From positions 84,018 through 148,017 of the forward strand of contig CACIXF010000003.1 of NCBI GenBank assembly GCA_902590535.1: DNA of 64,000 bases, given 5' to 3'. This document shows positions 1-64,000 of the stretch, one piece after another (the first letter of the stretch is position 1; each line of letters starts with the position of its first letter). The position numbers and the translations under genes were made by a program. This DNA comes from an uncultured Pelagibacteraceae bacterium (GTDB lineage: Bacteria > Pseudomonadota > Alphaproteobacteria > Pelagibacterales > Pelagibacteraceae). The notes under the pieces were generated by a model. That model was not told the DNA's origin. It searched no databases and worked only from the letters and a program-made list of their open reading frames with translations.

Positions 1-257
1 ATCTTGTAAAAAATCACTCAATGTCTTTTAGAAAAGCATATCAAAAAACTGCTGCAGTAGTTAATTTTGCTGAAAAAAGAAAAAAGAAGTTAAATGAATT
101 AACTTTAGACGAGTTAAAAAAAATTGAACCTAAACTTAAAGAAGATGTATTAAAAGTATTTAACTTAAAAAATTCAATTAATTCGAAAAAATCTTATGGC
201 GGAACTTCTTTTGATAATATTAAAAAAATGATAATGAAATATAAAAAAGAAAAATGA
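1..257 (+). CDS. argH: Argininosuccinate lyase, C-terminal fragment (5' end outside window)
   Basis: The reading frame is open from base 3 and runs to TGA at 255-257, so the ORF-track ATG at 21 is an internal Met. The visible residues match the extreme C-terminus of argininosuccinate lyase: the SFRKAYQKTA stretch aligns with the family's PFREAHH region, followed by LTLDELKKIEP and the conserved SYGGT near the end. The enzyme cleaves argininosuccinate to arginine and fumarate in the cytoplasm. The catalytic domain lies off the left edge. The stop overlaps the next small gene by ATGA, so it is probably cotranscribed with the lipoprotein gene and lysA. Confidence 0.85.
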   Translation, partial: LVKNHSMSFRKAYQKTAAVVNFAEKRKKKLNELTLDELKKIEPKLKEDVLKVFNLKNSINSKKSYGGTSFDNIKKMIMKYKKEK

Positions 258-385
258 TAAAAAAATTTACCCTGATTATATTGTTATTTGTTGTAGTTAT
301 TTCTTGTGGAAAGAAAGGTGATCCAAAATATGTAGATCCAGATAAAAAAGCAGAAATAAAAGAAGTTTCAATTAATTTAACTTAA
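254..385 (+). CDS. lptM: LptM/YifL-like small lipoprotein (43 aa, missed by ORF track)
   Basis: A 43-residue ORF below the ORF-track cutoff fills the space between argH and lysA exactly. It overlaps argH by ATGA and lysA by TAATG. It starts MIKKFTLIILL, a positively charged, hydrophobic signal peptide, followed by a lipobox ending VVISC at Cys18. Next comes CGKKGDPKYVDP, the signature of the YifL/LptM family (CGxKGPLxxP). In E. coli, LptM helps the LptD/LptE lipopolysaccharide translocon mature. Such a lipoprotein beside lysA is common in proteobacteria. The exact role here is inferred from motif and place; the coding call is strong. Confidence 0.8.
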   Translation: MIKKFTLIILLFVVVISCGKKGDPKYVDPDKKAEIKEVSINLT

Positions 386-1599
386 TGAAATACATAAATA
401 GAAAATTAACAATAGAAAAAATTAGTCTCCAAAAAATTGCAAATAAATTTGGAACTCCATTTTATTCTTATTCTTATTCTAAATTAAAAGAAAATATTAA
501 TAATTTTAAAAAAAGCTTTAGATCTTTTTCACCACTTATTTGCTTTGCAGTTAAATCCAACACAAATGTAAATATAATAAGAGAAATTAAAAAATTTGGA
601 TTAGGTGCTGATGTTGTTTCAGTAGGAGAACTAATGATGGCACTAAAAGCAGGAATTAATCCAAGCAAAATAGTATTTTCTGGCGTTGGTAAAACAACAA
701 GTGAAATCAGCTTTGCTATTAATAAAAGAATTTTGCTTATTAACGCTGAGTCTTTAAGTGAAATAAAAGAAATAAATCGAATAGCAAAATCGAAAAATAA
801 AAGAATAAAAATCGGTGTAAGACTAAACCCAAATACAGATGCAAAAACATTAAGTCAAATATCAACTGGAAAAAAAGAAAATAAATTTGGTGTAAATAAA
901 AATACATTCTATGAAATTATAAATTATTGCAAAAATTCAAAAAATATTGATTTAAAATGTCTAAGCGTTCATATAGGCAGTCAAATTTTAGACCATAGAC
1001 CTTATGAAAAAATGCTTAAAGCGGTCAGTCAAATTCTCAATAAAACAAATCATAAATTTGAATTTATAGATTTAGGTGGAGGTATGGGCATTACTTACAC
1101 TGATAAAAATAAAAAACTTAATTATAAAAAATACAACACAGCTATTCTTAAATTTTTAAGAAAACATAAAGTTAAAATTATATTTGAGCCAGGTAGATCA
1201 ATTATTGGCGATACCGGGACATTAGTGTCAAAAATAATCTATATAAAAGATAGCGGAAGTAAAAAATTTATAATTTTAGATGCAGCAATGAACGATTTGA
1301 TGAGACCTGCTTTGTATGGTGCGTTTCATAAAACCTTACCAGTTACAAAATCTAACAAAACGTCTAAAAAACCATATGAATTTGTAGGTCCTATTTGTGA
1401 AAGTACAGATAAATTTGTTACATTAAAAAAATTTCAAGTGTTGAATGAAAAAGATTTAATAGCGATATGTGATGTGGGAGCTTATGGAATGTCACTAAGC
1501 TCAAATTATAATTTAAGACCTAAACCAATAGAATTATTAATAAAGGGATCGAAAATTAAAGTAATAAGAAAAAGACAAAAGCATAAAGATATAATTTAG
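385..1599 (+). CDS. lysA: Diaminopimelate decarboxylase
   Basis: A PLP-dependent fold-type III enzyme that decarboxylates meso-diaminopimelate to lysine, the last step of lysine synthesis. At 404 aa it is a normal family length. Lys57 in FAVKSNTN is the expected PLP Schiff-base lysine. The HIGSQI, GGGMGITY phosphate-binding loop, EPGRSIIGDTG and CESTDKF (catalytic Cys) motifs are all present in order. The start overlaps the stop of the small lipoprotein gene by one base, so translation is probably coupled. The 64-aa antisense ORF inside it is a shadow. Confidence 0.96.
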   Translation: MKYINRKLTIEKISLQKIANKFGTPFYSYSYSKLKENINNFKKSFRSFSPLICFAVKSNTNVNIIREIKKFGLGADVVSVGELMMALKAGINPSKIVFSGVGKTTSEISFAINKRILLINAESLSEIKEINRIAKSKNKRIKIGVRLNPNTDAKTLSQISTGKKENKFGVNKNTFYEIINYCKNSKNIDLKCLSVHIGSQILDHRPYEKMLKAVSQILNKTNHKFEFIDLGGGMGITYTDKNKKLNYKKYNTAILKFLRKHKVKIIFEPGRSIIGDTGTLVSKIIYIKDSGSKKFIILDAAMNDLMRPALYGAFHKTLPVTKSNKTSKKPYEFVGPICESTDKFVTLKKFQVLNEKDLIAICDVGAYGMSLSSNYNLRPKPIELLIKGSKIKVIRKRQKHKDII

Positions 1600-1602
1600 C
1601 TT

Positions 1603-2313
1603 TTGACAAAAATGATAAGAAACTTTTTATTTTCAATATTGTTTTTCACTGGAATTATCTTTATTTCTATAGTTTTTTTACCATCATTTTTTTTGCCAAA
1701 ACAGGTTGTTTTAATGGGGGGTAAATTAATGGGCCATTGGGCCAGTTTTTGTTTAAGGTTTGTTCTTTCAGTAAAAATTTCAATCAAAGGAAAAGAAAAT
1801 ATTATTAATAATGAAAATTTTTTTATAGCAGCATCTCATCAATCAATGTTTGAAACTTTTTATTTACAAATAATCTTTAACTCACCTGTGTTTATTCTAA
1901 AAAAAGAATTATTGTTAATTCCAATTTTTGGTTGGTACTTAAAAAAAATAGGATCAATTTCAATAAAAAGAAACAAAGTTACAAAAGATAACTTGGGTTT
2001 TTTTGATGATATTTCAAAAATGATGGCTAATTCTAATAGACCTTTAATTATTTTTCCTCAAGGAACCAGAGTTCTTCCAGATGAAAGACCACCTTTTAAA
2101 AAAGGTGCTTCGAGAATTTATGAAGAGCTAAATATTGCTTGTCAGCCAGTTGCAATTAACTCTGGATATGTGTGGCCTAAAAAAGGTAAAAAGAAATCTA
2201 ATAAAACAATTACAATCTCTATTCTAAAACCAATTCCTTCTGGGTTAAAAAAGGAAAATTTTATTCAAATTCTTGAAAAAAATATTTATTCAGAGTTAGA
2301 TTTAATCAATTAG
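1603..2313 (+). CDS. plsC: 1-acyl-sn-glycerol-3-phosphate acyltransferase
   Basis: PlsC-family acyltransferase that makes phosphatidic acid from lysophosphatidic acid at the inner membrane. An N-terminal hydrophobic segment (about residues 4-30) anchors it. The active-site box reads SHQSMFET, so the usual HX4D appears as H-x4-E, a variant I believe occurs in alphaproteobacterial homologues. IFPQGTR corresponds to the FPEGTR substrate-binding motif. The track start is TTG at 1603; ATG at 1612 is an equally reasonable start. It follows lysA by 3 bases and ends with a 4-base TTAG overlap with dnaN on the other strand. Confidence 0.9.
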   Translation: MTKMIRNFLFSILFFTGIIFISIVFLPSFFLPKQVVLMGGKLMGHWASFCLRFVLSVKISIKGKENIINNENFFIAASHQSMFETFYLQIIFNSPVFILKKELLLIPIFGWYLKKIGSISIKRNKVTKDNLGFFDDISKMMANSNRPLIIFPQGTRVLPDERPPFKKGASRIYEELNIACQPVAINSGYVWPKKGKKKSNKTITISILKPIPSGLKKENFIQILEKNIYSELDLIN

Positions 2314-3422
2314 CCCTTCATAGGCATAACAACAAAAATACTATCGAAATCACCCGGATCTTTTATCAGTGCTGGTGAACCAGTATCATTAAAGAAAATT
2401 TCAACTCTATCTCCATCTAATTGTGAAGCAACATCTATCAAATATCTAGAGTTAAAACTTATCTCTAAATCATGATCAAACTTAACGGTTAAAGTTTCTT
2501 TACCATCACCACTGTTAGTATTATTTACTGACAGATCTAAAGTGTCTTTAGATAAATTGAATTTTACACCATCTTTTTTATCTAATGAAACAGATGCTAC
2601 TCTATCAACTGAATTTAAAAATAATTTTAAGTCTATTTCTAATTTTTTTTGATTATTTTTAGGTATAACTTGAATGTAATTAGGAAATTTCCCATCAATA
2701 AGTTTCGAAATTAAAATACTATTATTTAATTCAAATTTTATTTTTGATTTCACATTTGAAACTTTCACATCTCCATCATAGCTATCTAATAAAGAGCAAA
2801 GTTGAAAAATTGTTTTTTTAGGTAAAATTATTGGATCAAAATCAATTTTTTCCTCTAATCGAATTTTTGAAATAGACATTCTATGACTATCAGTTGCAAC
2901 TGCTGTTAAATAATTTTTATCTTCAACTTCTGTTTGATGAAAATAAATTCCACTTAGATAATGCCTTGTTTCGTCATTAGAGACTGAAAATTTACACTTA
3001 TTTAATAATTTCAATAATTGTTTTGATTTAATTATAAATTCATTTTGATTAAAATTTTCGTCTGTCAATGGAAACTCTGTTGCACTTATACAATTCAAAT
3101 TAAAAATAGATTTTTCAGACTCTACTTGTAATTTACTTATATCTGTTAGAGAAAGATTTATTTTTTTTCCTGAGTTAAACTTTCTTATAATATCATACAT
3201 GATTGAGGAAGTTGTGGTTGTTTTGCCCTCCTCTAGAATTTCTACATTATTTAATTGATGTATAAAAATTAAATCTAGATCAGTCGCAGTGATAGTAAGT
3301 TTTGAATTGCTTGCATCTAACAAAATATTAGAAAGTATTGGTAATGTACTTCTTTTTTCAATAACTCCTTGACAATAATTTAATGCTTGCTGAAGATCCT
3401 GTTGATTAACGTTAAATTTCAT
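2310..3422 (-). CDS. dnaN: DNA polymerase III beta subunit (sliding clamp)
   Basis: The ring-shaped processivity clamp that tethers the replicative polymerase and many repair proteins to DNA. At 370 aa it has the expected three-domain length. The N-terminus FNVNQQDLQQALNYCQGVIEKRSTLPILSNILL and the C-terminal VMPMKG are characteristic of beta clamps. It lies directly downstream of dnaA with an 11-base overlap (3412-3422), the classic dnaA-dnaN arrangement. Its 3' end overlaps the convergent plsC by four bases, leaving no room for a terminator between them. Confidence 0.97.
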   Translation of the reverse strand: MKFNVNQQDLQQALNYCQGVIEKRSTLPILSNILLDASNSKLTITATDLDLIFIHQLNNVEILEEGKTTTTSSIMYDIIRKFNSGKKINLSLTDISKLQVESEKSIFNLNCISATEFPLTDENFNQNEFIIKSKQLLKLLNKCKFSVSNDETRHYLSGIYFHQTEVEDKNYLTAVATDSHRMSISKIRLEEKIDFDPIILPKKTIFQLCSLLDSYDGDVKVSNVKSKIKFELNNSILISKLIDGKFPNYIQVIPKNNQKKLEIDLKLFLNSVDRVASVSLDKKDGVKFNLSKDTLDLSVNNTNSGDGKETLTVKFDHDLEISFNSRYLIDVASQLDGDRVEIFFNDTGSPALIKDPGDFDSIFVVMPMKG

Positions 3423-4830
3423 TTTCTTTATTATTATATAAAATCTGGTTTTTTAATTTATTTATATTATCAACCATCTCAGGATCTTTTTCTTTTATCT
3501 TTTCAATAGTTTTTACTGAATGAATTATTGTTGTATGATCTCTGTTAGAAAATTCCCTTCCAATTTCAGGTAATGATTTAGAAGTCAAAATTTTAGTTAA
3601 ATAAATTGCTGTTTGCCTAGGTCTTACTAAATATCTTGATCTTCTAGATGATAACATTTCATTTTTGCTGATTTTGAAAAACTTACAAACAATTGTCTGA
3701 ATTAGATCTATTGTAACCTTATTTTCTGCTAAATTTAATAAATCCTTTAAAACTACTTTAGTTTCAGCAAGATTTGGAACTTTGTTGTAAATTCTTGAAA
3801 ATGAAACAACTCTGTTTATTGCACCAACTAATTCCCTTACACTTCCAGTTATTTCATTACTTATAAAATCTTGAATTTCTCTAGAAACTTGTAATTGTTC
3901 AGAATACAAAGCATTCAGTTCTTCATTTTTTTTTTCAACTATTTTTTTTCTTAGATCAAGGTCGGGCTTTTGAATATCAACAACCAATCCACCAGAAAAT
4001 CTTGATTTAATTCTTTCTTGAATCCTTGATAATTTATTTGGTGATCGATCAGCTGATACAATTATTTGAGATCCCTTATCAAGTAATGCATTAAATGTAT
4101 GAAAGAACTCCTCCTGCATAGCCTCTTTTCCACTTATAAACTGAATATCATCGATTAATAAAATATCTGTATTTCTAAAATATTCTTTAAACTTAACCAT
4201 GTCGTTTGATTTAATTGATTTTACAAACTGATACATGAAACGCTCAGCAGAAATAAACATTACTGTATTATTTTTTTTAAGCTCTAAACCTATTGAGTTT
4301 AATAAGTGGGTTTTTCCCATTCCAACACCACCATAAATATAAAGTGGATTATAGTGAGATATATTTTCTGAAACTTTTAAAGAAGCTTCGTAAGCTAATT
4401 TGTTACTTGAACCTGTAATAAAATTATCAAATCTTTTATTTGGATCAATTCGATTATACTGAAGATAAGAGTCTTTTATAAATGAAACATTTTCATTAGT
4501 ATTGCTCTCTTTAATACTATTTTCTTTTAAAGCGATATCTTTAGCCTTTTCAATAATTTTGAACTCAATTCTAATAATGTCTTTTTTATAAACTTTAATT
4601 ATTTTTAATATTTGGTCTAAATACCTTGATGTAATCCAATCTCTAATAAATCTTGTTGGAACTGATAATAATAAGTAATTATTGAATTCCTCAACAAAAG
4701 AAATCTTTTTTAACCAGCTCTCATAAACTTCTAAGCCTAGTTTATTTTTCATTTCATTCTGTACTTGCTTCCATTCGAAACTTTCAGAAGAAAAATTATT
4801 AATATTTTTTGTATTTGTTAATTTATTCAT
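3412..4830 (-). CDS. dnaA: Chromosomal replication initiator protein DnaA
   Basis: AAA+ initiator that binds DnaA boxes and opens the origin. Domain I (about residues 18-80) starts at FEWKQVQNEMKNKLG. The Walker A motif is GGVGMGKTHLLN and Walker B is ILLIDDIQF. The C-terminal DNA-binding helix-turn-helix carries the DnaA signature, here LPEIGREFSNRDHTTIIH. At 472 aa it is a normal length, with a short linker domain II. dnaN follows with overlap. Upstream is the longest non-coding gap in the window (4831-5143), which presumably holds its promoter and possibly origin-type repeats. Confidence 0.98.
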   Translation of the reverse strand: MNKLTNTKNINNFSSESFEWKQVQNEMKNKLGLEVYESWLKKISFVEEFNNYLLLSVPTRFIRDWITSRYLDQILKIIKVYKKDIIRIEFKIIEKAKDIALKENSIKESNTNENVSFIKDSYLQYNRIDPNKRFDNFITGSSNKLAYEASLKVSENISHYNPLYIYGGVGMGKTHLLNSIGLELKKNNTVMFISAERFMYQFVKSIKSNDMVKFKEYFRNTDILLIDDIQFISGKEAMQEEFFHTFNALLDKGSQIIVSADRSPNKLSRIQERIKSRFSGGLVVDIQKPDLDLRKKIVEKKNEELNALYSEQLQVSREIQDFISNEITGSVRELVGAINRVVSFSRIYNKVPNLAETKVVLKDLLNLAENKVTIDLIQTIVCKFFKISKNEMLSSRRSRYLVRPRQTAIYLTKILTSKSLPEIGREFSNRDHTTIIHSVKTIEKIKEKDPEMVDNINKLKNQILYNNKENEI

Positions 4831-5143
4831 AACTTAAGGGGAAATCTCAGTTAGAACTATTTAAAAAAATTTGCAACAAGTTAATAAAGATATTTAAAAA
4901 AAAATAAAATCTATGATTGTGATTTATATTTTAAAAAATTAATTCTAAATTAAACTTAAATTTAAAATTATAAATTGAATCGAATATAGATTGAATCAAT
5001 TAATTGATTGAATTAAAACTAAATCAAATATAGATTGAATGACGATAATCCAAATATTTACTAAATCTAAATATAGTAACTTAATACAAAACTTAAATAT
5101 ATAATGTGGATATCAGGAGTTGTTTGAAAATTTAAACTAACGC
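4831..5143. other. AT-rich intergenic gap between dnaA and rpsT, with direct repeats
   Basis: This 313-base stretch has no credible ORF. It is extremely AT-rich and holds two copies of AATATAGATTGAAT (4983-4996, 5027-5040). The core ATTGAAT occurs four times within 67 bases (4974, 4990, 5007, 5034). One 8/9 match to the DnaA box is present on the minus strand side at 5105-5113 (reads TGTGGATAT on plus). It must contain the dnaA promoter and the 3' end of the rpsT transcript. It could be an origin or a DnaA-autoregulation region, but a single imperfect box is weak evidence for oriC. Confidence 0.5.
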
Positions 5144-5404
5144 TTAGATTGCAGCAATTTTTTTTGTTATTCTAGAAACATTTCTAGAAGCATTTTGTTT
5201 TTTTATTATTCCTGTTTTTGCAATTTTCATCAACTCAGAGTTTAACTTTGGTAGAAATTTAAGAGCTTCATCTTTCTTTTTATCATCAATTAGAAGGTTC
5301 ATTTTCTTAAGCGCGTTTCTAAACCTGCTCTTTCTAGCTTTATTGACCGCTGTTTGTTTAGAAATTCTTCTAATTCTCTTAATTGCTGATTTTGTGTTTG
5401 CCAT
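5144..5404 (-). CDS. rpsT: 30S ribosomal protein S20
   Basis: Primary 16S rRNA-binding protein of the small subunit. The ORF track begins at 5476, but the family start is the internal MANTKSAIKRIRR at 5404, giving 86 aa, the normal S20 length. The upstream 24 codons have no family counterpart and overlap mutM. A good sigma70-type promoter ends only a few bases before this ATG, which also rules out the longer start. The protein is basic throughout, with the conserved NALKKM-type helices. Confidence 0.95.
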   Translation of the reverse strand: MANTKSAIKRIRRISKQTAVNKARKSRFRNALKKMNLLIDDKKKDEALKFLPKLNSELMKIAKTGIIKKQNASRNVSRITKKIAAI

Positions 5405-5413
5405 CTGCGCAGG

Positions 5414-5442
5414 GGTATAGCTTGAGAATTTAAAGTGGTCAA
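5414..5442 (-). promoter_or_regulatory. Predicted sigma70 promoter of rpsT
   Basis: Read on the minus strand, TTGACC (5442-5437), a 17-base spacer and TATACC (5419-5414) make a 5/6 plus 4/6 match to the consensus with ideal spacing. The expected start site is about 5407, only some three bases before the rpsT ATG at 5404, so the mRNA would be leaderless or nearly so. The elements also overlap nothing essential, since mutM ends at 5455. Confidence 0.6.
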
Positions 5443-5454
5443 CTAAATATTTAA

Positions 5455-6318
5455 CTATTTTTGACAAGAAATACAAAAAAAAGTTGATCTATTTGATGTT
5501 ATTTTTTTTTTTATAATACCCTTGCACTGCGTACGCTTACAACCAGTGCCGTCTTGCTGATAAACTTTAAACTCTTTTTGAAAGTTACCTTTGTTACCTG
5601 AAATATCTTTAAAATCTCTTATACTTGAACCTCCCTTATTAATTGCCTGTTGAAGTATTTTCTTAGAATTTAAAATAATATTTAAACATTCATTTTTGTT
5701 AAGTCTTTTTGCCTTTTTAAATGGATTTATTTTACTAGCGAAAAGAATTTCACTTGCGTAAATATTACCTATTCCAGAAACAAATCTCTGATCAAGTAAG
5801 AAACTTTTTATATCTTTATTTTTTTTCTTAAAATAATTAACAACATAATTTAAGTTAAATTTGTCACTAAATGGTTCAGGTCCCATTGATTTAAATCTTC
5901 TCTGTAGATCTTGATAATTTTTAATTATTTCAAAAAATCCAAAACGTCTTGGATCATTATAAATTACTTTCAAGCTATCAAATACAAACTCTGCATGATT
6001 GTGTTTTTTAGGTAAAAAAGGTGAATGATAAAAACTAGTATTCGTAAATTTTAGAGGTTTTTTCTTATCAATAATATGAATTGTTCCTGACATTCCTAAA
6101 TGGATTAAACAATAATCTTCATTTTGAAAATGGATAATCAAATATTTAGAAAATCTACTAACTTCAATTATTTTTTTATTTTTAAGAAAACATTCAAAAT
6201 CACTTGGTATTTTAAACCTTAAATTCCTATTTCTGATTATTACTTTTTTTATGCTTTTTTTTTTGATCTTTTTATGAAGGGATTGTCTAACAATTTCTAC
6301 TTCTGGTAATTCTGGCAT
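5455..6318 (-). CDS. mutM: Formamidopyrimidine-DNA glycosylase
   Basis: Base-excision repair glycosylase/AP lyase that removes 8-oxoguanine and FapyG. The protein begins MPELPEVE, giving the catalytic Pro2 and Glu3 after Met removal. HLGMSG with its conserved neighbourhood, FLLDQRFVSGIGNIYASEILF (H2TH region) and a C-terminal zinc finger (cysteines in TGCKRTQC and CISC) complete the family pattern. At 287 aa it is slightly longer than most homologues. It lies immediately upstream of rpsT on the same strand and diverges from ubiE across a 29-base gap. Confidence 0.95.
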   Translation of the reverse strand: MPELPEVEIVRQSLHKKIKKKSIKKVIIRNRNLRFKIPSDFECFLKNKKIIEVSRFSKYLIIHFQNEDYCLIHLGMSGTIHIIDKKKPLKFTNTSFYHSPFLPKKHNHAEFVFDSLKVIYNDPRRFGFFEIIKNYQDLQRRFKSMGPEPFSDKFNLNYVVNYFKKKNKDIKSFLLDQRFVSGIGNIYASEILFASKINPFKKAKRLNKNECLNIILNSKKILQQAINKGGSSIRDFKDISGNKGNFQKEFKVYQQDGTGCKRTQCKGIIKKKITSNRSTFFCISCQK

Positions 6319-6347
6319 TTGATACTATATTCAATATATATTTTTTT

Positions 6348-7052
6348 ATGCAACAAAATCTTCAAAATAAAAAAGGACTTGTAGATAATGTGTTTAATCA
6401 GGTCTACAACAAATATGACTTGATGAATGACTTTATGTCTATGGGTGTACATAGATATTGGAAAAAAAGTTTAATTAATATGATGAATCCGAGAGTCAAT
6501 AGAAAATTAATAGATGTTGCGTGTGGGACGGGGGATGTTGGAAAGTTATTTTTAGATAGCACAAATAAAGAGGCTGAAATTACTTGTGTAGACCCCAATA
6601 AAGGAATGGTTAGTCAAGGAAAGCAAAAATTATCTAATTACAAAAATGTAAAATGGGTTATTTCTCCAGCAGAAAAATTACCAATAACAGACAATTCATT
6701 TGATTATTACACTATTAGCTTTGGGCTAAGAAATACAAAAAATTTAAATAAAGCACTTTCAGAAGCCTATAGAGTTTTAAAGCCTGGCGGACGCTATCTA
6801 TGTCTGGAATTTTCTAAGATTCAAAATTCAAATCTTGATTTTGTATATAAAAATTATTCAAAACTCATTCCTATTATTGGTCAGTTTGTAGTTGGAGAAA
6901 AAGAACCTTACGAATATTTAATCAAAAGTATTGAACAATTTATTAATCAAGATGAATTAATAGAGTTGATGGAAAAAAATAAGTTTCATAAATGTTCTTA
7001 TAGAAATCTTTCTGGTGGTATTGTTTCAATTCATAGTGGTTGGAAAATTTAA
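6348..7052 (+). CDS. ubiE: Ubiquinone/menaquinone biosynthesis C-methyltransferase UbiE
   Basis: SAM-dependent methyltransferase of quinone-ring synthesis. The N-terminal VFNQVYNKYDLMND and the SAM-binding motif DVACGTGDVGK match the UbiE/COQ5 signatures. FGLRNTKNLNKALSEAYRVLKPGG is the second conserved block. At 234 aa it is a normal length. The stop overlaps the ubiB start codon by one base (TAATG). Coupling with ubiB suggests a ubiquinone operon. Confidence 0.95.
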   Translation: MQQNLQNKKGLVDNVFNQVYNKYDLMNDFMSMGVHRYWKKSLINMMNPRVNRKLIDVACGTGDVGKLFLDSTNKEAEITCVDPNKGMVSQGKQKLSNYKNVKWVISPAEKLPITDNSFDYYTISFGLRNTKNLNKALSEAYRVLKPGGRYLCLEFSKIQNSNLDFVYKNYSKLIPIIGQFVVGEKEPYEYLIKSIEQFINQDELIELMEKNKFHKCSYRNLSGGIVSIHSGWKI

Positions 7053-8620
7053 TGATTAAAAAACTTATTACTTTATTTAAATTAGGAAGAAAAATTGCAA
7101 AATCAGATATTTTAAAAATTGCATCAAAATTTAAAAAACCTCCTTTAGCTGTAACAATATTATTCCAAATTTTATCTATTTCATTTGAAAAAAAGGAACA
7201 AAATAATTTAATTAAGGATGATGGTGAAAGACTATCTAAGTCATTAGAATCTATGGGTACAACTTTCATCAAACTTGGGCAATTTCTTGCTACTAGGCCA
7301 GATATAATTGGAGAAGAATTATCTTTAAAGCTAGAAAAACTTCAAGATCGATTACCCCCTTTTTCAATTCATGAAGCAAAAGAAATTATCAAAGAAGATC
7401 TTGGAGTTGATGCATTTAATTCAATAATTGATTTAAGTGAACCAGTTGCAGCTGCATCAATTGCACAAGTTCATAAAGCAAAAATAAATGACAATGGAAC
7501 AATTAAAGATGTAGCAATAAAAATCTTAAGACCAAATATAAAAAAAATATTCAATGAGGAAATAGATGCAATGATGTTATTTGTATTTATTATTGAGTCA
7601 TTTGTAAAAAAAACAAAAAGATTAAAACTTGTTGAAGTTGTTTTTTTACTTAAAGAAATAACTAATCTTGAAATGGATTTAAGATTCGAAGCTGCTGCGG
7701 CTAATGAATATGCTGAAAACACTAAAAATGATGCTGGATTTAAAGTTCCTGAAATTTATTGGAATTTTACTAGTGAAAATGTAATGACTTTGGATTGGAT
7801 AGATGGAATTTCAATAAGAGAAACTGAGGAGCTAAAGAAAAGAAATTTAGATACTAATAAAATAGCTGAAGATATTATCCAACATTTTTTAAGACATGCT
7901 GTAAGAGATGGTTTTTTTCATGCAGATATGCATCAAGGAAATATTTTTGTTGATAATAGTGGCCAAATTGTACCTATAGATTTTGGGATTATGGGCAGGT
8001 TAGACAAACTTAGTAAAAGGTTTTTAGCAGAAATTTTATTTGGATTTATTCAAAGAGATTATCGTAAAGTAGCTGAAGTTCACTTAGTGGCCGGATTAGT
8101 TCCAAAAGAAGTACCAATCGATGATCTAGCTCAAGCTTTGAGATCAATTGGTGAGCCTATATTTGGTCAAGAAGTAAAAGATATTTCAGGAGGTAAATTA
8201 CTCAAACAATTGTTTGATGTAACAGAAAAGTTTAATATGCAAACTCAACCTCAATTATTAATGTTGCAAAAAACTATGGTTGTTGTTGAAGGTGTAGCAA
8301 GAAAGTTAAATCCAAACACAAATATTTGGACAACTTCAAAGCCTGTTCTAGAAAATTGGCTTAAAGAAACAAAAGATCCAATTAATAATTTAAATGAAAC
8401 TTTAAAAAATACATCTGAAGTGATTAAACGTTTACCAGAATTTCCTGAGATTATGGATAAAGCAAATCAAGCATTAACGTTTTTAGCTAGTGGTCAAATT
8501 CCACAAAATTCAAATTCTTACACCGCTCTGAATGATAAAAAATCAGAAATGATAGCATTTAGAAATCAATCTATTATTGGTTTATTACTTCTTGTAATTT
8601 TTGGCCTTATAGTATTTTAA
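7052..8620 (+). CDS. ubiB: Ubiquinone biosynthesis protein UbiB (ABC1/ADCK-type atypical kinase/ATPase)
   Basis: ABC1-family protein needed for ubiquinone synthesis, thought to act as an ATPase that helps mobilise lipid intermediates. The track start is TTG at 7040; ATG at 7052, which overlaps the ubiE stop as TAATG, is the better start and gives 522 aa. The Ala-rich loop AAASIAQVHKA, the catalytic HADMHQGNIF and the metal-binding DFGIMGRL motif are clear. A hydrophobic C-terminal segment (IIGLLLLVIFGLIVF) anchors it in the membrane. Confidence 0.93.
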   Translation: MIKKLITLFKLGRKIAKSDILKIASKFKKPPLAVTILFQILSISFEKKEQNNLIKDDGERLSKSLESMGTTFIKLGQFLATRPDIIGEELSLKLEKLQDRLPPFSIHEAKEIIKEDLGVDAFNSIIDLSEPVAAASIAQVHKAKINDNGTIKDVAIKILRPNIKKIFNEEIDAMMLFVFIIESFVKKTKRLKLVEVVFLLKEITNLEMDLRFEAAAANEYAENTKNDAGFKVPEIYWNFTSENVMTLDWIDGISIRETEELKKRNLDTNKIAEDIIQHFLRHAVRDGFFHADMHQGNIFVDNSGQIVPIDFGIMGRLDKLSKRFLAEILFGFIQRDYRKVAEVHLVAGLVPKEVPIDDLAQALRSIGEPIFGQEVKDISGGKLLKQLFDVTEKFNMQTQPQLLMLQKTMVVVEGVARKLNPNTNIWTTSKPVLENWLKETKDPINNLNETLKNTSEVIKRLPEFPEIMDKANQALTFLASGQIPQNSNSYTALNDKKSEMIAFRNQSIIGLLLLVIFGLIVF

Positions 8621-8628
8621 TTCTGCAG

Positions 8629-9834
8629 ATGAAAAATTTGTTAAATAAAAAAATACTATTTATTATCTGTGGAGGAATATCTGCTTATAAAAGTCTTGAA
8701 ACAATTAGGCTTTTTAAAAAGAATGGTGCAGATATAAAGACAATTCTTACAACAAGTGCAAAAGAGTTTGTAACTCCACTTTCAATAACATCACTTTCTC
8801 AAGGTAAAGTTTATAGTGATTTATTTAGTGCAGAAAATGAGGCTGAAATGGATCATATTTCACTTTCAAGATGGGCAGATATAATTGTAATTGCACCTGC
8901 AACGGCAAATACAATTTCAAAACTGGCTCAAGGAACAACTGATGATTTAGCATCCACTGTTGTTTTGGCTTCTGATAAAGACATTATTTTAGCACCAGCA
9001 ATGAATGTAAGAATGTGGGAGCATCCAACTACTAAAACAAATATAAAAAAATTAAAAGGGTTTGGATATAAACTAATAGGACCAGAAGTTGGTGATATGG
9101 CATGTGGTGAATATGGAGAAGGTAAAATGTCAGACCCATCAGTAATTGCTGAAGAAGTTGATAAATATTTCTTAACTCAAAAAAATAACAAAAAATTTAA
9201 AGCATTAGTTACAGCAGGTCCAACTAATGAGTACATAGATCCAGTTCGTTTTATTACAAATAAATCAAGTGGCAAACAAGGATATGAATTAGCAAAATCA
9301 TTATCCAAAAAAGGTTTTGATACAACATTAATATCAGGTCCAACTAATCTTGAAATAACTAAAGATATTAATCTTATAAAAGTTGAAACAGCAGATGAAA
9401 TGTTAGTTGCCACTCAAGAAAATTTACCTGTTGATGTAGCAATTTTTTCTGCTGCAGTAGCTGATTTTAAAATTAATAAAAAGTATGAAAATAAAATTAA
9501 AAAACAAGAGAACTTAAACTTAAATTTAGAAAAGAATGTAGACATACTTCATTATGTGTCTAACCATAACTCTATGAGACCTGAACTTGTAATAGGATTT
9601 GCAGCAGAAACTAATCAGATCGATAAAAATGCAGAGGAAAAATTAAACAAGAAAAATTGTGACTGGATAATTTCTAATGATGTATCAAATAAAGATATAG
9701 GATTTAATTCTGATTATAATGAGGTAACAATTCATTATAAAAACAAAGACGTTAAAAAAGAAAAACTTTCATATAAAAAAAAATCTGGAATTTCTGATGA
9801 AATAGTTGATAGAATAATTGATCAATTAAATTAA
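8629..9834 (+). CDS. coaBC: Bifunctional phosphopantothenoylcysteine decarboxylase / phosphopantothenate-cysteine ligase
   Basis: Makes 4'-phosphopantetheine for coenzyme A in two steps. The N-terminal CoaC half (about 1-175) is an FMN flavoprotein with HISLSRWADIIVIAPATANT, PAMNVRMW and the active-site Cys in GDMACGEYGEGKM. The C-terminal CoaB half carries VTAGPTNEYIDPVRFITNKSSGKQG and KKNCDWIISNDVS. At 401 aa it is the usual fused length. It follows ubiB by eight bases and overlaps dut by one base. Confidence 0.96.
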   Translation: MKNLLNKKILFIICGGISAYKSLETIRLFKKNGADIKTILTTSAKEFVTPLSITSLSQGKVYSDLFSAENEAEMDHISLSRWADIIVIAPATANTISKLAQGTTDDLASTVVLASDKDIILAPAMNVRMWEHPTTKTNIKKLKGFGYKLIGPEVGDMACGEYGEGKMSDPSVIAEEVDKYFLTQKNNKKFKALVTAGPTNEYIDPVRFITNKSSGKQGYELAKSLSKKGFDTTLISGPTNLEITKDINLIKVETADEMLVATQENLPVDVAIFSAAVADFKINKKYENKIKKQENLNLNLEKNVDILHYVSNHNSMRPELVIGFAAETNQIDKNAEEKLNKKNCDWIISNDVSNKDIGFNSDYNEVTIHYKNKDVKKEKLSYKKKSGISDEIVDRIIDQLN

Positions 9835-10271
9835 TGACAAAAGTTCTCATCAAAAAGTTAGACCCTGCGGTTGAATTACCTGCTTACAAAACAGAAGGTG
9901 CATCAGGTATGGATTTGATGGCACTAGTAAAAAAACCCATTAATCTTAAACCAAACTCATCATGCTTAGTTCCAACAGGGCTTGCTGTTGCATTTTCAAG
10001 TGATTTCGAAATCCAAATAAGACCAAGATCCGGTTTAGCTGCAAAAAATAGTATAAGTGTTTTAAATACACCTGGAACTATTGATAGTGATTACAGGGGA
10101 GAAATAAAAGTAATTCTTTTTAATCACGGGAAAAATGATTTCTTGATAAATAATAAGGATAGAATAGCACAAATGATTTTAACTCCTGTAATTAAAATGG
10201 ATCTCGAGGAAACTGATGATCTACCGGAAACAATTAGAGGAGAAGGTGGGTTTGGCTCAACAGGAAAATGA
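9834..10271 (+). CDS. dut: Deoxyuridine 5'-triphosphate nucleotidohydrolase (dUTPase)
   Basis: Hydrolyses dUTP to dUMP, protecting DNA from uracil and feeding dTMP synthesis. The five trimeric-dUTPase motifs are present in order: GASGMDL, RPRSGLAAK, the Tyr/Asp-bearing NTPGTIDSDYRGEIKV, RIAQMIL and the C-terminal GEGGFGSTGK. At 145 aa it is a normal length. The coaBC-dut adjacency is widespread in proteobacteria. It overlaps coaBC by one base (TAATG) and the following ThiF-family gene by ATGA. Confidence 0.97.
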   Translation: MTKVLIKKLDPAVELPAYKTEGASGMDLMALVKKPINLKPNSSCLVPTGLAVAFSSDFEIQIRPRSGLAAKNSISVLNTPGTIDSDYRGEIKVILFNHGKNDFLINNKDRIAQMILTPVIKMDLEETDDLPETIRGEGGFGSTGK

Positions 10272-11023
10272 GCAAAAATTTAAACAAAAAAGAAATAGAG
10301 AAATTCTCAAGGCAAATAATTCTTAAAAATATTGGGGCAGCAGGTCAAAAAAAAATTTTATCTTCAAAAGTCTTGATAGTTGGTATGGGTGGTCTAGGTT
10401 GCCCAGTGGCAGAATTTTTAACTAGATCGGGTATTGGTACACTTGGGATTGCAGATCATGATACTGTAAGTCTCTCTAATATCCATAGACAAAGCCTGTA
10501 TAATGAAAAAGATATAAATCAATCAAAAGTAAAGATTGCAAAAAAAAAATTAAATAAAATTAATTCAAAGACAAAAATAAATATTTTTAATTTAAAATTA
10601 AATAAAACTACATTTGAAAAAATTATAAAAAATTATGACTATATTGTTGATGGGACCGATAACTTTGAAAGTAAATTTTTAATAAATGATTTAAGTCTAA
10701 AATATAAAAAATTTCTAGTCACTGGTGCTATAAGTAAGTTTGATGGACACATTTTTACTTTTAATTTTACCAACAAAAAAGATCCTTGCTTGAGATGTTT
10801 TTATCAAGAAGAAACAATATCTGATGAAATTTTAAATTGTGAATATGAGGGAATTTTAGGAACCGTTGCAGGAATAATAGGTACATTACAAGCCAATGAA
10901 GTTTTAAAAAAAATATTAAATATTGGACGGAATTTAAATGGATATATTCTAATTCTAGATCTATTAAATTTAAATTTCAGAAAAGCAAAAATTAATAAAA
11001 GAAAAAAATGCTTATGCAACTGA
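10268..11023 (+). CDS. HesA/MoeB/ThiF family adenylyltransferase
   Basis: E1-like enzyme that adenylates the C-terminal glycine of a ubiquitin-like sulfur carrier (MoaD or ThiS). The nucleotide loop GMGGLGCPVAEFL, the IHRQSLYNEKDIN adenylation region and DGTDNFESKFLIND are clear. Zinc ligands appear as CLRC, but the second pair at the C-terminus is only CLC, an unusual spacing at the very end of the protein. At 251 aa it is a typical MoeB/ThiF length. Sequence alone does not tell whether the partner is MoaD or ThiS, so no symbol is given. Confidence 0.85.
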   Translation: MSKNLNKKEIEKFSRQIILKNIGAAGQKKILSSKVLIVGMGGLGCPVAEFLTRSGIGTLGIADHDTVSLSNIHRQSLYNEKDINQSKVKIAKKKLNKINSKTKINIFNLKLNKTTFEKIIKNYDYIVDGTDNFESKFLINDLSLKYKKFLVTGAISKFDGHIFTFNFTNKKDPCLRCFYQEETISDEILNCEYEGILGTVAGIIGTLQANEVLKKILNIGRNLNGYILILDLLNLNFRKAKINKRKKCLCN

Positions 11024-11463
11024 TAATAAAAAAAATTTATATAGTATTTTTTTTGTTATTTTTTACTCACATTTCGTTTGCTAATGAAATTTTTGTCTCT
11101 CTTAAAAAAAATAAAGTAAATGTTCGTTACGGACCAAGTTTTGAGTCTGATATTAAATACGTTTATAAAAAAATAAATCTTCCATTAAAACAAATCGATA
11201 AAAAAGAGAATTTCAGGCGAATTATAGATTTAAAAAATAACAGTGGGTGGATTCATATCTCTCAATTAAAAAAAAGTAATTCTGTAATAGTTACGAAAGA
11301 TAAAGTTTTATTTAAAAAACCTACATCTTTTGCTAAACCAATTGCTCAAATAAAAGAGGGAAGATTATTAATTGTAGAAAAATGTGAACAAAATTGGTGT
11401 AAAATTACATCAGAAAAATTTGAAGGTTGGATTAAAACAGATAATATTTGGGGACTAAATTAA
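11008..11463 (+). CDS. Exported bacterial SH3-domain protein
   Basis: A 151-aa protein with a signal peptide (IIKKIYIVFFLLFFTHISFA, about residues 5-26). Two SH3-like repeats follow: one around VNVRYGPSFESDIKYVYKK...GWIHISQL and a second ending EGWIKTDNIWGLN. This matches the DUF1058-type alphaproteobacterial SH3 proteins, of unknown exact role, probably periplasmic peptide or peptidoglycan contacts. It overlaps the ThiF-family gene by 16 bases; ATG at 11008 or 11014 could both start it. Its stop shares TTAA with the convergent DUF3501 gene. Confidence 0.75.
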   Translation: MLMQLIIKKIYIVFFLLFFTHISFANEIFVSLKKNKVNVRYGPSFESDIKYVYKKINLPLKQIDKKENFRRIIDLKNNSGWIHISQLKKSNSVIVTKDKVLFKKPTSFAKPIAQIKEGRLLIVEKCEQNWCKITSEKFEGWIKTDNIWGLN

Positions 11464-12059
11464 CTAAAATCAGTAGATAAAGAGGCTATATTTTCTTTAG
11501 ATAATTTTGTGCTATGAGAATACTCTTTATGATCAATTCCAAGCTCAATTTCTGAGCTATTAGATTGAAATTTTCCTATTTGATCATCAGTAAAATTAAA
11601 ATGAATAAACTGTACTGATGAAGCTTTTCCTTCAGAAGAAGTTCTATCAACATCTTCTTCGGGAACTGCTTTAATTATCTCACCATTTATTTTCATAAAT
11701 ACTGTTTCTTCTATTCCACCAACTTTTCCGAGAAACGCAGCCCTTGAGATAGGATTATCTATTTCAAACATTAAAGTTGCTGTTAGTTCTTTGCCTTTAG
11801 GTATTAAAGGATTGTACGCAGATAACTCATCCTGAAGTTGCTCATCACCACCTTTTTCAATGTATAGCATTTCTTGTACTTGAGCTAACATTGTTTCATA
11901 ACTTTCAAAATAAAAAGTAGCATAAGGCCCTAAAGCAACTCTTCTATTTTTTTTATAATCAACAATACTTTTTCTTAATTCACGTCTCTTTTCTATATAA
12001 ACATCTAAAGGCATGATGTCTTCTTTTTGAATTTCTCTTTTTTCTCTAGGCATGATCAT
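11460..12059 (-). CDS. DUF3501 family protein
   Basis: Matches the DUF3501 family, whose members start with REIQKEDIMPLDVYIEKR-like sequence and carry KRRVALGPYATFYFES. It is 199 aa, with no signal peptide and no cysteine cluster visible. Function is unknown. The family is recurrently found next to a rubrerythrin and a two-cluster Fe-S CCG protein, as here. It overlaps the upstream Fe-S gene by ATGA (12056-12059), so translation is probably coupled. The two are likely to work in one pathway. Confidence 0.8.
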   Translation of the reverse strand: MIMPREKREIQKEDIMPLDVYIEKRRELRKSIVDYKKNRRVALGPYATFYFESYETMLAQVQEMLYIEKGGDEQLQDELSAYNPLIPKGKELTATLMFEIDNPISRAAFLGKVGGIEETVFMKINGEIIKAVPEEDVDRTSSEGKASSVQFIHFNFTDDQIGKFQSNSSEIELGIDHKEYSHSTKLSKENIASLSTDFS

Positions 12060-13387
12060 AAGTTATAACTTTTTGCCATCAATTCGATAGGGTGTAGTGC
12101 CTCATCATTAGATATATTTGTATCAACTTCTAACTGTTTTAAATGTTTACCAGCTAAGGGACAATCAGAAGCCATATACTTATTATTTTTAGTTTTTATT
12201 TGTCTAGCTGTAGGTCTTCCAACTTTATTTGCTAAATCATGAGTTTCTTTCATTACTCCAAAAGTTCCTCCATGACCTGCACATCTTTCAACTACATCAA
12301 TTTTAACGTTTGGTATAAATTTTAACATATCTCTTGCTTTGATACCCATATTCTGTGCTCTAGCATGACAAGCATGATGCACAGTTACTCCTCCATCAAT
12401 CTCATTTAATCCTTCTGCTAATCCCTCATTGTTTGCAATGTCCACAACATACTCATCAATATCCATAACATTTGAAGATAATTTTTTTATTTTTTCATCG
12501 TTTGGTAATAACAAGGGCCATTCGAATTTTAACATCAATCCACAACTAGCTGTTAAGGTTACTACTTTATATCCTTTATCAATCCATTCGATTAAATCCT
12601 TAGAAACTTTTTTTGCTTGTTCAACAACTTTTGGCAGATCTGCTTGCTCTAAAAATGGCATCCCACAACAACCAGGATAAGCTTCTTGAACCTCTACACC
12701 ATTTTTTTTCAAAACTTTTAATGCAGCAACACCCGTATTTTTTTTATTAAAATTTACAAAACAAGTTGAATAAATAACTACTTTTCTATCTTTAGAAGGT
12801 GTTTGATAATTTATCTTATCTCTATTTTTTTTGAAAAAATTAGAAAAAGTTTCTGAGTTATATTTTGGTAACTGAACTCTTTTATCTATTCCAGTAATTA
12901 ATTCTAAGATTTTTCTAATTAATTTATTTTTAATATTTGATGCCCAGTTAACTATTTTAGAGAACATGACACCAATTTTAGCGTTTCGGTCTATTTGAGC
13001 TAATTGTGTTGGTACGCTTGATAATTTACCTAATTTTTTTTGAGCTGTTCTATATCGCAGCATTAAATGTGGAAAATCTAAATCAAAATCATGAGGTGGA
13101 ACATATGGGCATTTAGTCATAAAACACATATCACACAATGTACATGCATCAACTACAGGGGCAAATTGATCGCTAGATAAGCTTTCAACATCTTCATTTT
13201 TAGATTCATCAATCATGTCAAATAGCTTTGGGAAAGAGTCGCAAAGATTAAAACATCTCCTGCATCCATGACAAATATCAAACACTCTTCTCATTTCAGC
13301 GTCTAACTTTTCAGGATTTAAAAAATCAGGATGCTCAAAATCTATAGGGTGTCTTATAGGTGCACCTAAACTTCCTTCTTTGCTCAT
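12056..13387 (-). CDS. Heterodisulfide reductase-related / GlpC-like Fe-S protein
   Basis: A 443-aa cytoplasmic electron-transfer protein. Two ferredoxin-type cysteine clusters lie near the N-terminus (CHGCRRCFNLC and CTLCDMCFMTKCP, about residues 39-110), each able to hold a [4Fe-4S] cluster. Two CCG-type cysteine-rich domains follow (AYPGCCGMPF and VERCAGHGGTFGV), as in HdrB/GlpC. There is no flavoprotein partner (GlpA/GlpB-like) nearby. The neighbours are a rubrerythrin without its rubredoxin domain and DUF3501, so a role delivering electrons to the rubrerythrin is a reasonable inference, not a demonstrated fact. Confidence 0.82.
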   Translation of the reverse strand: MSKEGSLGAPIRHPIDFEHPDFLNPEKLDAEMRRVFDICHGCRRCFNLCDSFPKLFDMIDESKNEDVESLSSDQFAPVVDACTLCDMCFMTKCPYVPPHDFDLDFPHLMLRYRTAQKKLGKLSSVPTQLAQIDRNAKIGVMFSKIVNWASNIKNKLIRKILELITGIDKRVQLPKYNSETFSNFFKKNRDKINYQTPSKDRKVVIYSTCFVNFNKKNTGVAALKVLKKNGVEVQEAYPGCCGMPFLEQADLPKVVEQAKKVSKDLIEWIDKGYKVVTLTASCGLMLKFEWPLLLPNDEKIKKLSSNVMDIDEYVVDIANNEGLAEGLNEIDGGVTVHHACHARAQNMGIKARDMLKFIPNVKIDVVERCAGHGGTFGVMKETHDLANKVGRPTARQIKTKNNKYMASDCPLAGKHLKQLEVDTNISNDEALHPIELMAKSYNL

Positions 13388-13418
13388 ATAATTAAGTTTT
13401 TTGAAATTCGAATTTTTT

Positions 13419-13443
13419 TTAGTGGGCGGCTAACGCCCACTAA
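13419..13443. other. Strong inverted repeat between rubrerythrin and Fe-S genes
   Basis: A 10-base perfect stem (TTAGTGGGCG / CGCCCACTAA) encloses a 5-base loop. It is GC-rich against a very AT-rich background. In the direction of transcription (minus) it is followed by A residues, not T, so it is not a canonical intrinsic terminator. It may stabilise the rubrerythrin mRNA end or partially terminate transcription, lowering expression of the Fe-S and DUF3501 genes relative to rubrerythrin. Confidence 0.6.
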
Positions 13444-13452
13444 GAAATTTGA

Positions 13453-13869
13453 TTAGCTAATAGACTCTAAAGTTTTTTGAAATTTACCAGCGTGTGATTT
13501 TTCAGCTTTAGCTAAAGTTTCAAACCAGTCAGCAATTTCTTCAAAGCCTTCTTCTCTAGCTGTTTTAGCCATACCAGGGTACATATCGGTATACTCATGA
13601 GTTTCGCCTTGTACTGCCGAAGCTAAATTTGCTTTTGTTTCACCAATTGGCATACCAGTTCCTGGATCACCAACTTCTTCTAGATACTCCAAATGACCAT
13701 GTGCATGACCAGTTTCACCTTCGGCTGTTGATCTAAAAACTGCAGCTACATCATTGTAACCTTCTATGTCAGCTTTTTGTGCGAAATAAAGATATCTTCT
13801 GTTTGCTTGACTTTCACCAGCAAACGCTTCTTTTAAATTTTCTTCTGTTTTACTTCCTTTTAAAGACAT
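13453..13869 (-). CDS. Rubrerythrin (diiron domain only)
   Basis: A 138-aa four-helix ferritin-like diiron protein that in this family reduces hydrogen peroxide. Metal ligands are visible: Glu in [14 protein letters not shown], ExxH in [10 protein letters not shown], the Glu pair around [13 protein letters not shown], and ExxH in AEKSHAGKF. The C-terminal rubredoxin-like domain of classical rubrerythrin is absent (no CxxC pairs), so an outside electron donor is needed. It has a strong Shine-Dalgarno (AAAGGAG) and looks highly expressed. An Irr-type box sits upstream of its promoter. Confidence 0.9.
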
Positions 13870-13895
13870 TTTTTCTCCTTTTTAATGTTACCAAA

Positions 13896-13924
13896 CCATA
13901 TAATGCATATTGATAGTATGTCAA
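13896..13924 (-). promoter_or_regulatory. Predicted promoter of the rubrerythrin operon
   Basis: On the minus strand a perfect -35 TTGACA (13924-13919) is followed at 16-18 bases by weak -10 candidates (TATATG or TATGGT). A long purine-rich Shine-Dalgarno and the rubrerythrin ATG at 13869 follow. The Irr-like palindrome ends four bases upstream of the -35, a position more typical of activation than of simple blocking. The -10 choice is uncertain. Confidence 0.5.
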
Positions 13925-13927
13925 TAG

Positions 13928-13944
13928 TTTAGAATTATTATAAT
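13928..13944. promoter_or_regulatory. Irr/ICE-type 17-base near-palindrome upstream of rubrerythrin
   Basis: TTTAGAATTATTATAAT pairs 6 of 8 arm positions around its centre and resembles the iron control element bound by Irr in alphaproteobacteria (TTTAGAA...TTCTAAA type). It is 15/17 identical to the reverse complement of the second box upstream of irr. It lies in the irr-rubrerythrin gap, just upstream of the predicted -35. Confidence 0.6.
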
Positions 13945-13973
13945 GTAGATTTTAAGTGTATGATTTAATTAAA

Positions 13974-14402
13974 TTATTTTTGAGTTTGATTATCACTCGC
14001 AACTCTAACCAACACTTCAACAGAATTTATTTTTTTTCCTGTAATATTTTTTCTAATATTTATTTTGTCTATATCGCTCTCATCGCAATCAATTAGCTCA
14101 TGCGTATCTTCATCAAAAAAATGATGATGTGCTGATGTGTTTGTATCAAAATAACTTTTGTGACTATCGATTGAAATTTCTTTTAAATATCCTTTTTTTT
14201 CAAATGCATGAACTGTGTTATAAACTGTGGCTAGAGATATCTTTTCATTCATTTTTTCAGATATCATTTTAACAAGATCATTAATTGTGAAATGGAAAGT
14301 TTTTTCTCTATTATACAAAACTTCACACATTTTTATTCTTTGTTTGGTAGGTCTAAGCCCAACTTCTCTTAATTTTTCAATAAAATTGCAGTTTTTTGGC
14401 AT
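13974..14402 (-). CDS. irr: Iron response regulator Irr (Fur family)
   Basis: Fur-superfamily DNA-binding regulator of the Irr branch, which senses iron through haem status. The N-terminal KLREVGLRPTKQR, ISLATVYNTVHAFEKKGYLKE and SYFDTNTSAHHHFFDEDTHELID stretches fit Irr, including the HHH motif used for haem binding and the DTNTS segment typical of Irr. The cysteine-proline haem regulatory motif of Bradyrhizobium Irr is not evident. At 142 aa it is a normal length. Its position next to fabA-fabB-fabI also occurs in other alphaproteobacteria. It is probably autoregulated via the box directly upstream. Confidence 0.85.
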   Translation of the reverse strand: MPKNCNFIEKLREVGLRPTKQRIKMCEVLYNREKTFHFTINDLVKMISEKMNEKISLATVYNTVHAFEKKGYLKEISIDSHKSYFDTNTSAHHHFFDEDTHELIDCDESDIDKINIRKNITGKKINSVEVLVRVASDNQTQK

Positions 14403-14407
14403 TGTTT

Positions 14408-14424
14408 TTTATAATTATTCTAAA
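14408..14424. promoter_or_regulatory. Irr/ICE-type 17-base near-palindrome at the irr start
   Basis: TTTATAATTATTCTAAA differs from a perfect TTTAGAATTATTCTAAA palindrome at one base (7 of 8 arm pairs). It begins six bases upstream of the irr start codon and about 70 bases upstream of fabA on the other strand. Binding here would block irr expression, suggesting negative autoregulation; an effect on fabA is also possible. Confidence 0.65.
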
Positions 14425-14493
14425 GTATGAATAAATATATAGTGTTTTATTATATTATATTAGGATTAAATCAAGTATTAAGGGTGCTCGAAT

Positions 14494-14994
14494 ATGAAAA
14501 AAAACTCATACTCCTATGATGATCTAATAACTTGTGGGAATGGTGATCTTTTTGGTCCTGGTAATGCAAAATTACCACTCCCGCCAATGCTTATGTTTGA
14601 CAGAATAACTGAAATCAATGAAAATAATGGTACATTTAATAAGGGCTCTTTAAAAGCTGAATTAGATATTAAAGATGATCTTTGGTTTTTTGATTGTCAT
14701 TTTAAAAAAGATCCGGTTATGCCAGGATGCTTAGGTTTAGATGCAATGTGGCAACTGGTAGGATTTTTTCTAGGTTGGCTAGGAAATCCTGGAAAAGGAA
14801 GAGCTTTAGGAGTTGGTACTGTAAAATTTACTGGCGAAGTTTTACAGAGTGTAAAAAATGTAAGATATGAAATAGATATGAAGAAAATTATGTCTCCTGG
14901 GGGAACAACCGTTGGACTTGCAAATGGAATTGTTTTTGCAGATAATAAAAAAATATATTCAGCTGAAAGTTTAAAAGTAGGGTTATTTAAATAA
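14494..14994 (+). CDS. fabA: 3-hydroxydecanoyl-ACP dehydratase/isomerase
   Basis: Hot-dog-fold enzyme that dehydrates beta-hydroxydecanoyl-ACP and isomerises trans-2 to cis-3, the branch point to unsaturated fatty acids under anaerobic-type synthesis. The catalytic His lies in [20 protein letters not shown], with the following Asp in the DAMWQL helix. At 166 aa it is a normal length. It starts the fabA-fabB-fabI operon, overlapping fabB by one base. The short gap to irr contains an Irr-like box. Confidence 0.96.
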
Positions 14995-16205
14995 TGAGAA
15001 GAGTGGTTATTACAGGTTTAGGAGTTGTCTCTTGTTTAGGAAACAATCAAGAAGAAGTTCATCAGTCTTTATTAAATTCAAAATCAGGAATCTCTTTTGC
15101 AGAAGAATACAAAGAGCATAATTTAAAAAGTCATGTTCATGGTAAACCAAATATTAAACTAGAGGATCATATAGATAGAAAAACAATAAGATTTATGGGT
15201 TCAGGTTCAGCTTATAATTATATAGCTATGAAGGAGGCTATTGAAGATTCAGGGTTAGAAGAAAATGAAGTGAGTAATTTTAAAACTGGGATTGTAATGG
15301 GTTCCGGTGGCCCATCAATTGAAAACGTAATACTTGCAGCAGACAAAACTAGAGCTAAAACTCCAAAACTAATGGGGCCCTTTATTGTTCCAAGAACAAT
15401 GGCTAGTACTGCCTCAGCAACACTTGCAGTACCATTTAAAATTAAAGGAACCAACTACACTATGAGTTCTGCATGTGCAACAAGTGGACACTGTATTGGT
15501 AATTCAATGGAATTAATTCAAATGGGCAAACAAGATGTTGTTTTTGCAGGTGGAAGTGAAGAAGTTCATTGGGCAATGACGGCAATGTTTGATGCAATGA
15601 CTGCTTTATCATCAAAATATAATAATGCACCTGAAACAGCATCAAGAGCATATGACAAAACAAGAGATGGTTTTGTAATTGCAGGTGGTGCAGGTGTGCT
15701 AGTGCTTGAAGAATACGAACATGCTAAAGCGAGAGGTGCTAAAATATACGCAGAATTAACTGGTTATGGAGCAACTTCAGATGGATACGATATGGTAGCT
15801 CCATCTGGTGAAGGAGCTGTAAGATGTATGCAAATGGCAATGTCTACTGCTAAAAATAAAATTGATTATATTAATACTCATGGAACTTCTACTCCAGTTG
15901 GAGATATTACAGAACTAAATGCTGTTAAAAATACTTTTGGAGACAATATTCCAAAAATTAGTTCAACAAAATCTTTATCAGGACATCCACTAGGTGCTGC
16001 TTCGGTTCATGAAGCAATCTATTGTTTAATAATGATGAAAAATAATTTCATTGCTGGCTCTGCAAACATTAGTGAGATGGATGAAGAAGCTAAAAAATTT
16101 CCAATAGTTTCAAAAACTGAAACTAGTGCAACTTTAAATACAGTAATGTCTAATAGTTTTGGTTTCGGTGGAACTAACGCTGCTTTAATTTTTGAAAAGG
16201 TTTAA
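14994..16205 (+). CDS. fabB: 3-oxoacyl-ACP synthase I
   Basis: Condensing enzyme that elongates the cis-unsaturated intermediate from FabA. The Cys-His-His triad is present: Cys in [10 protein letters not shown], His in [11 protein letters not shown] and His in [13 protein letters not shown]. The C-terminal [14 protein letters not shown] is the glycine-rich thiolase-fold block. At 403 aa it is a normal length. The fabAB pairing supports FabB rather than FabF. It is translationally coupled to fabA by TAATG. Confidence 0.95.
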
Positions 16206-16208
16206 ACT

Positions 16209-16994
16209 ATGAGTTTGATGAAAGGTAAAAAAGGATTAATCATGGGAGTTGCCAATGAAAGATCTATTGCTTGGGGCATCTCACAAAAACTTGCAGAAGC
16301 TGGAGCTGAACTTGCGTTCACTTATTTAGGTGATGCCTTGAAGAAAAGAGTTGTTCCTTTAGCTGAAAAGTTAAATTCAAAAGTAACATTCAGCTGCGAT
16401 GTTGAAAAAAAAGAGGACGTAATAAAATTATTTGAAGATGTTAAATCACAATGGGGTGAAATTGATTTTGTAGTTCATGCAATTGCATTTTCAGATAAAT
16501 CAGAATTATCTGGTGAGTATTTAGATACAACTAGAGAAAACTTTTTAAGAAGCATGTTAATTTCATGTTTCTCATTTACAGAAGTTGCAAAAGAAGCCTC
16601 TAAAGTAATGAAAGAAGGTGGAAGTTTAATTACCTTAAGCTACGAGGCAAATAAAGCTATTCCAAATTATAATGTAATGGGTGTCTGTAAGGCTGCTTTA
16701 GAATCTAGTGTTAAGTATCTTGCAAGGGATCTGGGCGCTAGGGGCATGAGAGTAAATGCAATAAGTGCAGGTCCTATTAAAACATTGGCTGCATCAGCCA
16801 TTGGAGATGCAAAATTCCTATATAAATGGAATGAAGACCATTCTTTCCTTAAGAGAAATGTAGATATCCATGATGTTGGAAATTCAGCATTATATCTACT
16901 AAGTGACCTTGCAAATGGTGTTACAGGTGAAATTCACTATGTAGATGCTGGATATAACAAGGTTGGAATGCCAGATCCTAAAAATATAACCTAA
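16209..16994 (+). CDS. fabI: Enoyl-ACP reductase (NADH) FabI
   Basis: Short-chain dehydrogenase-type enoyl-ACP reductase that completes each fatty acid elongation cycle. The start MGVANERSIAWGI gives the FabI nucleotide-binding loop. The catalytic Tyr and Lys appear as YNVMGVCK (Y-x6-K), with the preceding LSYEANK Tyr. At 261 aa it is the expected length. It ends the fabABI operon, three bases after fabB. This is the enzyme class targeted by triclosan-like inhibitors. Confidence 0.96.
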   Translation: MSLMKGKKGLIMGVANERSIAWGISQKLAEAGAELAFTYLGDALKKRVVPLAEKLNSKVTFSCDVEKKEDVIKLFEDVKSQWGEIDFVVHAIAFSDKSELSGEYLDTTRENFLRSMLISCFSFTEVAKEASKVMKEGGSLITLSYEANKAIPNYNVMGVCKAALESSVKYLARDLGARGMRVNAISAGPIKTLAASAIGDAKFLYKWNEDHSFLKRNVDIHDVGNSALYLLSDLANGVTGEIHYVDAGYNKVGMPDPKNIT

Positions 16995-17013
16995 AATTTA
17001 GTTAAATTTAGTT
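16994..17013. repeat. Two tandem copies of a 10-base unit between fabI and DUF1737 gene
   Basis: AAATTTAGTT occurs twice in direct tandem, starting at the fabI stop region. It may be no more than AT-rich slippage; no function is evident. Confidence 0.5.
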
Positions 17014-17021
17014 AAAAATAT

Positions 17022-17228
17022 ATGAAGGGATACAGATTTATTACTGATGATGATACAGCAAGATTTTGTAATCGAGTAACTGAGGCATTATCGAATGGAT
17101 GGAAATTATATGGTGAACCCAAAATGACATTTGATAAAAAACGAGGAATAATGCGTTGTGGCCAAGCAGTTATAAAAAATGTTCCAAATAAAAAATACTC
17201 AAAAAAAATAAATTTATCTTCAATATAA
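17022..17228 (+). CDS. DUF1737 domain protein (68 aa)
   Basis: A small protein whose whole first 55 residues match DUF1737: YRFITDDDTARFCNRVTEALSNGW, LYGEPKMTFD and RCGQAVIK. The family is common in proteobacteria and has no established function. There is no signal peptide. A 78-aa ORF antisense to it is a shadow. It lies 27 bases after fabI and is followed directly by a hairpin terminator, so it is probably the last gene of the fab transcript. Confidence 0.8.
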   Translation: MKGYRFITDDDTARFCNRVTEALSNGWKLYGEPKMTFDKKRGIMRCGQAVIKNVPNKKYSKKINLSSI

Positions 17229-17262
17229 AAACCCCCTAGAACTCTCATTCCAGGGGTTTAAA
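17228..17262. terminator. Bidirectional intrinsic terminator between DUF1737 gene and pnp
   Basis: AAACCCCC and GGGGTTT arms enclose CTAGAA...TTCC. On the minus strand (end of pnp) the stem extends through a G-U pair to about 12 base pairs with a 6-base loop and ends in five T residues. On the plus strand the same position is an A-C mismatch, so the hairpin is somewhat weaker for the fab-side transcript. It serves both convergent transcripts. Confidence 0.85.
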
Positions 17263-17282
17263 ATTTAAATTTAAGTTATAGA

Positions 17283-19355
17283 TTATTCACCAGCTTGTTT
17301 CATAGAAAGTTTAACTTTACCTCTATCGAAACCAATCACTTTAACTTTAACTTCATCACCTTCTTTGACAACGTCAGTAACTTTAGCTACTCTTTTATCT
17401 GCTAGTTCTGAGATATGAACTAGTCCATCTTGTTTTCCTAAGAAATTAACAAATGCACCAAACTCCATAATTTTCATTACTTTACCTGAATAAATTTTGT
17501 TTAATTCAGCTTTTGCAGTGATATCTTTAATCATTTGCATTGCGATGTTTCTAGACTCTTCATCTGGAGCAGCAACTGTTACCACACCTTCGTCATTTAC
17601 ATCTACTTTCGCACCTGATTTTTCAACTATCTCTCTGATTGTTGCACCACCTTTTCCAATTACGGCAGCAATGTCTTTTTTATCTACATTGACTTGTTCC
17701 ATTTTTGGAGTGTGTTTTCCAACATCAGATCTTGAAGCTGATAATGCTTTATTCATTTCACCTAAAATGTGAACTCTTCCATCTTTAGCTTGGCTTAACG
17801 CCTGCTCCATAATTTCAAATGTAATACCTGTAATTTTGATATCCATTTGAAGAGAGGTAATTCCATCTTTAGTTCCTGCAACTTTAAAGTCCATATCACC
17901 TAAGTGATCTTCATCACCTAAAATGTCTGATAAAACACTAAAATCATCACCTTCTTTAATTAAACCCATTGCAATACCTGCAACTGGCTCCTTAATGGGT
18001 ACCCCTGCATCCATTAATGCTAAAGATGTTCCACAAACAGTAGCCATCGAAGAAGAACCATTGGACTCTGTGATCTCAGATACTACTCTAAAAGTATATG
18101 GAAATGCTTCTTTTGTAGGTAATGAAGAATTAATTGCTCTCCAAGCTAATTTACCATGTCCGATTTCTCTTCTACCTGTTCCAATTCTTCCTGTTTCTCC
18201 AACTGAAAAAGGAGGGAAATTATAGTGAAGCATAAATCGTTCTCTTTGAAGCCCATCTAAGCTTTCAATTCTTTGTTCATCATCAGATGTTCCTAAAGTT
18301 GCAACAACAATTGCTTGGGTTTCACCTCTAGTAAATAATGCAGAACCATGGGCTCTTGGTAGAACACCAACTTCACATTCGATAGGTCTTACATCTGATA
18401 ATCCGCGACCATCAATTCTATTTTTGTTTTTAAGAATATCAGTTCTAACAATTGATTTTTCAAGATTTTTTAACTGACTATTAACATCTAGATCAGTATA
18501 ATTTTCATCCTCCTCATAAAGCTTTTTGGCTTTATCGGTAATCTCTGAAATTTGATTTGATCTATCTTGTTTATCTCTTGTTGCAAAAGCTTTCTTAAGA
18601 TCTTCCGTAAAAGTTTCTTCTAATTTTTTCTTAACTTCCGATAGATCTTTCTTTTCAACAGTCCACTCAGGTTTTCTACATTCTTTTGCAAGCTCCTCGA
18701 TCATTTCAATTACTGGAACAAAGCCTTCATGCCCAAATTTAACTGCACTTAACATTTCTTCTTCTGTTAAACCATTAGCTTCAGATTCAACCATAAGCAC
18801 AGCATCTTTTGTACCTGCTACAACCAAATCTAATTTTGATTTTTCTAAATCTACTTTAGAGGGATTTAGAACATATTTACCATCAATAAATCCAACTCTT
18901 GAAGCTCCTACAGGTCCCATGAATGGCATTCCTGATATTGCTAATGCAGCTGATGATGCAGTGATTGATAAAATATCTGGTTCATTTTCTTTATCGTATG
19001 AAATTACTGTTGGTAATAACTGTACTTCGTTTTTAAATTCATCAGGAAACAAAGGTCTGATTGGTCTATCAATTAATCTAGAGATTAATGTTTCACTTTC
19101 AGTTGGTCTTGCTTCTCTTTTAAAATACCCACCTGGAATTTTTCCAGCTGCATAATATTTTTCTTGGTAATTTACAGATAATGGAAAGTAATCCATATCA
19201 GGATTTACTTTTTTTGCTCCTACTACTGTTGCTAGTACGACTGTCTCTCCGCATTTTGCAATTATTGCACCGTCTGCCTGTCTTGCTACTTTACCTGTTT
19301 CTAAACTTATCTTCTTTCCCGCTATTTCAATTTCCTTCTTGTATACTTTAAACAT
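17283..19355 (-). CDS. pnp: Polyribonucleotide nucleotidyltransferase (PNPase)
   Basis: Phosphorolytic 3'-5' exoribonuclease of mRNA decay. It has two RNase PH domains (about 1-230 and 300-550, the second with [14 protein letters not shown] and ETNGSSS-like sequence), a KH domain ([18 protein letters not shown]) and an S1 domain at the C-terminus. The 690 aa are slightly shorter than most homologues. It is last in the nusA-infB-rbfA-rpsO-pnp run and closed by a strong terminator. Upstream lies an odd pentamer-rich leader. Confidence 0.97.
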
Positions 19356-19398
19356 TTCATTTCCATTTCGTTACGTTCGTTTCGTTCCATTCCGTTCT
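19356..19398 (-). repeat. Degenerate pentanucleotide repeat in the rpsO-pnp gap
   Basis: Read on the minus strand the gap is built of about nine units of consensus RAAYG (GAACG, GAATG, GAACG, AAACG, AACG, AAATG, GAAATG), running into the pnp start codon. It is unlike the surrounding AT-rich sequence. No hairpin of the kind known in the E. coli rpsO-pnp leader is seen. It may supply purine-rich ribosome contacts or be a slippage-derived tract. Confidence 0.55.
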
Positions 19399-19412
19399 AT
19401 CTATCTTGATTT

Positions 19413-19661
19413 CTATTTTCTTAAATTCAATTTCGACAGTACATTTTTGTAAGAATCCATTTTGTTTTTCTTTAGGTATTCTAACAATTTCTTTCTTCTA
19501 TTTACCGCTCTCAACAATCCAACAGATGAATGCTTATCTTTCTTGAATTGCTTAATATGTTTAGAGAGAGTTTCAATTTTCTCTGTTAGCAAAGCGATCT
19601 GTATCTCTGAAGATCCAGTATCTTTATCGTGCATTGCTAATTCTTGTGCCTTTTTGTTCAT
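19413..19661 (-). CDS. rpsO: 30S ribosomal protein S15
   Basis: Small-subunit protein binding 16S rRNA. The sequence KDTGSSEIQIALLTEKIETLSKHIKQFKKDKHS and LLRAVNRRKKLLEYLKK are hallmark S15 stretches. At 82 aa it is a few residues shorter than the usual 88-89, with the N-terminal helix trimmed. It sits between rbfA and pnp as in many proteobacteria, though truB, normally before it, is missing. The large antisense ORF here is a shadow. Confidence 0.95.
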   Translation of the reverse strand: MNKKAQELAMHDKDTGSSEIQIALLTEKIETLSKHIKQFKKDKHSSVGLLRAVNRRKKLLEYLKKNKMDSYKNVLSKLNLRK

Positions 19662-19673
19662 GCCTCTTTCTTC

Positions 19674-20042
19674 CTATTTATTTGTTTGTTTTATTAAGTT
19701 TTCTATTTTTTCCGCATACTCAAAAGATTCGTCTTTTCTAAAAAGTAATTTTGGTAAAAATTTCATAACCACTTTTTGTGATAAAATTTTTCTAATTAAA
19801 AATGAGTATTCCTTTAAAACATTAATTGTTTCATCCGCATCTTTTCCACCCAATGGAAGAACATATGCTTTAGCAATTTTTAAGTCAGGACTCATTCTAA
19901 CCTCAGTAACCGTTATAGTGTTTGTTTCTAAATTTGGCACCTTAGCCTCATTTCTTATAAAAATCATGCTTAAAGACTGCTTAATCATTTCACCTACTCT
20001 TAACTGTCTTTGTGACACTGGTTTTCCTATTCTATCTGCCAT
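19674..20042 (-). CDS. rbfA: Ribosome-binding factor A
   Basis: 30S maturation factor with a KH-like fold that acts on the 5' end of 16S rRNA. Diagnostic stretches are RQLRVGEMIKQSLSMIF, ITVTEVRMSPDLKIAKAYVLPLG and KEYSFLIRKILSQKVVMKFLPKLLFRKDES. At 122 aa it is a normal length. The start overlaps the infB stop by one base (TAATG), giving coupled translation. Confidence 0.94.
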   Translation of the reverse strand: MADRIGKPVSQRQLRVGEMIKQSLSMIFIRNEAKVPNLETNTITVTEVRMSPDLKIAKAYVLPLGGKDADETINVLKEYSFLIRKILSQKVVMKFLPKLLFRKDESFEYAEKIENLIKQTNK

Positions 20043-22261
20043 TAAATTGACCTCTCAGTAGATGTAACACTAAATGCTTCTATTGTGTCATTTTTTTGAA
20101 AATCCATATAATCCTTAACTGTAATTCCACACTCTTGACCACCACTTACTTGTTTCACTTGGTTTTTTTCTCTAAATATTGTCGAGACTTTTCCAGTATA
20201 AATAATAGCACCATCTCTAATAATTCTTACATCAGATGTGCTATTAATTTCACCCTCTGTTACTTTTGAACCAGCAACTTTTCCAGCACCTGAAACTTTA
20301 AATATTTCTAGAATTTGTGCAGTACCAGTAATTTTTTCTTGAACATCAGGTGCCAATAATCCTGACATTCTTTGTTTAATGTAATCTAAAACTTCATAAA
20401 TAATATTATATGAAGATATTTTTATCTTCTCATTTTCAGCAAGTTTTTTTGCTTCTTTACTTGGTTTAACATTGAAAGCAATTAATACTGCATTTGAAGC
20501 TTTAGCTAATGTAACGTCTGTCTCTGTCACCATTCCAATATCTGCTAGAATGATTTTAGGTTTAACTTCATCGTGTTTAATTTGACTAATTGCATTTTTA
20601 ATTGCTTCTGATGATCCATGTACATCAGATTTAATAATTAAATTTAATTCCTCTGTAGATTGATCTGAAAAAGCTGAGTCTTGAGTTGCAAAAGTTAATG
20701 GATTTTTTCCGTCTTTGCTTTCCTGAGCTCTATTTTCACTCAATGTTTTAGCTTCTTTTTCAGTATCTAGAACAATAAAATCATCACCAGCTTTGGCTGC
20801 ACCATTTATTCCTAAAATTTCAACAGGAGTTGAGGGTAAAGCTTCATTAATATTTTGACCTTTATCATTAATAATGGCTCTTACTTTTCCCCATTTTAAA
20901 CCACTTACAAAAAAATCACCTTTCTTAAGCGTTCCAGTGGTAACAATTATATTTGCAACTGGACCCCTACCAACATCAATTTTTGACTCTAAAACTATAC
21001 CTGTAGCCTTAGACTCATAATCCGTTTTAAGATCTAAAATCTCTGCTTGTAGTATTATTGACTCTACTAATTTATCTAAATTTTGTTTTGTTTTAGTTGA
21101 AATCTCAACCATTAAAGTATCACCAGATAAATCTTCAGCAATTAAGTCGTGCTCTAATAATTGATTTTTTATCTTCTGAGGATCTGCCTCTGGTAGATCA
21201 CATTTATTGATTGCTACAACTATTGGAACATTTGCCGCTTTGGCATGTTTAATAGATTCAACTGTTTGAGGTTTAACTCCATCATCGGCAGCAACTACTA
21301 AAACAACCACATCAGTTAATTTTGATCCTCTTGCTCTCATTTCTGTAAATGCAGCATGACCTGGAGTATCAATAAATGTTAGTTTATTACCCTGGCTTTC
21401 AATTTGATAAGCTCCAATGTGTTGGGTTATTCCACCAAATTCTCCTGAAACTACATTTGCACTTCTGAGCACATCTAGTACTGATGTTTTGCCATGATCC
21501 ACATGACCCATTACAGTAACTATTGGTGGTCGATTTTTTAAATTTTCTGTTCTTGATGCTTTTATTTTTTGAATTATTTCTTCTGCTTTCTCTTCCCTAA
21601 TTGGATTATGACCAAATTCTTTAACTAGATATTCCGCAGTATCTGCAGCTAATGTTTGATTGATAGTCACAGTAACACCCATGCCAAATAAATGCTTAAT
21701 TACATTGCTTGATTGTTCAGCCATTCTATTTGCAAGTTCTCTTACTGTGATTGCCTCTGGAATATTAACATCTCTTTTAATCGGTTTTAAATTTTCTTGA
21801 GAAATATCTTTTGTAGCATTTTTAATTTCTTTTTGTCTTGCTCTCTTTACTGATGCTAAACTTCTTTGTTTTGCATCAATCTCATCACTTAGTGCTCTTG
21901 ATACAGTTAATTTTAACTCTCTCTTCTTTGTTCCTGCTTTTAAAGTTTTTTTATCTTTGTTTTCACTATCTCCTTTAAGTCGTTTAGTAGCTCTTTGCTC
22001 TGCTAGTTTTCTCTTCTCAAAATCATTTGTTATAGGGGGTGATTTAGGATTAAATGAAGGTTTTAATGGTGTTCCTCTTTTGAAAGTTGAGGCTATTCTT
22101 GGCTTATTCGTACTAGATTTAAATGATCCTCCTCTACTCGAGAATTTTCCAGTTTGTTTTTCAATTACTACAGAATTTTTTCCTTGAGATTTAGCAATCT
22201 CAATATTCTTGATTGATTTTTTGGCTGAGCCTGAAATTGTTAATTTTGTTTTTTTCTCCAT
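20042..22261 (-). CDS. infB: Translation initiation factor IF-2
   Basis: GTPase that recruits initiator fMet-tRNA to the ribosome. The G1 motif is VMGHVDHGKTS, G3 is DTPGHAAF and G4 is NKCD. The 739 aa are shorter than many alphaproteobacterial IF-2 proteins because the lysine-rich N-terminal region (about the first 150 residues) is reduced. An IF2_N module (ITVRELANRMAEQSSNVIKHLFGMG) precedes the G domain. It starts 10 bases after nusA; the ylxR gene usually found between them is absent. Confidence 0.97.
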   Translation of the reverse strand: MEKKTKLTISGSAKKSIKNIEIAKSQGKNSVVIEKQTGKFSSRGGSFKSSTNKPRIASTFKRGTPLKPSFNPKSPPITNDFEKRKLAEQRATKRLKGDSENKDKKTLKAGTKKRELKLTVSRALSDEIDAKQRSLASVKRARQKEIKNATKDISQENLKPIKRDVNIPEAITVRELANRMAEQSSNVIKHLFGMGVTVTINQTLAADTAEYLVKEFGHNPIREEKAEEIIQKIKASRTENLKNRPPIVTVMGHVDHGKTSVLDVLRSANVVSGEFGGITQHIGAYQIESQGNKLTFIDTPGHAAFTEMRARGSKLTDVVVLVVAADDGVKPQTVESIKHAKAANVPIVVAINKCDLPEADPQKIKNQLLEHDLIAEDLSGDTLMVEISTKTKQNLDKLVESIILQAEILDLKTDYESKATGIVLESKIDVGRGPVANIIVTTGTLKKGDFFVSGLKWGKVRAIINDKGQNINEALPSTPVEILGINGAAKAGDDFIVLDTEKEAKTLSENRAQESKDGKNPLTFATQDSAFSDQSTEELNLIIKSDVHGSSEAIKNAISQIKHDEVKPKIILADIGMVTETDVTLAKASNAVLIAFNVKPSKEAKKLAENEKIKISSYNIIYEVLDYIKQRMSGLLAPDVQEKITGTAQILEIFKVSGAGKVAGSKVTEGEINSTSDVRIIRDGAIIYTGKVSTIFREKNQVKQVSGGQECGITVKDYMDFQKNDTIEAFSVTSTERSI

Positions 22262-22271
22262 ACCTCATCAC

Positions 22272-23825
22272 TCAATCTTTATAAACAATGTTTCTGGCAG
22301 ACATAATTAGTTCATCCGCTTCTTCTTTAGATAAAGCAAAATCTTCCAGATAACCTTGGATTTTCACTCTCTCACCTTTGACCACGTCATATCCACCAGT
22401 TAATTCATCAGATGCTAAATCTGCAAAATCTTCTAAACTTAAAATTTTTTGTTCGCCAAGTGTGACTAACATTCCTGGTGTTAATCCCTTTAAATTAATC
22501 AAGGCATCTTCCAGACCTAATTCTTTAATTCTATGAGAAATATCCTCTTGATCCTTTTCATAAAACTCTTTAGCTCTTTCTATCAATGCTTTAGCAGTAT
22601 CTTCTTCTATACCTTCAATCTTCATTAAATTTTCAGCTGAACTATCTTTGATGTCATCAATAGTTGAAAAACCTTCAGCAACGAGTAACTGACCCAATGT
22701 TTCATCTAACTCTAAATTTTTTACAAAGTTCTCTGTTTTTTCTTTAAATTCTAATTGTCTTCGTTCAGAGTCTTCTGCATCTGTCATTATATTAATTTCA
22801 TAATTTAAGAGTTTTGTTGCAAGTCTTACATTTTGACCTCTTCTTCCAATTGCTTTGCTTAAATTTTCCTCGGTAAGAATTACATCAAGTTTTTTTCTTT
22901 CACTATCAACGTTAACTCTTTGTACATCAGCTGGTGATAACGCATTTGAAACCAAAATAGCAGGGTCTTCTGACCAATTAACTATATCAATTTTCTCTCC
23001 TTGAAGTTCATTTACAACAGCTTGAACTCTTGAACCTCTCATACCTACACAAGCACCTACTGGATCTAGAGATGTATCAACTGCTTTAACACATATTTTA
23101 GCTCTACTTCCAGGATCTCTTGAAGAAGATTTAATTTCTATTAGTCCATCATAAATTTCAGGAACCTCTTGAACAAAAAGCTTTTCCATAAATTTAGGAT
23201 GAGCTCTAGATAGAAATATTTGTTGCCCTCTGGGTTCTCTTCTAACATCATAACAATAAGCTTTTATACGATCACCTGCTTTAATATTTTCACGAGGTAT
23301 TAATTCATTTTTTTGAATTATTGCTTCAGTTCTTCCTAAATCAACAATCACATTTCCAAATTCTAATCTCTTTACAATTCCGCTTAAAATAGAGTCTTTC
23401 TTATCAATAAAATCATTAAATTGTCTTTCTCTTTCAGCTTCTCTTACATTAAAACTAATCACCTGCTTTGCGGTTTGCGCAGCTATTCTTCCAAAATCAA
23501 ATGAAGGAAGTGGCTGTAATACTTCGTCACCAATAGACTTGTCTTTGTTTAATTCATTTAAATTAATTGCATCTTCCAATTTTATCTCTGTATTTACATT
23601 TTCAGGATTTTCAGCGATTATCAATTTTCTAAAAAGTTCAATATCTCCATTGTCTCTATTGATAGAAACTTTAATTTCATTTTCCTGTCCAAATTTTGAT
23701 TTTGCAGCTTTAGCAATACCAGTTTCCATAGAACTTATAATTAGTTCTTTATCAATTGATTTTTCTAAAGCTACAGCTTCAGCAATTCTTAATAATTCAA
23801 GTTTATCTGCTCTTTTATTTAACAT
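22272..23825 (-). CDS. nusA: Transcription termination/antitermination factor NusA
   Basis: RNA polymerase-associated elongation factor. The N-terminal domain is followed by S1 (about 135-200), two KH domains (with VGACVGMRGSRVQAVVNEL and SKAIGRRGQNVRLATKLLN) and helix-hairpin-helix C-terminal repeats such as LMKIEGIEEDTAKALIERA. The ORF-track start at 23864 crosses the metK terminator; MLNKRADKLELLRIAEAVALEKS at 23825, preceded by GGAG, is the right start (517 aa). rimP, normally upstream, is absent here. Confidence 0.95.
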   Translation of the reverse strand: MLNKRADKLELLRIAEAVALEKSIDKELIISSMETGIAKAAKSKFGQENEIKVSINRDNGDIELFRKLIIAENPENVNTEIKLEDAINLNELNKDKSIGDEVLQPLPSFDFGRIAAQTAKQVISFNVREAERERQFNDFIDKKDSILSGIVKRLEFGNVIVDLGRTEAIIQKNELIPRENIKAGDRIKAYCYDVRREPRGQQIFLSRAHPKFMEKLFVQEVPEIYDGLIEIKSSSRDPGSRAKICVKAVDTSLDPVGACVGMRGSRVQAVVNELQGEKIDIVNWSEDPAILVSNALSPADVQRVNVDSERKKLDVILTEENLSKAIGRRGQNVRLATKLLNYEINIMTDAEDSERRQLEFKEKTENFVKNLELDETLGQLLVAEGFSTIDDIKDSSAENLMKIEGIEEDTAKALIERAKEFYEKDQEDISHRIKELGLEDALINLKGLTPGMLVTLGEQKILSLEDFADLASDELTGGYDVVKGERVKIQGYLEDFALSKEEADELIMSARNIVYKD

Positions 23826-23840
23826 AATTTTGTTTACTCC

Positions 23841-23867
23841 AAAAAAAAATGGGCTAGAGCCCATTTT
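23841..23867 (-). terminator. Intrinsic terminator after metK, in the nusA leader
   Basis: On the minus strand AAAATGGGCT and AGCCCATTTT form a perfect 10-base palindromic arm pair (effective loop CTAG or larger) followed by a run of T residues. It sits about 57 bases after the metK stop and about 16 before the nusA start, so nusA must be expressed by readthrough or from a promoter in the metK-nusA gap. Confidence 0.85.
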
Positions 23868-23924
23868 GTAAAGTTCAATAATGTAGTTGCAATATAGTAA
23901 AGTTTTTTTTTAATTCAACAGAAA

Positions 23925-25094
23925 CTATTTTGAAAAAACGTTAGTTTTATCAGTTTTTTCCCACGAAAATGAACCATTCTCTTCAGGTGCTCTACCAAAA
24001 TGACCATAGGCGGCTGTTTTTTCATAAATTGGTTTATTTAAATTCAACATTTCTCTGATACCTCTAGGGCTCAAATCAAAATTTTCTTTAATCTTTTCTA
24101 CAACAAATTTATTTTTATCTAGATCGTTATCAAATAAATCAACATAAATAGATAATGGTTTTGACACGCCAATTGCATAAGCTAACTGAATTAAACATTT
24201 TTCTGCAATTTTAGAACCAACAACATTTTTAGCAATATATCTTGCCGCATAAGCCGCTGATCTGTCAACTTTTGTTGGGTCTTTTCCTGAAAAAGCGCCA
24301 CCACCATGAGGTGCGGCTCCACCATAAGTATCAACAATAATTTTTCTACCTGTCAAACCACAATCTCCATCTGGACCACCAATTACAAAATTTCCTGTAG
24401 GATTTACATAAAACTCATCCTCGTTAAAACCATCAAGAAAATTTTCAGGAATAGACTTTAACATATAAGGTCTGAGTAAATCTCTGACTTGTGACTGATT
24501 AACATCTGGAGAATGCTGTGAAGAGATAACTACAGATTTTACTTTAGATGGTTTTCCATCAACATACTCGAATGTTACCTGGCTTTTTGAATCTGGTTCA
24601 ATATTTTTTAATTTTCCAGATTTTCTATCTTCAGCCATTAATCTTAAAATTTTATGAGAATAATGTATAGGTGCCGGCATTAAAACATCAGTTTCATTAC
24701 ATGCATATCCGAACATAATACCTTGATCTCCAGCTCCTTCATCTTTGTTACCAGAGGAATCTACACCCATAGCAATATCAGCTGATTGGGAATGTAAATG
24801 GCTTTCAATTTTTGTAGCTTCTTTCCAGGTAAATCCTTCTTGGTCATAACCAATATCTTTTATACAATTTCTTACTTTTTCAATTAATTCATCTTTTTTA
24901 ATTTCTGGTCCTCTTACTTCTCCAGCTAAAACTACTTTATTTGTCGTAGTTAGTGTTTCGCAGGCAACTCTAGAATATGGATCTCCAGAAATAAAACTAT
25001 CAACAACCATATCTGAAATCCTATCAGACACTTTATCTGGATGGCCTTCTGAAACGGACTCACTAGTGAAAAGATAATTTTTTAAATTACTCAT
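23925..25094 (-). CDS. metK: S-adenosylmethionine synthetase
   Basis: Makes SAM from methionine and ATP, the methyl donor for all methyltransferases in this window. Conserved blocks are [28 protein letters not shown] and [25 protein letters not shown], the last being a family signature. At 389 aa it is a normal length. It overlaps lnt by eight bases, so no independent SAM riboswitch leader exists. It ends with a canonical terminator. Confidence 0.97.
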
Positions 25095-26631
25095 TTTTAA
25101 GTTTCTTAAATGAAAATATTAAAAAAATATACAATAAAATTATTAATGCAAAAATTTTATTTCCAAATTTTGAAAATAGTGTCATCTCTATTTTTCTTGA
25201 CTCAATTAAATCTATATAACCAGAATTGTTAATATCAACTTTTTGCTCAATAACTCCCATTGGGTTAATAATTGCTGTTATCCCATTATTTGCAGACCTT
25301 AAAACATATTTTCCACTCTCTATAGCTCTAAAAATACTATGAGTAAAATGTTGCTCTGGACCGATTGATTTACCAAACCAACCATCTTCAGAAATATTTA
25401 CAATATAGTCAAAGTTACTGTTAGTGAAAATTTTACCAGAATAAATTATCTCGTAACAAATAAGGGGCAATATTTTCACCGATAAATTATTATATGTGAG
25501 ATCAATTATGTTTCTTTCTTCACCCTTTGAATATGATTGATAGTCATTAGTAATTGTTTTTAAGCCAATACTTTTTAATAATTTTTCAAAAGGTAAAAAT
25601 TCTCCAAAAGGGACAAGATTAATTTTTTTATATGAATTTATTACATTGAGGTCATGTTCAAAAATAGATAATGAATTAAAATATTTTACAGTCTTGTTTT
25701 TATCTTCTTTGCTATTAATTCCAATTGCTAATAAATGATTTTTGTTGAATTTATTTTCAAATAACCATTTGTATTCTTTTAGTTGGTCTTGTGAAATACC
25801 TGGAATAATACCTTCTGGCCAAATAAAAATTATTTTTTCACTTTTTTTAGGTGAGCTAATTTCAATTAGTTCTTCTATTGCAGTTATGGGATCAACATTG
25901 TTATAAAATCTATCTATACTTATATTTGAACTCAAAATTCTTATTTTATAGTCAAGATTTTTTAAATCTTGATTGTTAAATTTTTCTAAATTTTGTGAAC
26001 CAAGGACATAAAATGACATTGTTGTAATAAGAAACGCAACACAAACACTAATATCTTTTTTATTTTCTCTTAAAATAAATATTGATGGACTTGTAAATAA
26101 TGAAATACAAAAAAGATTAAAGCTGTAGGTACCTATGATTGAAGTAATATTTAAAATTTCGATTTGATTAGAGAAACTATAAGCGATTAAATTCCAAGGA
26201 AAACCGGTTAGTATTGATCCTCGTAGAAATTCTACTATTCCAAATATCAAAGAAAAAAGAAAAAATGAGCTCAAATTTTTATTTGGTTTTAAAACTACAA
26301 ATAAATAAGCAACTAAACCATAAAACAAGGCCAAGAAACTAGGTATTAAAAATATTGTAAAAGGTATAAAAAACTTAAAATTTTGATCAAACGTTAATGA
26401 TATTGAGATCCAATATAAATTACTTACAAAATAACCGAACCCAAATAACCAACCATAAAGAAAAAATATTTTTTTATTTTTATAAAGCTCAATTTTTTTT
26501 ATTAAAAATAAATAGAATAAACTAAAAGTTAAAAAATTTATTATAACATAATTAAATGGAGGTAAACTTAAGGAAGTAAGCACTCCTAATAAAACTAAAT
26601 AAATTAATTCAATATAAAATTTATTTTTCAA
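25087..26631 (-). CDS. lnt: Apolipoprotein N-acyltransferase
   Basis: Inner-membrane enzyme that adds the third acyl chain to lipoproteins in the periplasm. About seven N-terminal membrane segments (residues 5-200) precede a carbon-nitrogen hydrolase domain. Its triad is visible: Glu in WPEGIIPG, Lys in the [14 protein letters not shown] neighbourhood and Cys in [10 protein letters not shown] final membrane segment ends the 514-aa protein. Lipoprotein substrates in this window include the DolP-like, LptE and LptM-like proteins. ybeY lies one base upstream. Confidence 0.95.
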
Positions 26632-26632
26632 C

Positions 26633-27094
26633 TTAATTAATTTTTGATTGTACAGATTTAAATAATATATTTTCCTCTTTTAACATTTTGGAATAATCTT
26701 TATTACTTTTATGATCAAAACCTAATAGATGAAGAAAACCATGTATTAATATTTTAGCAACTTTTTCTTTAAAAGATTTTAAATCTTGTGATCTTGGTTT
26801 GTCTAGATAATTATAGCTAATTATAATGTCTCCCAAATAAGTATTTTTTTTAATTTTTATTTTTTTATCTAATGGAAAAGATAAAATATTAGTAGATTTA
26901 TTTTTTTTTCTAAAAACCTTATTTAATTTTTTAATATTCTTATTGTTAGAAAGTAATAGTGTGAAGGTTACTTTTTTATTCAAAAATTTATATTTTTTTG
27001 GAAAAGCTTTACATATTTTTTTAAAAAAAATATCCTTATTTTTAAGCCTTTTTGACCAAGCCTTCTCGTCGGAGAAGACATTAATACTAATCAT
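26633..27094 (-). CDS. ybeY: Endoribonuclease YbeY
   Basis: Metal-dependent endoribonuclease for 16S rRNA 3'-end maturation and ribosome quality control. The zinc-binding motif HGFLHLLGFDH followed by further ligands (H-x3-H-x5-H) is exact. The upstream LGDIIISY strand is also characteristic. At 153 aa it is a normal length. It overlaps phoH by eight bases and sits in the miaB-phoH-ybeY-lnt cluster found across proteobacteria. Confidence 0.95.
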   Translation of the reverse strand: MISINVFSDEKAWSKRLKNKDIFFKKICKAFPKKYKFLNKKVTFTLLLSNNKNIKKLNKVFRKKNKSTNILSFPLDKKIKIKKNTYLGDIIISYNYLDKPRSQDLKSFKEKVAKILIHGFLHLLGFDHKSNKDYSKMLKEENILFKSVQSKIN

Positions 27095-28082
27095 TATTTG
27101 AGTATGCTTTAACTATTTTAGAAACAAGTGGATGTCTAACTACATCTGAGTGATCAAAATCAACTATGGATATTTCCTTTAAATGCCCAAGCAACTCTTT
27201 TGATCGGACTAATCCTGACATGCTTTTATTTGGTAAATCAATTTGAGAAGGGTCTCCATTAACAACTATTTTTGAATTTTCTCCAATACGTGTTAAAAAC
27301 ATTTTAATCTGTGTATCAGTAGCATTTTGCGCTTCATCTAAAATTGCAAAGGAATTTTTAAGAGTTCTACCTCTCATAAAAGCTAAAGGCGCAATCTCTA
27401 TATCTCCAATCTCAATCATTCTCTGTATTTTTTCAAAGTCGAAGAGATCATATAAAGAGTCATATAAAGGTCTAAGATAAGGATCTACTTTTTCCTTCAT
27501 ATCACCTGGTAAAAATCCCAAACGCTCACCCGCTTCTACAGCCGGTCTTGAAAGAATAATTCTCTCAATCTTTTTCTCTAAAAGCATAGTTAAACCTACA
27601 GCTACTGCCAAAAAAGTTTTTCCTGTTCCCGCTGGTCCAGCTGAAATTACAATATCACTCTCCCTCAAAGCTCTCACATAGCTTTTTTGTTTTTCAGATC
27701 TAGGAATTATAGATTTCTTGGGAGTTTTGATAATGTCTGTAACATTATTATTTTTTACTTTTTCATTAATCATAAAGTTATCAACTGATGAAAGTATATC
27801 TTTATTCTCTATACTTCCATTATTAATAAATTGATTAGCCAAAAATTGAATAGCGTTTTTAATTTTTTCATTCTTTTCAGGTGTTGATTTAATTAAAATT
27901 GAATTTCCCCTTGAATACAGACTGCAATTTGTAATTTTTTCTAATTCTTGTAAATTTTTATTAAATTCTCCAACAACACCCATTAACAAGTTGTTGTCAT
28001 GAAATATAACACTTAAAGAATTGTTATCTGAATAAACAAATTTGAAAGATTGATCGATATTTTTTTTTTTTATTTCACTCAA
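27087..28082 (-). CDS. phoH: PhoH family ATPase (YbeZ-type)
   Basis: P-loop ATPase that works with YbeY in RNA metabolism. Walker A is GPAGTGKTFLAVAVGL and Walker B FAILDEAQNAT. The SRPAVEAGERLGFLPGDMKEKVDPYLRPLYDSL block is diagnostic of the PhoH/YbeZ family. The N-terminal ~110 residues are a KH-like region. At 331 aa it is a normal length. Its stop overlaps ybeY and its start follows miaB by three bases. Confidence 0.94.
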   Translation of the reverse strand: MSEIKKKNIDQSFKFVYSDNNSLSVIFHDNNLLMGVVGEFNKNLQELEKITNCSLYSRGNSILIKSTPEKNEKIKNAIQFLANQFINNGSIENKDILSSVDNFMINEKVKNNNVTDIIKTPKKSIIPRSEKQKSYVRALRESDIVISAGPAGTGKTFLAVAVGLTMLLEKKIERIILSRPAVEAGERLGFLPGDMKEKVDPYLRPLYDSLYDLFDFEKIQRMIEIGDIEIAPLAFMRGRTLKNSFAILDEAQNATDTQIKMFLTRIGENSKIVVNGDPSQIDLPNKSMSGLVRSKELLGHLKEISIVDFDHSDVVRHPLVSKIVKAYSNND

Positions 28083-28085
28083 GTT

Positions 28086-29414
28086 CTAAGCAACCTTCTG
28101 ATCCGAATTAGTTATAATTTCACCGAATAAAGTATTTCTATTACTATCTTTAATTCTTATTTGCACTATATTTCCAATATCACTCTTTTTACCATTAAAA
28201 ATTACAGATGTCATATACTCAGATCTGCCAAAAGCTTTGCTTTTATCATCGGTTAAATTTTCAACCAAAACATCTATAACTTTTCCCTTCAATGAGTTGT
28301 TCATTTGGATTTGATTTTCGAATAAAACATTTTGAATTTTTTCTAATCTTTCAAAAGAAATTTTTTTTTCAATTAAGTCTAAATCTTCAGCTACTGTTCC
28401 AGGTCTTGGACTAAAGATGAAAGAGTAAGAGTTAATAAATTTAACCCTTTCAATTAAATTAAAGGTATCTTTAAAATCCTGATCTTCTTCACCGGGATAA
28501 CCTATAATAAAATCACTTGAAAATTCTATCTTTGGATTAATTTCTTTTAATTTATCAAAAGTATTTAGATATTCCTCAATAGTATGTTTTCTATTCATTG
28601 AGTTTAAAATTTTATTAGATCCACTTTGAACAGGTAAATGTACAAGTGGCATTAACTTTTTAGAAGTTTTATAAACTTCAATCAAATCCTCAGTCATATC
28701 TTTTGGGTGAGATGTTGTGTATCTAAGTCTTTTAATTTCAGATATTTTTTCAATATTTAAAATCAAATCTGATAGTCTATATCCTTCATTATCATAAGCA
28801 TTTACATTTTGACCAAGTAAAATTATTTCTTTTGCACCATTATCAGCTAAATATTTTGCTTCATCCAAAATTTGTTTAAATGGTCTCGAATATTCTGGTC
28901 CTCTTGTAAATGGAACCACACAAAAATGACAAAACTTATCACATCCTTCTTGAATGGTTAAAAAAGATGAAACTTTTCCAGCTTCATTTTTTATTTTGCT
29001 TAAATATTTAAATTTAGAAACCGCATCAAACTCAGTCTCTTCTATCTTTTTCTTTTTTTTAATATAATTTAAAATTGTATCATTAATTTTATGATAAGCT
29101 TGAGGACCAATAACTAAATCTATGTAAGGTTCTCTTTTAAGCATTTCTTGGTTTTCTGCTTGAGCAACACAACCTGCAATGATCACCAATGGTTTTTTTT
29201 TAGATCTAAAAATTTTTTTTACTCTACCTATTTCATGATAAACTTTTTCTTTTGCTTTATCCCTAATGTGACATGTGTTTAAAAGATAACAGTTTGCTTC
29301 CTCATATTTTTCTGTTTTTTCATAACCAATTTTTTTGACTGAATCATATATTCTATTAGAGTCATACTCATTCATTTGACATCCAAAAGTTTTAATAAAT
29401 ATTTTTTGATTCAT
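28086..29414 (-). CDS. miaB: tRNA-2-methylthio-N6-dimethylallyladenosine synthase MiaB
   Basis: Radical-SAM methylthiotransferase modifying A37 of tRNAs reading U-starting codons. The N-terminal domain has the three auxiliary-cluster cysteines (FGCQMNEYDS, LNTCHIRD, AGCVAQAE). The radical SAM motif is GCDKFCHFCVVP (CxxxCxxC). A C-terminal TRAM domain follows. At 442 aa it is a normal length. It lies two bases downstream of the Fur-family gene. Confidence 0.97.
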   Translation of the reverse strand: MNQKIFIKTFGCQMNEYDSNRIYDSVKKIGYEKTEKYEEANCYLLNTCHIRDKAKEKVYHEIGRVKKIFRSKKKPLVIIAGCVAQAENQEMLKREPYIDLVIGPQAYHKINDTILNYIKKKKKIEETEFDAVSKFKYLSKIKNEAGKVSSFLTIQEGCDKFCHFCVVPFTRGPEYSRPFKQILDEAKYLADNGAKEIILLGQNVNAYDNEGYRLSDLILNIEKISEIKRLRYTTSHPKDMTEDLIEVYKTSKKLMPLVHLPVQSGSNKILNSMNRKHTIEEYLNTFDKLKEINPKIEFSSDFIIGYPGEEDQDFKDTFNLIERVKFINSYSFIFSPRPGTVAEDLDLIEKKISFERLEKIQNVLFENQIQMNNSLKGKVIDVLVENLTDDKSKAFGRSEYMTSVIFNGKKSDIGNIVQIRIKDSNRNTLFGEIITNSDQKVA

Positions 29415-29416
29415 AA

Positions 29417-29830
29417 TTATTGGGATTTTTTCTTAACCCCATATAATTCTAATTTATGGTCTACTAATTTATATCCGTATTTTTCTGCAACTTTTTTTTG
29501 CAACTTTTCAATTTCTTCGTCTACAAATTCTATGATTTCACCAGTTTTAACATCTATTAAATGATCATGATGACCTTCATTAAGCTCCTCATATCTTGCT
29601 TTCCCACCTTTAAACTCATGCTTTGTTAATATTCCAGACTCTTCAAATAGTTTTACTGTTCTATAAACAGTTGCAATACTTATTTTTGCATCAATTTTAG
29701 ATACTCTATTATAAAGCTCATCTACATCCGGGTGGTCAGAAGACTCCGACATTACTTGCGCAATTACTCTTCTTTGATCAGTTAATTTAACTCCTTTTGC
29801 TATACATTTTTGCTCTATTGTTTCTGACAT
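29417..29830 (-). CDS. Fur/Mur-family metal-responsive regulator
   Basis: Second Fur-superfamily gene in the window, distinct from irr. The sequence KLTDQRRVIAQVM, ISIATVYRTVKLFEESGIL, KARYEELNEGHHDHLIDVKTGEIIEFVDEEIEKLQ and VDHKLELYG matches the alphaproteobacterial Fur/Mur group. The CxxC of enterobacterial Fur is replaced by a DVKTG turn, and the C-terminal cysteine pair is missing. In rhizobia this branch senses manganese (Mur). Whether iron or manganese is the ligand here cannot be told from sequence. 137 aa, in operon with miaB. Confidence 0.88.
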   Translation of the reverse strand: MSETIEQKCIAKGVKLTDQRRVIAQVMSESSDHPDVDELYNRVSKIDAKISIATVYRTVKLFEESGILTKHEFKGGKARYEELNEGHHDHLIDVKTGEIIEFVDEEIEKLQKKVAEKYGYKLVDHKLELYGVKKKSQ

Positions 29831-29838
29831 AAATAATT

Positions 29839-30225
29839 TTAACTTAAATAAATAGGGTTAATCAAATTTTTTTTAACATTAAATTTATCACACAAATGAG
29901 GGATATTTTCGTATTTTATGTCTTTTTCACCTTTAAAATCTTGAATGCTATAACAGTAGTAATCAATATTATTAGTTAAATTAAATGCTTTAACTATAGA
30001 AAGTGAATTTCTTATTCCCGCAAAACTTCCAGGCCCTCTATTTAAATAAATTGTATTAATATCTTTCAAGTTTAACTGTTTAGAATTTAAAAAATCATTA
30101 ATAATTAAAGTTAATTTTTCATAATTAATTTTAGTATTCTCTTTAGTAATATTATAAATATCATTACTAGTTATGATCATTAAAAAAATTTTTTCACTGG
30201 CTACATCAATTATCAGTTTATTCAT
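29839..30225 (-). CDS. tsaB: Truncated TsaB-type tRNA threonylcarbamoyladenosine factor
   Basis: TsaB pairs with TsaD and TsaE to make t6A37 in tRNA. The start MNKLIIDVASEKIFLMI (30225) gives the first ASKHA strand-turn, and LNRGPGSFAGIRNSLSIVKAF is the family signature (GPGSFTGxR). The track start at 30276 adds 17 unsupported residues. At 128 aa it is far shorter than the roughly 200-230 aa of typical TsaB, lacking most of the C-terminal lobe. rimI, usually next to it, is absent. Its 5' end overlaps a divergent deacetylase gene by 53 bases. Confidence 0.8.
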   Translation of the reverse strand: MNKLIIDVASEKIFLMIITSNDIYNITKENTKINYEKLTLIINDFLNSKQLNLKDINTIYLNRGPGSFAGIRNSLSIVKAFNLTNNIDYYCYSIQDFKGEKDIKYENIPHLCDKFNVKKNLINPIYLS

Positions 30226-31234
30226 AATTATTTTATTTTCTAATATCAGTTCTAAATCAGATGAAAATAATATCAAATACTATTCCAATGATGAAGGAAT
30301 TCTATCAATTATGTATCATCGTTTTAATGAGAATAAGTACCCCTCAACCAATATTAAAATGGATATATTTGAGGAACATATAAATATTATTAAGAACTCA
30401 GATTTTAATTTTCATAATCCAAATAATTTTGATGAACAGTTTAATAAACCAAAACAAAAAAAAGAAATTCTTATAACTATCGATGATGCTTTTGAATCTT
30501 TTTATACTGAAGCATGGCCTTATCTAAAAGAAAATAAAATTCCGTTTATTTTATTTGTTTCAACTGAACCAGTGGGAAAAAGAGGTTACATGACTTGGGA
30601 GCAAATTAAAGAGGTTGAAGGTAATGAATTTGCAAATATAGGACATCATTCTCACACTCATGAATATCTCATAGATGTAAGTAATGAAGAGTTTATTTTA
30701 GATATTGAAACGGCTAATAAAATTTTTCTAAGAGAACTTGGTTATATCCCTAACCTATTCTCATATCCCTTTGGTGAATATTCTAAATTTATGAAAGACT
30801 ATATATCTAAAAATTTCAAATATGCTTTTGGTCAGCATTCTGGTGTAATTGATTTAAATAAAAATAAATTTGAACTGCCTAGATTTCCAATTAATGAAAA
30901 ATATGGAGAGTTAAAAAGATTTAAATCAATTATAAATTATTTTCCCCTTGAATATAAAAAAATATTTCCTGAGGAAAAACAACTGTTTGAAAACACAAAC
31001 CCTCCAAATTTCAAAGTTGAATTTTTCAAGGAGCAAAAAGATTTATCAAATATTAATTGTTATTCTAATGAAGGAAACGTTTGGGAAAAATCAAAAACAA
31101 GTTTTGCCAATAACTCTTTAACGATTGAATTTAGAGAACCATTTAAACCTAGAAGAGGGAGAATTAATTGCTCTCTAAATGATAATGGAAAATGGAGATG
31201 GTTTGGTATTCAATTCCCTATAAAGACTCAGTAA
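30173..31234 (+). CDS. Exported polysaccharide deacetylase (NodB-like)
   Basis: A 353-aa secreted or membrane-anchored carbohydrate esterase 4 family enzyme that removes acetyl groups from a polysaccharide. A hydrophobic N-terminus (IIKKIFSLATSIISLFIIILF) acts as signal or anchor. NodB motif 1 appears as TIDDAFESFY (metal Asp, with Ala in place of the usual Gly), motif 2 as HHSHTHEYL and motif 3 as FSYPFGEYS. A C-terminal extension (about 260-353) is unassigned. The signal-peptide coding region overlaps tsaB on the other strand. The substrate is unknown; peptidoglycan or exopolysaccharide are options. Confidence 0.82.
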   Translation: MIIKKIFSLATSIISLFIIILFSNISSKSDENNIKYYSNDEGILSIMYHRFNENKYPSTNIKMDIFEEHINIIKNSDFNFHNPNNFDEQFNKPKQKKEILITIDDAFESFYTEAWPYLKENKIPFILFVSTEPVGKRGYMTWEQIKEVEGNEFANIGHHSHTHEYLIDVSNEEFILDIETANKIFLRELGYIPNLFSYPFGEYSKFMKDYISKNFKYAFGQHSGVIDLNKNKFELPRFPINEKYGELKRFKSIINYFPLEYKKIFPEEKQLFENTNPPNFKVEFFKEQKDLSNINCYSNEGNVWEKSKTSFANNSLTIEFREPFKPRRGRINCSLNDNGKWRWFGIQFPIKTQ

Positions 31235-31236
31235 AA

Positions 31237-32301
31237 TTAAATTAAACTTTCTAAATCTTTACTAGATGGCAATAGCTTCGCCTCATCAAAATCTTTTAGG
31301 TTATTCTGTTTAATAATTTTTTGTAAAACTTCTATATATTGGCTTCCTGTTTCTGCATATTTATCTAAATGTTTAGACAAAATTAAACTATCAAGAGATT
31401 TGTTTTGATTTCTAAGTTCAGTTCTTGCTTTTCTTAAATTTCTATATGTTGAATGAGTGTTTAAATTTCTTAAGTATGCTCTTACAGATAGCTGTAAGCT
31501 ATGAAATTTCATAACTTTATGATCTTTACCTTTATCAGCATTTTTAGGTTTTAATCCTTCTCCAGACCAAGTCCATTGTCCGAATAAAGCGTTTCCCTTT
31601 AAAGCAAATCTTGATGTACCCCAACCGGTTTCTTTAGCTGCTTGAGCTATTGCTAATGAAATTGGTATTTCATCCATTCTTACTTTTAAAGTAGATAAAT
31701 CATTTTTTCTTACACCGTATTGTTTATATTTTTTTTCTAACCATTTTTTTTCAATATCGGTGTTGCTGTTCTTATTTAAAATTGTAAATAACCTTTTTCT
31801 ATCAACCCTGATTTTGTTGTTTTCCTTAACTATTAGAGGAAGAACAATCTTTATAAACATTTCTTTTCTTTTTTTAGTATTTCCAATATTTTTAATTTCG
31901 TTTGGTAGAAGACCAATATCTATTGGTTTTACTAATTTTGTATCTCTTACATCTTTTAAATTATAATTTACCTCTTTAAATAGTGACTCAATCTCAGCTG
32001 TTGTATATCTGACTAGATTAATTTCAGAATTATTTTCCTCTAAAATATCATACAATAAATCTCTTTCATCAGAATCTGTTGTTGTGTCCTTTTCAATTAA
32101 TTTATCTTTATTTAAAGTATTATTTAGAATGTTTTTTGAATTATTGGTAAATTCTTTGTTATTAAAATTTTTATCTGTAAAATTAATAATTATCGGCGCT
32201 GCATAAAAGAATGAAATAAGAATAAAAGAACTTAAAAAAAACCGTGAAACTATATTAAGGCTTTTATTTTTTAAAAAACCTGATTTTTTAAATTTTCTCA
32301 T
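31237..32301 (-). CDS. Bax-like glucosaminidase-domain protein
   Basis: A 354-aa envelope protein. An N-terminal membrane segment (about residues 17-37) is followed by a long linker and a glucosaminidase domain (about 190-330): ISLAIAQAAKETGWGTSRFALKGNALFGQWTW carries the likely catalytic Glu, followed by FHSLQLSVRAYLRNLNTHSTY. This is the Bax/mannosyl-glycoprotein endo-beta-N-acetylglucosaminidase type. It probably cleaves peptidoglycan glycan strands. It is convergent with the deacetylase, leaving two bases between the stops. Confidence 0.82.
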   Translation of the reverse strand: MRKFKKSGFLKNKSLNIVSRFFLSSFILISFFYAAPIIINFTDKNFNNKEFTNNSKNILNNTLNKDKLIEKDTTTDSDERDLLYDILEENNSEINLVRYTTAEIESLFKEVNYNLKDVRDTKLVKPIDIGLLPNEIKNIGNTKKRKEMFIKIVLPLIVKENNKIRVDRKRLFTILNKNSNTDIEKKWLEKKYKQYGVRKNDLSTLKVRMDEIPISLAIAQAAKETGWGTSRFALKGNALFGQWTWSGEGLKPKNADKGKDHKVMKFHSLQLSVRAYLRNLNTHSTYRNLRKARTELRNQNKSLDSLILSKHLDKYAETGSQYIEVLQKIIKQNNLKDFDEAKLLPSSKDLESLI

Positions 32302-32307
32302 AATTAA

Positions 32308-32850
32308 TTATTGTATAGCAACAACCTCTTTTACCTCTGGTAAATAATGACATAAAAGATTTTGAACACCTTGTTTTAAAGTCATTGTTGAACTAGGACA
32401 GCCTGAACAACTCCCTTGTAATTGTACCTTAACAATTCCGTCCTTAAACTCTTTAAATTTTATATCTCCTCCGTCTCTAGCAACAGCAGGTCTTATTTTT
32501 TCTTCTAAAATTTTTACAATTTTTGATTCAATTTCACTTAAATCTAAATCTTCTTCTTTTATATTTTCATCAATTACAAACTCTTTACCATCTGCATAAA
32601 AATCATTTATTAGAGAAATTACGATATGCTTTATTTCGTCCCACTTAATGTTTTCTTTCTTATTAACTGAAATAAAATCTTGACCTAAAAAAATACCCTC
32701 AACACCATTTATTGACAAAATATTTTTCACCAATTCATTTTTCATATCTTCTTTATTTGTAATTTCATAAGGACCACTGTTCGAAACTTTCTTCCCAGGA
32801 AGAAATTTCAAAGAATTCGGATTCGGTGTTACTTCTGTTTGAACGAACAT
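32308..32850 (-). CDS. nfuA: Nfu-type Fe-S cluster carrier
   Basis: A 180-aa scaffold/carrier delivering [4Fe-4S] clusters to apoproteins. The N-terminal Nfu_N domain (FVQTEVTPNPNSLKFLPG) is followed by the NifU C-terminal domain with GSCSGCPSSTMTLKQGVQNLL, whose CxxC binds the cluster. This two-domain form is typical of alphaproteobacteria. Clients in this window could include MiaB, Nth and the CCG Fe-S protein. It follows trpS on the minus strand after 52 bases. Confidence 0.93.
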   Translation of the reverse strand: MFVQTEVTPNPNSLKFLPGKKVSNSGPYEITNKEDMKNELVKNILSINGVEGIFLGQDFISVNKKENIKWDEIKHIVISLINDFYADGKEFVIDENIKEEDLDLSEIESKIVKILEEKIRPAVARDGGDIKFKEFKDGIVKVQLQGSCSGCPSSTMTLKQGVQNLLCHYLPEVKEVVAIQ

Positions 32851-32902
32851 AAATTATATATAATGAATATTTTAAAAATTAAAACTTGATAATAAACTTT
32901 TA

Positions 32903-33904
32903 TTAAAAACCTACTATTTCTTTAATTCTTTCAATCTTTTTGGATGCAATTAAATTAGCTTTTTCAACTCCATCTAGAAGTATTTCATCTAAATAACTTT
33001 TGTCTCCTAAAAGTTTTTTTATCTCATTAGAAATAGGTTCAATTTTATTCACAAGTTCTTCAGCTAATTGTTCTTTAAATTCTGAAAAGTTTTTACCTGC
33101 GAAATTTTTTACTGAGTTTTCTAATGTGGAGTTAGTTAAACTTGAATATATTCCTAAAAGATTTTTCGCTTCTAATCTTTCATCAAGCACTTTTATATCT
33201 TGTGGCATAGGCAAAGGATCAGTTTTCGCTTTTTTGATTTTGTTTACTATTTGATCTTTGTTATCTGTTAAATTTATTCTACTTAAATCTGATAACTCTG
33301 ATTTACTCATTTTTTTTGAACCATCTTTTAAACTCATTATTCTTGAAAATTCTTTTTGAATTAAAGGTTCAGGAACTTGAAGAAAATTATCTAATTCAAA
33401 ATCGTTATTAAATTTTTGAGCTATATCTCTACATAACTCCAAATGTTGCTTTTGATCATCACCTACTGGTACATGAGTAGCATCATATAAAAGAATATCA
33501 GCTGCCATTAAAACTGGATAGGAGTATAATCCTATGCTGGCTTTCTCTTTATCTTTACCGGCTTTTTCCTTAAATTGAGTCATTCTATTCAACCAGCCCA
33601 TTCTGGCAACACAGCTTAATATCCATGCTCCTTCAGCATGAGCAGCTACTCTAGATTGATTAAAAATAATACTTTTTTTCGGATCTATTCCACTTGCAAT
33701 AAAAGTTGCAACAGTTTCTCTAATATTATTTTTTAATTCTTTAGGATCTTGCTTTACCGTAATTGCATGTAGATCAACCACACAAAAAATACATTTATTG
33801 CTATTATCATTATTTAAGTCTACAAAATTTTTTATAGCTCCTAAATAATTTCCTAGATGAAGATTACCTGTAGGCTGTACTCCAGAAAAAATTTTTTTAC
33901 CCAT
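32903..33904 (-). CDS. trpS: Tryptophanyl-tRNA synthetase
   Basis: Class I aminoacyl-tRNA synthetase. The HIGH-type motif is [12 protein letters not shown] and the KMSKS loop is [22 protein letters not shown] and [15 protein letters not shown] are standard TrpRS blocks. At 333 aa it is a normal bacterial length. It is preceded by murJ with a four-base gap, a pair often linked in alphaproteobacteria. No leader peptide or attenuator is possible at this spacing. Confidence 0.97.
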
Positions 33905-33908
33905 AAAA

Positions 33909-35438
33909 TTAATACTTTAATTTAATATCACTCATTTGAAAAGCTTTGATAAAATAACAAACAATTAAATAAAATAATAATCCCAATATAACAGATAAAA
34001 CTAAATATAAAGATTTGATTGATTGATTAAATGCTAAATCGTTTTGGAAAAAATTTAACAAAAAGTCAAAAAATAAACCCATCATAATTGACGCAAAAAT
34101 TATTTTAATAAATTTAATAAAAAATATTTGATTAAAATAAAATAGTTGTCGATTTTTTAAAAATAAAAATAATAATATTGAATTAAACCAAGATGAAATA
34201 GATGTGGCTATTGGAATTATTATAAAACCAATTTCACTAAAATAATAAATACTAATAAAAATATTTAGCATTACTGAGATTAAAGAAATGTAAAATGGAG
34301 TTTTTGTATCATGGTTTGCAAAGAAAAAACTTGAAAAAACTTTTATCAAGGCGAAAGCAGGCAGACCTAATGCAAAATAATATAAAGCCAAACTTGAGTT
34401 GTTAACTGAATTTTCATTAAAAGAACCATAACCAAATAAAGCTGAAATAATTTGTTCTGATCCAATTATCAAACCGATAGTTGCTGGAAGACTTAAAAAT
34501 AAACTTAATTCGAGAGCTTTATTTTGTATTTGCAAAATCTTATTTTTTTTTCCAGATTGTATATGTCTTGATAGCTGTGGAAGAATCACAACACCAATAG
34601 CAATACCAGCTATCGCTAAATTAATTTGATAAATTCTATCTGCATAATATAAATAAGAAACTGCACTCGCTTGAAATGATGCTATTATCGTTCCAATTAA
34701 GATATTTATTTGAGTTACTCCAGAGGAAAAAATACTTGGTAAAAGTTTTTTAAAAAAAAACTTAACTTTATTACTTACTTTTAAATTAAAATTAAATTTA
34801 AGTGAATAATATTTTAATACATATTTATATAAAAATATTAATTGTAAAACACCAGCAAAAGAAACACCATAAGACAAATAATAAACTAACTGATCACCTA
34901 AAGATTTTGAAAAAATCAATACTAAAATTAAAACAATATTCAAAATTATTGGTGCTGCGGCTGGAGCTGCAAATTTATTATGCGAATTTAAAATTGCGGA
35001 AAAAAAAGAAGCTAAGCAAATAAAAAGTAAAAAAGGAAAAGTAATTCTTGTTAAATTTATAGCAACTTCCATTTTTTCTAGATCACCCACAAATCCTGGA
35101 GCAATAATTGAAACAAACGCAGGCATGAAAATTTCAATTATTATTGTTAAAAATAACAACCCTAAAAAAAGGAGATTAAAAATATCGTTAGCAAATTTGT
35201 TTGACTGTTTTTTTCCCTTAGTAATTTCTGATGAATAACTTGGAACGAATGCTGCATTAAATGTGCCTTCAGCAAACAATCTTCTAAAAGTATTTGGAAT
35301 TCTAAATGCTACAAAAAAAGCATCAGCCAACATCCCTGTTCCCAGAAAAATTGCTATTAAAATATCTCTTAAATAACCCAGCAATCTACTAATGATAGTA
35401 TATAAACCAAATGTGCCTGTTGACTTAAGTAAGTTCAT
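33909..35438 (-). CDS. murJ: Lipid II flippase MurJ
   Basis: MOP-superfamily transporter that flips the peptidoglycan precursor lipid II across the inner membrane. The hallmark N-terminus [24 protein letters not shown] and [29 protein letters not shown] are present. Roughly 14 hydrophobic segments fill the 509 aa, the normal length. It diverges from maeB across 52 bases once maeB's proper start is used. Confidence 0.96.
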
Positions 35439-35490
35439 AAATAATATTAGTCTTAATTTTACCCCAATTGTACACTTATTGTTATCAGAA

Positions 35491-37776
35491 ATGAAAAAAA
35501 CAAAAGTAGATCATTACACAGATAAAGAAGCTTTAGCTTTTCATAAAGATAAAAAACCTGGAAAGATTGAGATTATTTCTTCTAAAAATATGACAACTAA
35601 GCGAGATCTCGCTTTAGCATATTCTCCAGGTGTTGCAGCTCCTGTTAAAAAGATAAGTGAAAACCCAGATGCAGCATATGATTATACAAGCAAAGGAAAC
35701 CTGGTTGCTGTAATAAGTAATGGTTCAGCGATATTGGGTATGGGAAATTTAGGTGCATTAGCATCAAAACCTGTCATGGAGGGAAAAGCTGTATTGTTCA
35801 AGAGATTTGCTGACATCGACTCAATTGATTTAGAAATAGACTGTAAAGACTCAAACGAAATAATTAATTCAATAAAAAATTTTGCACCTAGCTTCGGTGG
35901 AATAAATTTAGAAGACATAGCGGCCCCAGATTGTTTTATAATTGAGCAAAAATTAAAAGAAATTTTAGATATTCCAGTTTTCCATGATGATCAACATGGT
36001 ACAGCGATTATAACAACTGCTGCATTAATAAATGCTTTAGATATTTGTGGTAAATCAATAAAAAAAATTAAAGTTGTAGTTAATGGTGCAGGAGCATCAG
36101 CGCAGGCTTGTACAGAATTATTCAAAAACTCTGGAGTAAAACCTGAAAACATTGTCATGCTTGATAGAAAAGGTGTAATTTATGAGGGGAGAACAGAAGG
36201 GATAGACCAATGGAAATCTAGATACACAGTTAAAACTAAACTCAGAACTCTAGCTGATGCTGTCAAAGGTGCAGATGTTTTTTTAGGATTGTCTGCAAAA
36301 GGTGTACTAAAAAAAGAGATGGTTAAATCTATGGCAAAAAATCCAATTATATTTGCTTGTGCAAACCCTGATCCAGAAATTACTCCAGAGGAAATTAACG
36401 AAGTTAGAGATGATGCAATTATTGCGACTGGTAGATCGGATTATCCTAATCAAGTAAATAATTTAATTGGATTTCCCTATATTTTCAGAGGAGCTTTAGA
36501 TGTTAGATCCAAAACTATTAATGAAGAAATGAAAGTTGCAGCAGCTAATGCAATAGCTAATCTTGCAAGAGAAGATGTTCCAGACGAGGTTGTTGCAGCC
36601 ATGGGAGGTGAAAGACCTCATTATGGTAAAGATTATATTATTCCATCTACGTTTGATCCAAGATTAATCAGTGTAATACCAGCAGCTGTAGCTAAAGCAG
36701 CAATAGAAAGTAGAGTAGCGAGAAAAAATATAGATGACTTTGAGGTTTATAAAGAACAACTTAAACAAAGACTAGACCCAACAGTAACCATCATGCAAGG
36801 TATTAATTCGTTTATTAAAAAAAATCAAAAAAGAATTGTTTTCGCAGATGGTGAGGACGAAAATACTTTAAAAGCAGCAATTGCATTTAAAAATTCAAAA
36901 TTAGGTATTCCAATTTTAGTTGGAAAAGAAAGCAAAATTAAAGAACAAATAAAGAATATTGGTTACAGCGAAAATTTTGACATTGAAATTGTTAATTCAA
37001 AAGATGAAGAAAAAAGAAAAAGATATGTGAAACACTTATTTGAAAAATTACAAAGACAACAAGGATTATTGGAGAGAGATTGTGATAGAATGATTAGAAA
37101 CGATAGAGTTGTTTGGGCAACAAGCATGGTCGCATGTGGTGATGCGGACGGAGCAGTTACAGGTAATACTAGAAGATTTGGTGCCTCATTAGAAAAAATC
37201 CAACAAGTTGTTGATGTAAGAAAAGGTGAGATTATGTTTGGATTAAATATGATTGTTCATAAAGGTAGAACTATTTTTATTGGCGATACAAGCGTTCATG
37301 AGTACCCTACATCTGAACAAATGGCTGAAATAGCTATATCAACAGCCAGAGTAGTAAGACTTTTTGGATTTGATCCAAAAGTAGCTTTTGTTTCTCATTC
37401 TACTTTTGGGCAGCCTCTTACTAGTAGAACTAAACATATCAGAAATGCAGTTGAAATATTAAAAGAAAAAAAAGTAGATTTTAAATTTGATGGAGATATG
37501 CAGCCAGATGTTGCTTTAAATCCAGAATATCAAGAGCTTTACCCATTTGCAAACATCGTTGGTGAAGCAAATATTTTGATTATGCCTGGACAACATAGTG
37601 CTGCTATATCTTATAAATTAATGAAAACTTTTGGAGAAACAAAAGTTATTGGTCCATTATTAATCGGACTTGGACTTCCAATAGAGATTGCTCCGCTTAG
37701 ATCGTCAACCTCAGAAATTCTCAACTTAGCTTCCATTGCAGCATACTCTGCTAAGGTAATTGATTATAAAAAATAG
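35491..37776 (+). CDS. maeB: NADP-dependent malic enzyme with phosphotransacetylase-like C-terminal domain
   Basis: Decarboxylates malate to pyruvate. The N-terminal malic domain (TKRDLALAYSPGVAAPV) and NAD-binding domain (VVNGAGASAQACTELF) occupy about residues 1-430. The C-terminal ~330 residues are a phosphate acetyltransferase-like domain that in MaeB proteins is regulatory. The track start at 35392 runs into murJ; ATG 35491 (MKKTKVDHYTDKEAL) fits the family, giving 761 aa. It ends one base before the convergent BON lipoprotein stop. Confidence 0.95.
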   Translation: MKKTKVDHYTDKEALAFHKDKKPGKIEIISSKNMTTKRDLALAYSPGVAAPVKKISENPDAAYDYTSKGNLVAVISNGSAILGMGNLGALASKPVMEGKAVLFKRFADIDSIDLEIDCKDSNEIINSIKNFAPSFGGINLEDIAAPDCFIIEQKLKEILDIPVFHDDQHGTAIITTAALINALDICGKSIKKIKVVVNGAGASAQACTELFKNSGVKPENIVMLDRKGVIYEGRTEGIDQWKSRYTVKTKLRTLADAVKGADVFLGLSAKGVLKKEMVKSMAKNPIIFACANPDPEITPEEINEVRDDAIIATGRSDYPNQVNNLIGFPYIFRGALDVRSKTINEEMKVAAANAIANLAREDVPDEVVAAMGGERPHYGKDYIIPSTFDPRLISVIPAAVAKAAIESRVARKNIDDFEVYKEQLKQRLDPTVTIMQGINSFIKKNQKRIVFADGEDENTLKAAIAFKNSKLGIPILVGKESKIKEQIKNIGYSENFDIEIVNSKDEEKRKRYVKHLFEKLQRQQGLLERDCDRMIRNDRVVWATSMVACGDADGAVTGNTRRFGASLEKIQQVVDVRKGEIMFGLNMIVHKGRTIFIGDTSVHEYPTSEQMAEIAISTARVVRLFGFDPKVAFVSHSTFGQPLTSRTKHIRNAVEILKEKKVDFKFDGDMQPDVALNPEYQELYPFANIVGEANILIMPGQHSAAISYKLMKTFGETKVIGPLLIGLGLPIEIAPLRSSTSEILNLASIAAYSAKVIDYKK

Positions 37777-38370
37777 TTACTCTCTTTGAATTCTTAAATC
37801 TTCTACTAGTAATATGCTTGCTATTACATCTTCTACATCAAGAATTTCATTGGCCTCACTTATAACTAGGTCTTTTTCCTCAGGTGTAAGAGCAATTCCA
37901 TAGACATAAATTTTCTTTTGATATGTATCAATTTGATAGTTAGTTGCTTTTATATTTTTATTTACAATCAATGCAGTTCTCAATTGTGAGGTAATAAGAA
38001 TATCTTTTGCTGATTGTTTAAAATTAAATTTTTCTTTTATTTTAATATCATTTCTTACTGATCTAGCTCCTTTGGTTTCCCAAGCTAATTTGGTTATTTG
38101 CAATTTTTCATCTGGAGTATCTACTTTGCCAGTAATAAAAATTCTTCCATCTAAAACTTTTGTTTTTATACTAAGAAAATATTTTCTATCCTTAGCAAGG
38201 ATTTTCGCTGAAATAGTCTTTTGCATGATCGAATCGTCTATCTGGGTCCCTACAGTCCTTGGATCAAAAGCTACAGAAACTCCAGTTCCAACTAAACCTT
38301 TTGATCCAACACCAGTACAACCTGATAAAATAATTCCAATAAAAAAAATTATTAATAATTTAATTTTCAT
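37777..38370 (-). CDS. BON-domain lipoprotein, DolP/YraP-like
   Basis: A 197-aa lipoprotein: signal peptide MKIKLLIIFFIGIILSG with lipobox Cys18, then two BON domains (about 45-115, with GRIFITGKVDTPDEK, and 120-190, with KKIYVYGIALTPEEKD). DolP in E. coli is an outer-membrane lipoprotein supporting envelope integrity. The neighbourhood rsmI, LpoA-like and this gene mirrors the E. coli yraL-yraM-(yraN-diaA)-yraP cluster, supporting the assignment. It overlaps rsmI by 11 bases. Confidence 0.85.
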   Translation of the reverse strand: MKIKLLIIFFIGIILSGCTGVGSKGLVGTGVSVAFDPRTVGTQIDDSIMQKTISAKILAKDRKYFLSIKTKVLDGRIFITGKVDTPDEKLQITKLAWETKGARSVRNDIKIKEKFNFKQSAKDILITSQLRTALIVNKNIKATNYQIDTYQKKIYVYGIALTPEEKDLVISEANEILDVEDVIASILLVEDLRIQRE

Positions 38371-39223
38371 TCTTTAATTTTAAGCAATAATTATAAATCT
38401 CTTTTTTTGATATTTTATTATTTTCACTTATTAAATGTGTTATTTCTTTGATTGAAAATTTTTTAATCATTGTACTTATTATATTCTTATCTGATTCACT
38501 TAATTTTTCAGAATCATTTTTAATTCGTAGTTTTTCAGATATTACAACAGTTAATTCACCTTTTAGTTCTTTTTCAAATAACTCCAAATCATCTATGTCT
38601 TTTCTAATATATTCTTCATAAAATTTTGTTATCTCTCTACATAAAACTATTTTTCTCCCACTAAAATTTTTTTTTATTTCAGGTATTATTTTATTTATTT
38701 TTTTTGGGGAAATAAAAAATACTAAAGTATTTTCGTATTTTGAGAGTCTCTTTAACTCAGTTTTTAAAAGATTTTTTTTATCTGGAAAAAAACCATAAAA
38801 TAAAAACTTATCTGAAAAACCACTTATTGATAAAGCTGCAGAGACAGCTGAAGGACCAGGGATGGGAAAGATTCTTATCGAATTATTAATACACTCATTA
38901 ACTAAAACTGAACCAGGATCAGAAATACTAGGTGTACCAGCATCAGATATCAAAGAAATTATCTTTCCAGATTTAAGATATTCAATTATTTTAATCAAAT
39001 TTTTTTTCTCATTAAATTTATGATTTGAAATTAATTTTGATTTTATTTGATATTTGTCTAAGAGATTTTTTGAAACTCTAGTATCCTCACATAGGATATA
39101 ATGAGATTGTTGTAAAACTTCAATTGCTCTTAACGTTATATCTTTTAGATTTCCTAGAGGAGTTGATACTAGATAAAGACCATTTTCGTATTCTTTTAAT
39201 TTAAATTGTGGTTTTATGATCAT
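38360..39223 (-). CDS. rsmI: 16S rRNA (cytidine(1402)-2'-O)-methyltransferase RsmI
   Basis: SAM-dependent methyltransferase of the tetrapyrrole-methylase fold that modifies C1402 in the decoding centre. Diagnostic blocks are LYLVSTPLGNLKDITLRAIEVL, CEDTRVSKNLL, LISDAGTPSISDPG and PGPSAVSAALSISGF. At 287 aa it is a normal length. It diverges from the LpoA-like gene over 34 bases, the same arrangement as yraL/yraM (lpoA) in E. coli. Confidence 0.95.
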   Translation of the reverse strand: MIIKPQFKLKEYENGLYLVSTPLGNLKDITLRAIEVLQQSHYILCEDTRVSKNLLDKYQIKSKLISNHKFNEKKNLIKIIEYLKSGKIISLISDAGTPSISDPGSVLVNECINNSIRIFPIPGPSAVSAALSISGFSDKFLFYGFFPDKKNLLKTELKRLSKYENTLVFFISPKKINKIIPEIKKNFSGRKIVLCREITKFYEEYIRKDIDDLELFEKELKGELTVVISEKLRIKNDSEKLSESDKNIISTMIKKFSIKEITHLISENNKISKKEIYNYCLKLKNEN

Positions 39224-39257
39224 AATTTAGCTTAAAAAATATTATACTAACATCAAA

Positions 39258-40412
39258 ATGATCAAATTAATTAAAATTATTTATTTTATTTTTTTAATTT
39301 TCTACATTCTATTTTTTCAAGCTGTCAACGCTCAAGAAAAAATCAAAATAGGATTATTAGTGCCTATGACAGGCAGTAATAAGGAATTAGGAAATTCAAT
39401 TATTAAAGCTGTAAGATTGGCTGTGAAAGATATAGACAATGATTTAATAGAAATTTTTCCAAAAGATACTGCAACCAAAGCTAACCAAACTTTAAAATCA
39501 GCATTTGAATTAAGTGAAATAGGAGTGAAAGTTGTGATTGGACCCATATTTCACGAAAGTTTAGATTATTTGGATGAAATGAAGGATTTAACTTTTTTAT
39601 CTTTAACAAATAAAACTTTAGATCTTCCAAAGAATGTTATTTCTGCTGGAATTAATTCAACATCACAATTTAATACAATAAAAAGGTTTTTAGAAAATAA
39701 TCAAATACAAAAAACTATTTTTTTAACACCAATCCAAGATTATGAATTTGAAGTTAAAAGAGGAATGAAAAATTCAAAAATAAAAATTTATAAAGATTAT
39801 GAATATAACACAGAACCTACAAAACTGACAAAACAAATAGAAGAAATTACAAACTATAGAATAAGAAAAAAAAATTTAGAGGATGAAATTAAAAGAATAA
39901 AGAATTCGAATGAACTGAATAAAGAAAAAAAAATAAAAAGACTGGAAAAAAGATATACACTAGGTGGTTTAAACTTTGATGCTGTCGTAATTGCAGATTT
40001 TGATGAAAGTCTAAAAAGTGTATCTACATCACTTTTATATACAGACGTGCTTCCTAGAAATAAATATTTTATAACTTTAAATCAATGGTTTGATGAAAGT
40101 TTATTAAATGAAACTGATATTCAGCCATTATATTATCCATCAATAAATAAAGAAAATTTTGATAGCTACAAAATAAAGTATTTTAATGCATTTAATAAAG
40201 ATCCTAATCATTTGTCTTTGTTAAGTTATGATCTTGTTGGACTAGTTTATTATTTATCAATAAACTCAGATGTAAAAAATCTAAATAAAATTTTTAAGAA
40301 AAAAAATTCATTCAAAGGAAAAATAGGAGTTTTTGATATCAAAAATAATAAAATTTATCACAGACTTAATTTTTATAAAATTGAAGATCGAAAACTTATA
40401 AAAATTTTCTAA
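39258..40412 (+). CDS. LpoA-like penicillin-binding-protein activator (periplasmic-binding-protein fold)
   Basis: A 384-aa exported protein with a signal peptide (IIYFIFLIFYILFFQAVNA) and no lipobox cysteine at the cleavage point. The mature part begins KIKIGLLVPMTGSNKELG and continues as a type I periplasmic-binding fold, with VVIGPIF and FDAVVIADFDES. This is the penicillin-binding protein activator family (LpoA C-terminal part). Lacking the TPR half and the lipid anchor, it is a reduced form. Position beside rsmI supports this reading over a nutrient-transport binding protein. The 3' end overlaps rdgB by 17 bases. Confidence 0.78.
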   Translation: MIKLIKIIYFIFLIFYILFFQAVNAQEKIKIGLLVPMTGSNKELGNSIIKAVRLAVKDIDNDLIEIFPKDTATKANQTLKSAFELSEIGVKVVIGPIFHESLDYLDEMKDLTFLSLTNKTLDLPKNVISAGINSTSQFNTIKRFLENNQIQKTIFLTPIQDYEFEVKRGMKNSKIKIYKDYEYNTEPTKLTKQIEEITNYRIRKKNLEDEIKRIKNSNELNKEKKIKRLEKRYTLGGLNFDAVVIADFDESLKSVSTSLLYTDVLPRNKYFITLNQWFDESLLNETDIQPLYYPSINKENFDSYKIKYFNAFNKDPNHLSLLSYDLVGLVYYLSINSDVKNLNKIFKKKNSFKGKIGVFDIKNNKIYHRLNFYKIEDRKLIKIF

Positions 40413-40998
40413 TTTTTTTAAAGGCTTGATATCTATGATCCATCTTATATTTTTGGGATGGCTTCATTTCTCCAAAGGTTTTTCCTTTTTTTAAAGGAAT
40501 AAAAATTGGGTCATAGCCAAATCCATTCTTTCCTTTCGGTTCATTAGAAATATGACCCTCTACTTTTCCTAACACACAAGCAATTTTTTTATTTAAATAT
40601 GAAATAGAAAGAGCACAAACAAATCTTGCTTTAATTTTTTTATCTTTCCAATTTTTGTCTTTTTTATTTAGTTGTCTGTAAACTCTTTTTATAGCTTTAT
40701 TAAAATCTCCACGCCTGCCTCCCCACCTCGCAGAATAAATTCCAGGACTTTTGCTCAAAAAATCTATTTCTAAACCTGAGTCATCTGCCAAGCATATTAA
40801 TCCTGTTTTTTTTGAAAAATATTTAGATTTAATTAATGAGTTTTCTTTAAATGTTTTGCCATTTTCAGATGGACTTTTAATTTTAAATTCAGATGGAGAA
40901 TGTATTTTGATCTTTTTTGGCAATAAACTCCTAATTTCTCTTAATTTGCCCCTGTTATTGGTCCCAATGAGTAATTTGTTTATTTTTTGTTTAGACAT
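40396..40998 (-). CDS. rdgB: dITP/XTP pyrophosphatase (RdgB/HAM1)
   Basis: Hydrolyses non-canonical purine nucleotides such as dITP and XTP to monophosphates. Diagnostic stretches: LLIGTNNRGKLREI, ADDSGLEIDFLSKSPGIYSARWGG and KGKNGFGYDPIFIP, ending MDHRYQAFKKI. At 200 aa it is a normal length. It is convergent with and overlaps the LpoA-like gene by 17 bases, and diverges from grpE over 36 bases. Confidence 0.95.
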   Translation of the reverse strand: MSKQKINKLLIGTNNRGKLREIRSLLPKKIKIHSPSEFKIKSPSENGKTFKENSLIKSKYFSKKTGLICLADDSGLEIDFLSKSPGIYSARWGGRRGDFNKAIKRVYRQLNKKDKNWKDKKIKARFVCALSISYLNKKIACVLGKVEGHISNEPKGKNGFGYDPIFIPLKKGKTFGEMKPSQKYKMDHRYQAFKKIRKFL

Positions 40999-41034
40999 CT
41001 AGAAATTAATAAAATCCTTACCATATAAGAGGTT

Positions 41035-41688
41035 ATGGAAAAAGAAGAAAACCAAAATAGTACTTCTGCGGATCAAAACCAGGATACATTAAAAGAAAAT
41101 GAGAAATCTGTAGAAACCTTAACGGAAGAAAATAAGCAAGAAGCAGACCAAGAACCTAAAGAAGAAATCAAAGAACCAACTCTGGAAGAAAAAATTGCAG
41201 AACTTGAAGACAAAGTGGCAAGAACTTTTGCTGAAATGGAAAATCAAAGAAGAAGGTTTGAAAAAGAAAAAGAGGATGCCTTTGAATATGGTGGTTATAG
41301 TTTTGCTAAAGAAGCATTAAACTTGATTGATAACTTGGATCGATCAAAACATGTTCTTGAAAGTGACGATAAGTTAAAAGAAACCGAAGCATTAAAGAAG
41401 ACACTAGAACACTTAGATATTATTAAAAAAGATTTAATCTCAATATTCGAAAAAAATAACATTAAACCTATTGATAGCCTTAACAAAAAACTAGATCCGA
41501 ACTTTCATCAAGCAATGATGGAAATAGAGGATGATACCAAAGAACCTGGAACAATAATCCAGGAAATTCAAAAAGGCTTTACTATAAAAGACAGATTACT
41601 TAGACCCTCATTAGTAGGGGTGTCAAAAAAAGTGACAATAAAAGAGGAAAAAACTGAAGAAAATCAGGAAAATACGGAAAATAAATAA
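41035..41688 (+). CDS. grpE: Nucleotide exchange factor GrpE
   Basis: Promotes ADP release from DnaK. An acidic, disordered N-terminus (about 1-50) precedes a long coiled coil (LEEKIAELEDKVARTFAEMENQRRRFEKEKED) and the beta domain with IKPIDSLNKKLDPNFHQAMMEIED, the family signature. At 217 aa it is a normal length. It precedes dnaK, which has its own heat-shock promoter in the 63-base gap. A Shine-Dalgarno AGAGG lies just upstream. Confidence 0.95.
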   Translation: MEKEENQNSTSADQNQDTLKENEKSVETLTEENKQEADQEPKEEIKEPTLEEKIAELEDKVARTFAEMENQRRRFEKEKEDAFEYGGYSFAKEALNLIDNLDRSKHVLESDDKLKETEALKKTLEHLDIIKKDLISIFEKNNIKPIDSLNKKLDPNFHQAMMEIEDDTKEPGTIIQEIQKGFTIKDRLLRPSLVGVSKKVTIKEEKTEENQENTENK

Positions 41689-41700
41689 TTATGAGATCAG

Positions 41701-41728
41701 CTTGTAGTTTCACATTTAAACCCTATAT
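41701..41728 (+). promoter_or_regulatory. Predicted sigma32 (RpoH) heat-shock promoter of dnaK
   Basis: CTTG (41701-41704), a 17-base spacer and CCTATAT (41722-41728) exactly fit the alphaproteobacterial RpoH consensus CTTG-N17/18-CYTATNT. The expected start site is about 41735, giving a short leader to the dnaK ATG at 41752. No equally good site is seen before grpE. Confidence 0.75.
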
Positions 41729-41751
41729 GACGAGAGAGAAACGTTAATATT

Positions 41752-43677
41752 ATGAGCAAAATTATTGGAATAGACTTAGGAACAACAAATTCATGTGTTG
41801 CCATTATGGAAGGAACACAAGCTAAGGTTTTAGAAAATGCTGAAGGAGCAAGAACTACTCCATCGGTCGTTGCATTTACAGATGAAAACGAAAAATTAAT
41901 AGGACAACCAGCAAAAAGACAAGCTGTTACAAATCCAGAAAATACTATCTTTGCAGTAAAAAGATTAATTGGAAGAAATTTTGATGACCCAACAGTGAAA
42001 AAAGATGTAGAGGCCGCACCTTTTAAAATAGTTAATTCTGAAAAAGGTGATGCCTGGATCGAAACTAAAGGTGAAAAATATTCACCGTCTCAAATATCTG
42101 CATTCATTTTACAAAAAATGAAAGAAACAGCTGAAAAATATTTAGGTCAGGCTGTAACTAAAGCTGTAATTACTGTACCAGCGTACTTTAACGATGCACA
42201 AAGACAAGCAACCAAAGATGCTGGAAAAATTGCTGGTTTAGAAGTTTTGAGAATTATTAATGAACCAACTGCTGCATCATTAGCTTATGGTTTAGATAAA
42301 AAACAAAATAAAAAAATTGCTGTGTATGATTTAGGTGGAGGAACATTTGATGTTTCTATTTTAGAACTTGGAGACGGTGTTTTTGAAGTTAAATCAACTA
42401 ATGGGGATACCTTTTTAGGTGGTGAAGATTTCGATAATGCAGTTGTTGATTACTTAATTTCTGAATTTAAAAAAGATAATGGAATTGATCTTAAATCAGA
42501 TAAACTTGCTTTACAGAGATTAAAGGAAGCTGCTGAAAAAGCAAAAATAGAATTATCATCTGCCGAACAAACAGATATTAATTTGCCTTTTATAACAGCA
42601 GATAAAACTGGGCCAAAACATATTAATTTAAAAATGACTAGAGCAAAACTTGAGGCATTAGTTGAAGATTTAATAGCTAGAACTATACCTCCGTGTAAAA
42701 CTGCATTAAAAGATGCAGGAATTACTGCTAGTGAAATTGATGAAGTGGTTATGGTAGGTGGTATGACTAGAATGCCAAAAGTATTAGAGGAAGTAAAAAA
42801 CTTTTTTGGAAAAGATCCTAACAAAAGTGTAAACCCTGATGAAGTAGTTGCAATGGGCGCTGCTATTCAGGCTGGTGTATTACAGGGTGATGTTAAAGAT
42901 GTACTTCTATTGGATGTAACTCCCCTATCGCTTGGTATCGAGACACTTGGAGGAGTTTCAACTAAGCTAATTGATAAAAATACAACAATACCAACTAAAA
43001 AAAGTCAGGTATTTTCAACTGCTGAAGACAATCAGCCTGCTGTATCTATTAGAGTTCTTCAGGGTGAAAGAGAAATGGCAGCTGATAATAAAGCCTTAGG
43101 TAATTTTGAATTAGTAGGTATTGCCCCAGCACCAAGAGGGGTGCCTCAAATTGAAGTCACATTTGATATTGATGCTAATGGTATCGTAAATGTTTCAGCA
43201 AAAGATAAGGGAACTGGTAAAGAACAAAAAATTCAAATCCAAGCTTCAGGCGGATTAAGTGATGAAGAAATTGAAAAAATGGTTAAAGATGCAGAAGCTA
43301 ATAAAGAAGCTGATAAAAAGAAAAGGGAGTCTGTGGATGTTAGAAACCAAGCAGATACTCTAATTCACTCTACTGAAAAAAATTTAAAAGAGCATGGATC
43401 AAAGATTTCTGATGCAGAGAAAAAAGCAATTGAAGATGCATCAACTGCTGTAAAAGAGTCTTTAAAAGGCGAAGATATTGAAGATATTAAGAAAAAAACT
43501 GAAGCTTTAGTACAAGCTTCAATGAAACTTGGTGAAGCAATCTATAAATCACAACAAAGTGCAAAACCTGAGTCTGGAAAAGATGATGGTGGAGATGATG
43601 CTGGTAAGAAAGACGAGAATGTTGTTGATGCTGATTTCGAAGAAGTAAAAGACGAAAATAAAGAAAAAAGCGCTTAA
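41752..43677 (+). CDS. dnaK: Chaperone protein DnaK (Hsp70)
   Basis: ATP-driven chaperone. The N-terminal ATPase domain begins [19 protein letters not shown], with [23 protein letters not shown] and [13 protein letters not shown]. The substrate-binding domain contains [17 protein letters not shown] and a helical lid, ending in an acidic tail. At 641 aa it is a standard length. It stands between grpE and dnaJ and is probably induced by heat via the RpoH promoter. Confidence 0.99.
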
Positions 43678-43706
43678 ACTGACATTTAATTGTCTGGGGT
43701 AATTTG

Positions 43707-44834
43707 ATGGCTAAAAGAGACTATTACGATGTCCTAGGCGTTAATAAAAGCGCGAGCCCTGAAGAATTAAAATCTGCATACAGAAAGTTAGCTGTTAAAT
43801 ATCATCCTGATAAAAATCCAGGAGACTCCAAAGCAGAAGAAAAATTCAAAGAAGCCAGTGAGGCCTACGGAATACTATCAGATAAAGAAAAAAAGCAAAA
43901 CTACGATAATTTTGGTCACGCAGCATTTGAAAACGGTGGTGGTAGACCAGGTGGTGGCTTTGGTGGTTTCAGTGGAGCGGATTTTTCAGATATTTTTGAG
44001 GATTTCTTTGGTGATTTTGGAGGAGGTGGTAGATCAAGAAGTAGAAAATCTAATAATAGAGGTTCTGACTTGAGGTATGATTTATCAATTTCTCTTGAAG
44101 AAGCTTACCATGGAAAAAAACAAGATATTAAATTTTCTACATCCGAACAGTGTGGTACTTGCAAAGGTAATGGATCAAAACCAGGTTATTCTCCAGATAG
44201 ATGCTCATATTGTGGTGGGAATGGTAGAATAAGATCTAATCAAGGTTTCTTTACTGTACAACAAACCTGTCCTCAATGTAATGGAAATGGTGAAGAAATT
44301 ACTAATCCCTGTAATGATTGTAATGGTCAGGGTAAAAAACAAGCATCTAAAAGAATATCTGTAACGATTCCAAAAGGTGTAGATGATGGAACAAGAATAA
44401 GGCTTGCAGGAAAAGGTGAAGCTGGAACTAGAGGTGGAGCAACAGGAGATCTTTATTTGTTTATTAATGTTAATTCCCATAACTTATTTAAAAGATCAGA
44501 CGAAAACTTATTTTTTGAATTTCCACTTTCTTTTGCAGACGCTGCTTTGGGAACAACTATTGAAATACCTACCATTGATGGAGGGAAAGCAAAAATAAAA
44601 ATTCCTGATGGTACTCAAAATGGAAAACAATTCAGATTAAAGGGTAAAGGAATGCCATTTATGAGAAGAGGCGATTTTGGAGACTTATACGTTCAAGTTA
44701 AAACAGAGGTACCTGTATATTTAAATAAAAAACAAAAAGAATTATTAGAACAATTTAGAGAAATTGAAAACGATAAGTCAAATCCGAGTATTAAAAAATT
44801 TTTTCAAAAAGCAAAAGATTTCTGGAAAAACTAA
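43707..44834 (+). CDS. dnaJ: Chaperone protein DnaJ (Hsp40)
   Basis: Co-chaperone that delivers clients to DnaK and stimulates its ATPase. The J domain has [10 protein letters not shown] (HPD motif). A Gly/Phe-rich linker follows (about 75-120). Then come four zinc-binding repeats [24 protein letters not shown] and CNDCNGQG, and the C-terminal beta domains. The track start is TTG at 43704; ATG 43707 is preferred (375 aa). The gap to dnaK is 29 bases. Confidence 0.97.
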
Positions 44835-44870
44835 AAGACTAATCTTCTAAAAAGGGTTAATATTAGTTAG

Positions 44871-45647
44871 ATGAAAAAAATTAATTTAGCTATTTCTGGT
44901 TGCATGGGCAGAATGGGCCAGCAATTAATTAAATCTTCAAAGAAAAATAAAAATTTTAAACTAGTCACACTTACAGAAAATAGATTAATAAATAAAAAAT
45001 TTAATGGAATTAAACCTGAGTTAAATTCTGATAAAGCTTTTAAAAAAACTGATGTAATAATTGATTTCACAGTTCCAAATTGTACTCTTGAAATACTCAA
45101 AGTAGCTTCAAAACTAAGGAAAAAAGTAGTAATCGGCACCACAGGTTTTACTAGGAAGCAAGAAAACCAAATTAAAAAATATTCAAAAAAGATACCTATT
45201 TTAAAAGCTGGCAATATGAGTCTAGGTGTAAATTTGTTAATGTATTTAACAGAAATTGCATCAAAGTCATTAAATGATGAATACTTAAGTAAAATATTTG
45301 AAGTACATCACAGACATAAAAAAGACTACCCCTCTGGTACTGCCTTAATGCTTGGAAAAGGAATTGCAGATGGAAAAAATAAAAATTTATATAATTTAAT
45401 TGGAAAAAAATTTTTAAATAAAAAATCTTTTCCATACGGAAAAAAAATTAATTTTAACTCAATTAGAAAAGGTGAAATTATTGGAGAACATGAGGTAAAA
45501 TTCTCAAGTGGAAAAGAAATAATTACATTAAACCATGAGGCCTTTGATAGAGCACTTTACTCAGATGGAGCTTTAATAGCTTCTAAATGGTTGATGAAAA
45601 AAAAACCAGGATTATATTCTATGAGAGACTTGCTTAGCTTTTCATAA
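44871..45647 (+). CDS. dapB: 4-hydroxy-tetrahydrodipicolinate reductase
   Basis: NAD(P)H-dependent reductase of diaminopimelate/lysine synthesis. The nucleotide-binding loop is SGCMGRMGQQL and the catalytic signature is HHRHKKDYPSGTAL. VIGTTGF and the C-terminal FDRALYSDGALIASKWL are also conserved. At 258 aa it is a normal length. With lysA at the left of the window it belongs to the same pathway, though in a separate operon. It overlaps nth by one base. Confidence 0.96.
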   Translation: MKKINLAISGCMGRMGQQLIKSSKKNKNFKLVTLTENRLINKKFNGIKPELNSDKAFKKTDVIIDFTVPNCTLEILKVASKLRKKVVIGTTGFTRKQENQIKKYSKKIPILKAGNMSLGVNLLMYLTEIASKSLNDEYLSKIFEVHHRHKKDYPSGTALMLGKGIADGKNKNLYNLIGKKFLNKKSFPYGKKINFNSIRKGEIIGEHEVKFSSGKEIITLNHEAFDRALYSDGALIASKWLMKKKPGLYSMRDLLSFS

Positions 45648-46300
45648 TGAATGAGAAACAAAAAGCAAAAATTATAATTAAAACTCTTAATAAAATATAT
45701 CCTGAGGCACCTGTTCCTTTAAAAAGTAAAAATACTTTCACTCTATTAATTTCTGTACTACTTTCTGCGCAATGTACAGATTTGAACGTTAACAATGTAA
45801 CGAAAGATATATACCCAAAATACTATAAACCAGAACACTTTGTAAAATTAGGAAGAAAGAAAATTGAGAAATTAATAAGAAAAATCGGTATTTTTAGAAT
45901 TAAAGCCAAAAGTATTTACTTAATGTCAAAACAAGTGTTAGAAAAACATAAGGGGAAAGTACCTAAAACTTTTGAAGAACTTGAAAAATTACCTGGTGTA
46001 GGACACAAAACAGCAAGCGTAGTAATGTCTCAAGGTTTTGGATATCCAGCTTTTGCCGTTGATACCCATATTCATAGACTTGCACAAAGATGGGGTTTAA
46101 CAAATGGAAAAAATGTATTTCAAACTGAAAAAGATTTAAAAAGAATATTTCCAAAAAAAACTTGGTCCAAGCTTCATTTACAAATAATTTTTTATGGTAG
46201 AGAATATTGTAAGGCAAGAGACTGTTATGGTTTGAGTTGTAAAATATGCACAACTTGCTACCCAAATAGAAAAAAACCTGTTATTACCAAAAAAGCTTAA
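45647..46300 (+). CDS. nth: Endonuclease III (DNA glycosylase/AP lyase)
   Basis: Removes oxidised pyrimidines. The helix-hairpin-helix LEKLPGVGHKTASVVMSQGFG contains the catalytic Lys, and AVDTHIHRLAQRWGL the catalytic Asp. The Fe-S region is unusual: YCKARDCYGLSCKICTTCYP has five cysteines with spacing C-x4-C-x4-C-x2-C-x2-C, not the usual C-x6-C-x2-C-x5-C. At 217 aa it is a normal length. It is translationally coupled to dapB. Confidence 0.93.
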   Translation: MNEKQKAKIIIKTLNKIYPEAPVPLKSKNTFTLLISVLLSAQCTDLNVNNVTKDIYPKYYKPEHFVKLGRKKIEKLIRKIGIFRIKAKSIYLMSKQVLEKHKGKVPKTFEELEKLPGVGHKTASVVMSQGFGYPAFAVDTHIHRLAQRWGLTNGKNVFQTEKDLKRIFPKKTWSKLHLQIIFYGREYCKARDCYGLSCKICTTCYPNRKKPVITKKA

Positions 46301-46301
46301 T

Positions 46302-47231
46302 ATGAAAATTCTAGGAATAGGAAACGCAATTGTAGATGTAATTTGTAAAGTAGATGACAATTTTATTATCAAAAATAATCTTACAAAGAGTACAATGAAA
46401 TTATTCTTTGATGAAAATGAGTTCAAAAATTTATTAACAAATCTTAAAATTGAAAAAACTGTATCAGGGGGATCTGTAGCAAACTCTATAGTTGGATTAT
46501 CTCAACTTGGTGATAAAGTTGGTTTTATAGGTAAAGTTTCTGATGATGAATTTGGTAGTAAATACGAGGAAGGATTAAAAAAAGAAAATGTTAAATATTT
46601 TTATTCGAAAAAGAAAGAAGAGTTACCAACAGGAACTTGTTTAATTTTAGTAACCCCAGACTCAGAAAGAACAATGTGTACTTTCCTAGGAACTGCAGGA
46701 AAGATTAATGAAAATGATGTGAGTTCTGATGCAATTAAAAAAAGTGAGATAATTTTTTTAGAAGGTTACTTATGGGATGAAGGAGATCCAAAGAAAGCAT
46801 TCGATAAAGCTATAAATAATGCAAACAAAGTTGCTATGTCTCTCTCAGATCTATTTTGCGTAGATAGACACAAACCTCATTTTTTAAACCTGGTAAATAA
46901 CAAACTTGATATTACCTTTGCTAACGAACAAGAAATTACATCATTAATTGAGGCAAAAAATTTTAATGAAGTTATAAGCTTTTCAAAACAACTTAGTAAA
47001 TTAATAATTGTGACTAGAGGAGAAAAAGGTGCAGTCGCAGTTAATGGTGATGAAGTTGTTGAATGTGATATACAAAAAAATCTAAAAATTATTGATCTTA
47101 CAGGTGCAGGTGATCTTTTTGCTGCTGGTTTTTTACATGGGTATATTAACAAATTATCTACAAGAGAGTGTCTCGAAAAAGGTACTGAAATGTCAACTAA
47201 AGTAATACAACAAATTGGGGCAAGACTTTAA
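46302..47231 (+). CDS. PfkB-family carbohydrate/nucleoside kinase
   Basis: Ribokinase-fold kinase, 309 aa. PfkB signature 1 is around GGSVANSIVGLSQLGDKVGFIGKVSDDEFG and signature 2 is DLTGAGDLFAAGFLHGY, with the catalytic Asp. The overall form, including NEQEITSL and VTRGEKGAVA, resembles the adenosine kinase-like group common in alphaproteobacteria. The substrate cannot be decided from sequence. It follows nth by one base and ends one base before the stop of the convergent small gene. Confidence 0.88.
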   Translation: MKILGIGNAIVDVICKVDDNFIIKNNLTKSTMKLFFDENEFKNLLTNLKIEKTVSGGSVANSIVGLSQLGDKVGFIGKVSDDEFGSKYEEGLKKENVKYFYSKKKEELPTGTCLILVTPDSERTMCTFLGTAGKINENDVSSDAIKKSEIIFLEGYLWDEGDPKKAFDKAINNANKVAMSLSDLFCVDRHKPHFLNLVNNKLDITFANEQEITSLIEAKNFNEVISFSKQLSKLIIVTRGEKGAVAVNGDEVVECDIQKNLKIIDLTGAGDLFAAGFLHGYINKLSTRECLEKGTEMSTKVIQQIGARL

Positions 47232-47232
47232 C

Positions 47233-47352
47233 TTAAATTTTCTTTCTTTTAAAACTTCCCTTGCCTTTTTTAGGCTTAACTATTTTTGGTTTGTACTTTT
47301 TGGTAAATAAATCTTTAGCCATAGGGTTCTTCTTATTTGATTTGATAGCCAT
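47233..47352 (-). CDS. arfA: ArfA-like alternative ribosome-rescue factor (39 aa, missed by ORF track)
   Basis: A 39-codon ORF in the gap between pfkB and the winged-helix gene. The peptide starts MAIKSNKKNPMAKDLF and ends VKPKKGKGSFKRKKI. The Asn-Pro...Asp-Leu-Phe stretch and basic KGKGSFKRK tail match ArfA, which binds stalled ribosomes without a stop codon and recruits RF2. It overlaps the end of the winged-helix gene by 20 bases and looks translationally coupled. A weak GCCT/AGGC hairpin lies inside the coding region. No ssrA is seen in this window. Assignment rests on motif similarity in a very short protein. Confidence 0.65.
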   Translation of the reverse strand: MAIKSNKKNPMAKDLFTKKYKPKIVKPKKGKGSFKRKKI

Positions 47353-47896
47353 TTTTTTCACTAATTATAAAATCTTTATCATCAAATGTGTTTAAAATTT
47401 TTTTTCTTAATCGATAAATATGAGTTTCAACAGTATGAGTTTCTATATCAGACTGATAACTCCAAACTTTTTCTTGCAGCTCATCAATACTAACTGGTTT
47501 TTCTGATTTAGATAAATAGCTAATTGTATTTATTTCTTTTTCAGTCAACTTAAGCTTGATATTATTTTTTAACATTTCTCTAGAATTTAAATCAATATTA
47601 TAATTTTTTACTATCACTTCAGACTGGCTATTAAATTGTAATTTTAAAAATTCAATATTTATCTTTTCGATTAATTTAAAAATATTAATTGGTGTGCAAT
47701 CTAAAACAAATTCGTTCTGAATATCTGAGTGTTTTTTATTAGTTATAATTAAATAATTGTGAATTTTTTTTGTTTTTTCATCTAGGGACTTTTCATTGTC
47801 TGCAACAATAATATTAAAATTTAAATCTAAACTAAGTTCTTCGAAAATTTGATATAATTCATTAAAATTATATATTATTAAATTCTGAATACTCAC
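47333..47896 (-). CDS. OmpR-type winged-helix regulator with degenerate receiver domain
   Basis: A transcription factor with a C-terminal OmpR/PhoB winged helix (about the last 85 residues: KLTEKEINTISYLSKSEKPVSIDELQEKVW, THTVETHIYRLRKKIL, ISEKNGYQIK). The N-terminal ~95 residues have a receiver-like layout, but the acidic pocket and phospho-acceptor Asp are not visible, so it is probably not phosphorylated. The track start (TTG 47944) and ATG 47935 overlap the divergent transpeptidase gene; GTG at 47896 (VSIQNLIIYNF) avoids this and begins with the first beta strand. Start choice is uncertain. Confidence 0.75.
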   Translation of the reverse strand: MSIQNLIIYNFNELYQIFEELSLDLNFNIIVADNEKSLDEKTKKIHNYLIITNKKHSDIQNEFVLDCTPINIFKLIEKINIEFLKLQFNSQSEVIVKNYNIDLNSREMLKNNIKLKLTEKEINTISYLSKSEKPVSIDELQEKVWSYQSDIETHTVETHIYRLRKKILNTFDDKDFIISEKNGYQIK

Positions 47897-47908
47897 AAAA
47901 AAGAGAAT

Positions 47909-48403
47909 ATGACAATTTTTGTTAAAAATAAACATACTCTTCAAATAGATGAATTTAAATTTATCTGCTGTATTGGCAAAAAAGGTTCAACAACTAATAA
48001 AAAGGAAGGAGACAGAAAAACGCCAAAAGGAATTTTTGAAATTGGAAGTTTATACTATCGAAAAGATCGCATAGAAAAACCATTAACTTTATTAAAATGT
48101 ATAGAAATTAAAAAAGAAATGGGTTGGTGTGATGATATTCATTTTCCAAAAAAATATAACAAGCTTATTAGAGTAAATAATAAAATAAGACACGAGAAAT
48201 TAAAAAGAAAAGATCATAAATATGATTTACTAATTCCAATTAAGTACAATTTTAAAAAACCTATCGTTGGCCTAGGGAGCTGTATTTTTATTCACCTAAC
48301 CAGAGATTATAAACCGACAGCTGGTTGTATTGGTTTAAAAGAAAAAGATTTTTTAATTATGTTAAAGTTGATTAAAAAAAATTCAAAAATTAAAATTTTT
48401 TAA
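47909..48403 (+). CDS. YkuD-type L,D-transpeptidase catalytic-domain protein
   Basis: A 164-aa protein consisting almost only of a YkuD domain. The active site reads IHLTRDYKPTAGCIGL, giving the family's His...Gly-Cys with the catalytic Cys. GDRKTPKGIFEIGSLYYRKDR is the other conserved block. No signal peptide is evident, which is odd for an enzyme acting on peptidoglycan; this short form (DUF-like YkuD without leader) is common in alphaproteobacteria. A purine-rich AAGAGA precedes ATG 47909. It diverges from the winged-helix regulator and shares TTAA with yggS at its end. Confidence 0.83.
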   Translation: MTIFVKNKHTLQIDEFKFICCIGKKGSTTNKKEGDRKTPKGIFEIGSLYYRKDRIEKPLTLLKCIEIKKEMGWCDDIHFPKKYNKLIRVNNKIRHEKLKRKDHKYDLLIPIKYNFKKPIVGLGSCIFIHLTRDYKPTAGCIGLKEKDFLIMLKLIKKNSKIKIF

Positions 48404-49059
48404 GATCTTTGCCCAAAAATACTAGATCCCAATCTGACATACGTTGAAAAGTTTTTAGCTGCAATTAAATAATCTGAGGACATGCCCATACTCAATTCTG
48501 TCAGACCTAGATCTTTATTTAATTTGTTCATTTCTATAAAATAATTCTCAGGGTCACTATTTACCGGAGGAATACACATCAAACCAATTACATTTAAACC
48601 AATTTCTTCACTAAATGAAACTAATTGGCCCACCTCATTTTTATTTATACCTGATTTTTGATTTTCATCACCAATGTTAACCTGTAAAAAAATTTTTATT
48701 TTTTTATTAATTTTATTTTGTTCTTCAGCAATTTTTCTTGCAAGTTTTTCGCTATCCACCGAATGAATATAATCAAATATTTGTACTGCAAATTTCACTT
48801 TATTAGTTTGTAATTTTCCAACCATATGTAATCTTATTTTCGAATTAATTTTTTTAATTTCTGCCCATTTTTCTAATGCTTCCTGGACCTTGTTTTCTCC
48901 GTAGTCACTATGACCATACTCAATTAGGGGTAATATTTTATCAATCTTGAAGGTCTTAGATACTGCAACAATTTTAGGATTATTGTTAATATTTAATTTA
49001 TTAAGATGAATTTTAATATTATTCTTGATGTCTAATAAATTTTTTACAGTGCTATTCAT
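48400..49059 (-). CDS. yggS: YggS/PLPBP family pyridoxal phosphate homeostasis protein
   Basis: PLP-binding TIM-barrel protein without known catalysis, involved in vitamin B6 and amino-acid balance. Lys in IVAVSKTFKIDKI is the PLP lysine; YGENKVQEALEKW, LHMVGKLQTNKVK, HSVDSEKLA and LSMGMSSDYLIAAKNFSTYVRLGSSIFG are family signatures. The track start at 49125 adds 22 unsupported residues; MNSTVKNLL at 49059 gives 219 aa, the family length. Its ATG abuts the divergent ThiE-like ATG with no base between (CATATG). Confidence 0.93.
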   Translation of the reverse strand: MNSTVKNLLDIKNNIKIHLNKLNINNNPKIVAVSKTFKIDKILPLIEYGHSDYGENKVQEALEKWAEIKKINSKIRLHMVGKLQTNKVKFAVQIFDYIHSVDSEKLARKIAEEQNKINKKIKIFLQVNIGDENQKSGINKNEVGQLVSFSEEIGLNVIGLMCIPPVNSDPENYFIEMNKLNKDLGLTELSMGMSSDYLIAAKNFSTYVRLGSSIFGQRS

Positions 49060-49578
49060 ATGAAGGATAAATATTACTTTATTAATAAATTTGATACAAA
49101 TATTATCAACAAGCAAGATAAGCAAACTACGATTATTTATAGAAATTATAATTCAAAAACAATAGATCAAGATCTTATCCTAAAAATAAAAAAGTACTGT
49201 AGAAAGACTAAAGTTAAATTTTATCTATCTAACAATATTAAACTTGCAATAAAATTAGACTTGGATGGTGCATATATTCCTTCTTTTAATAAATCTACAA
49301 AACACTTAGCTTTTTCGTTAAAAAAAAAATTTAACATAATTGGATCAGCCCACAGTATTAAACAAATTAGAACAAAGGAAACTCAAAACGTAAATAGCAT
49401 TTTCATATCATCTATATTCAAAAAAAATAAAAATTATTTAGGAATTAATAAATTTAAATTAATTTCTAAATTAACGAAGAAAAAAGTAGTTGCTTTGGGT
49501 GGTATTTCTAAAAAAAATATTAAAAAATTAAGTCTTCTAAAAAATAATGAATTTGCAGGAATAACTTTTTTTGAATAA
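49060..49578 (+). CDS. Thiamine-phosphate synthase-like (ThiE/TenI family) protein
   Basis: A 172-aa protein with TenI/ThiE-type TIM-barrel features: KFYLSNNIKLAIKLDLDGAYIPS (the LDGVHLG-like turn), IIGSAHSIKQI (the G-S-H/C-S block), and KKVVALGGISKKNIKKL...FAGITFF (phosphate-binding GGI near the end). Catalytic ThiE joins the pyrimidine and thiazole halves of thiamine. It is short and divergent, so it may be TenI-like or inactive. Its start codon abuts that of yggS, so it has no independent leader. A hairpin terminator follows. Confidence 0.7.
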   Translation: MKDKYYFINKFDTNIINKQDKQTTIIYRNYNSKTIDQDLILKIKKYCRKTKVKFYLSNNIKLAIKLDLDGAYIPSFNKSTKHLAFSLKKKFNIIGSAHSIKQIRTKETQNVNSIFISSIFKKNKNYLGINKFKLISKLTKKKVVALGGISKKNIKKLSLLKNNEFAGITFFE

Positions 49579-49608
49579 AAAAAAGGCCCCTAAAAAGGGG
49601 CCCTTTTA
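49577..49608. terminator. Bidirectional intrinsic terminator between ThiE-like gene and porin
   Basis: GGCCCC and GGGGCC arms enclose a TAAAAA loop, flanked by A-run and T-run on either side (one extra C at the right arm). It can end both the plus-strand ThiE-like transcript and the minus-strand porin transcript; the porin stop is at 49628. Confidence 0.85.
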
Positions 49609-49627
49609 AATTTAAATTCTAATTAAA

Positions 49628-50608
49628 TTAGAATGCAAAAGATACACCGATTTTGTAACCATCGATGTCATCTCTAGATGCAGTTGAACCACCTACGTTA
49701 TCCATAGAAATCATAGCTGCTGAAATTGTCATACCACCTTGTGTGTATGAAGCTGATAAGTTCTTAGACTCTTCGTCTCCTGTCTTATCACCCATTTGTC
49801 TTTCAGAAGCATGATATCCGATAGTGAAGTCATCAGATACTTGGTAAGTAATACCATGTGCTGAGAACTCATCATCAGAAGCAGTTCCACCATCTTGGTC
49901 TTGGTCAGATTGTTGAACACCAATAGTGAATGAACCAAACGCATACTTAGCATACATTGTGTCAGTCTCTAATTTGTTAGTGCCTTTTCTACCATTATCG
50001 TCTGATGCCATACCAATAGTTAAACCTTCAACACCTGTGTACTCAAGTGCAAAAGATACTGAACCATCTGGTCTAGTTCCACCTTTTCCTGAAGGTGTGT
50101 AAGACGCAGTTAATTTTAAACCGTCAACCATGTCTGGTGCAGTATAAAAGAAGTTGTTAGCAGTTGAGAAACCACCAATTGAACCTTCTTTTAATGCTTG
50201 TCCAGCAGTTCTAGCGGCTGCAGCAGAAGTAGTACCTTGTGCTAACACATCCCAAGCTGACTCGTATGCAGTTGGCATAACATCGTCAACAGCACTCATA
50301 GCTGTATTACCACTTGATTGGAAAATCAAAGTTCCCATATCAGGCATTTCGATAGTTAAACTTCTATCATCTAGTGCACCACCATCTATTTCTTGTTTAG
50401 ATGTGATTACCATTCCATTATCTAACTCAGTAGTTCCTGCAAAGTTTAAAGAATCTCCAGATGAGAAACCGTTACCTTGTGTGTGGTTAGTCTGGTTAGT
50501 TAAAGTTAAATCTGCACCACCAGAAACACTTAGAGAACCAGCAAAAGCTGATGTAGCTATAAGTGAACCTGCTAAAGCAGTTAAACCTACTTTTTTAAAG
50601 TTGTTCAT
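49628..50608 (-). CDS. Outer-membrane porin
   Basis: A 326-aa beta-barrel porin. A clear signal peptide ends SLIATSAFAG, followed by SLSVSGGADLTLTNQT and alternating amphipathic strands (for example GMVITSKQEI, KLTASYTPSG), ending in the C-terminal Phe (YKIGVSFAF) needed for Bam insertion. Composition is rich in Gly, Asp, Thr and Ser and low in Lys/Asn relative to its neighbours, and codon use is less AT-driven, as expected for one of the most highly expressed proteins. A strong AAGGAGT Shine-Dalgarno precedes ATG. The two antisense ORFs are shadows. Confidence 0.9.
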   Translation of the reverse strand: MNNFKKVGLTALAGSLIATSAFAGSLSVSGGADLTLTNQTNHTQGNGFSSGDSLNFAGTTELDNGMVITSKQEIDGGALDDRSLTIEMPDMGTLIFQSSGNTAMSAVDDVMPTAYESAWDVLAQGTTSAAAARTAGQALKEGSIGGFSTANNFFYTAPDMVDGLKLTASYTPSGKGGTRPDGSVSFALEYTGVEGLTIGMASDDNGRKGTNKLETDTMYAKYAFGSFTIGVQQSDQDQDGGTASDDEFSAHGITYQVSDDFTIGYHASERQMGDKTGDEESKNLSASYTQGGMTISAAMISMDNVGGSTASRDDIDGYKIGVSFAF

Positions 50609-50700
50609 ATTAATTACTCCTTATGTTTTTGTTATTATTAATAATAAACGTTGTATACTTACCATTTTGGCTTAATTTTTTTTATATTTTGAGAGAAAAG

Positions 50701-50742
50701 ATGCTAAAAAATTATATATTGTTGTATTTATGCAACACATAA
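50701..50742 (+). CDS. Leucine-rich leader peptide of the DUF3576-leuS operon (13 aa)
   Basis: An ORF of 13 codons, MLKNYILLYLCNT, with four Leu codons (CTA, TTG, TTG, TTA), preceded by a GAGAG Shine-Dalgarno seven bases upstream of its ATG. Its TAA stop (50740-50742) overlaps the left arm of a terminator hairpin. The Leu run overlaps a 7-base-pair stem (50720-50726 with 50731-50737). The first structural genes downstream are DUF3576 and leuS, so a leucine-sensing, translation-coupled attenuator is likely. It is far too short for the ORF track. Not proven, but all the classical parts are in register. Confidence 0.65.
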   Translation: MLKNYILLYLCNT

Positions 50743-50776
50743 AAACCCTAATTTTATTATGTAATTGGGTTTTTTT
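50741..50776 (+). terminator. Attenuator terminator hairpin of the leuS operon leader
   Basis: AAAAACCC (50741-50748) and GGGTTTTT (50767-50774) pair, extended inward by AATT/AATT with one bulged T, and are followed by a run of T. No plus-strand gene ends upstream of it, so it cannot be an ordinary gene terminator. A competing stem, ACATAA (50737-50742) with TTATGT (50757-50762), is mutually exclusive with it and could act as antiterminator. About 48 bases separate it from the DUF3576 start. Confidence 0.7.
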
Positions 50777-50823
50777 AATTTAGTTGTATATAGTTCTGAC
50801 AAATCTTTAAAATTAATGAATTT

Positions 50824-51387
50824 ATGTCTAATTCAATAAAATTTCTAGTCTCATTTTTACTAATTCTATTTTTAAATTCTTGTAACGGAAAATTACCTGG
50901 AGCTGACGCAAGGAAAGTTCCTTATGACCCCAGAGAAAGAGTAAAAAAAAATCTTGAGGAAGGAAAAGGTTTTAGACTCGACGAAAGTTTTGGTAAAGGG
51001 GCATCTGGGAATTTTGAATTCGCAACTGCTAATGAGCTTTGGAGAGCCTCTTTGGATACCATTGATTTTATGCCTATAGCAACAGCTAATTATAGTGGTG
51101 GTATTTTAATTACTGATTGGTACTCGGATAACCAAAATTTAAATGAATCAATTAAAATTAGTATAAGATTTTTAACCAACGAGGTTAGATCTGATGCTTT
51201 AAATATTAAAATTTTTTATAAAAAATGTGAGAATATTATAAATTGCAAAATAACAGAACAAACTGGGAATTTAAAAACTGAACTTACAAAAGAAATTTTA
51301 AAAAAGGCAGCTATCTACAAAAAACAATCGGAAGATAAAAATTTTAAACCTTACAATATGCCAGAGATAGATAATCGAAATAATTAA
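50824..51387 (+). CDS. DUF3576 lipoprotein
   Basis: A 187-aa lipoprotein: signal peptide with lipobox ending LFLNSC (Cys about residue 21), then a DUF3576 domain containing [39 protein letters not shown]. This family is alphaproteobacterial and regularly sits in front of leuS and lptE, as here. Its function is unknown; the neighbouring lptE suggests an outer-membrane role. It is the first structural gene after the predicted leucine attenuator. Confidence 0.87.
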
Positions 51388-51395
51388 AACTTTTT

Positions 51396-53933
51396 GTGGA
51401 AAGATATAATTTCAAAATAATAGAAGAAAAATGGCAAAAATATTGGGAAGAAAAAAAAATTTTTTCTACAAAATTAGATAAAAGTAAAAAAAAATTTTAT
51501 TGTCTTGAAATGTTTCCATACCCATCTGGTAAAATACATATGGGTCATGTAAGAAACTATACAATTGGGGACGTCCTTGCTAGATTTAAGTCTCTACAAG
51601 GATATAATGTTTTACATCCAATGGGCTGGGACTCATTTGGAATGCCAGCAGAGAATGCTGCAAGACAAAATAATCTAGATCCAAAAACTTGGACCGAAAG
51701 AAATATTTCTACTATGAAATCTCAACTAAAAAAGTTAGGATTATCAATTGATTGGAGTCGTGAAATTTCTACTTGCACTCCTGAATATTACAAACATCAA
51801 CAAAAATTTTTTTTAGAGCTTTATGATAAAGAACTTGTTTATAGAAAAGAACAATACGTTAATTGGGACCCTATTGATAAAACAGTATTAGCTAACGAAC
51901 AGGTTATTGATGGAAAAGGATGGAGATCAGGAGCAGTTGTTGAAAGAAAAAAACTAAATCAATGGTTTTTTAATATAAAAAAATTTTCTGAAGAATTATT
52001 GAAAAATCTTGATTCATTAAAAGATTGGCCAAACAAAGTTAAAATAATGCAAAAAAATTGGATTGGTAAATCTTTTGGTTGTGAGGTGAATTTTAAAGTA
52101 GAAGGTTCAAATGAAGTAAAAGAAATAAAATGTTTTACTACAAGACCAGATACTTTATTTGGTATGTCCTTTTTAGCATTATCTGTAGATCATCCGATTG
52201 CTAAATTTTATGAAAATGATAAGGATTTTTTAAAATTTAAAAAAAATTGTTCATCAACAGGTACTACAGAAGAAGCTATAGCAAACGCTGAAAAATTAGG
52301 TTTTAAAACCAATTTATATGCAATTAATCCACTTGATGAAAATATTAAAGTACCAATTTATTTTGCTAATTTTGTTTTAATGGATTACGGATTTGGAGCA
52401 GTATTTGGATGCCCAGGTCATGATCAAAGAGACTTGGACTTTGCTTTAAAATATAATTTAAAGGTAAAAACGGTAGTTAAACCTAGTGATGCTGATGATA
52501 ATTTTAAAGTAAAAGATGAAGCGTACACTGGTCCTGGTTTTATTTTTAATTCATCTTTCTTAAATGGATTAAAATGTCCAGAAGAATCCATTATAAAAAC
52601 CATTGATCATTTAGAAGAAAAAAAAATTGGAAAAAAACAAGTTAATTTCAGATTAAAAGACTGGGGCGTTTCTCGTCAAAGATATTGGGGATGTCCAATT
52701 CCAATTATTTATGATGATAAAGGAAATCCCAAAAAAGTACCTGTTGATATGCTTCCAGTGGTACTACCTCAAATTAGTAAATTTGATACCACTGGTAATC
52801 CTCTTGATAAATTGGACAACTGGAAAAATATTAAAATAGATGGAAAAAACTATACTAGGGAAACTGATACACTTGATACTTTTGTTGACTCATCCTGGTA
52901 TTTTTTAAGATTTTGCTCACCAAATGATAAGCAATATGGGTTTAACGATGATGATATTAAGTACTGGATGCCTGTTGATCAATACATAGGTGGAGTAGAA
53001 CATGCTATTTTGCATTTACTTTATTCTAGATTTTTTATGTTGGCTCTATCTTATAAAAATGAAAAGTTTAAGATCAAAGAACCATTTAATGGATTATTTA
53101 CTCAGGGTATGGTTTGTCATGAAACTTATAAAAGTGAAGATAATAGATGGTTAAGTCCAGATGAAGTTGAAACAATTAATGGTGAAAAATTTGAAAAAGA
53201 TAACTTAACTAAGAAAGTAAAAATTGGTCCTTCAGAGTCAATGTCAAAGTCTAAAAAGAATACAATTGATCCTGAAAAAATCATAAATAACTTTGGAGCT
53301 GATGCTGCGAGATTATTTATTCTATCAGATAGCCCTCCTGAAAAAGATGTTCAATGGTCCGATGAAGGAATATCTTCGTCAAATAAATTTATTCAAAAGC
53401 TTTGGATGTTAAATCAAAAAATTTTAAATGAAATTTTAAAAAATCATCCAAAAGATTCAAACAATAAATTAGCAAAATATACAAACCAGTTCTTAAAAAA
53501 AATGACTGATAATCTTAATTCTTTTAGCTATAATAAGCTCATAGCAAATCTTCATGAGACTTATTCATTTTTAAACCATGAAATGAAAAATAATTATACA
53601 AAAAATACCATTATAAATAATTATAGTAAAATTTTAGTAGCAATGATGCCAATAATCCCACATTTTGTATCAGAATGTATTGAAAAAAATAATTTTAAAA
53701 TTGATTTAAATTGGCCCTCTTATGATGAAAATATGCTGATTGAAGATAACATTAACTTTGTAGTTCAAATAAATGGTAAAAAGAGATCTATAATTGAAGT
53801 CGAAAGAGATATTTCAGAGAATGATTTATTAATAAAAATTAAAAAAGATAATAATTTGATAAAATATTTGCAAAATAAAGAACCAAATAAAGTTATTTTT
53901 GTTAAAAATAAACTAGTTAATATTATTGTATGA
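51396..53933 (+). CDS. leuS: Leucyl-tRNA synthetase
   Basis: Class I synthetase charging tRNA-Leu. HIGH-type motif is [19 protein letters not shown], the KMSKS loop is [12 protein letters not shown], and an editing (CP1) domain with TTRPDTLFG lies between. The 845 aa match the bacterial LeuRS length. The start is GTG at 51396 ([17 protein letters not shown]); no upstream ATG is better and no clear Shine-Dalgarno is seen, so coupling to DUF3576 eight bases before is likely. Expression is probably set by the leader attenuator. It overlaps lptE by ATGA. Confidence 0.97.
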
Positions 53934-54403
53934 ACAAAATAATTAAAAAGATTTTTATATTTTTAACAACAATAATTATTTTAGGCGGTTGTGGTTACTC
54001 ACCAGTTTACAAAGACTTAAAAAATATAAGCTTTATTATTAATATAAGTGAAATAAATGGTGACAGAGAAATTAATAATAGAATTAAATCCAATTTATTA
54101 AATTATATGAATAATTCTATTAGCAAAGATAAAGTTTATAATTTGGGAATAAACTCAAAATATAATAAAAATATAATTGCAAAAGATACTACTGGAGCTG
54201 CCACAGAATATAAAATTATTATAGAAATTAAATTTAAGATTAAATCTTTAGAAACATTTAAAGAAATAAAATATATAGAGACTTTTAATATGCAAAGTAA
54301 TAGTGATAAAATCGAAGAAAAAGACTATGAAGAAAGTATAAAAGACAGTTTAACAAATATTATATCTAGAAAATTAATATTACAGCTATCACAAATGAAA
54401 TGA
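53930..54403 (+). CDS. lptE: LPS-assembly lipoprotein LptE
   Basis: Outer-membrane lipoprotein that plugs and assists LptD in placing lipopolysaccharide at the cell surface. The signal peptide has a lipobox ending IILGGC (Cys about residue 21), followed by GYSPVYKDL, typical of alphaproteobacterial LptE. At 157 aa it is a normal length. Sequence similarity in this family is low, so position between leuS and holA is an important part of the evidence. It overlaps both neighbours by 4 bases. Confidence 0.85.
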
Positions 54404-55386
54404 TAGTTAAATCAAGCGATATACAAAAGATAGATATAAAAAAAAATAATTTACTACTTTTTTATGGAAAAAATGAGGGTCTTAAAAATCAAAGTATAGA
54501 ACATATATTAAAAAATATAAAAATAGAAATATCCAGCTTTGAGGAAAAAGAAATTTTGCTGGATATGGAAATATTTGTTGAAAATATTTTATCAAGGTCT
54601 CTTTTTGAAAAAGAAAAAGTAATTATAATTAAAAGGGCAACGGAAAAAATTTTAAAGTTTATAGAGGTAATTGTCTCAAAAAATTTACAAGATATATTTA
54701 TTATAATTCAATGCGATATGCTTGAAAAAAAATCCAAATTAAGATCTTATTTTGAGAAAGACAAAAAATATATATGCGTTGCTTTTTATCCAGATAATGA
54801 ACAAACACTATCAAAAATATCTTATACTTTTTTTAAAAATGAAAATATAGCAATTTCACAGGCTAATATTAATTCAATCATTAACAAATGTAATGGGGAC
54901 AGGGGAAGACTATTAAATGAGTTAAATAAAATAAAACTTTTTTCATTAAATGGTAAAAAACTAAATACTAAAAGTTTAGCCCAATTAGTTAGTTTAACAG
55001 AAGATCATAATATTTCAGATCTAATTGATAATTGTCTAGCAAAAAATCAAAAAAAAACTTTAGATATTTTAAATGAGAATAATTTTAGTAATGAAGATTG
55101 CATTTTAATAACCAGAGTATTTTTGAATAAATTAAAGAGAATTCTCAAGCTTTCAATTGAGTTTGAAAAAAATAATAATATAAATTTGACAATTTCTTCA
55201 GCAAAACCACCAATTTTTTGGAAAGATAAAGAGGTTACTAAACAGCAAATATATAAATGGAAGCCAAAAAAAATTAAAAATTTAATTTATGAGTTGAATA
55301 AAATTGAACTTAATATCAAGAAAAATTTAAATAATTCTTTAAATCTATTAACAGATTTTATATTAGAACAAACTTATATTAATTAA
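54400..55386 (+). CDS. holA: DNA polymerase III delta subunit
   Basis: Clamp-loader subunit that opens the DnaN ring. A 328-aa protein with FYGKNEGLKNQSIEHILKN at the N-terminus, a degenerate AAA+ fold, CNGDRGRLLNELNKIKLF in the middle and a helical C-terminal collar. The leuS-lptE-holA order is standard. Its stop shares TTAA with the convergent parB stop. Confidence 0.92.
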   Translation: MIVKSSDIQKIDIKKNNLLLFYGKNEGLKNQSIEHILKNIKIEISSFEEKEILLDMEIFVENILSRSLFEKEKVIIIKRATEKILKFIEVIVSKNLQDIFIIIQCDMLEKKSKLRSYFEKDKKYICVAFYPDNEQTLSKISYTFFKNENIAISQANINSIINKCNGDRGRLLNELNKIKLFSLNGKKLNTKSLAQLVSLTEDHNISDLIDNCLAKNQKKTLDILNENNFSNEDCILITRVFLNKLKRILKLSIEFEKNNNINLTISSAKPPIFWKDKEVTKQQIYKWKPKKIKNLIYELNKIELNIKKNLNNSLNLLTDFILEQTYIN

Positions 55387-56225
55387 TAATTAGATTTAAT
55401 TATATCTATAATTTTATTCAATTGTTCCAAATCTTTATATTCAAAACTTATTTTACCTTTGTTTCGTTTATTATTTTGAATATCTACGTTCAATCCAACT
55501 TTATTTGAAATAGATAACTCAAGAGCAATAATATTAGAATCTTTTACTTTATTAGATTTTATTTTTTTATTCTTAAAAATTTTAACAAAATTCTCTGCTT
55601 GTCTGACAGAGAGTTTTTTTTCTATAATTTTATTGGCTACAAAACTGGCATTATCGAGGCCAACTAAAATTTTAGCATGACCAGCAGTTAATTTTTGAGC
55701 TTCGACAAGCTTTATTACTTCCTTAGGTAGACTTAAGAGCCTCAAAGAATTAGCTATATAACTTCTGCTTTTTCCAATGAATTTAGATACTTTTTCTTGA
55801 TCATATGAAAATTCATCGATCAGGCGTTTGTACCCTTGAGCTTCTTCGAGTGGATTTAAGTCATGTCTTTGAACATTTTCTACTATAGCAAATTCTAAAG
55901 ATCTTAAATCATCTGCCTCTGTAATAACAACAGGTACATTGTGAAGACCAGCTCTTTGAGCAGCAAGCCATCTCCTTTCACCAGCTATAATCTCAAATTT
56001 AGATTTATCGTCATCTAATTTTCTAACAATTATTGGCTGTATCATGCCTCTTTCTTTAATTGAATTAGTTAAATCATCTAAACTTACTTCATCAAATATT
56101 TTTCTAGGTTGATATTTGTTAGGTATCAGATCACTTATAGACACTTGATTTTTTTGAGGCTCTACTTTTGTTTCACCAATTAATGAAGATAATCCTCTAC
56201 CTAGACCTTTTTTAATTTTATCCAT
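55383..56225 (-). CDS. parB: Chromosome-partitioning protein ParB
   Basis: CTP-dependent clamp that loads at parS and spreads, segregating the origin region. N-terminal KKGLGRGLSSLIGE (ParA-stimulating), then VSISDLIPNKYQPRKIFD, IAGERRWLAAQRAGL (CTP-binding ERR) and VENVQRHDLNPLEEAQGYKRL (box II), the helix-turn-helix with SRSYIANSLRLLSLP, and a C-terminal dimer domain. At 280 aa it is a normal length. It overlaps parA by one base. Its parS target lies inside rsmG. Confidence 0.97.
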   Translation of the reverse strand: MDKIKKGLGRGLSSLIGETKVEPQKNQVSISDLIPNKYQPRKIFDEVSLDDLTNSIKERGMIQPIIVRKLDDDKSKFEIIAGERRWLAAQRAGLHNVPVVITEADDLRSLEFAIVENVQRHDLNPLEEAQGYKRLIDEFSYDQEKVSKFIGKSRSYIANSLRLLSLPKEVIKLVEAQKLTAGHAKILVGLDNASFVANKIIEKKLSVRQAENFVKIFKNKKIKSNKVKDSNIIALELSISNKVGLNVDIQNNKRNKGKISFEYKDLEQLNKIIDIIKSNY

Positions 56226-57019
56226 TAAGCTGCACTACCAATCGTTGTCTCTTGACTAATAAATTCATCAGTAAAATTAAAATATGATTTACTACCAGGA
56301 CATGTCTTGTCATAAATTAGTACTGGCATTCCATGAGATGGTGCTTCTGACAATCTGACATTTCTTGGTATAACAGTTGAATAAACTTTTTCACTAAAAT
56401 AATCCCTGGCTTCCTTCTCTACTTGTGAAGACAGCTTATTTCTTTTGTCATACATAGTTAAAAGTATCCCTCTAATTTTTAAATCTGGGTTTAAACTTAC
56501 TTTTACTCTTTCAATTGTTTTCATAAGCTGAGTTAAACCCTCTAAAGCAAAAAATTCTGTTTGAAGAGGTACTAATAGTGAGTTTGAGCATACTAGTGCC
56601 ATTACTGTTAGCAAGCTCAAAGATGGCGGGCAGTCAATTAAGACATAGTCATAGGATCCTCTAGAATTGTTTAAATATGGGGTTAATTTGGACTTTAATA
56701 TAAATGCTCTATTACTATCATCAGCTGTCTCAACCTCCAATCCAGAAAGATCAACATTAGAATTAATAATATCTAAATTCTTGAACTGTGTTTTCTTAAT
56801 TACAGTCTCAATTTCTTTGGTTCCGTTCAATACACCATAAATTGTATCACTTGAATTACCCATATTTGATAATCCTAGTCCTGTTGTTGCATTTCCTTGT
56901 GGGTCTAGGTCGATTACTAGAATTTTTTTATTGAGTTGAGATAATCCAGCTGCAAGATTTATTACAGTAGTAGTTTTTCCTACCCCACCCTTTTGATTTA
57001 TAACAGAAATAATTTGCAT
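56225..57019 (-). CDS. parA: Chromosome-partitioning ATPase ParA
   Basis: Deviant-Walker ATPase that moves ParB-parS complexes. The P-loop is NQKGGVGKTTTVINLAAGL with the signature Lys; VLIDCPPSLSLLTV carries the Walker B Asp, and PRNVRLSEAPSHGMPV is conserved at the C-terminus. At 264 aa it is a normal chromosomal ParA. It sits between rsmG and parB in the conserved mnmG-rsmG-parA-parB order. Confidence 0.97.
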   Translation of the reverse strand: MQIISVINQKGGVGKTTTVINLAAGLSQLNKKILVIDLDPQGNATTGLGLSNMGNSSDTIYGVLNGTKEIETVIKKTQFKNLDIINSNVDLSGLEVETADDSNRAFILKSKLTPYLNNSRGSYDYVLIDCPPSLSLLTVMALVCSNSLLVPLQTEFFALEGLTQLMKTIERVKVSLNPDLKIRGILLTMYDKRNKLSSQVEKEARDYFSEKVYSTVIPRNVRLSEAPSHGMPVLIYDKTCPGSKSYFNFTDEFISQETTIGSAA

Positions 57020-57040
57020 TTAATAAATTTTATCATCCTT

Positions 57041-57685
57041 TTAATTTTTTTTTTTAATTTTTTTAATATTTATTAAAAATGAGTCTTCATTTGTTAAACT
57101 TTTCTTTTCTACATACTCCAGCTCCCAATTTTTTTTGGAATTTTCAAAAATTTTTTTTCCGCTCTTCCCCATAAAAAAAATTAAATTTTTATATTTTGAA
57201 AAATTTTCATATACTAATTCTAAAACTACTGGCATTGGTTTAAATGCTCTGGACATTATTGTTCCTGTTTCTAAATTTTTTATTTCAAAAATATTTTTTT
57301 GAAAAACTTTTGTGTTTAAATTTAATTTTTTTGAAACTTCCTTTAAAAAATGGCTTTTATGGTAACTTTTTTCATAAAGGTGCACATTCATATTATTTTT
57401 CATATTTTTTAGTATAATTGCCACGATTATACCTGGCATACCCCCTCCTGAACCTATATCTGTGGTTGTATTACTATTTAAGTCAACAAAATCAATAATT
57501 TGTGCAGAATCTATAATATGACGGTTAATTATAGCCTTTTTTGACGCTGTATTTTGGCTAATTATGTTGATTTTTTTATTTTTTTCAAGAATCATGGATA
57601 TATAGTTTTCAAAGTCCAAAAATGTTTCACGTGAAACATTTAAGTGATTGATTCTAGAATAAGAATTTAAAATTTCCTGATCCAT
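57041..57685 (-). CDS. rsmG: 16S rRNA (guanine527-N7)-methyltransferase RsmG
   Basis: SAM-dependent methyltransferase modifying G527 of 16S rRNA. The N-terminal NVSRETFLDF, SAM loop TDIGSGGGMPGIIVAI and RAFKPM blocks fit RsmG/GidB. At 214 aa it is a normal length. The codons for VSRETF form the parS palindrome, a well-known dual use. The C-terminus is lysine-rich and poorly conserved. It starts exactly at the mnmG stop (one-base overlap). Confidence 0.95.
   Translation of the reverse strand: MDQEILNSYSRINHLNVSRETFLDFENYISMILEKNKKINIISQNTASKKAIINRHIIDSAQIIDFVDLNSNTTTDIGSGGGMPGIIVAIILKNMKNNMNVHLYEKSYHKSHFLKEVSKKLNLNTKVFQKNIFEIKNLETGTIMSRAFKPMPVVLELVYENFSKYKNLIFFMGKSGKKIFENSKKNWELEYVEKKSLTNEDSFLINIKKIKKKN
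57621..57640. promoter_or_regulatory. parS centromere site inside rsmG
   Basis: TGTTTCACGTGAAACA (57623-57638) is a perfect 16-base palindrome identical to the parS consensus used by chromosomal ParB, and it extends to a 20-base palindrome (AATGTTTCACGTGAAACATT). It lies about 1.4 kb from parB, within the rsmG coding region. I found no second site in the window. Confidence 0.95.
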
Positions 57686-59556
57686 TAAGCTATATGCTTA
57701 ATAGACTTTCTTTTGACATGTGACAACAAAATATATACAGCAGCAGGAGTTATTCCATCAATTCTGAGAGCTTGACCCATTGTTTTTGGCTTTATTTCGT
57801 TAAACTTAGCTTTTACCTCATTTGATAAACCTGATAGTGAATCATAATTGATTTTATCAGGAATAATTAAGTTTTCATCTCTCTTAAATGCTAAAATATC
57901 AGCTTTTTGCTTCTTCAAATACCCTCTGTAATGAGCGTTAATTTCCACTTGTTCATCAATTTCTTTGCTAAAAAAAGGTATATCAGACCATATTTCCCTA
58001 ATTTTACTCATATTTACCCCTTTTTGAGTTAAAACTTCACTAGATGATCTCAATACTCCGTCTTTTGCTATTTTTATTCCAAATTTCTCAGCTTTAGATG
58101 GTGAAATCTTTGAATCTCTCATTTTTAAATTGATTTGACTTATTTTATCAAATTTACTCAAATACATGGCTTTTCTCTCATTACCGATTAAACCAATTTC
58201 TATTCCCTTTACAGTTAATCTTTGATCAGCATTATCAGATCTCAAACTCAATCGATATTCTGCTCTTGATGTAAACATACGATATGGCTCAGCTACTCCT
58301 TTTGTCACCAAATCATCTATCATTACTCCTATGTAAGCATCTGATCTATCAAGTATGAATGGTTCTAATTTTTTAACAGACAAAGCAGCATTTATTCCTG
58401 CTATAAGGCCTTGTGCAGCAGCTTCCTCATATCCTGTTGTTCCGTTAATTTGACCTGCAAGATAGAGGTTGCTTATCTTCTTAGTTTCAAGAGTTAGGAA
58501 TAGTTCACGTGGATCTATATAATCATATTCTATGGCATATCCTGGTCTTAGTATAGAAACATTCTCTAAACCATTGATATTATTACATATTTCTTGCTGT
58601 ACCTCGGCTGGAAGTGATGTTGATATACCATTTGGATAAATTGTATGATCATTTAGACCTTCTGGCTCTAAAAATATCTGGTGACGAACTTTATCTGCAA
58701 ATTTAACTATCTTATCTTCTATAGATGGACAATATCTTGGGCCTACCCCTTTTATGCTACCCGAGTACATAGCGCTCTTAGATAAATTCTTTTCTATAAT
58801 TTTATGAACCTTTTCATTTGTGTACGTCATTCGACAAGATATTTGTTTGTTTAAATTTTTTTTAGTTAAGAATGAAAAAAAATAAGGATCATCATCTGCG
58901 AATTGTTCTTCTAAGTTCTTAAAATTAATTGTCCTTGAATCTAACCTTGGTGGTGTTCCAGTTTTTAATCTTCCAATTTTAAAATTATATTTTGCTAATT
59001 GTTCACTCAAACCTTTTGAGGGTTTTTCATCATATCTTCCTGCAGGCGTTCTTTCATCACCTATATGTATCAAACCATTTAAAAAAGTCCCTGTTGTGAG
59101 TATTATCTTGTTAGATAGAACTTTCTTGCCTTCTTTAGTTATAAACCCACTTATAGAATTTTTATCAAAAATAAACTCTACTACAGGATCAGAAAAAATG
59201 CTTAAATTACAATAGTTTAGTAATTTTTCTTGCATATATTTACGATAAAGAGATCTATCTGATTGAGTTCTTGGTCCTCTGACTGCTGGCCCTCTACTTC
59301 TATTTAACAATCTAAATTGTATACCTGATTTGTCTGCTACATCTCCCATAACGCCATCAAGAGCATCTATTTCTCTGACCAAGTGACCTTTACCCAAACC
59401 ACCTATTGCAGGATTACATGACATCTCTCCAATAGTTTCTATGTTGTGAGTGAATAGGGCAGTGTTCACTCCTAGACGAGCCGATGCTGCTGCAGCTTCA
59501 CAACCTGCATGCCCACCACCTATTACAACTACATCAAACGACAAATCATTTTTCAT
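57685..59556 (-). CDS. mnmG: tRNA uridine 5-carboxymethylaminomethyl modification enzyme MnmG
   Basis: FAD protein that works with MnmE to modify the wobble uridine of tRNA. The dinucleotide loop is [20 protein letters not shown], and [34 protein letters not shown] and [18 protein letters not shown] are family signatures. At 623 aa it is a normal length. mnmE lies 117 bases upstream on the same strand. Confidence 0.97.
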
Positions 59557-59673
59557 ATCCCGAATTTATAGGTGATTATATATTTTACAAGGTGGGCTTA
59601 TTTTTTTGTAAATAAACTAATGTTATCAACGTTTTTAGGCAAAAAAACGCAAAAAAACCAGCAAACTGAAGTA
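59557..59673. other. mnmE-mnmG intergenic gap with a 10-base tandem repeat
   Basis: This 117-base gap has two tandem copies of GCAAAAAAAC (59639-59658) and a TTATCAACG at 59623-59631, which is a two-mismatch DnaA-box-like sequence. It contains no ORF. Proximity to mnmG, parAB and parS puts it near the likely origin region, but nothing here is strong enough to call an origin. Confidence 0.4.
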
Positions 59674-61005
59674 TTATTTACCGATACAAAAATCGTTGAA
59701 AATACTGCCTAATATCTCCTCAACATCAACTTTTCCAACAATCATGCCTAAATGTCTAGTAGCTAATCTTAAATCTTCAGCTGCTTTATCGAAATCTTCT
59801 ATTTCTTTTTTTTGATTAAAATTTTTTAAATGATTTAAACACTGTTGTAAATGTTGTCTGTGTCTTTCTCTGGTAATCAAAATATCATCACTTGAAATAA
59901 ATTTATTTTTTAAATTATTTTTTATTTTTAAAATTAATTCTTCGATGTTTTTATTTTCTTTAATTGAAATTAAAACGTGATTTGTTTTTTTTATTTCTAG
60001 ATCAATATTTTTTTCTAAAAGATCAGACTTATTTATAACTAAAATTGCATTTTCATCTAACAAACCTTTCAAAACATCAGTAAAATCAAGGCTTTTTGCA
60101 TCAACTACAACAAGCTTTAAATCTGCTTCTTCTGCTCTATTAAGGGATAATTTAATACCTTTCTTTTCTATCTCGTCTTTTGAGTCTCTTATTCCAGCTG
60201 TATCAGATATTATTACTGGATAACCATCTATATTGAGATGTGTTTCTATTACGTCTCTAGTTGTGCCAGCAATTTCGGAAACAATTGCTACATCTCGATT
60301 GGATAAATGATTCATCAAACTTGATTTACCAGCATTAGTTGGGCCTAGAATTGCAATCTTAAAACCTTCTCTAATTCTTTCTCCAACTTTTTGATCATTT
60401 AGTATTTTTTTAATTTTTTTTATTACCTCATCTAAACTGTTTCTAATTTCTTCTAAAATATTATTTGGCAAATCTTCATCAGGGAAATCAATTTTGGCCT
60501 CTATATGCGATAAAATTTTTAGAAGTTTTTCTCTAAGAAAATTAAATTGATCACCTGATTTTCCATTCATAATTTTAATTGCTTGTTGTCTTTGAATTTC
60601 AGTTTCTGAAGAAATTAAATCGGCAATACTTTCAGCTTTAAGCAAATTTATTTTTCCATTTTGAAATGCTAGTTTTGTAAATTCACCTGGCTCAGCTAAT
60701 CTACAATTTTCTATATTTGAAAGAGAGGAGTGCAGAGCGTCCACGACAGCTTTACTCCCATGAACTTGGATCTCAGCCATATCTTCGCCTGTATAGCTCT
60801 GAGGGCCCGGAAACCATAGTATTATACCTTCATCGATGACCTCAGAAGTGTTCATTTTATTGATTTTTCTTAACGTTGCTACCCTTGGCTTTGGAAGCCT
60901 CTTTCCAGTAAGTTTTTCTAAAATCTCAGAAGTTTTGCTACCTGAAATTCTTATAACAGCTATACCTGAAATACCAGGTCCTGATGATAAGGCATAAATA
61001 GTCAT
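59674..61005 (-). CDS. mnmE: tRNA modification GTPase MnmE
   Basis: G protein that partners MnmG in forming the (c)mnm5 group on wobble uridine. An N-terminal tetrahydrofolate-binding domain (IYALSSGPGISGIAVIRISG) is followed by a helical domain interrupted by the G domain (GPTNAGKSSLMN, DTAGIRDS, NKSD). The C-terminus ends CIGK, containing the conserved Cys. At 443 aa it is a normal length. It diverges from the sulfotransferase gene over 47 bases. Confidence 0.97.
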   Translation of the reverse strand: MTIYALSSGPGISGIAVIRISGSKTSEILEKLTGKRLPKPRVATLRKINKMNTSEVIDEGIILWFPGPQSYTGEDMAEIQVHGSKAVVDALHSSLSNIENCRLAEPGEFTKLAFQNGKINLLKAESIADLISSETEIQRQQAIKIMNGKSGDQFNFLREKLLKILSHIEAKIDFPDEDLPNNILEEIRNSLDEVIKKIKKILNDQKVGERIREGFKIAILGPTNAGKSSLMNHLSNRDVAIVSEIAGTTRDVIETHLNIDGYPVIISDTAGIRDSKDEIEKKGIKLSLNRAEEADLKLVVVDAKSLDFTDVLKGLLDENAILVINKSDLLEKNIDLEIKKTNHVLISIKENKNIEELILKIKNNLKNKFISSDDILITRERHRQHLQQCLNHLKNFNQKKEIEDFDKAAEDLRLATRHLGMIVGKVDVEEILGSIFNDFCIGK

Positions 61006-61052
61006 AAATAGTAATTATAGCTTTGTATTATTCTTAATTATATAATTTTTTA

Positions 61053-61886
61053 ATGATAATTTGGCTAGCCTCATATCCCAAAAGTGGCAATACATGGGTT
61101 AGGGTATTTTTAAATTCGTTATTTTACACTGATGACAACGAATCCGACATAAACAATTTATCAATTGGGCAATTCCCCAATAGGAAACATTTTAAAGATA
61201 TCGCAGTAAATATGGATGACATAAATGAATTTTCAAAACATTGTATTAATGCTCAATTAAAATTGAACTTATCAAACGAAACAATTTTTTTGAAAACACA
61301 TCATGCTTACTGGAAAAACGGGGATTATAAATTTACAGATACTCAAACTACTCTTGGTGTGATTTATATAGTTAGAGATCCAAGAAATGTTATTACATCA
61401 CTAAAAAACCATTATAATTTTAAAAATTATGATGACACCTTAAAATTTTTACTAGATGATAGGAAAGTAATTGGAACTAAAAATTCTGAAAAAGAAGTAG
61501 ATTTACCTCATATTATATCATCTTGGAAAAATCATTTTAATTCTTGGAAAAAAATGAATAAAAATTATCTGTTAATAAAATATGAAAATTTAATTAATTT
61601 TCCAGAGTTAGAATTTGAAAAAATTACAAAATATTTAGAGAATTTAATAAATAAAAAATTTGAAAGAAAAAAAATTTTAGATGCAATTAAAAAAAGTGAT
61701 TTTTATAATTTAAAAAAAAAAGAAAAATATAATGGGTTCATAGAGGCTCCAATTTCAATAGATCAACCTATATCATTTTTTAATATGGGCCCTAAAAATA
61801 ATTGGCGAAAATTAGTAGACAATAAGATATCCAAAAAAATAGAGAAAGAATTTAAAAAAGAAATGTTAGAATTAAATTATCTTTAA
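61053..61886 (+). CDS. Sulfotransferase-domain protein
   Basis: A 277-aa PAPS-dependent sulfotransferase fold. The 5'-phosphosulfate loop is ASYPKSGNTWVRVFLNSL near the N-terminus, and the 3'-phosphate site is IVRDPRNVITSLKNHY. A late GPKNNWRK resembles the final PAPS motif. KTHHAYW precedes the catalytic region. No signal peptide. It lies alone on the plus strand between mnmE and rho and is richer in Lys/Asn/Ile than its neighbours, so an inserted accessory gene is plausible. The acceptor substrate is unknown. Confidence 0.82.
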   Translation: MIIWLASYPKSGNTWVRVFLNSLFYTDDNESDINNLSIGQFPNRKHFKDIAVNMDDINEFSKHCINAQLKLNLSNETIFLKTHHAYWKNGDYKFTDTQTTLGVIYIVRDPRNVITSLKNHYNFKNYDDTLKFLLDDRKVIGTKNSEKEVDLPHIISSWKNHFNSWKKMNKNYLLIKYENLINFPELEFEKITKYLENLINKKFERKKILDAIKKSDFYNLKKKEKYNGFIEAPISIDQPISFFNMGPKNNWRKLVDNKISKKIEKEFKKEMLELNYL

Positions 61887-61887
61887 A

Positions 61888-63156
61888 TTATGCTGGTTTA
61901 TTCATTGAATTAAAAAACTCAGCATTGTTTTTAGTGTCTTTCAATTTCGAGTTTATAAACTCAATAGCATCCATAGTACCCATTGGTGCAATTATCCTTC
62001 TGAGCACGTTCATTTTTTGTAAATCATTTTTATCAAATAATAATTCTTCTCTTCTTGTTCCTGATTTTGTTATATCAATAGCTGGATAAATTCTCTTATC
62101 TGCAATTTTTCTATCTAGTATTGTTTCACTATTTCCAGTACCTTTAAATTCTTCAAAGATTACTTCATCCATTCTGCTTCCTGTATCAATTAAAGCTGTA
62201 GAAATAATCGTTAAAGAACCACCTTCTTCTATGTTTCTTGCTGCACCGAAAAATCTTTTTGGTCTCTGGAGTGCATTTGCGTCAACACCACCAGTTAAAA
62301 CTTTACCCGAACTAGGTATCACTGCATTGTAGGCTCTACCAAGTCTTGTTATAGAATCTAATAAAATGATAACATCTTTTTTATGTTCGGTTAATCTTTT
62401 TGCTTTTTCAATAACCATTTCAGCTACTGCTACGTGTCTTTGAGCTGGTTCATCAAAAGTAGAACTTATTACCTCACCTTTTACGGTTCTTTGCATATCT
62501 GTTACTTCCTCTGGACGTTCATCAATCAATAGCACCATAAGATAACATTCTGGGTAATTTTTAGCTATCGAGTTTGCTATGCTTTGTAATATCATTGTTT
62601 TTCCAGCTTTGGGTGGAGAAATTATTATAGATCTTTGTCCTTTGCCGATTGGACTAACTAAATCAATAAGTCTTGGTGTTAAATCTTGTTTTTTTTCAAC
62701 CTTTGTAGTTTCAACTTCCATCACCAATTGTTTATCTGGATATAAAGGTGTTAAATTATCAAACGCAATTTTGTGTCTTGCTTTTTCCGGTTCCTCAAAA
62801 TTTATCTTACTAACTTGTAATAATGCAAAATATCTTTCTCCTTCTTTAGGTGCTCTTACTGGTCCTTCAACAGTATCTCCGGTTCTTAAACCAAATTTTC
62901 TAATTTGACTTGGACTAACATATATATCATCTGGTCCTGGAAGATAATTTGACTCCATTGCCCTCAAAAAACCAAAGCCGTCTTGTAATAACTGCAAAAC
63001 ACCTACGCCAGTGATTTCTTCTTTTTCAGCAACTTTTTTAAGAATAGCAAAAAGTATTTCTTGTTTTCTTAATGTACTTGCGTTTTCTATACCAAGCTCT
63101 TCTGCTTGAGTAATAAGCTGTTCAGATGATTTTAATTTTAATTCTTGAATGTTCAT
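61888..63156 (-). CDS. rho: Transcription termination factor Rho
   Basis: Hexameric RNA-dependent helicase. It has the N-terminal RNA-binding domain (about 45-120, [15 protein letters not shown]), P-loop [17 protein letters not shown], Walker [17 protein letters not shown] and the Q- and R-loops ([32 protein letters not shown]). At 422 aa it is a normal length. hemJ and hemH lie upstream on the same strand. A 16-base palindrome occurs in its short leader. Confidence 0.98.
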
Positions 63157-63168
63157 GATTAATTTTAT

Positions 63169-63184
63169 TGATAAGGACTTATCA
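63169..63184. other. Inverted repeat in the rho leader
   Basis: TGATAAG (63169-63175) and CTTATCA (63178-63184) form a perfect 7-base inverted repeat with a 2-base centre, 12 bases upstream of the rho ATG. It could be a regulator site or part of a leader structure affecting rho expression, which is autoregulated in other bacteria. No T-run follows, so it is not a terminator. Confidence 0.5.
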
Positions 63185-63223
63185 GATAGTATTAATATAT
63201 ATACTACTTTTGTTATTTCAACC

Positions 63224-63658
63224 CTAGATTGGCTTAAAAATAGCTAAAAATACAACAATAATTAAGATAATTGTGGGTATTTCGTTAATAATTCTAAAAA
63301 ATTTTGCAGATCTTATGTTTGTAGAATTTTTTAGAGCAACAAGACATTTCCCTAGGTAATCATTGTAAGCTGATAACAAAATTATAAAAACAATTTTTAT
63401 CTGAAACCATAATTGAGAAAAAATATCTATTCCATTGAGATAAATTAATACTAATCCAAAAACCCAAGTAAAAATCATTGCGGGACGCATGATGTAATAA
63501 AACAACCTTCTTTCCATAACTTCAAAAATAACTGTTGTTTCTTTCTTCTCTTTATTTTCAACGTGGTAAACAAAAATTCTAGGAAGATACAAGAGACCAG
63601 CCATCCAAGAAATAACTGCAATCAAATGCAAAGATTTAAATAATAAATACGAATTCAT
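63224..63658 (-). CDS. hemJ: Protoporphyrinogen IX oxidase HemJ
   Basis: A 144-aa four-helix membrane protein that oxidises protoporphyrinogen IX to protoporphyrin IX. The N-terminal [24 protein letters not shown] contains the conserved His and the Trp-Met-Ala-Gly-Leu turn of the HemJ (UPF0093) family; [18 protein letters not shown] and [22 protein letters not shown] are further conserved helices. Next gene upstream is hemH, which inserts iron into HemJ's product, so the pair is functionally linked. The gap is three bases. Confidence 0.92.
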
Positions 63659-63661
63659 ATA

Positions 63662-64000
63662 TCAAATATTTCTTTCAATTAAGGATTTTAATAAAAGAAT
63701 ATGATCATCGTTATCATTCAAACAAGGAACCATATCAAAATTTTCTCCGCCGGCACTAATGAAACTCTCTTTACCCTGAATTAAAATTTCCTCCAAAGTC
63801 TCGACGCAATCAGATGAAAAGCCTGGACAAATTGTAAGAACATTTTTGACTCCTTCTTTAGGTAAGTTTTCTAGAGTCTTGTCAGTGTATGGCTGAAGCC
63901 ATTCTTGTGGACCAAATCTTGATTGAAATGTAGTTTTAATTTTAATTGAACTAAATTTTTCTGAAATCAGTCTTGTGGTTTTATGACAATAACAATGATA
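63662..64000 (-). CDS. hemH: Ferrochelatase, C-terminal part (5' end outside window)
   Basis: Inserts Fe2+ into protoporphyrin IX to make haem. The gene runs off the right edge; its TGA stop is at 63662-63664. The visible minus-strand frame (reading from the right edge) contains TTFQSRFGPQEWLQPYTDKTL and ICPGFSSDCVETLEEI, both ferrochelatase signatures, and ends ERNI. Only the ORF-track's lack of a start kept it from the list. With hemJ it forms a haem operon likely preceded by hemE beyond the window, the gene order seen near the alphaproteobacterial origin. Confidence 0.93.
   Translation of the reverse strand, partial: YHCYCHKTTRLISEKFSSIKIKTTFQSRFGPQEWLQPYTDKTLENLPKEGVKNVLTICPGFSSDCVETLEEILIQGKESFISAGGENFDMVPCLNDNDDHILLLKSLIERNI

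Follow-up and report, generated by a model that had tools for sequence, protein, structure and literature searches.

Two palindromes that flank the irr gene in the 64,000-nucleotide stretch of SAR11 DNA analysed here (the window) are both almost certainly bound by the iron response regulator Irr. Through them, Irr would probably repress its own gene and control the neighbouring rubrerythrin gene rbr, most likely by hindering RNA polymerase. The initial annotation had drawn attention to these two 17-mers, and we confirmed their positions and their 15/17 identity when one of them is inverted. The genes are ordered fabI-fabB-fabA, divergent from irr-rbr-Fe–S oxidoreductase, and the locus contains the following features:

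12056..13387, minus strand: Fe–S oxidoreductase with a CCG domain, downstream of rbr; the order irr-rbr-Fe–S gene is found across Alphaproteobacteria
13453..13869, minus strand: rbr, rubrerythrin-family diiron protein, 138 aa (Pfam Rubrerythrin, 102.5 bits)
13897..13902, minus strand: probable −10 of the rbr promoter, TATATG, with a 16-bp spacer (from the sequence and aligned relatives)
13919..13924, minus strand: −35 of the rbr promoter, TTGACA (from the sequence), its 3-bp gap to the box kept constant in relatives
13928..13944, minus strand: ICE (Irr box) of the rbr promoter, ATTATAATAATTCTAAA when read towards rbr
13974..14402, minus strand: irr, Fur-superfamily iron response regulator, 142 aa (Pfam FUR, 78.5 bits against a cut-off of 23.1)
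14408..14424, minus strand: ICE (Irr box) of irr, TTTAGAATAATTATAAA when read towards irr, a putative autorepression operator
14494..14994, plus strand: fabA, divergent neighbour that shares the gap on the irr side (Pfam FabA; synteny in nearly all irr loci)

The rbr box had been placed four bases from TTGACA and the second box six bases from the irr ATG (14402); we count three (13925-13927, minus strand) and five, and both discrepancies are matters of counting convention. The two boxes match the form of known ICE sites, TTTAGAA-N3-TTCTAAA near the promoters of iron or peroxide genes, with one mismatch in 14 positions to TTTAGAANNNTTCTAAA for the irr box and two for the rbr box. Among dinucleotide-shuffled versions of such gaps, approximately 0.1% had a best match with one mismatch and approximately 1% one with two mismatches. 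Frequent random matches in AT-rich DNA, which had been named as grounds for doubt, did occur with the loose motif (three or fewer mismatches), whose 627 matches genome-wide showed no enrichment over the 837 of a reversed control, but not with the strict, conserved one. In such AT-rich DNA, raw counts of the loose motif are uninformative. The strict form TTTAGAANNNTTMTAA had only three matches in the 1.02-Mb assembly: two are these boxes, and the third lies within a miaB-like open reading frame (window 28086-29414). Between this miaB-like gene and a tsaB-like open reading frame is a second Fur-superfamily gene, a class-1 Fur (window 29417-29830, approximately 140 bits), and we found no recurrent ICE sites flanking it.

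The protein encoded between the boxes groups with Irr. Its best NCBIfam families were IrrA (134.9 bits, cut-off 150) and Irr (122.1 bits, cut-off 170); both scores are below the cut-offs, as are those of other divergent alphaproteobacterial Irr proteins, but these remain its nearest curated families. A Fur-family tree placed SAR11 Irr with alphaproteobacterial Irr and apart from SAR11 Fur with a branch support of 80, on a long branch; this was a quick tree of a short protein with moderate support, in which rows L055 and L092, being poorly extracted, are to be ignored. In the alignment, SAR11 Irr and alphaproteobacterial Irr share the signature FDTN...HHHF, which SAR11 Fur lacks. All aligned SAR11 Irr proteins contain HHH, the HxH/HHH haem-binding motif described for Irr (PMC7762939). 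The N-terminal Cys-Pro haem regulatory motif was absent from SAR11 Irr and from nearly all aligned Alphaproteobacteria (L293 is the exception); it has been reported for some Irr proteins only (PMC7762939) and thus does not define the family.

We next consider conservation across 70 irr loci from the whole order, 61 of them from the window's own family (f1, Pelagibacteraceae). Absence of the boxes from rbr and irr orthologues, which would have spoken against the proposal, was not what we observed. The irr box was present at two or fewer mismatches in 59/61 f1 loci, compared with approximately 1.4% expected from shuffles, and in most of them its position relative to the start codon is about −22. 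When the alignment was anchored on the box, its columns were nearly invariant and the flanks variable. The rbr box was kept in all 34 aligned SAR11 rbr loci (34/34), always 3 bp upstream of TTGAC, and several members of a second family (f2) carry a perfect TTTAGAANNNTTCTAAA in their rbr promoters. One subclade (L060-L063) has an additional ICE-like site, TTTAGAATCATTATTAA, in the rbr leader, approximately 30 bp upstream of the start codon and downstream of the −10.

The irr box was not found in the f2 irr loci, except for L078, which stands outside the count of f2 rows. L078 comes from a genome assigned to f2 (G004) and is an irr-katG locus of first-family type, reflecting either horizontal transfer or assembly contamination. 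The f2 irr genes L084-L092 have no ICE and share a conserved stretch, GTATTATTATTGTAAAATACATTAA, approximately 35–40 bp upstream of the match start, which is possibly a different operator or else the promoter.

Conservation of the rbr box extends beyond SAR11. In Alphaproteobacteria of 51–68% GC, rbr and the same Fe–S gene very often come after irr, the gap contains ICE-CT(A/G)-TTGAC, and L304 and L307 carry the perfect TTTAGAA-N3-TTCTAAA palindrome. When 241 genomes were scanned blind for TTCTAAWCTRTTGAC, 22 matches were obtained, compared with 2 in controls: 19 were upstream of rbr, one was at katG, one was at a peroxiredoxin gene between irr and rbr, and one was unrelated. These sequence comparisons argue that the rbr box is an ancient element of an Irr–rubrerythrin module. 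In L325 (G160), the ICE-TTGAC promoter leads straight into a peroxiredoxin-like open reading frame that separates irr from rbr, a third kind of peroxide gene at this site.

SAR11 bacteria are among the most abundant on Earth, and Black Queen arguments cite, as a textbook case, the statement that Pelagibacter has no catalase. At many SAR11 irr loci, rbr is missing and katG takes its place. Among 147 genomes, 68 had rbr, 68 had katG, 11 had neither and none had both (hypergeometric probability 1e-30, with shared ancestry left out of account). At least eight changes between the rbr and katG states were required on a fabA-fabB tree, six of them forced by well-supported branches. Where katG adjoins irr, the gap contained a box at three or fewer mismatches in 34/34 cases, usually overlapping the spacer and the −10. 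Some katG promoters have both a −10 box and a box abutting the −35, approximately 31 bp apart from centre to centre; some rbr promoters carry this pair too, including that of the probable HTCC1062 (L046), whereas the rbr promoter in the window has the upstream box only. In the probable HTCC1062 genome (G011), rbr and suf lie where the locus tags SAR11_0399 and SAR11_0739 would place them. KatG and rubrerythrin in SAR11 have been noted separately (PMC11366302), and their exchange under Irr operators appears to be undescribed in the searchable literature.

The box also disappears with the regulator. According to a Fur-family census, Irr-class proteins are missing from seven katG-bearing genomes in four genera, and the katG upstream regions of these genomes contained only background matches (4–5 mismatches). 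In G090, katG lies directly beside fabA, and irr and the box are both gone. Conversely, in three genomes of the f2 genus g8, irr is elsewhere and katG sits behind a tRNA-Pro-like gene, yet a good box was present in 3/3. The loss of the box in irr-less genomes and its retention in g8 tie it to Irr rather than to location, and suggest that the ICE upstream of katG depends on Irr. Together, this dependence and the deep conservation support Irr binding and control of both window genes, as originally proposed.

We had also been led to expect matches at other iron and haem genes, but none emerged, and the strict motif was essentially confined to the irr locus. The other strict matches in complete genomes fell for the most part within coding sequence and did not recur; the few intergenic ones (for example, L246 and L248) were each at a different gene and likewise not recurrent. 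It is conceivable, at somewhat less than even chances, that a global iron regulator has been reduced in SAR11 to a switch for peroxide defence at one locus, with a plug-in slot in which each lineage has either non-haem rubrerythrin or haem KatG, the two having been exchanged repeatedly, and with loss of Irr entailing loss of the operators. Separately, in the probable HTCC1062 genome, about five ICE-like palindromes, TTTAGAANNATTCTAAT, are repeated in tandem every 32 bp (L249:1168-1317; G011 contig 1, approximately 76.17–76.32 kb). The array lies in a long non-coding AT-rich stretch, and of 201 genomes of the genus just one more has it (G504 contig 20; L343 and L344); it might serve as a sponge for Irr or represent a minisatellite.

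What we observed is conservation, promoter architecture, joint loss with irr and the exchange of genes; from these observations we infer Irr binding, the haem or ROS signal and the sign of regulation. Irr, encoded between the boxes, would bind both palindromes as ICE operators. At 14408-14424 it would block the irr promoter; autorepression, which the initial annotation had proposed, is likely given that the box lies just upstream of the start codon and downstream of a conserved TATAAT-like sequence. At 13928-13944, Irr would abut the rbr −35 and control a gene for peroxide or iron handling, most likely by hindering RNA polymerase, and rbr would be expressed once haem sufficiency or oxidative stress inactivates Irr. 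Elsewhere in SAR11, katG occupies the slot, with the box over the −10.

The sign at rbr is where we depart from the initial annotation, which had favoured activation. In that model, Irr binds both boxes and represses itself, but activates rbr at low iron or haem by contacting RNA polymerase from a box whose centre is near −47. The 3-bp spacing to the −35 is rigid across the class, and activators often need fixed phasing; Irr is moreover reported to be capable of activation, according to where the ICE lies (PMC7762939), and a microarray study of P. ubique found a 1.57-fold rise of the rbr transcript when iron was limiting (PMC2864753), the opposite of simple low-iron repression. We nevertheless consider activation rather unlikely and repression the better reading, because a −35 with the consensus TTGACA points to a promoter that is strong in itself, because relatives, including L046, have further boxes over the −10 or within the leader that make sense for repression only, and because of the Rhodobacter data. 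In R. sphaeroides, Irr represses mbfA, which was 8-fold higher in an irr mutant. It represses ccpA modestly: this gene, with a 5′ end mapped approximately 40 nt downstream of a similarly placed box, was 1.8-fold higher in that mutant (PMC3413700). The P. ubique microarray does not decide the sign, since Irr-repressed R. sphaeroides mbfA also rises approximately 1.5-fold under iron limitation (PMC3413700); we therefore judged the case for activation made from that change to be weak. Two further observations speak against our preferred reading: in P. ubique, neither the irr transcript nor the Irr protein responded to iron (PMC2864753), and the window's protein scores below the NCBIfam Irr cut-offs.

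Two further explanations concern the signal and the boxes themselves. SAR11 Irr might act mainly as a peroxide-responsive local repressor of the neighbouring peroxidase, in the manner of PerR or FurA, with haem and iron secondary. Its partner genes (rbr, katG and a peroxiredoxin) scavenge peroxide, the strict scan gave no wider iron regulon, a regulator adjoining katG recalls actinobacterial furA-katG, and rbr went up, not down, in iron limitation (PMC2864753); however, HHH and FDTN...HHHF are retained and the protein groups with Irr, not Fur. We regard this as improbable, slightly more so than activation. That the boxes are AT-rich palindromes that arose by chance, or another regulator's sites, fits the common and unenriched loose motif, but is largely refuted by conservation at the level of single columns, by the same position in genomes of 51–68% GC and by loss together with irr, and we give it very little credence. 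Operators through which Irr represses itself and hinders transcription of rbr thus remain our preferred reading. Approximately half of the SAR11 species in our sample have katG in the regulated slot where others have rubrerythrin. This yields a simple, testable model for the control of peroxide defence by haem or iron status in a streamlined cell, and the irr-rbr versus irr-katG state offers a marker whose distribution can be traced in ocean metagenomes.

Irr, ICE and Irr control of rubrerythrin-like genes are already known, and Rodionov et al. in 2006 may already have predicted ICE sites in P. ubique, including the two boxes. The Irr/ICE systems of Rhizobiales and Rhodobacterales (Bradyrhizobium bfr, mbfA and hmu; R. 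sphaeroides mbfA and ccpA) use the same 17-bp type of ICE and, as in SAR11, a Fur-superfamily Irr with the HHH motif. In R. sphaeroides, too, Irr targets rubrerythrin-like and peroxidase genes (PMC3413700). SAR11 differs from these orders in that KatG or a free rubrerythrin is the controlled protein in place of membrane-bound MbfA, that the irr locus alone is apparently controlled, and that its Irr lacks the Cys-Pro motif and scores below the NCBIfam Irr cut-offs. Actinobacterial furA-katG consists of an autoregulated Fur-superfamily regulator directly adjoining katG, an arrangement shared with SAR11, in which, however, the Fur subfamily and operator are different, katG has its own promoter and box, and the partner is interchangeable with rbr. 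The PerR regulons of Firmicutes likewise combine Fur-family control of rubrerythrin or katA with autorepression; SAR11 Irr would pair autorepression with control of rubrerythrin or catalase in the same way, but through a different subfamily and a different box.
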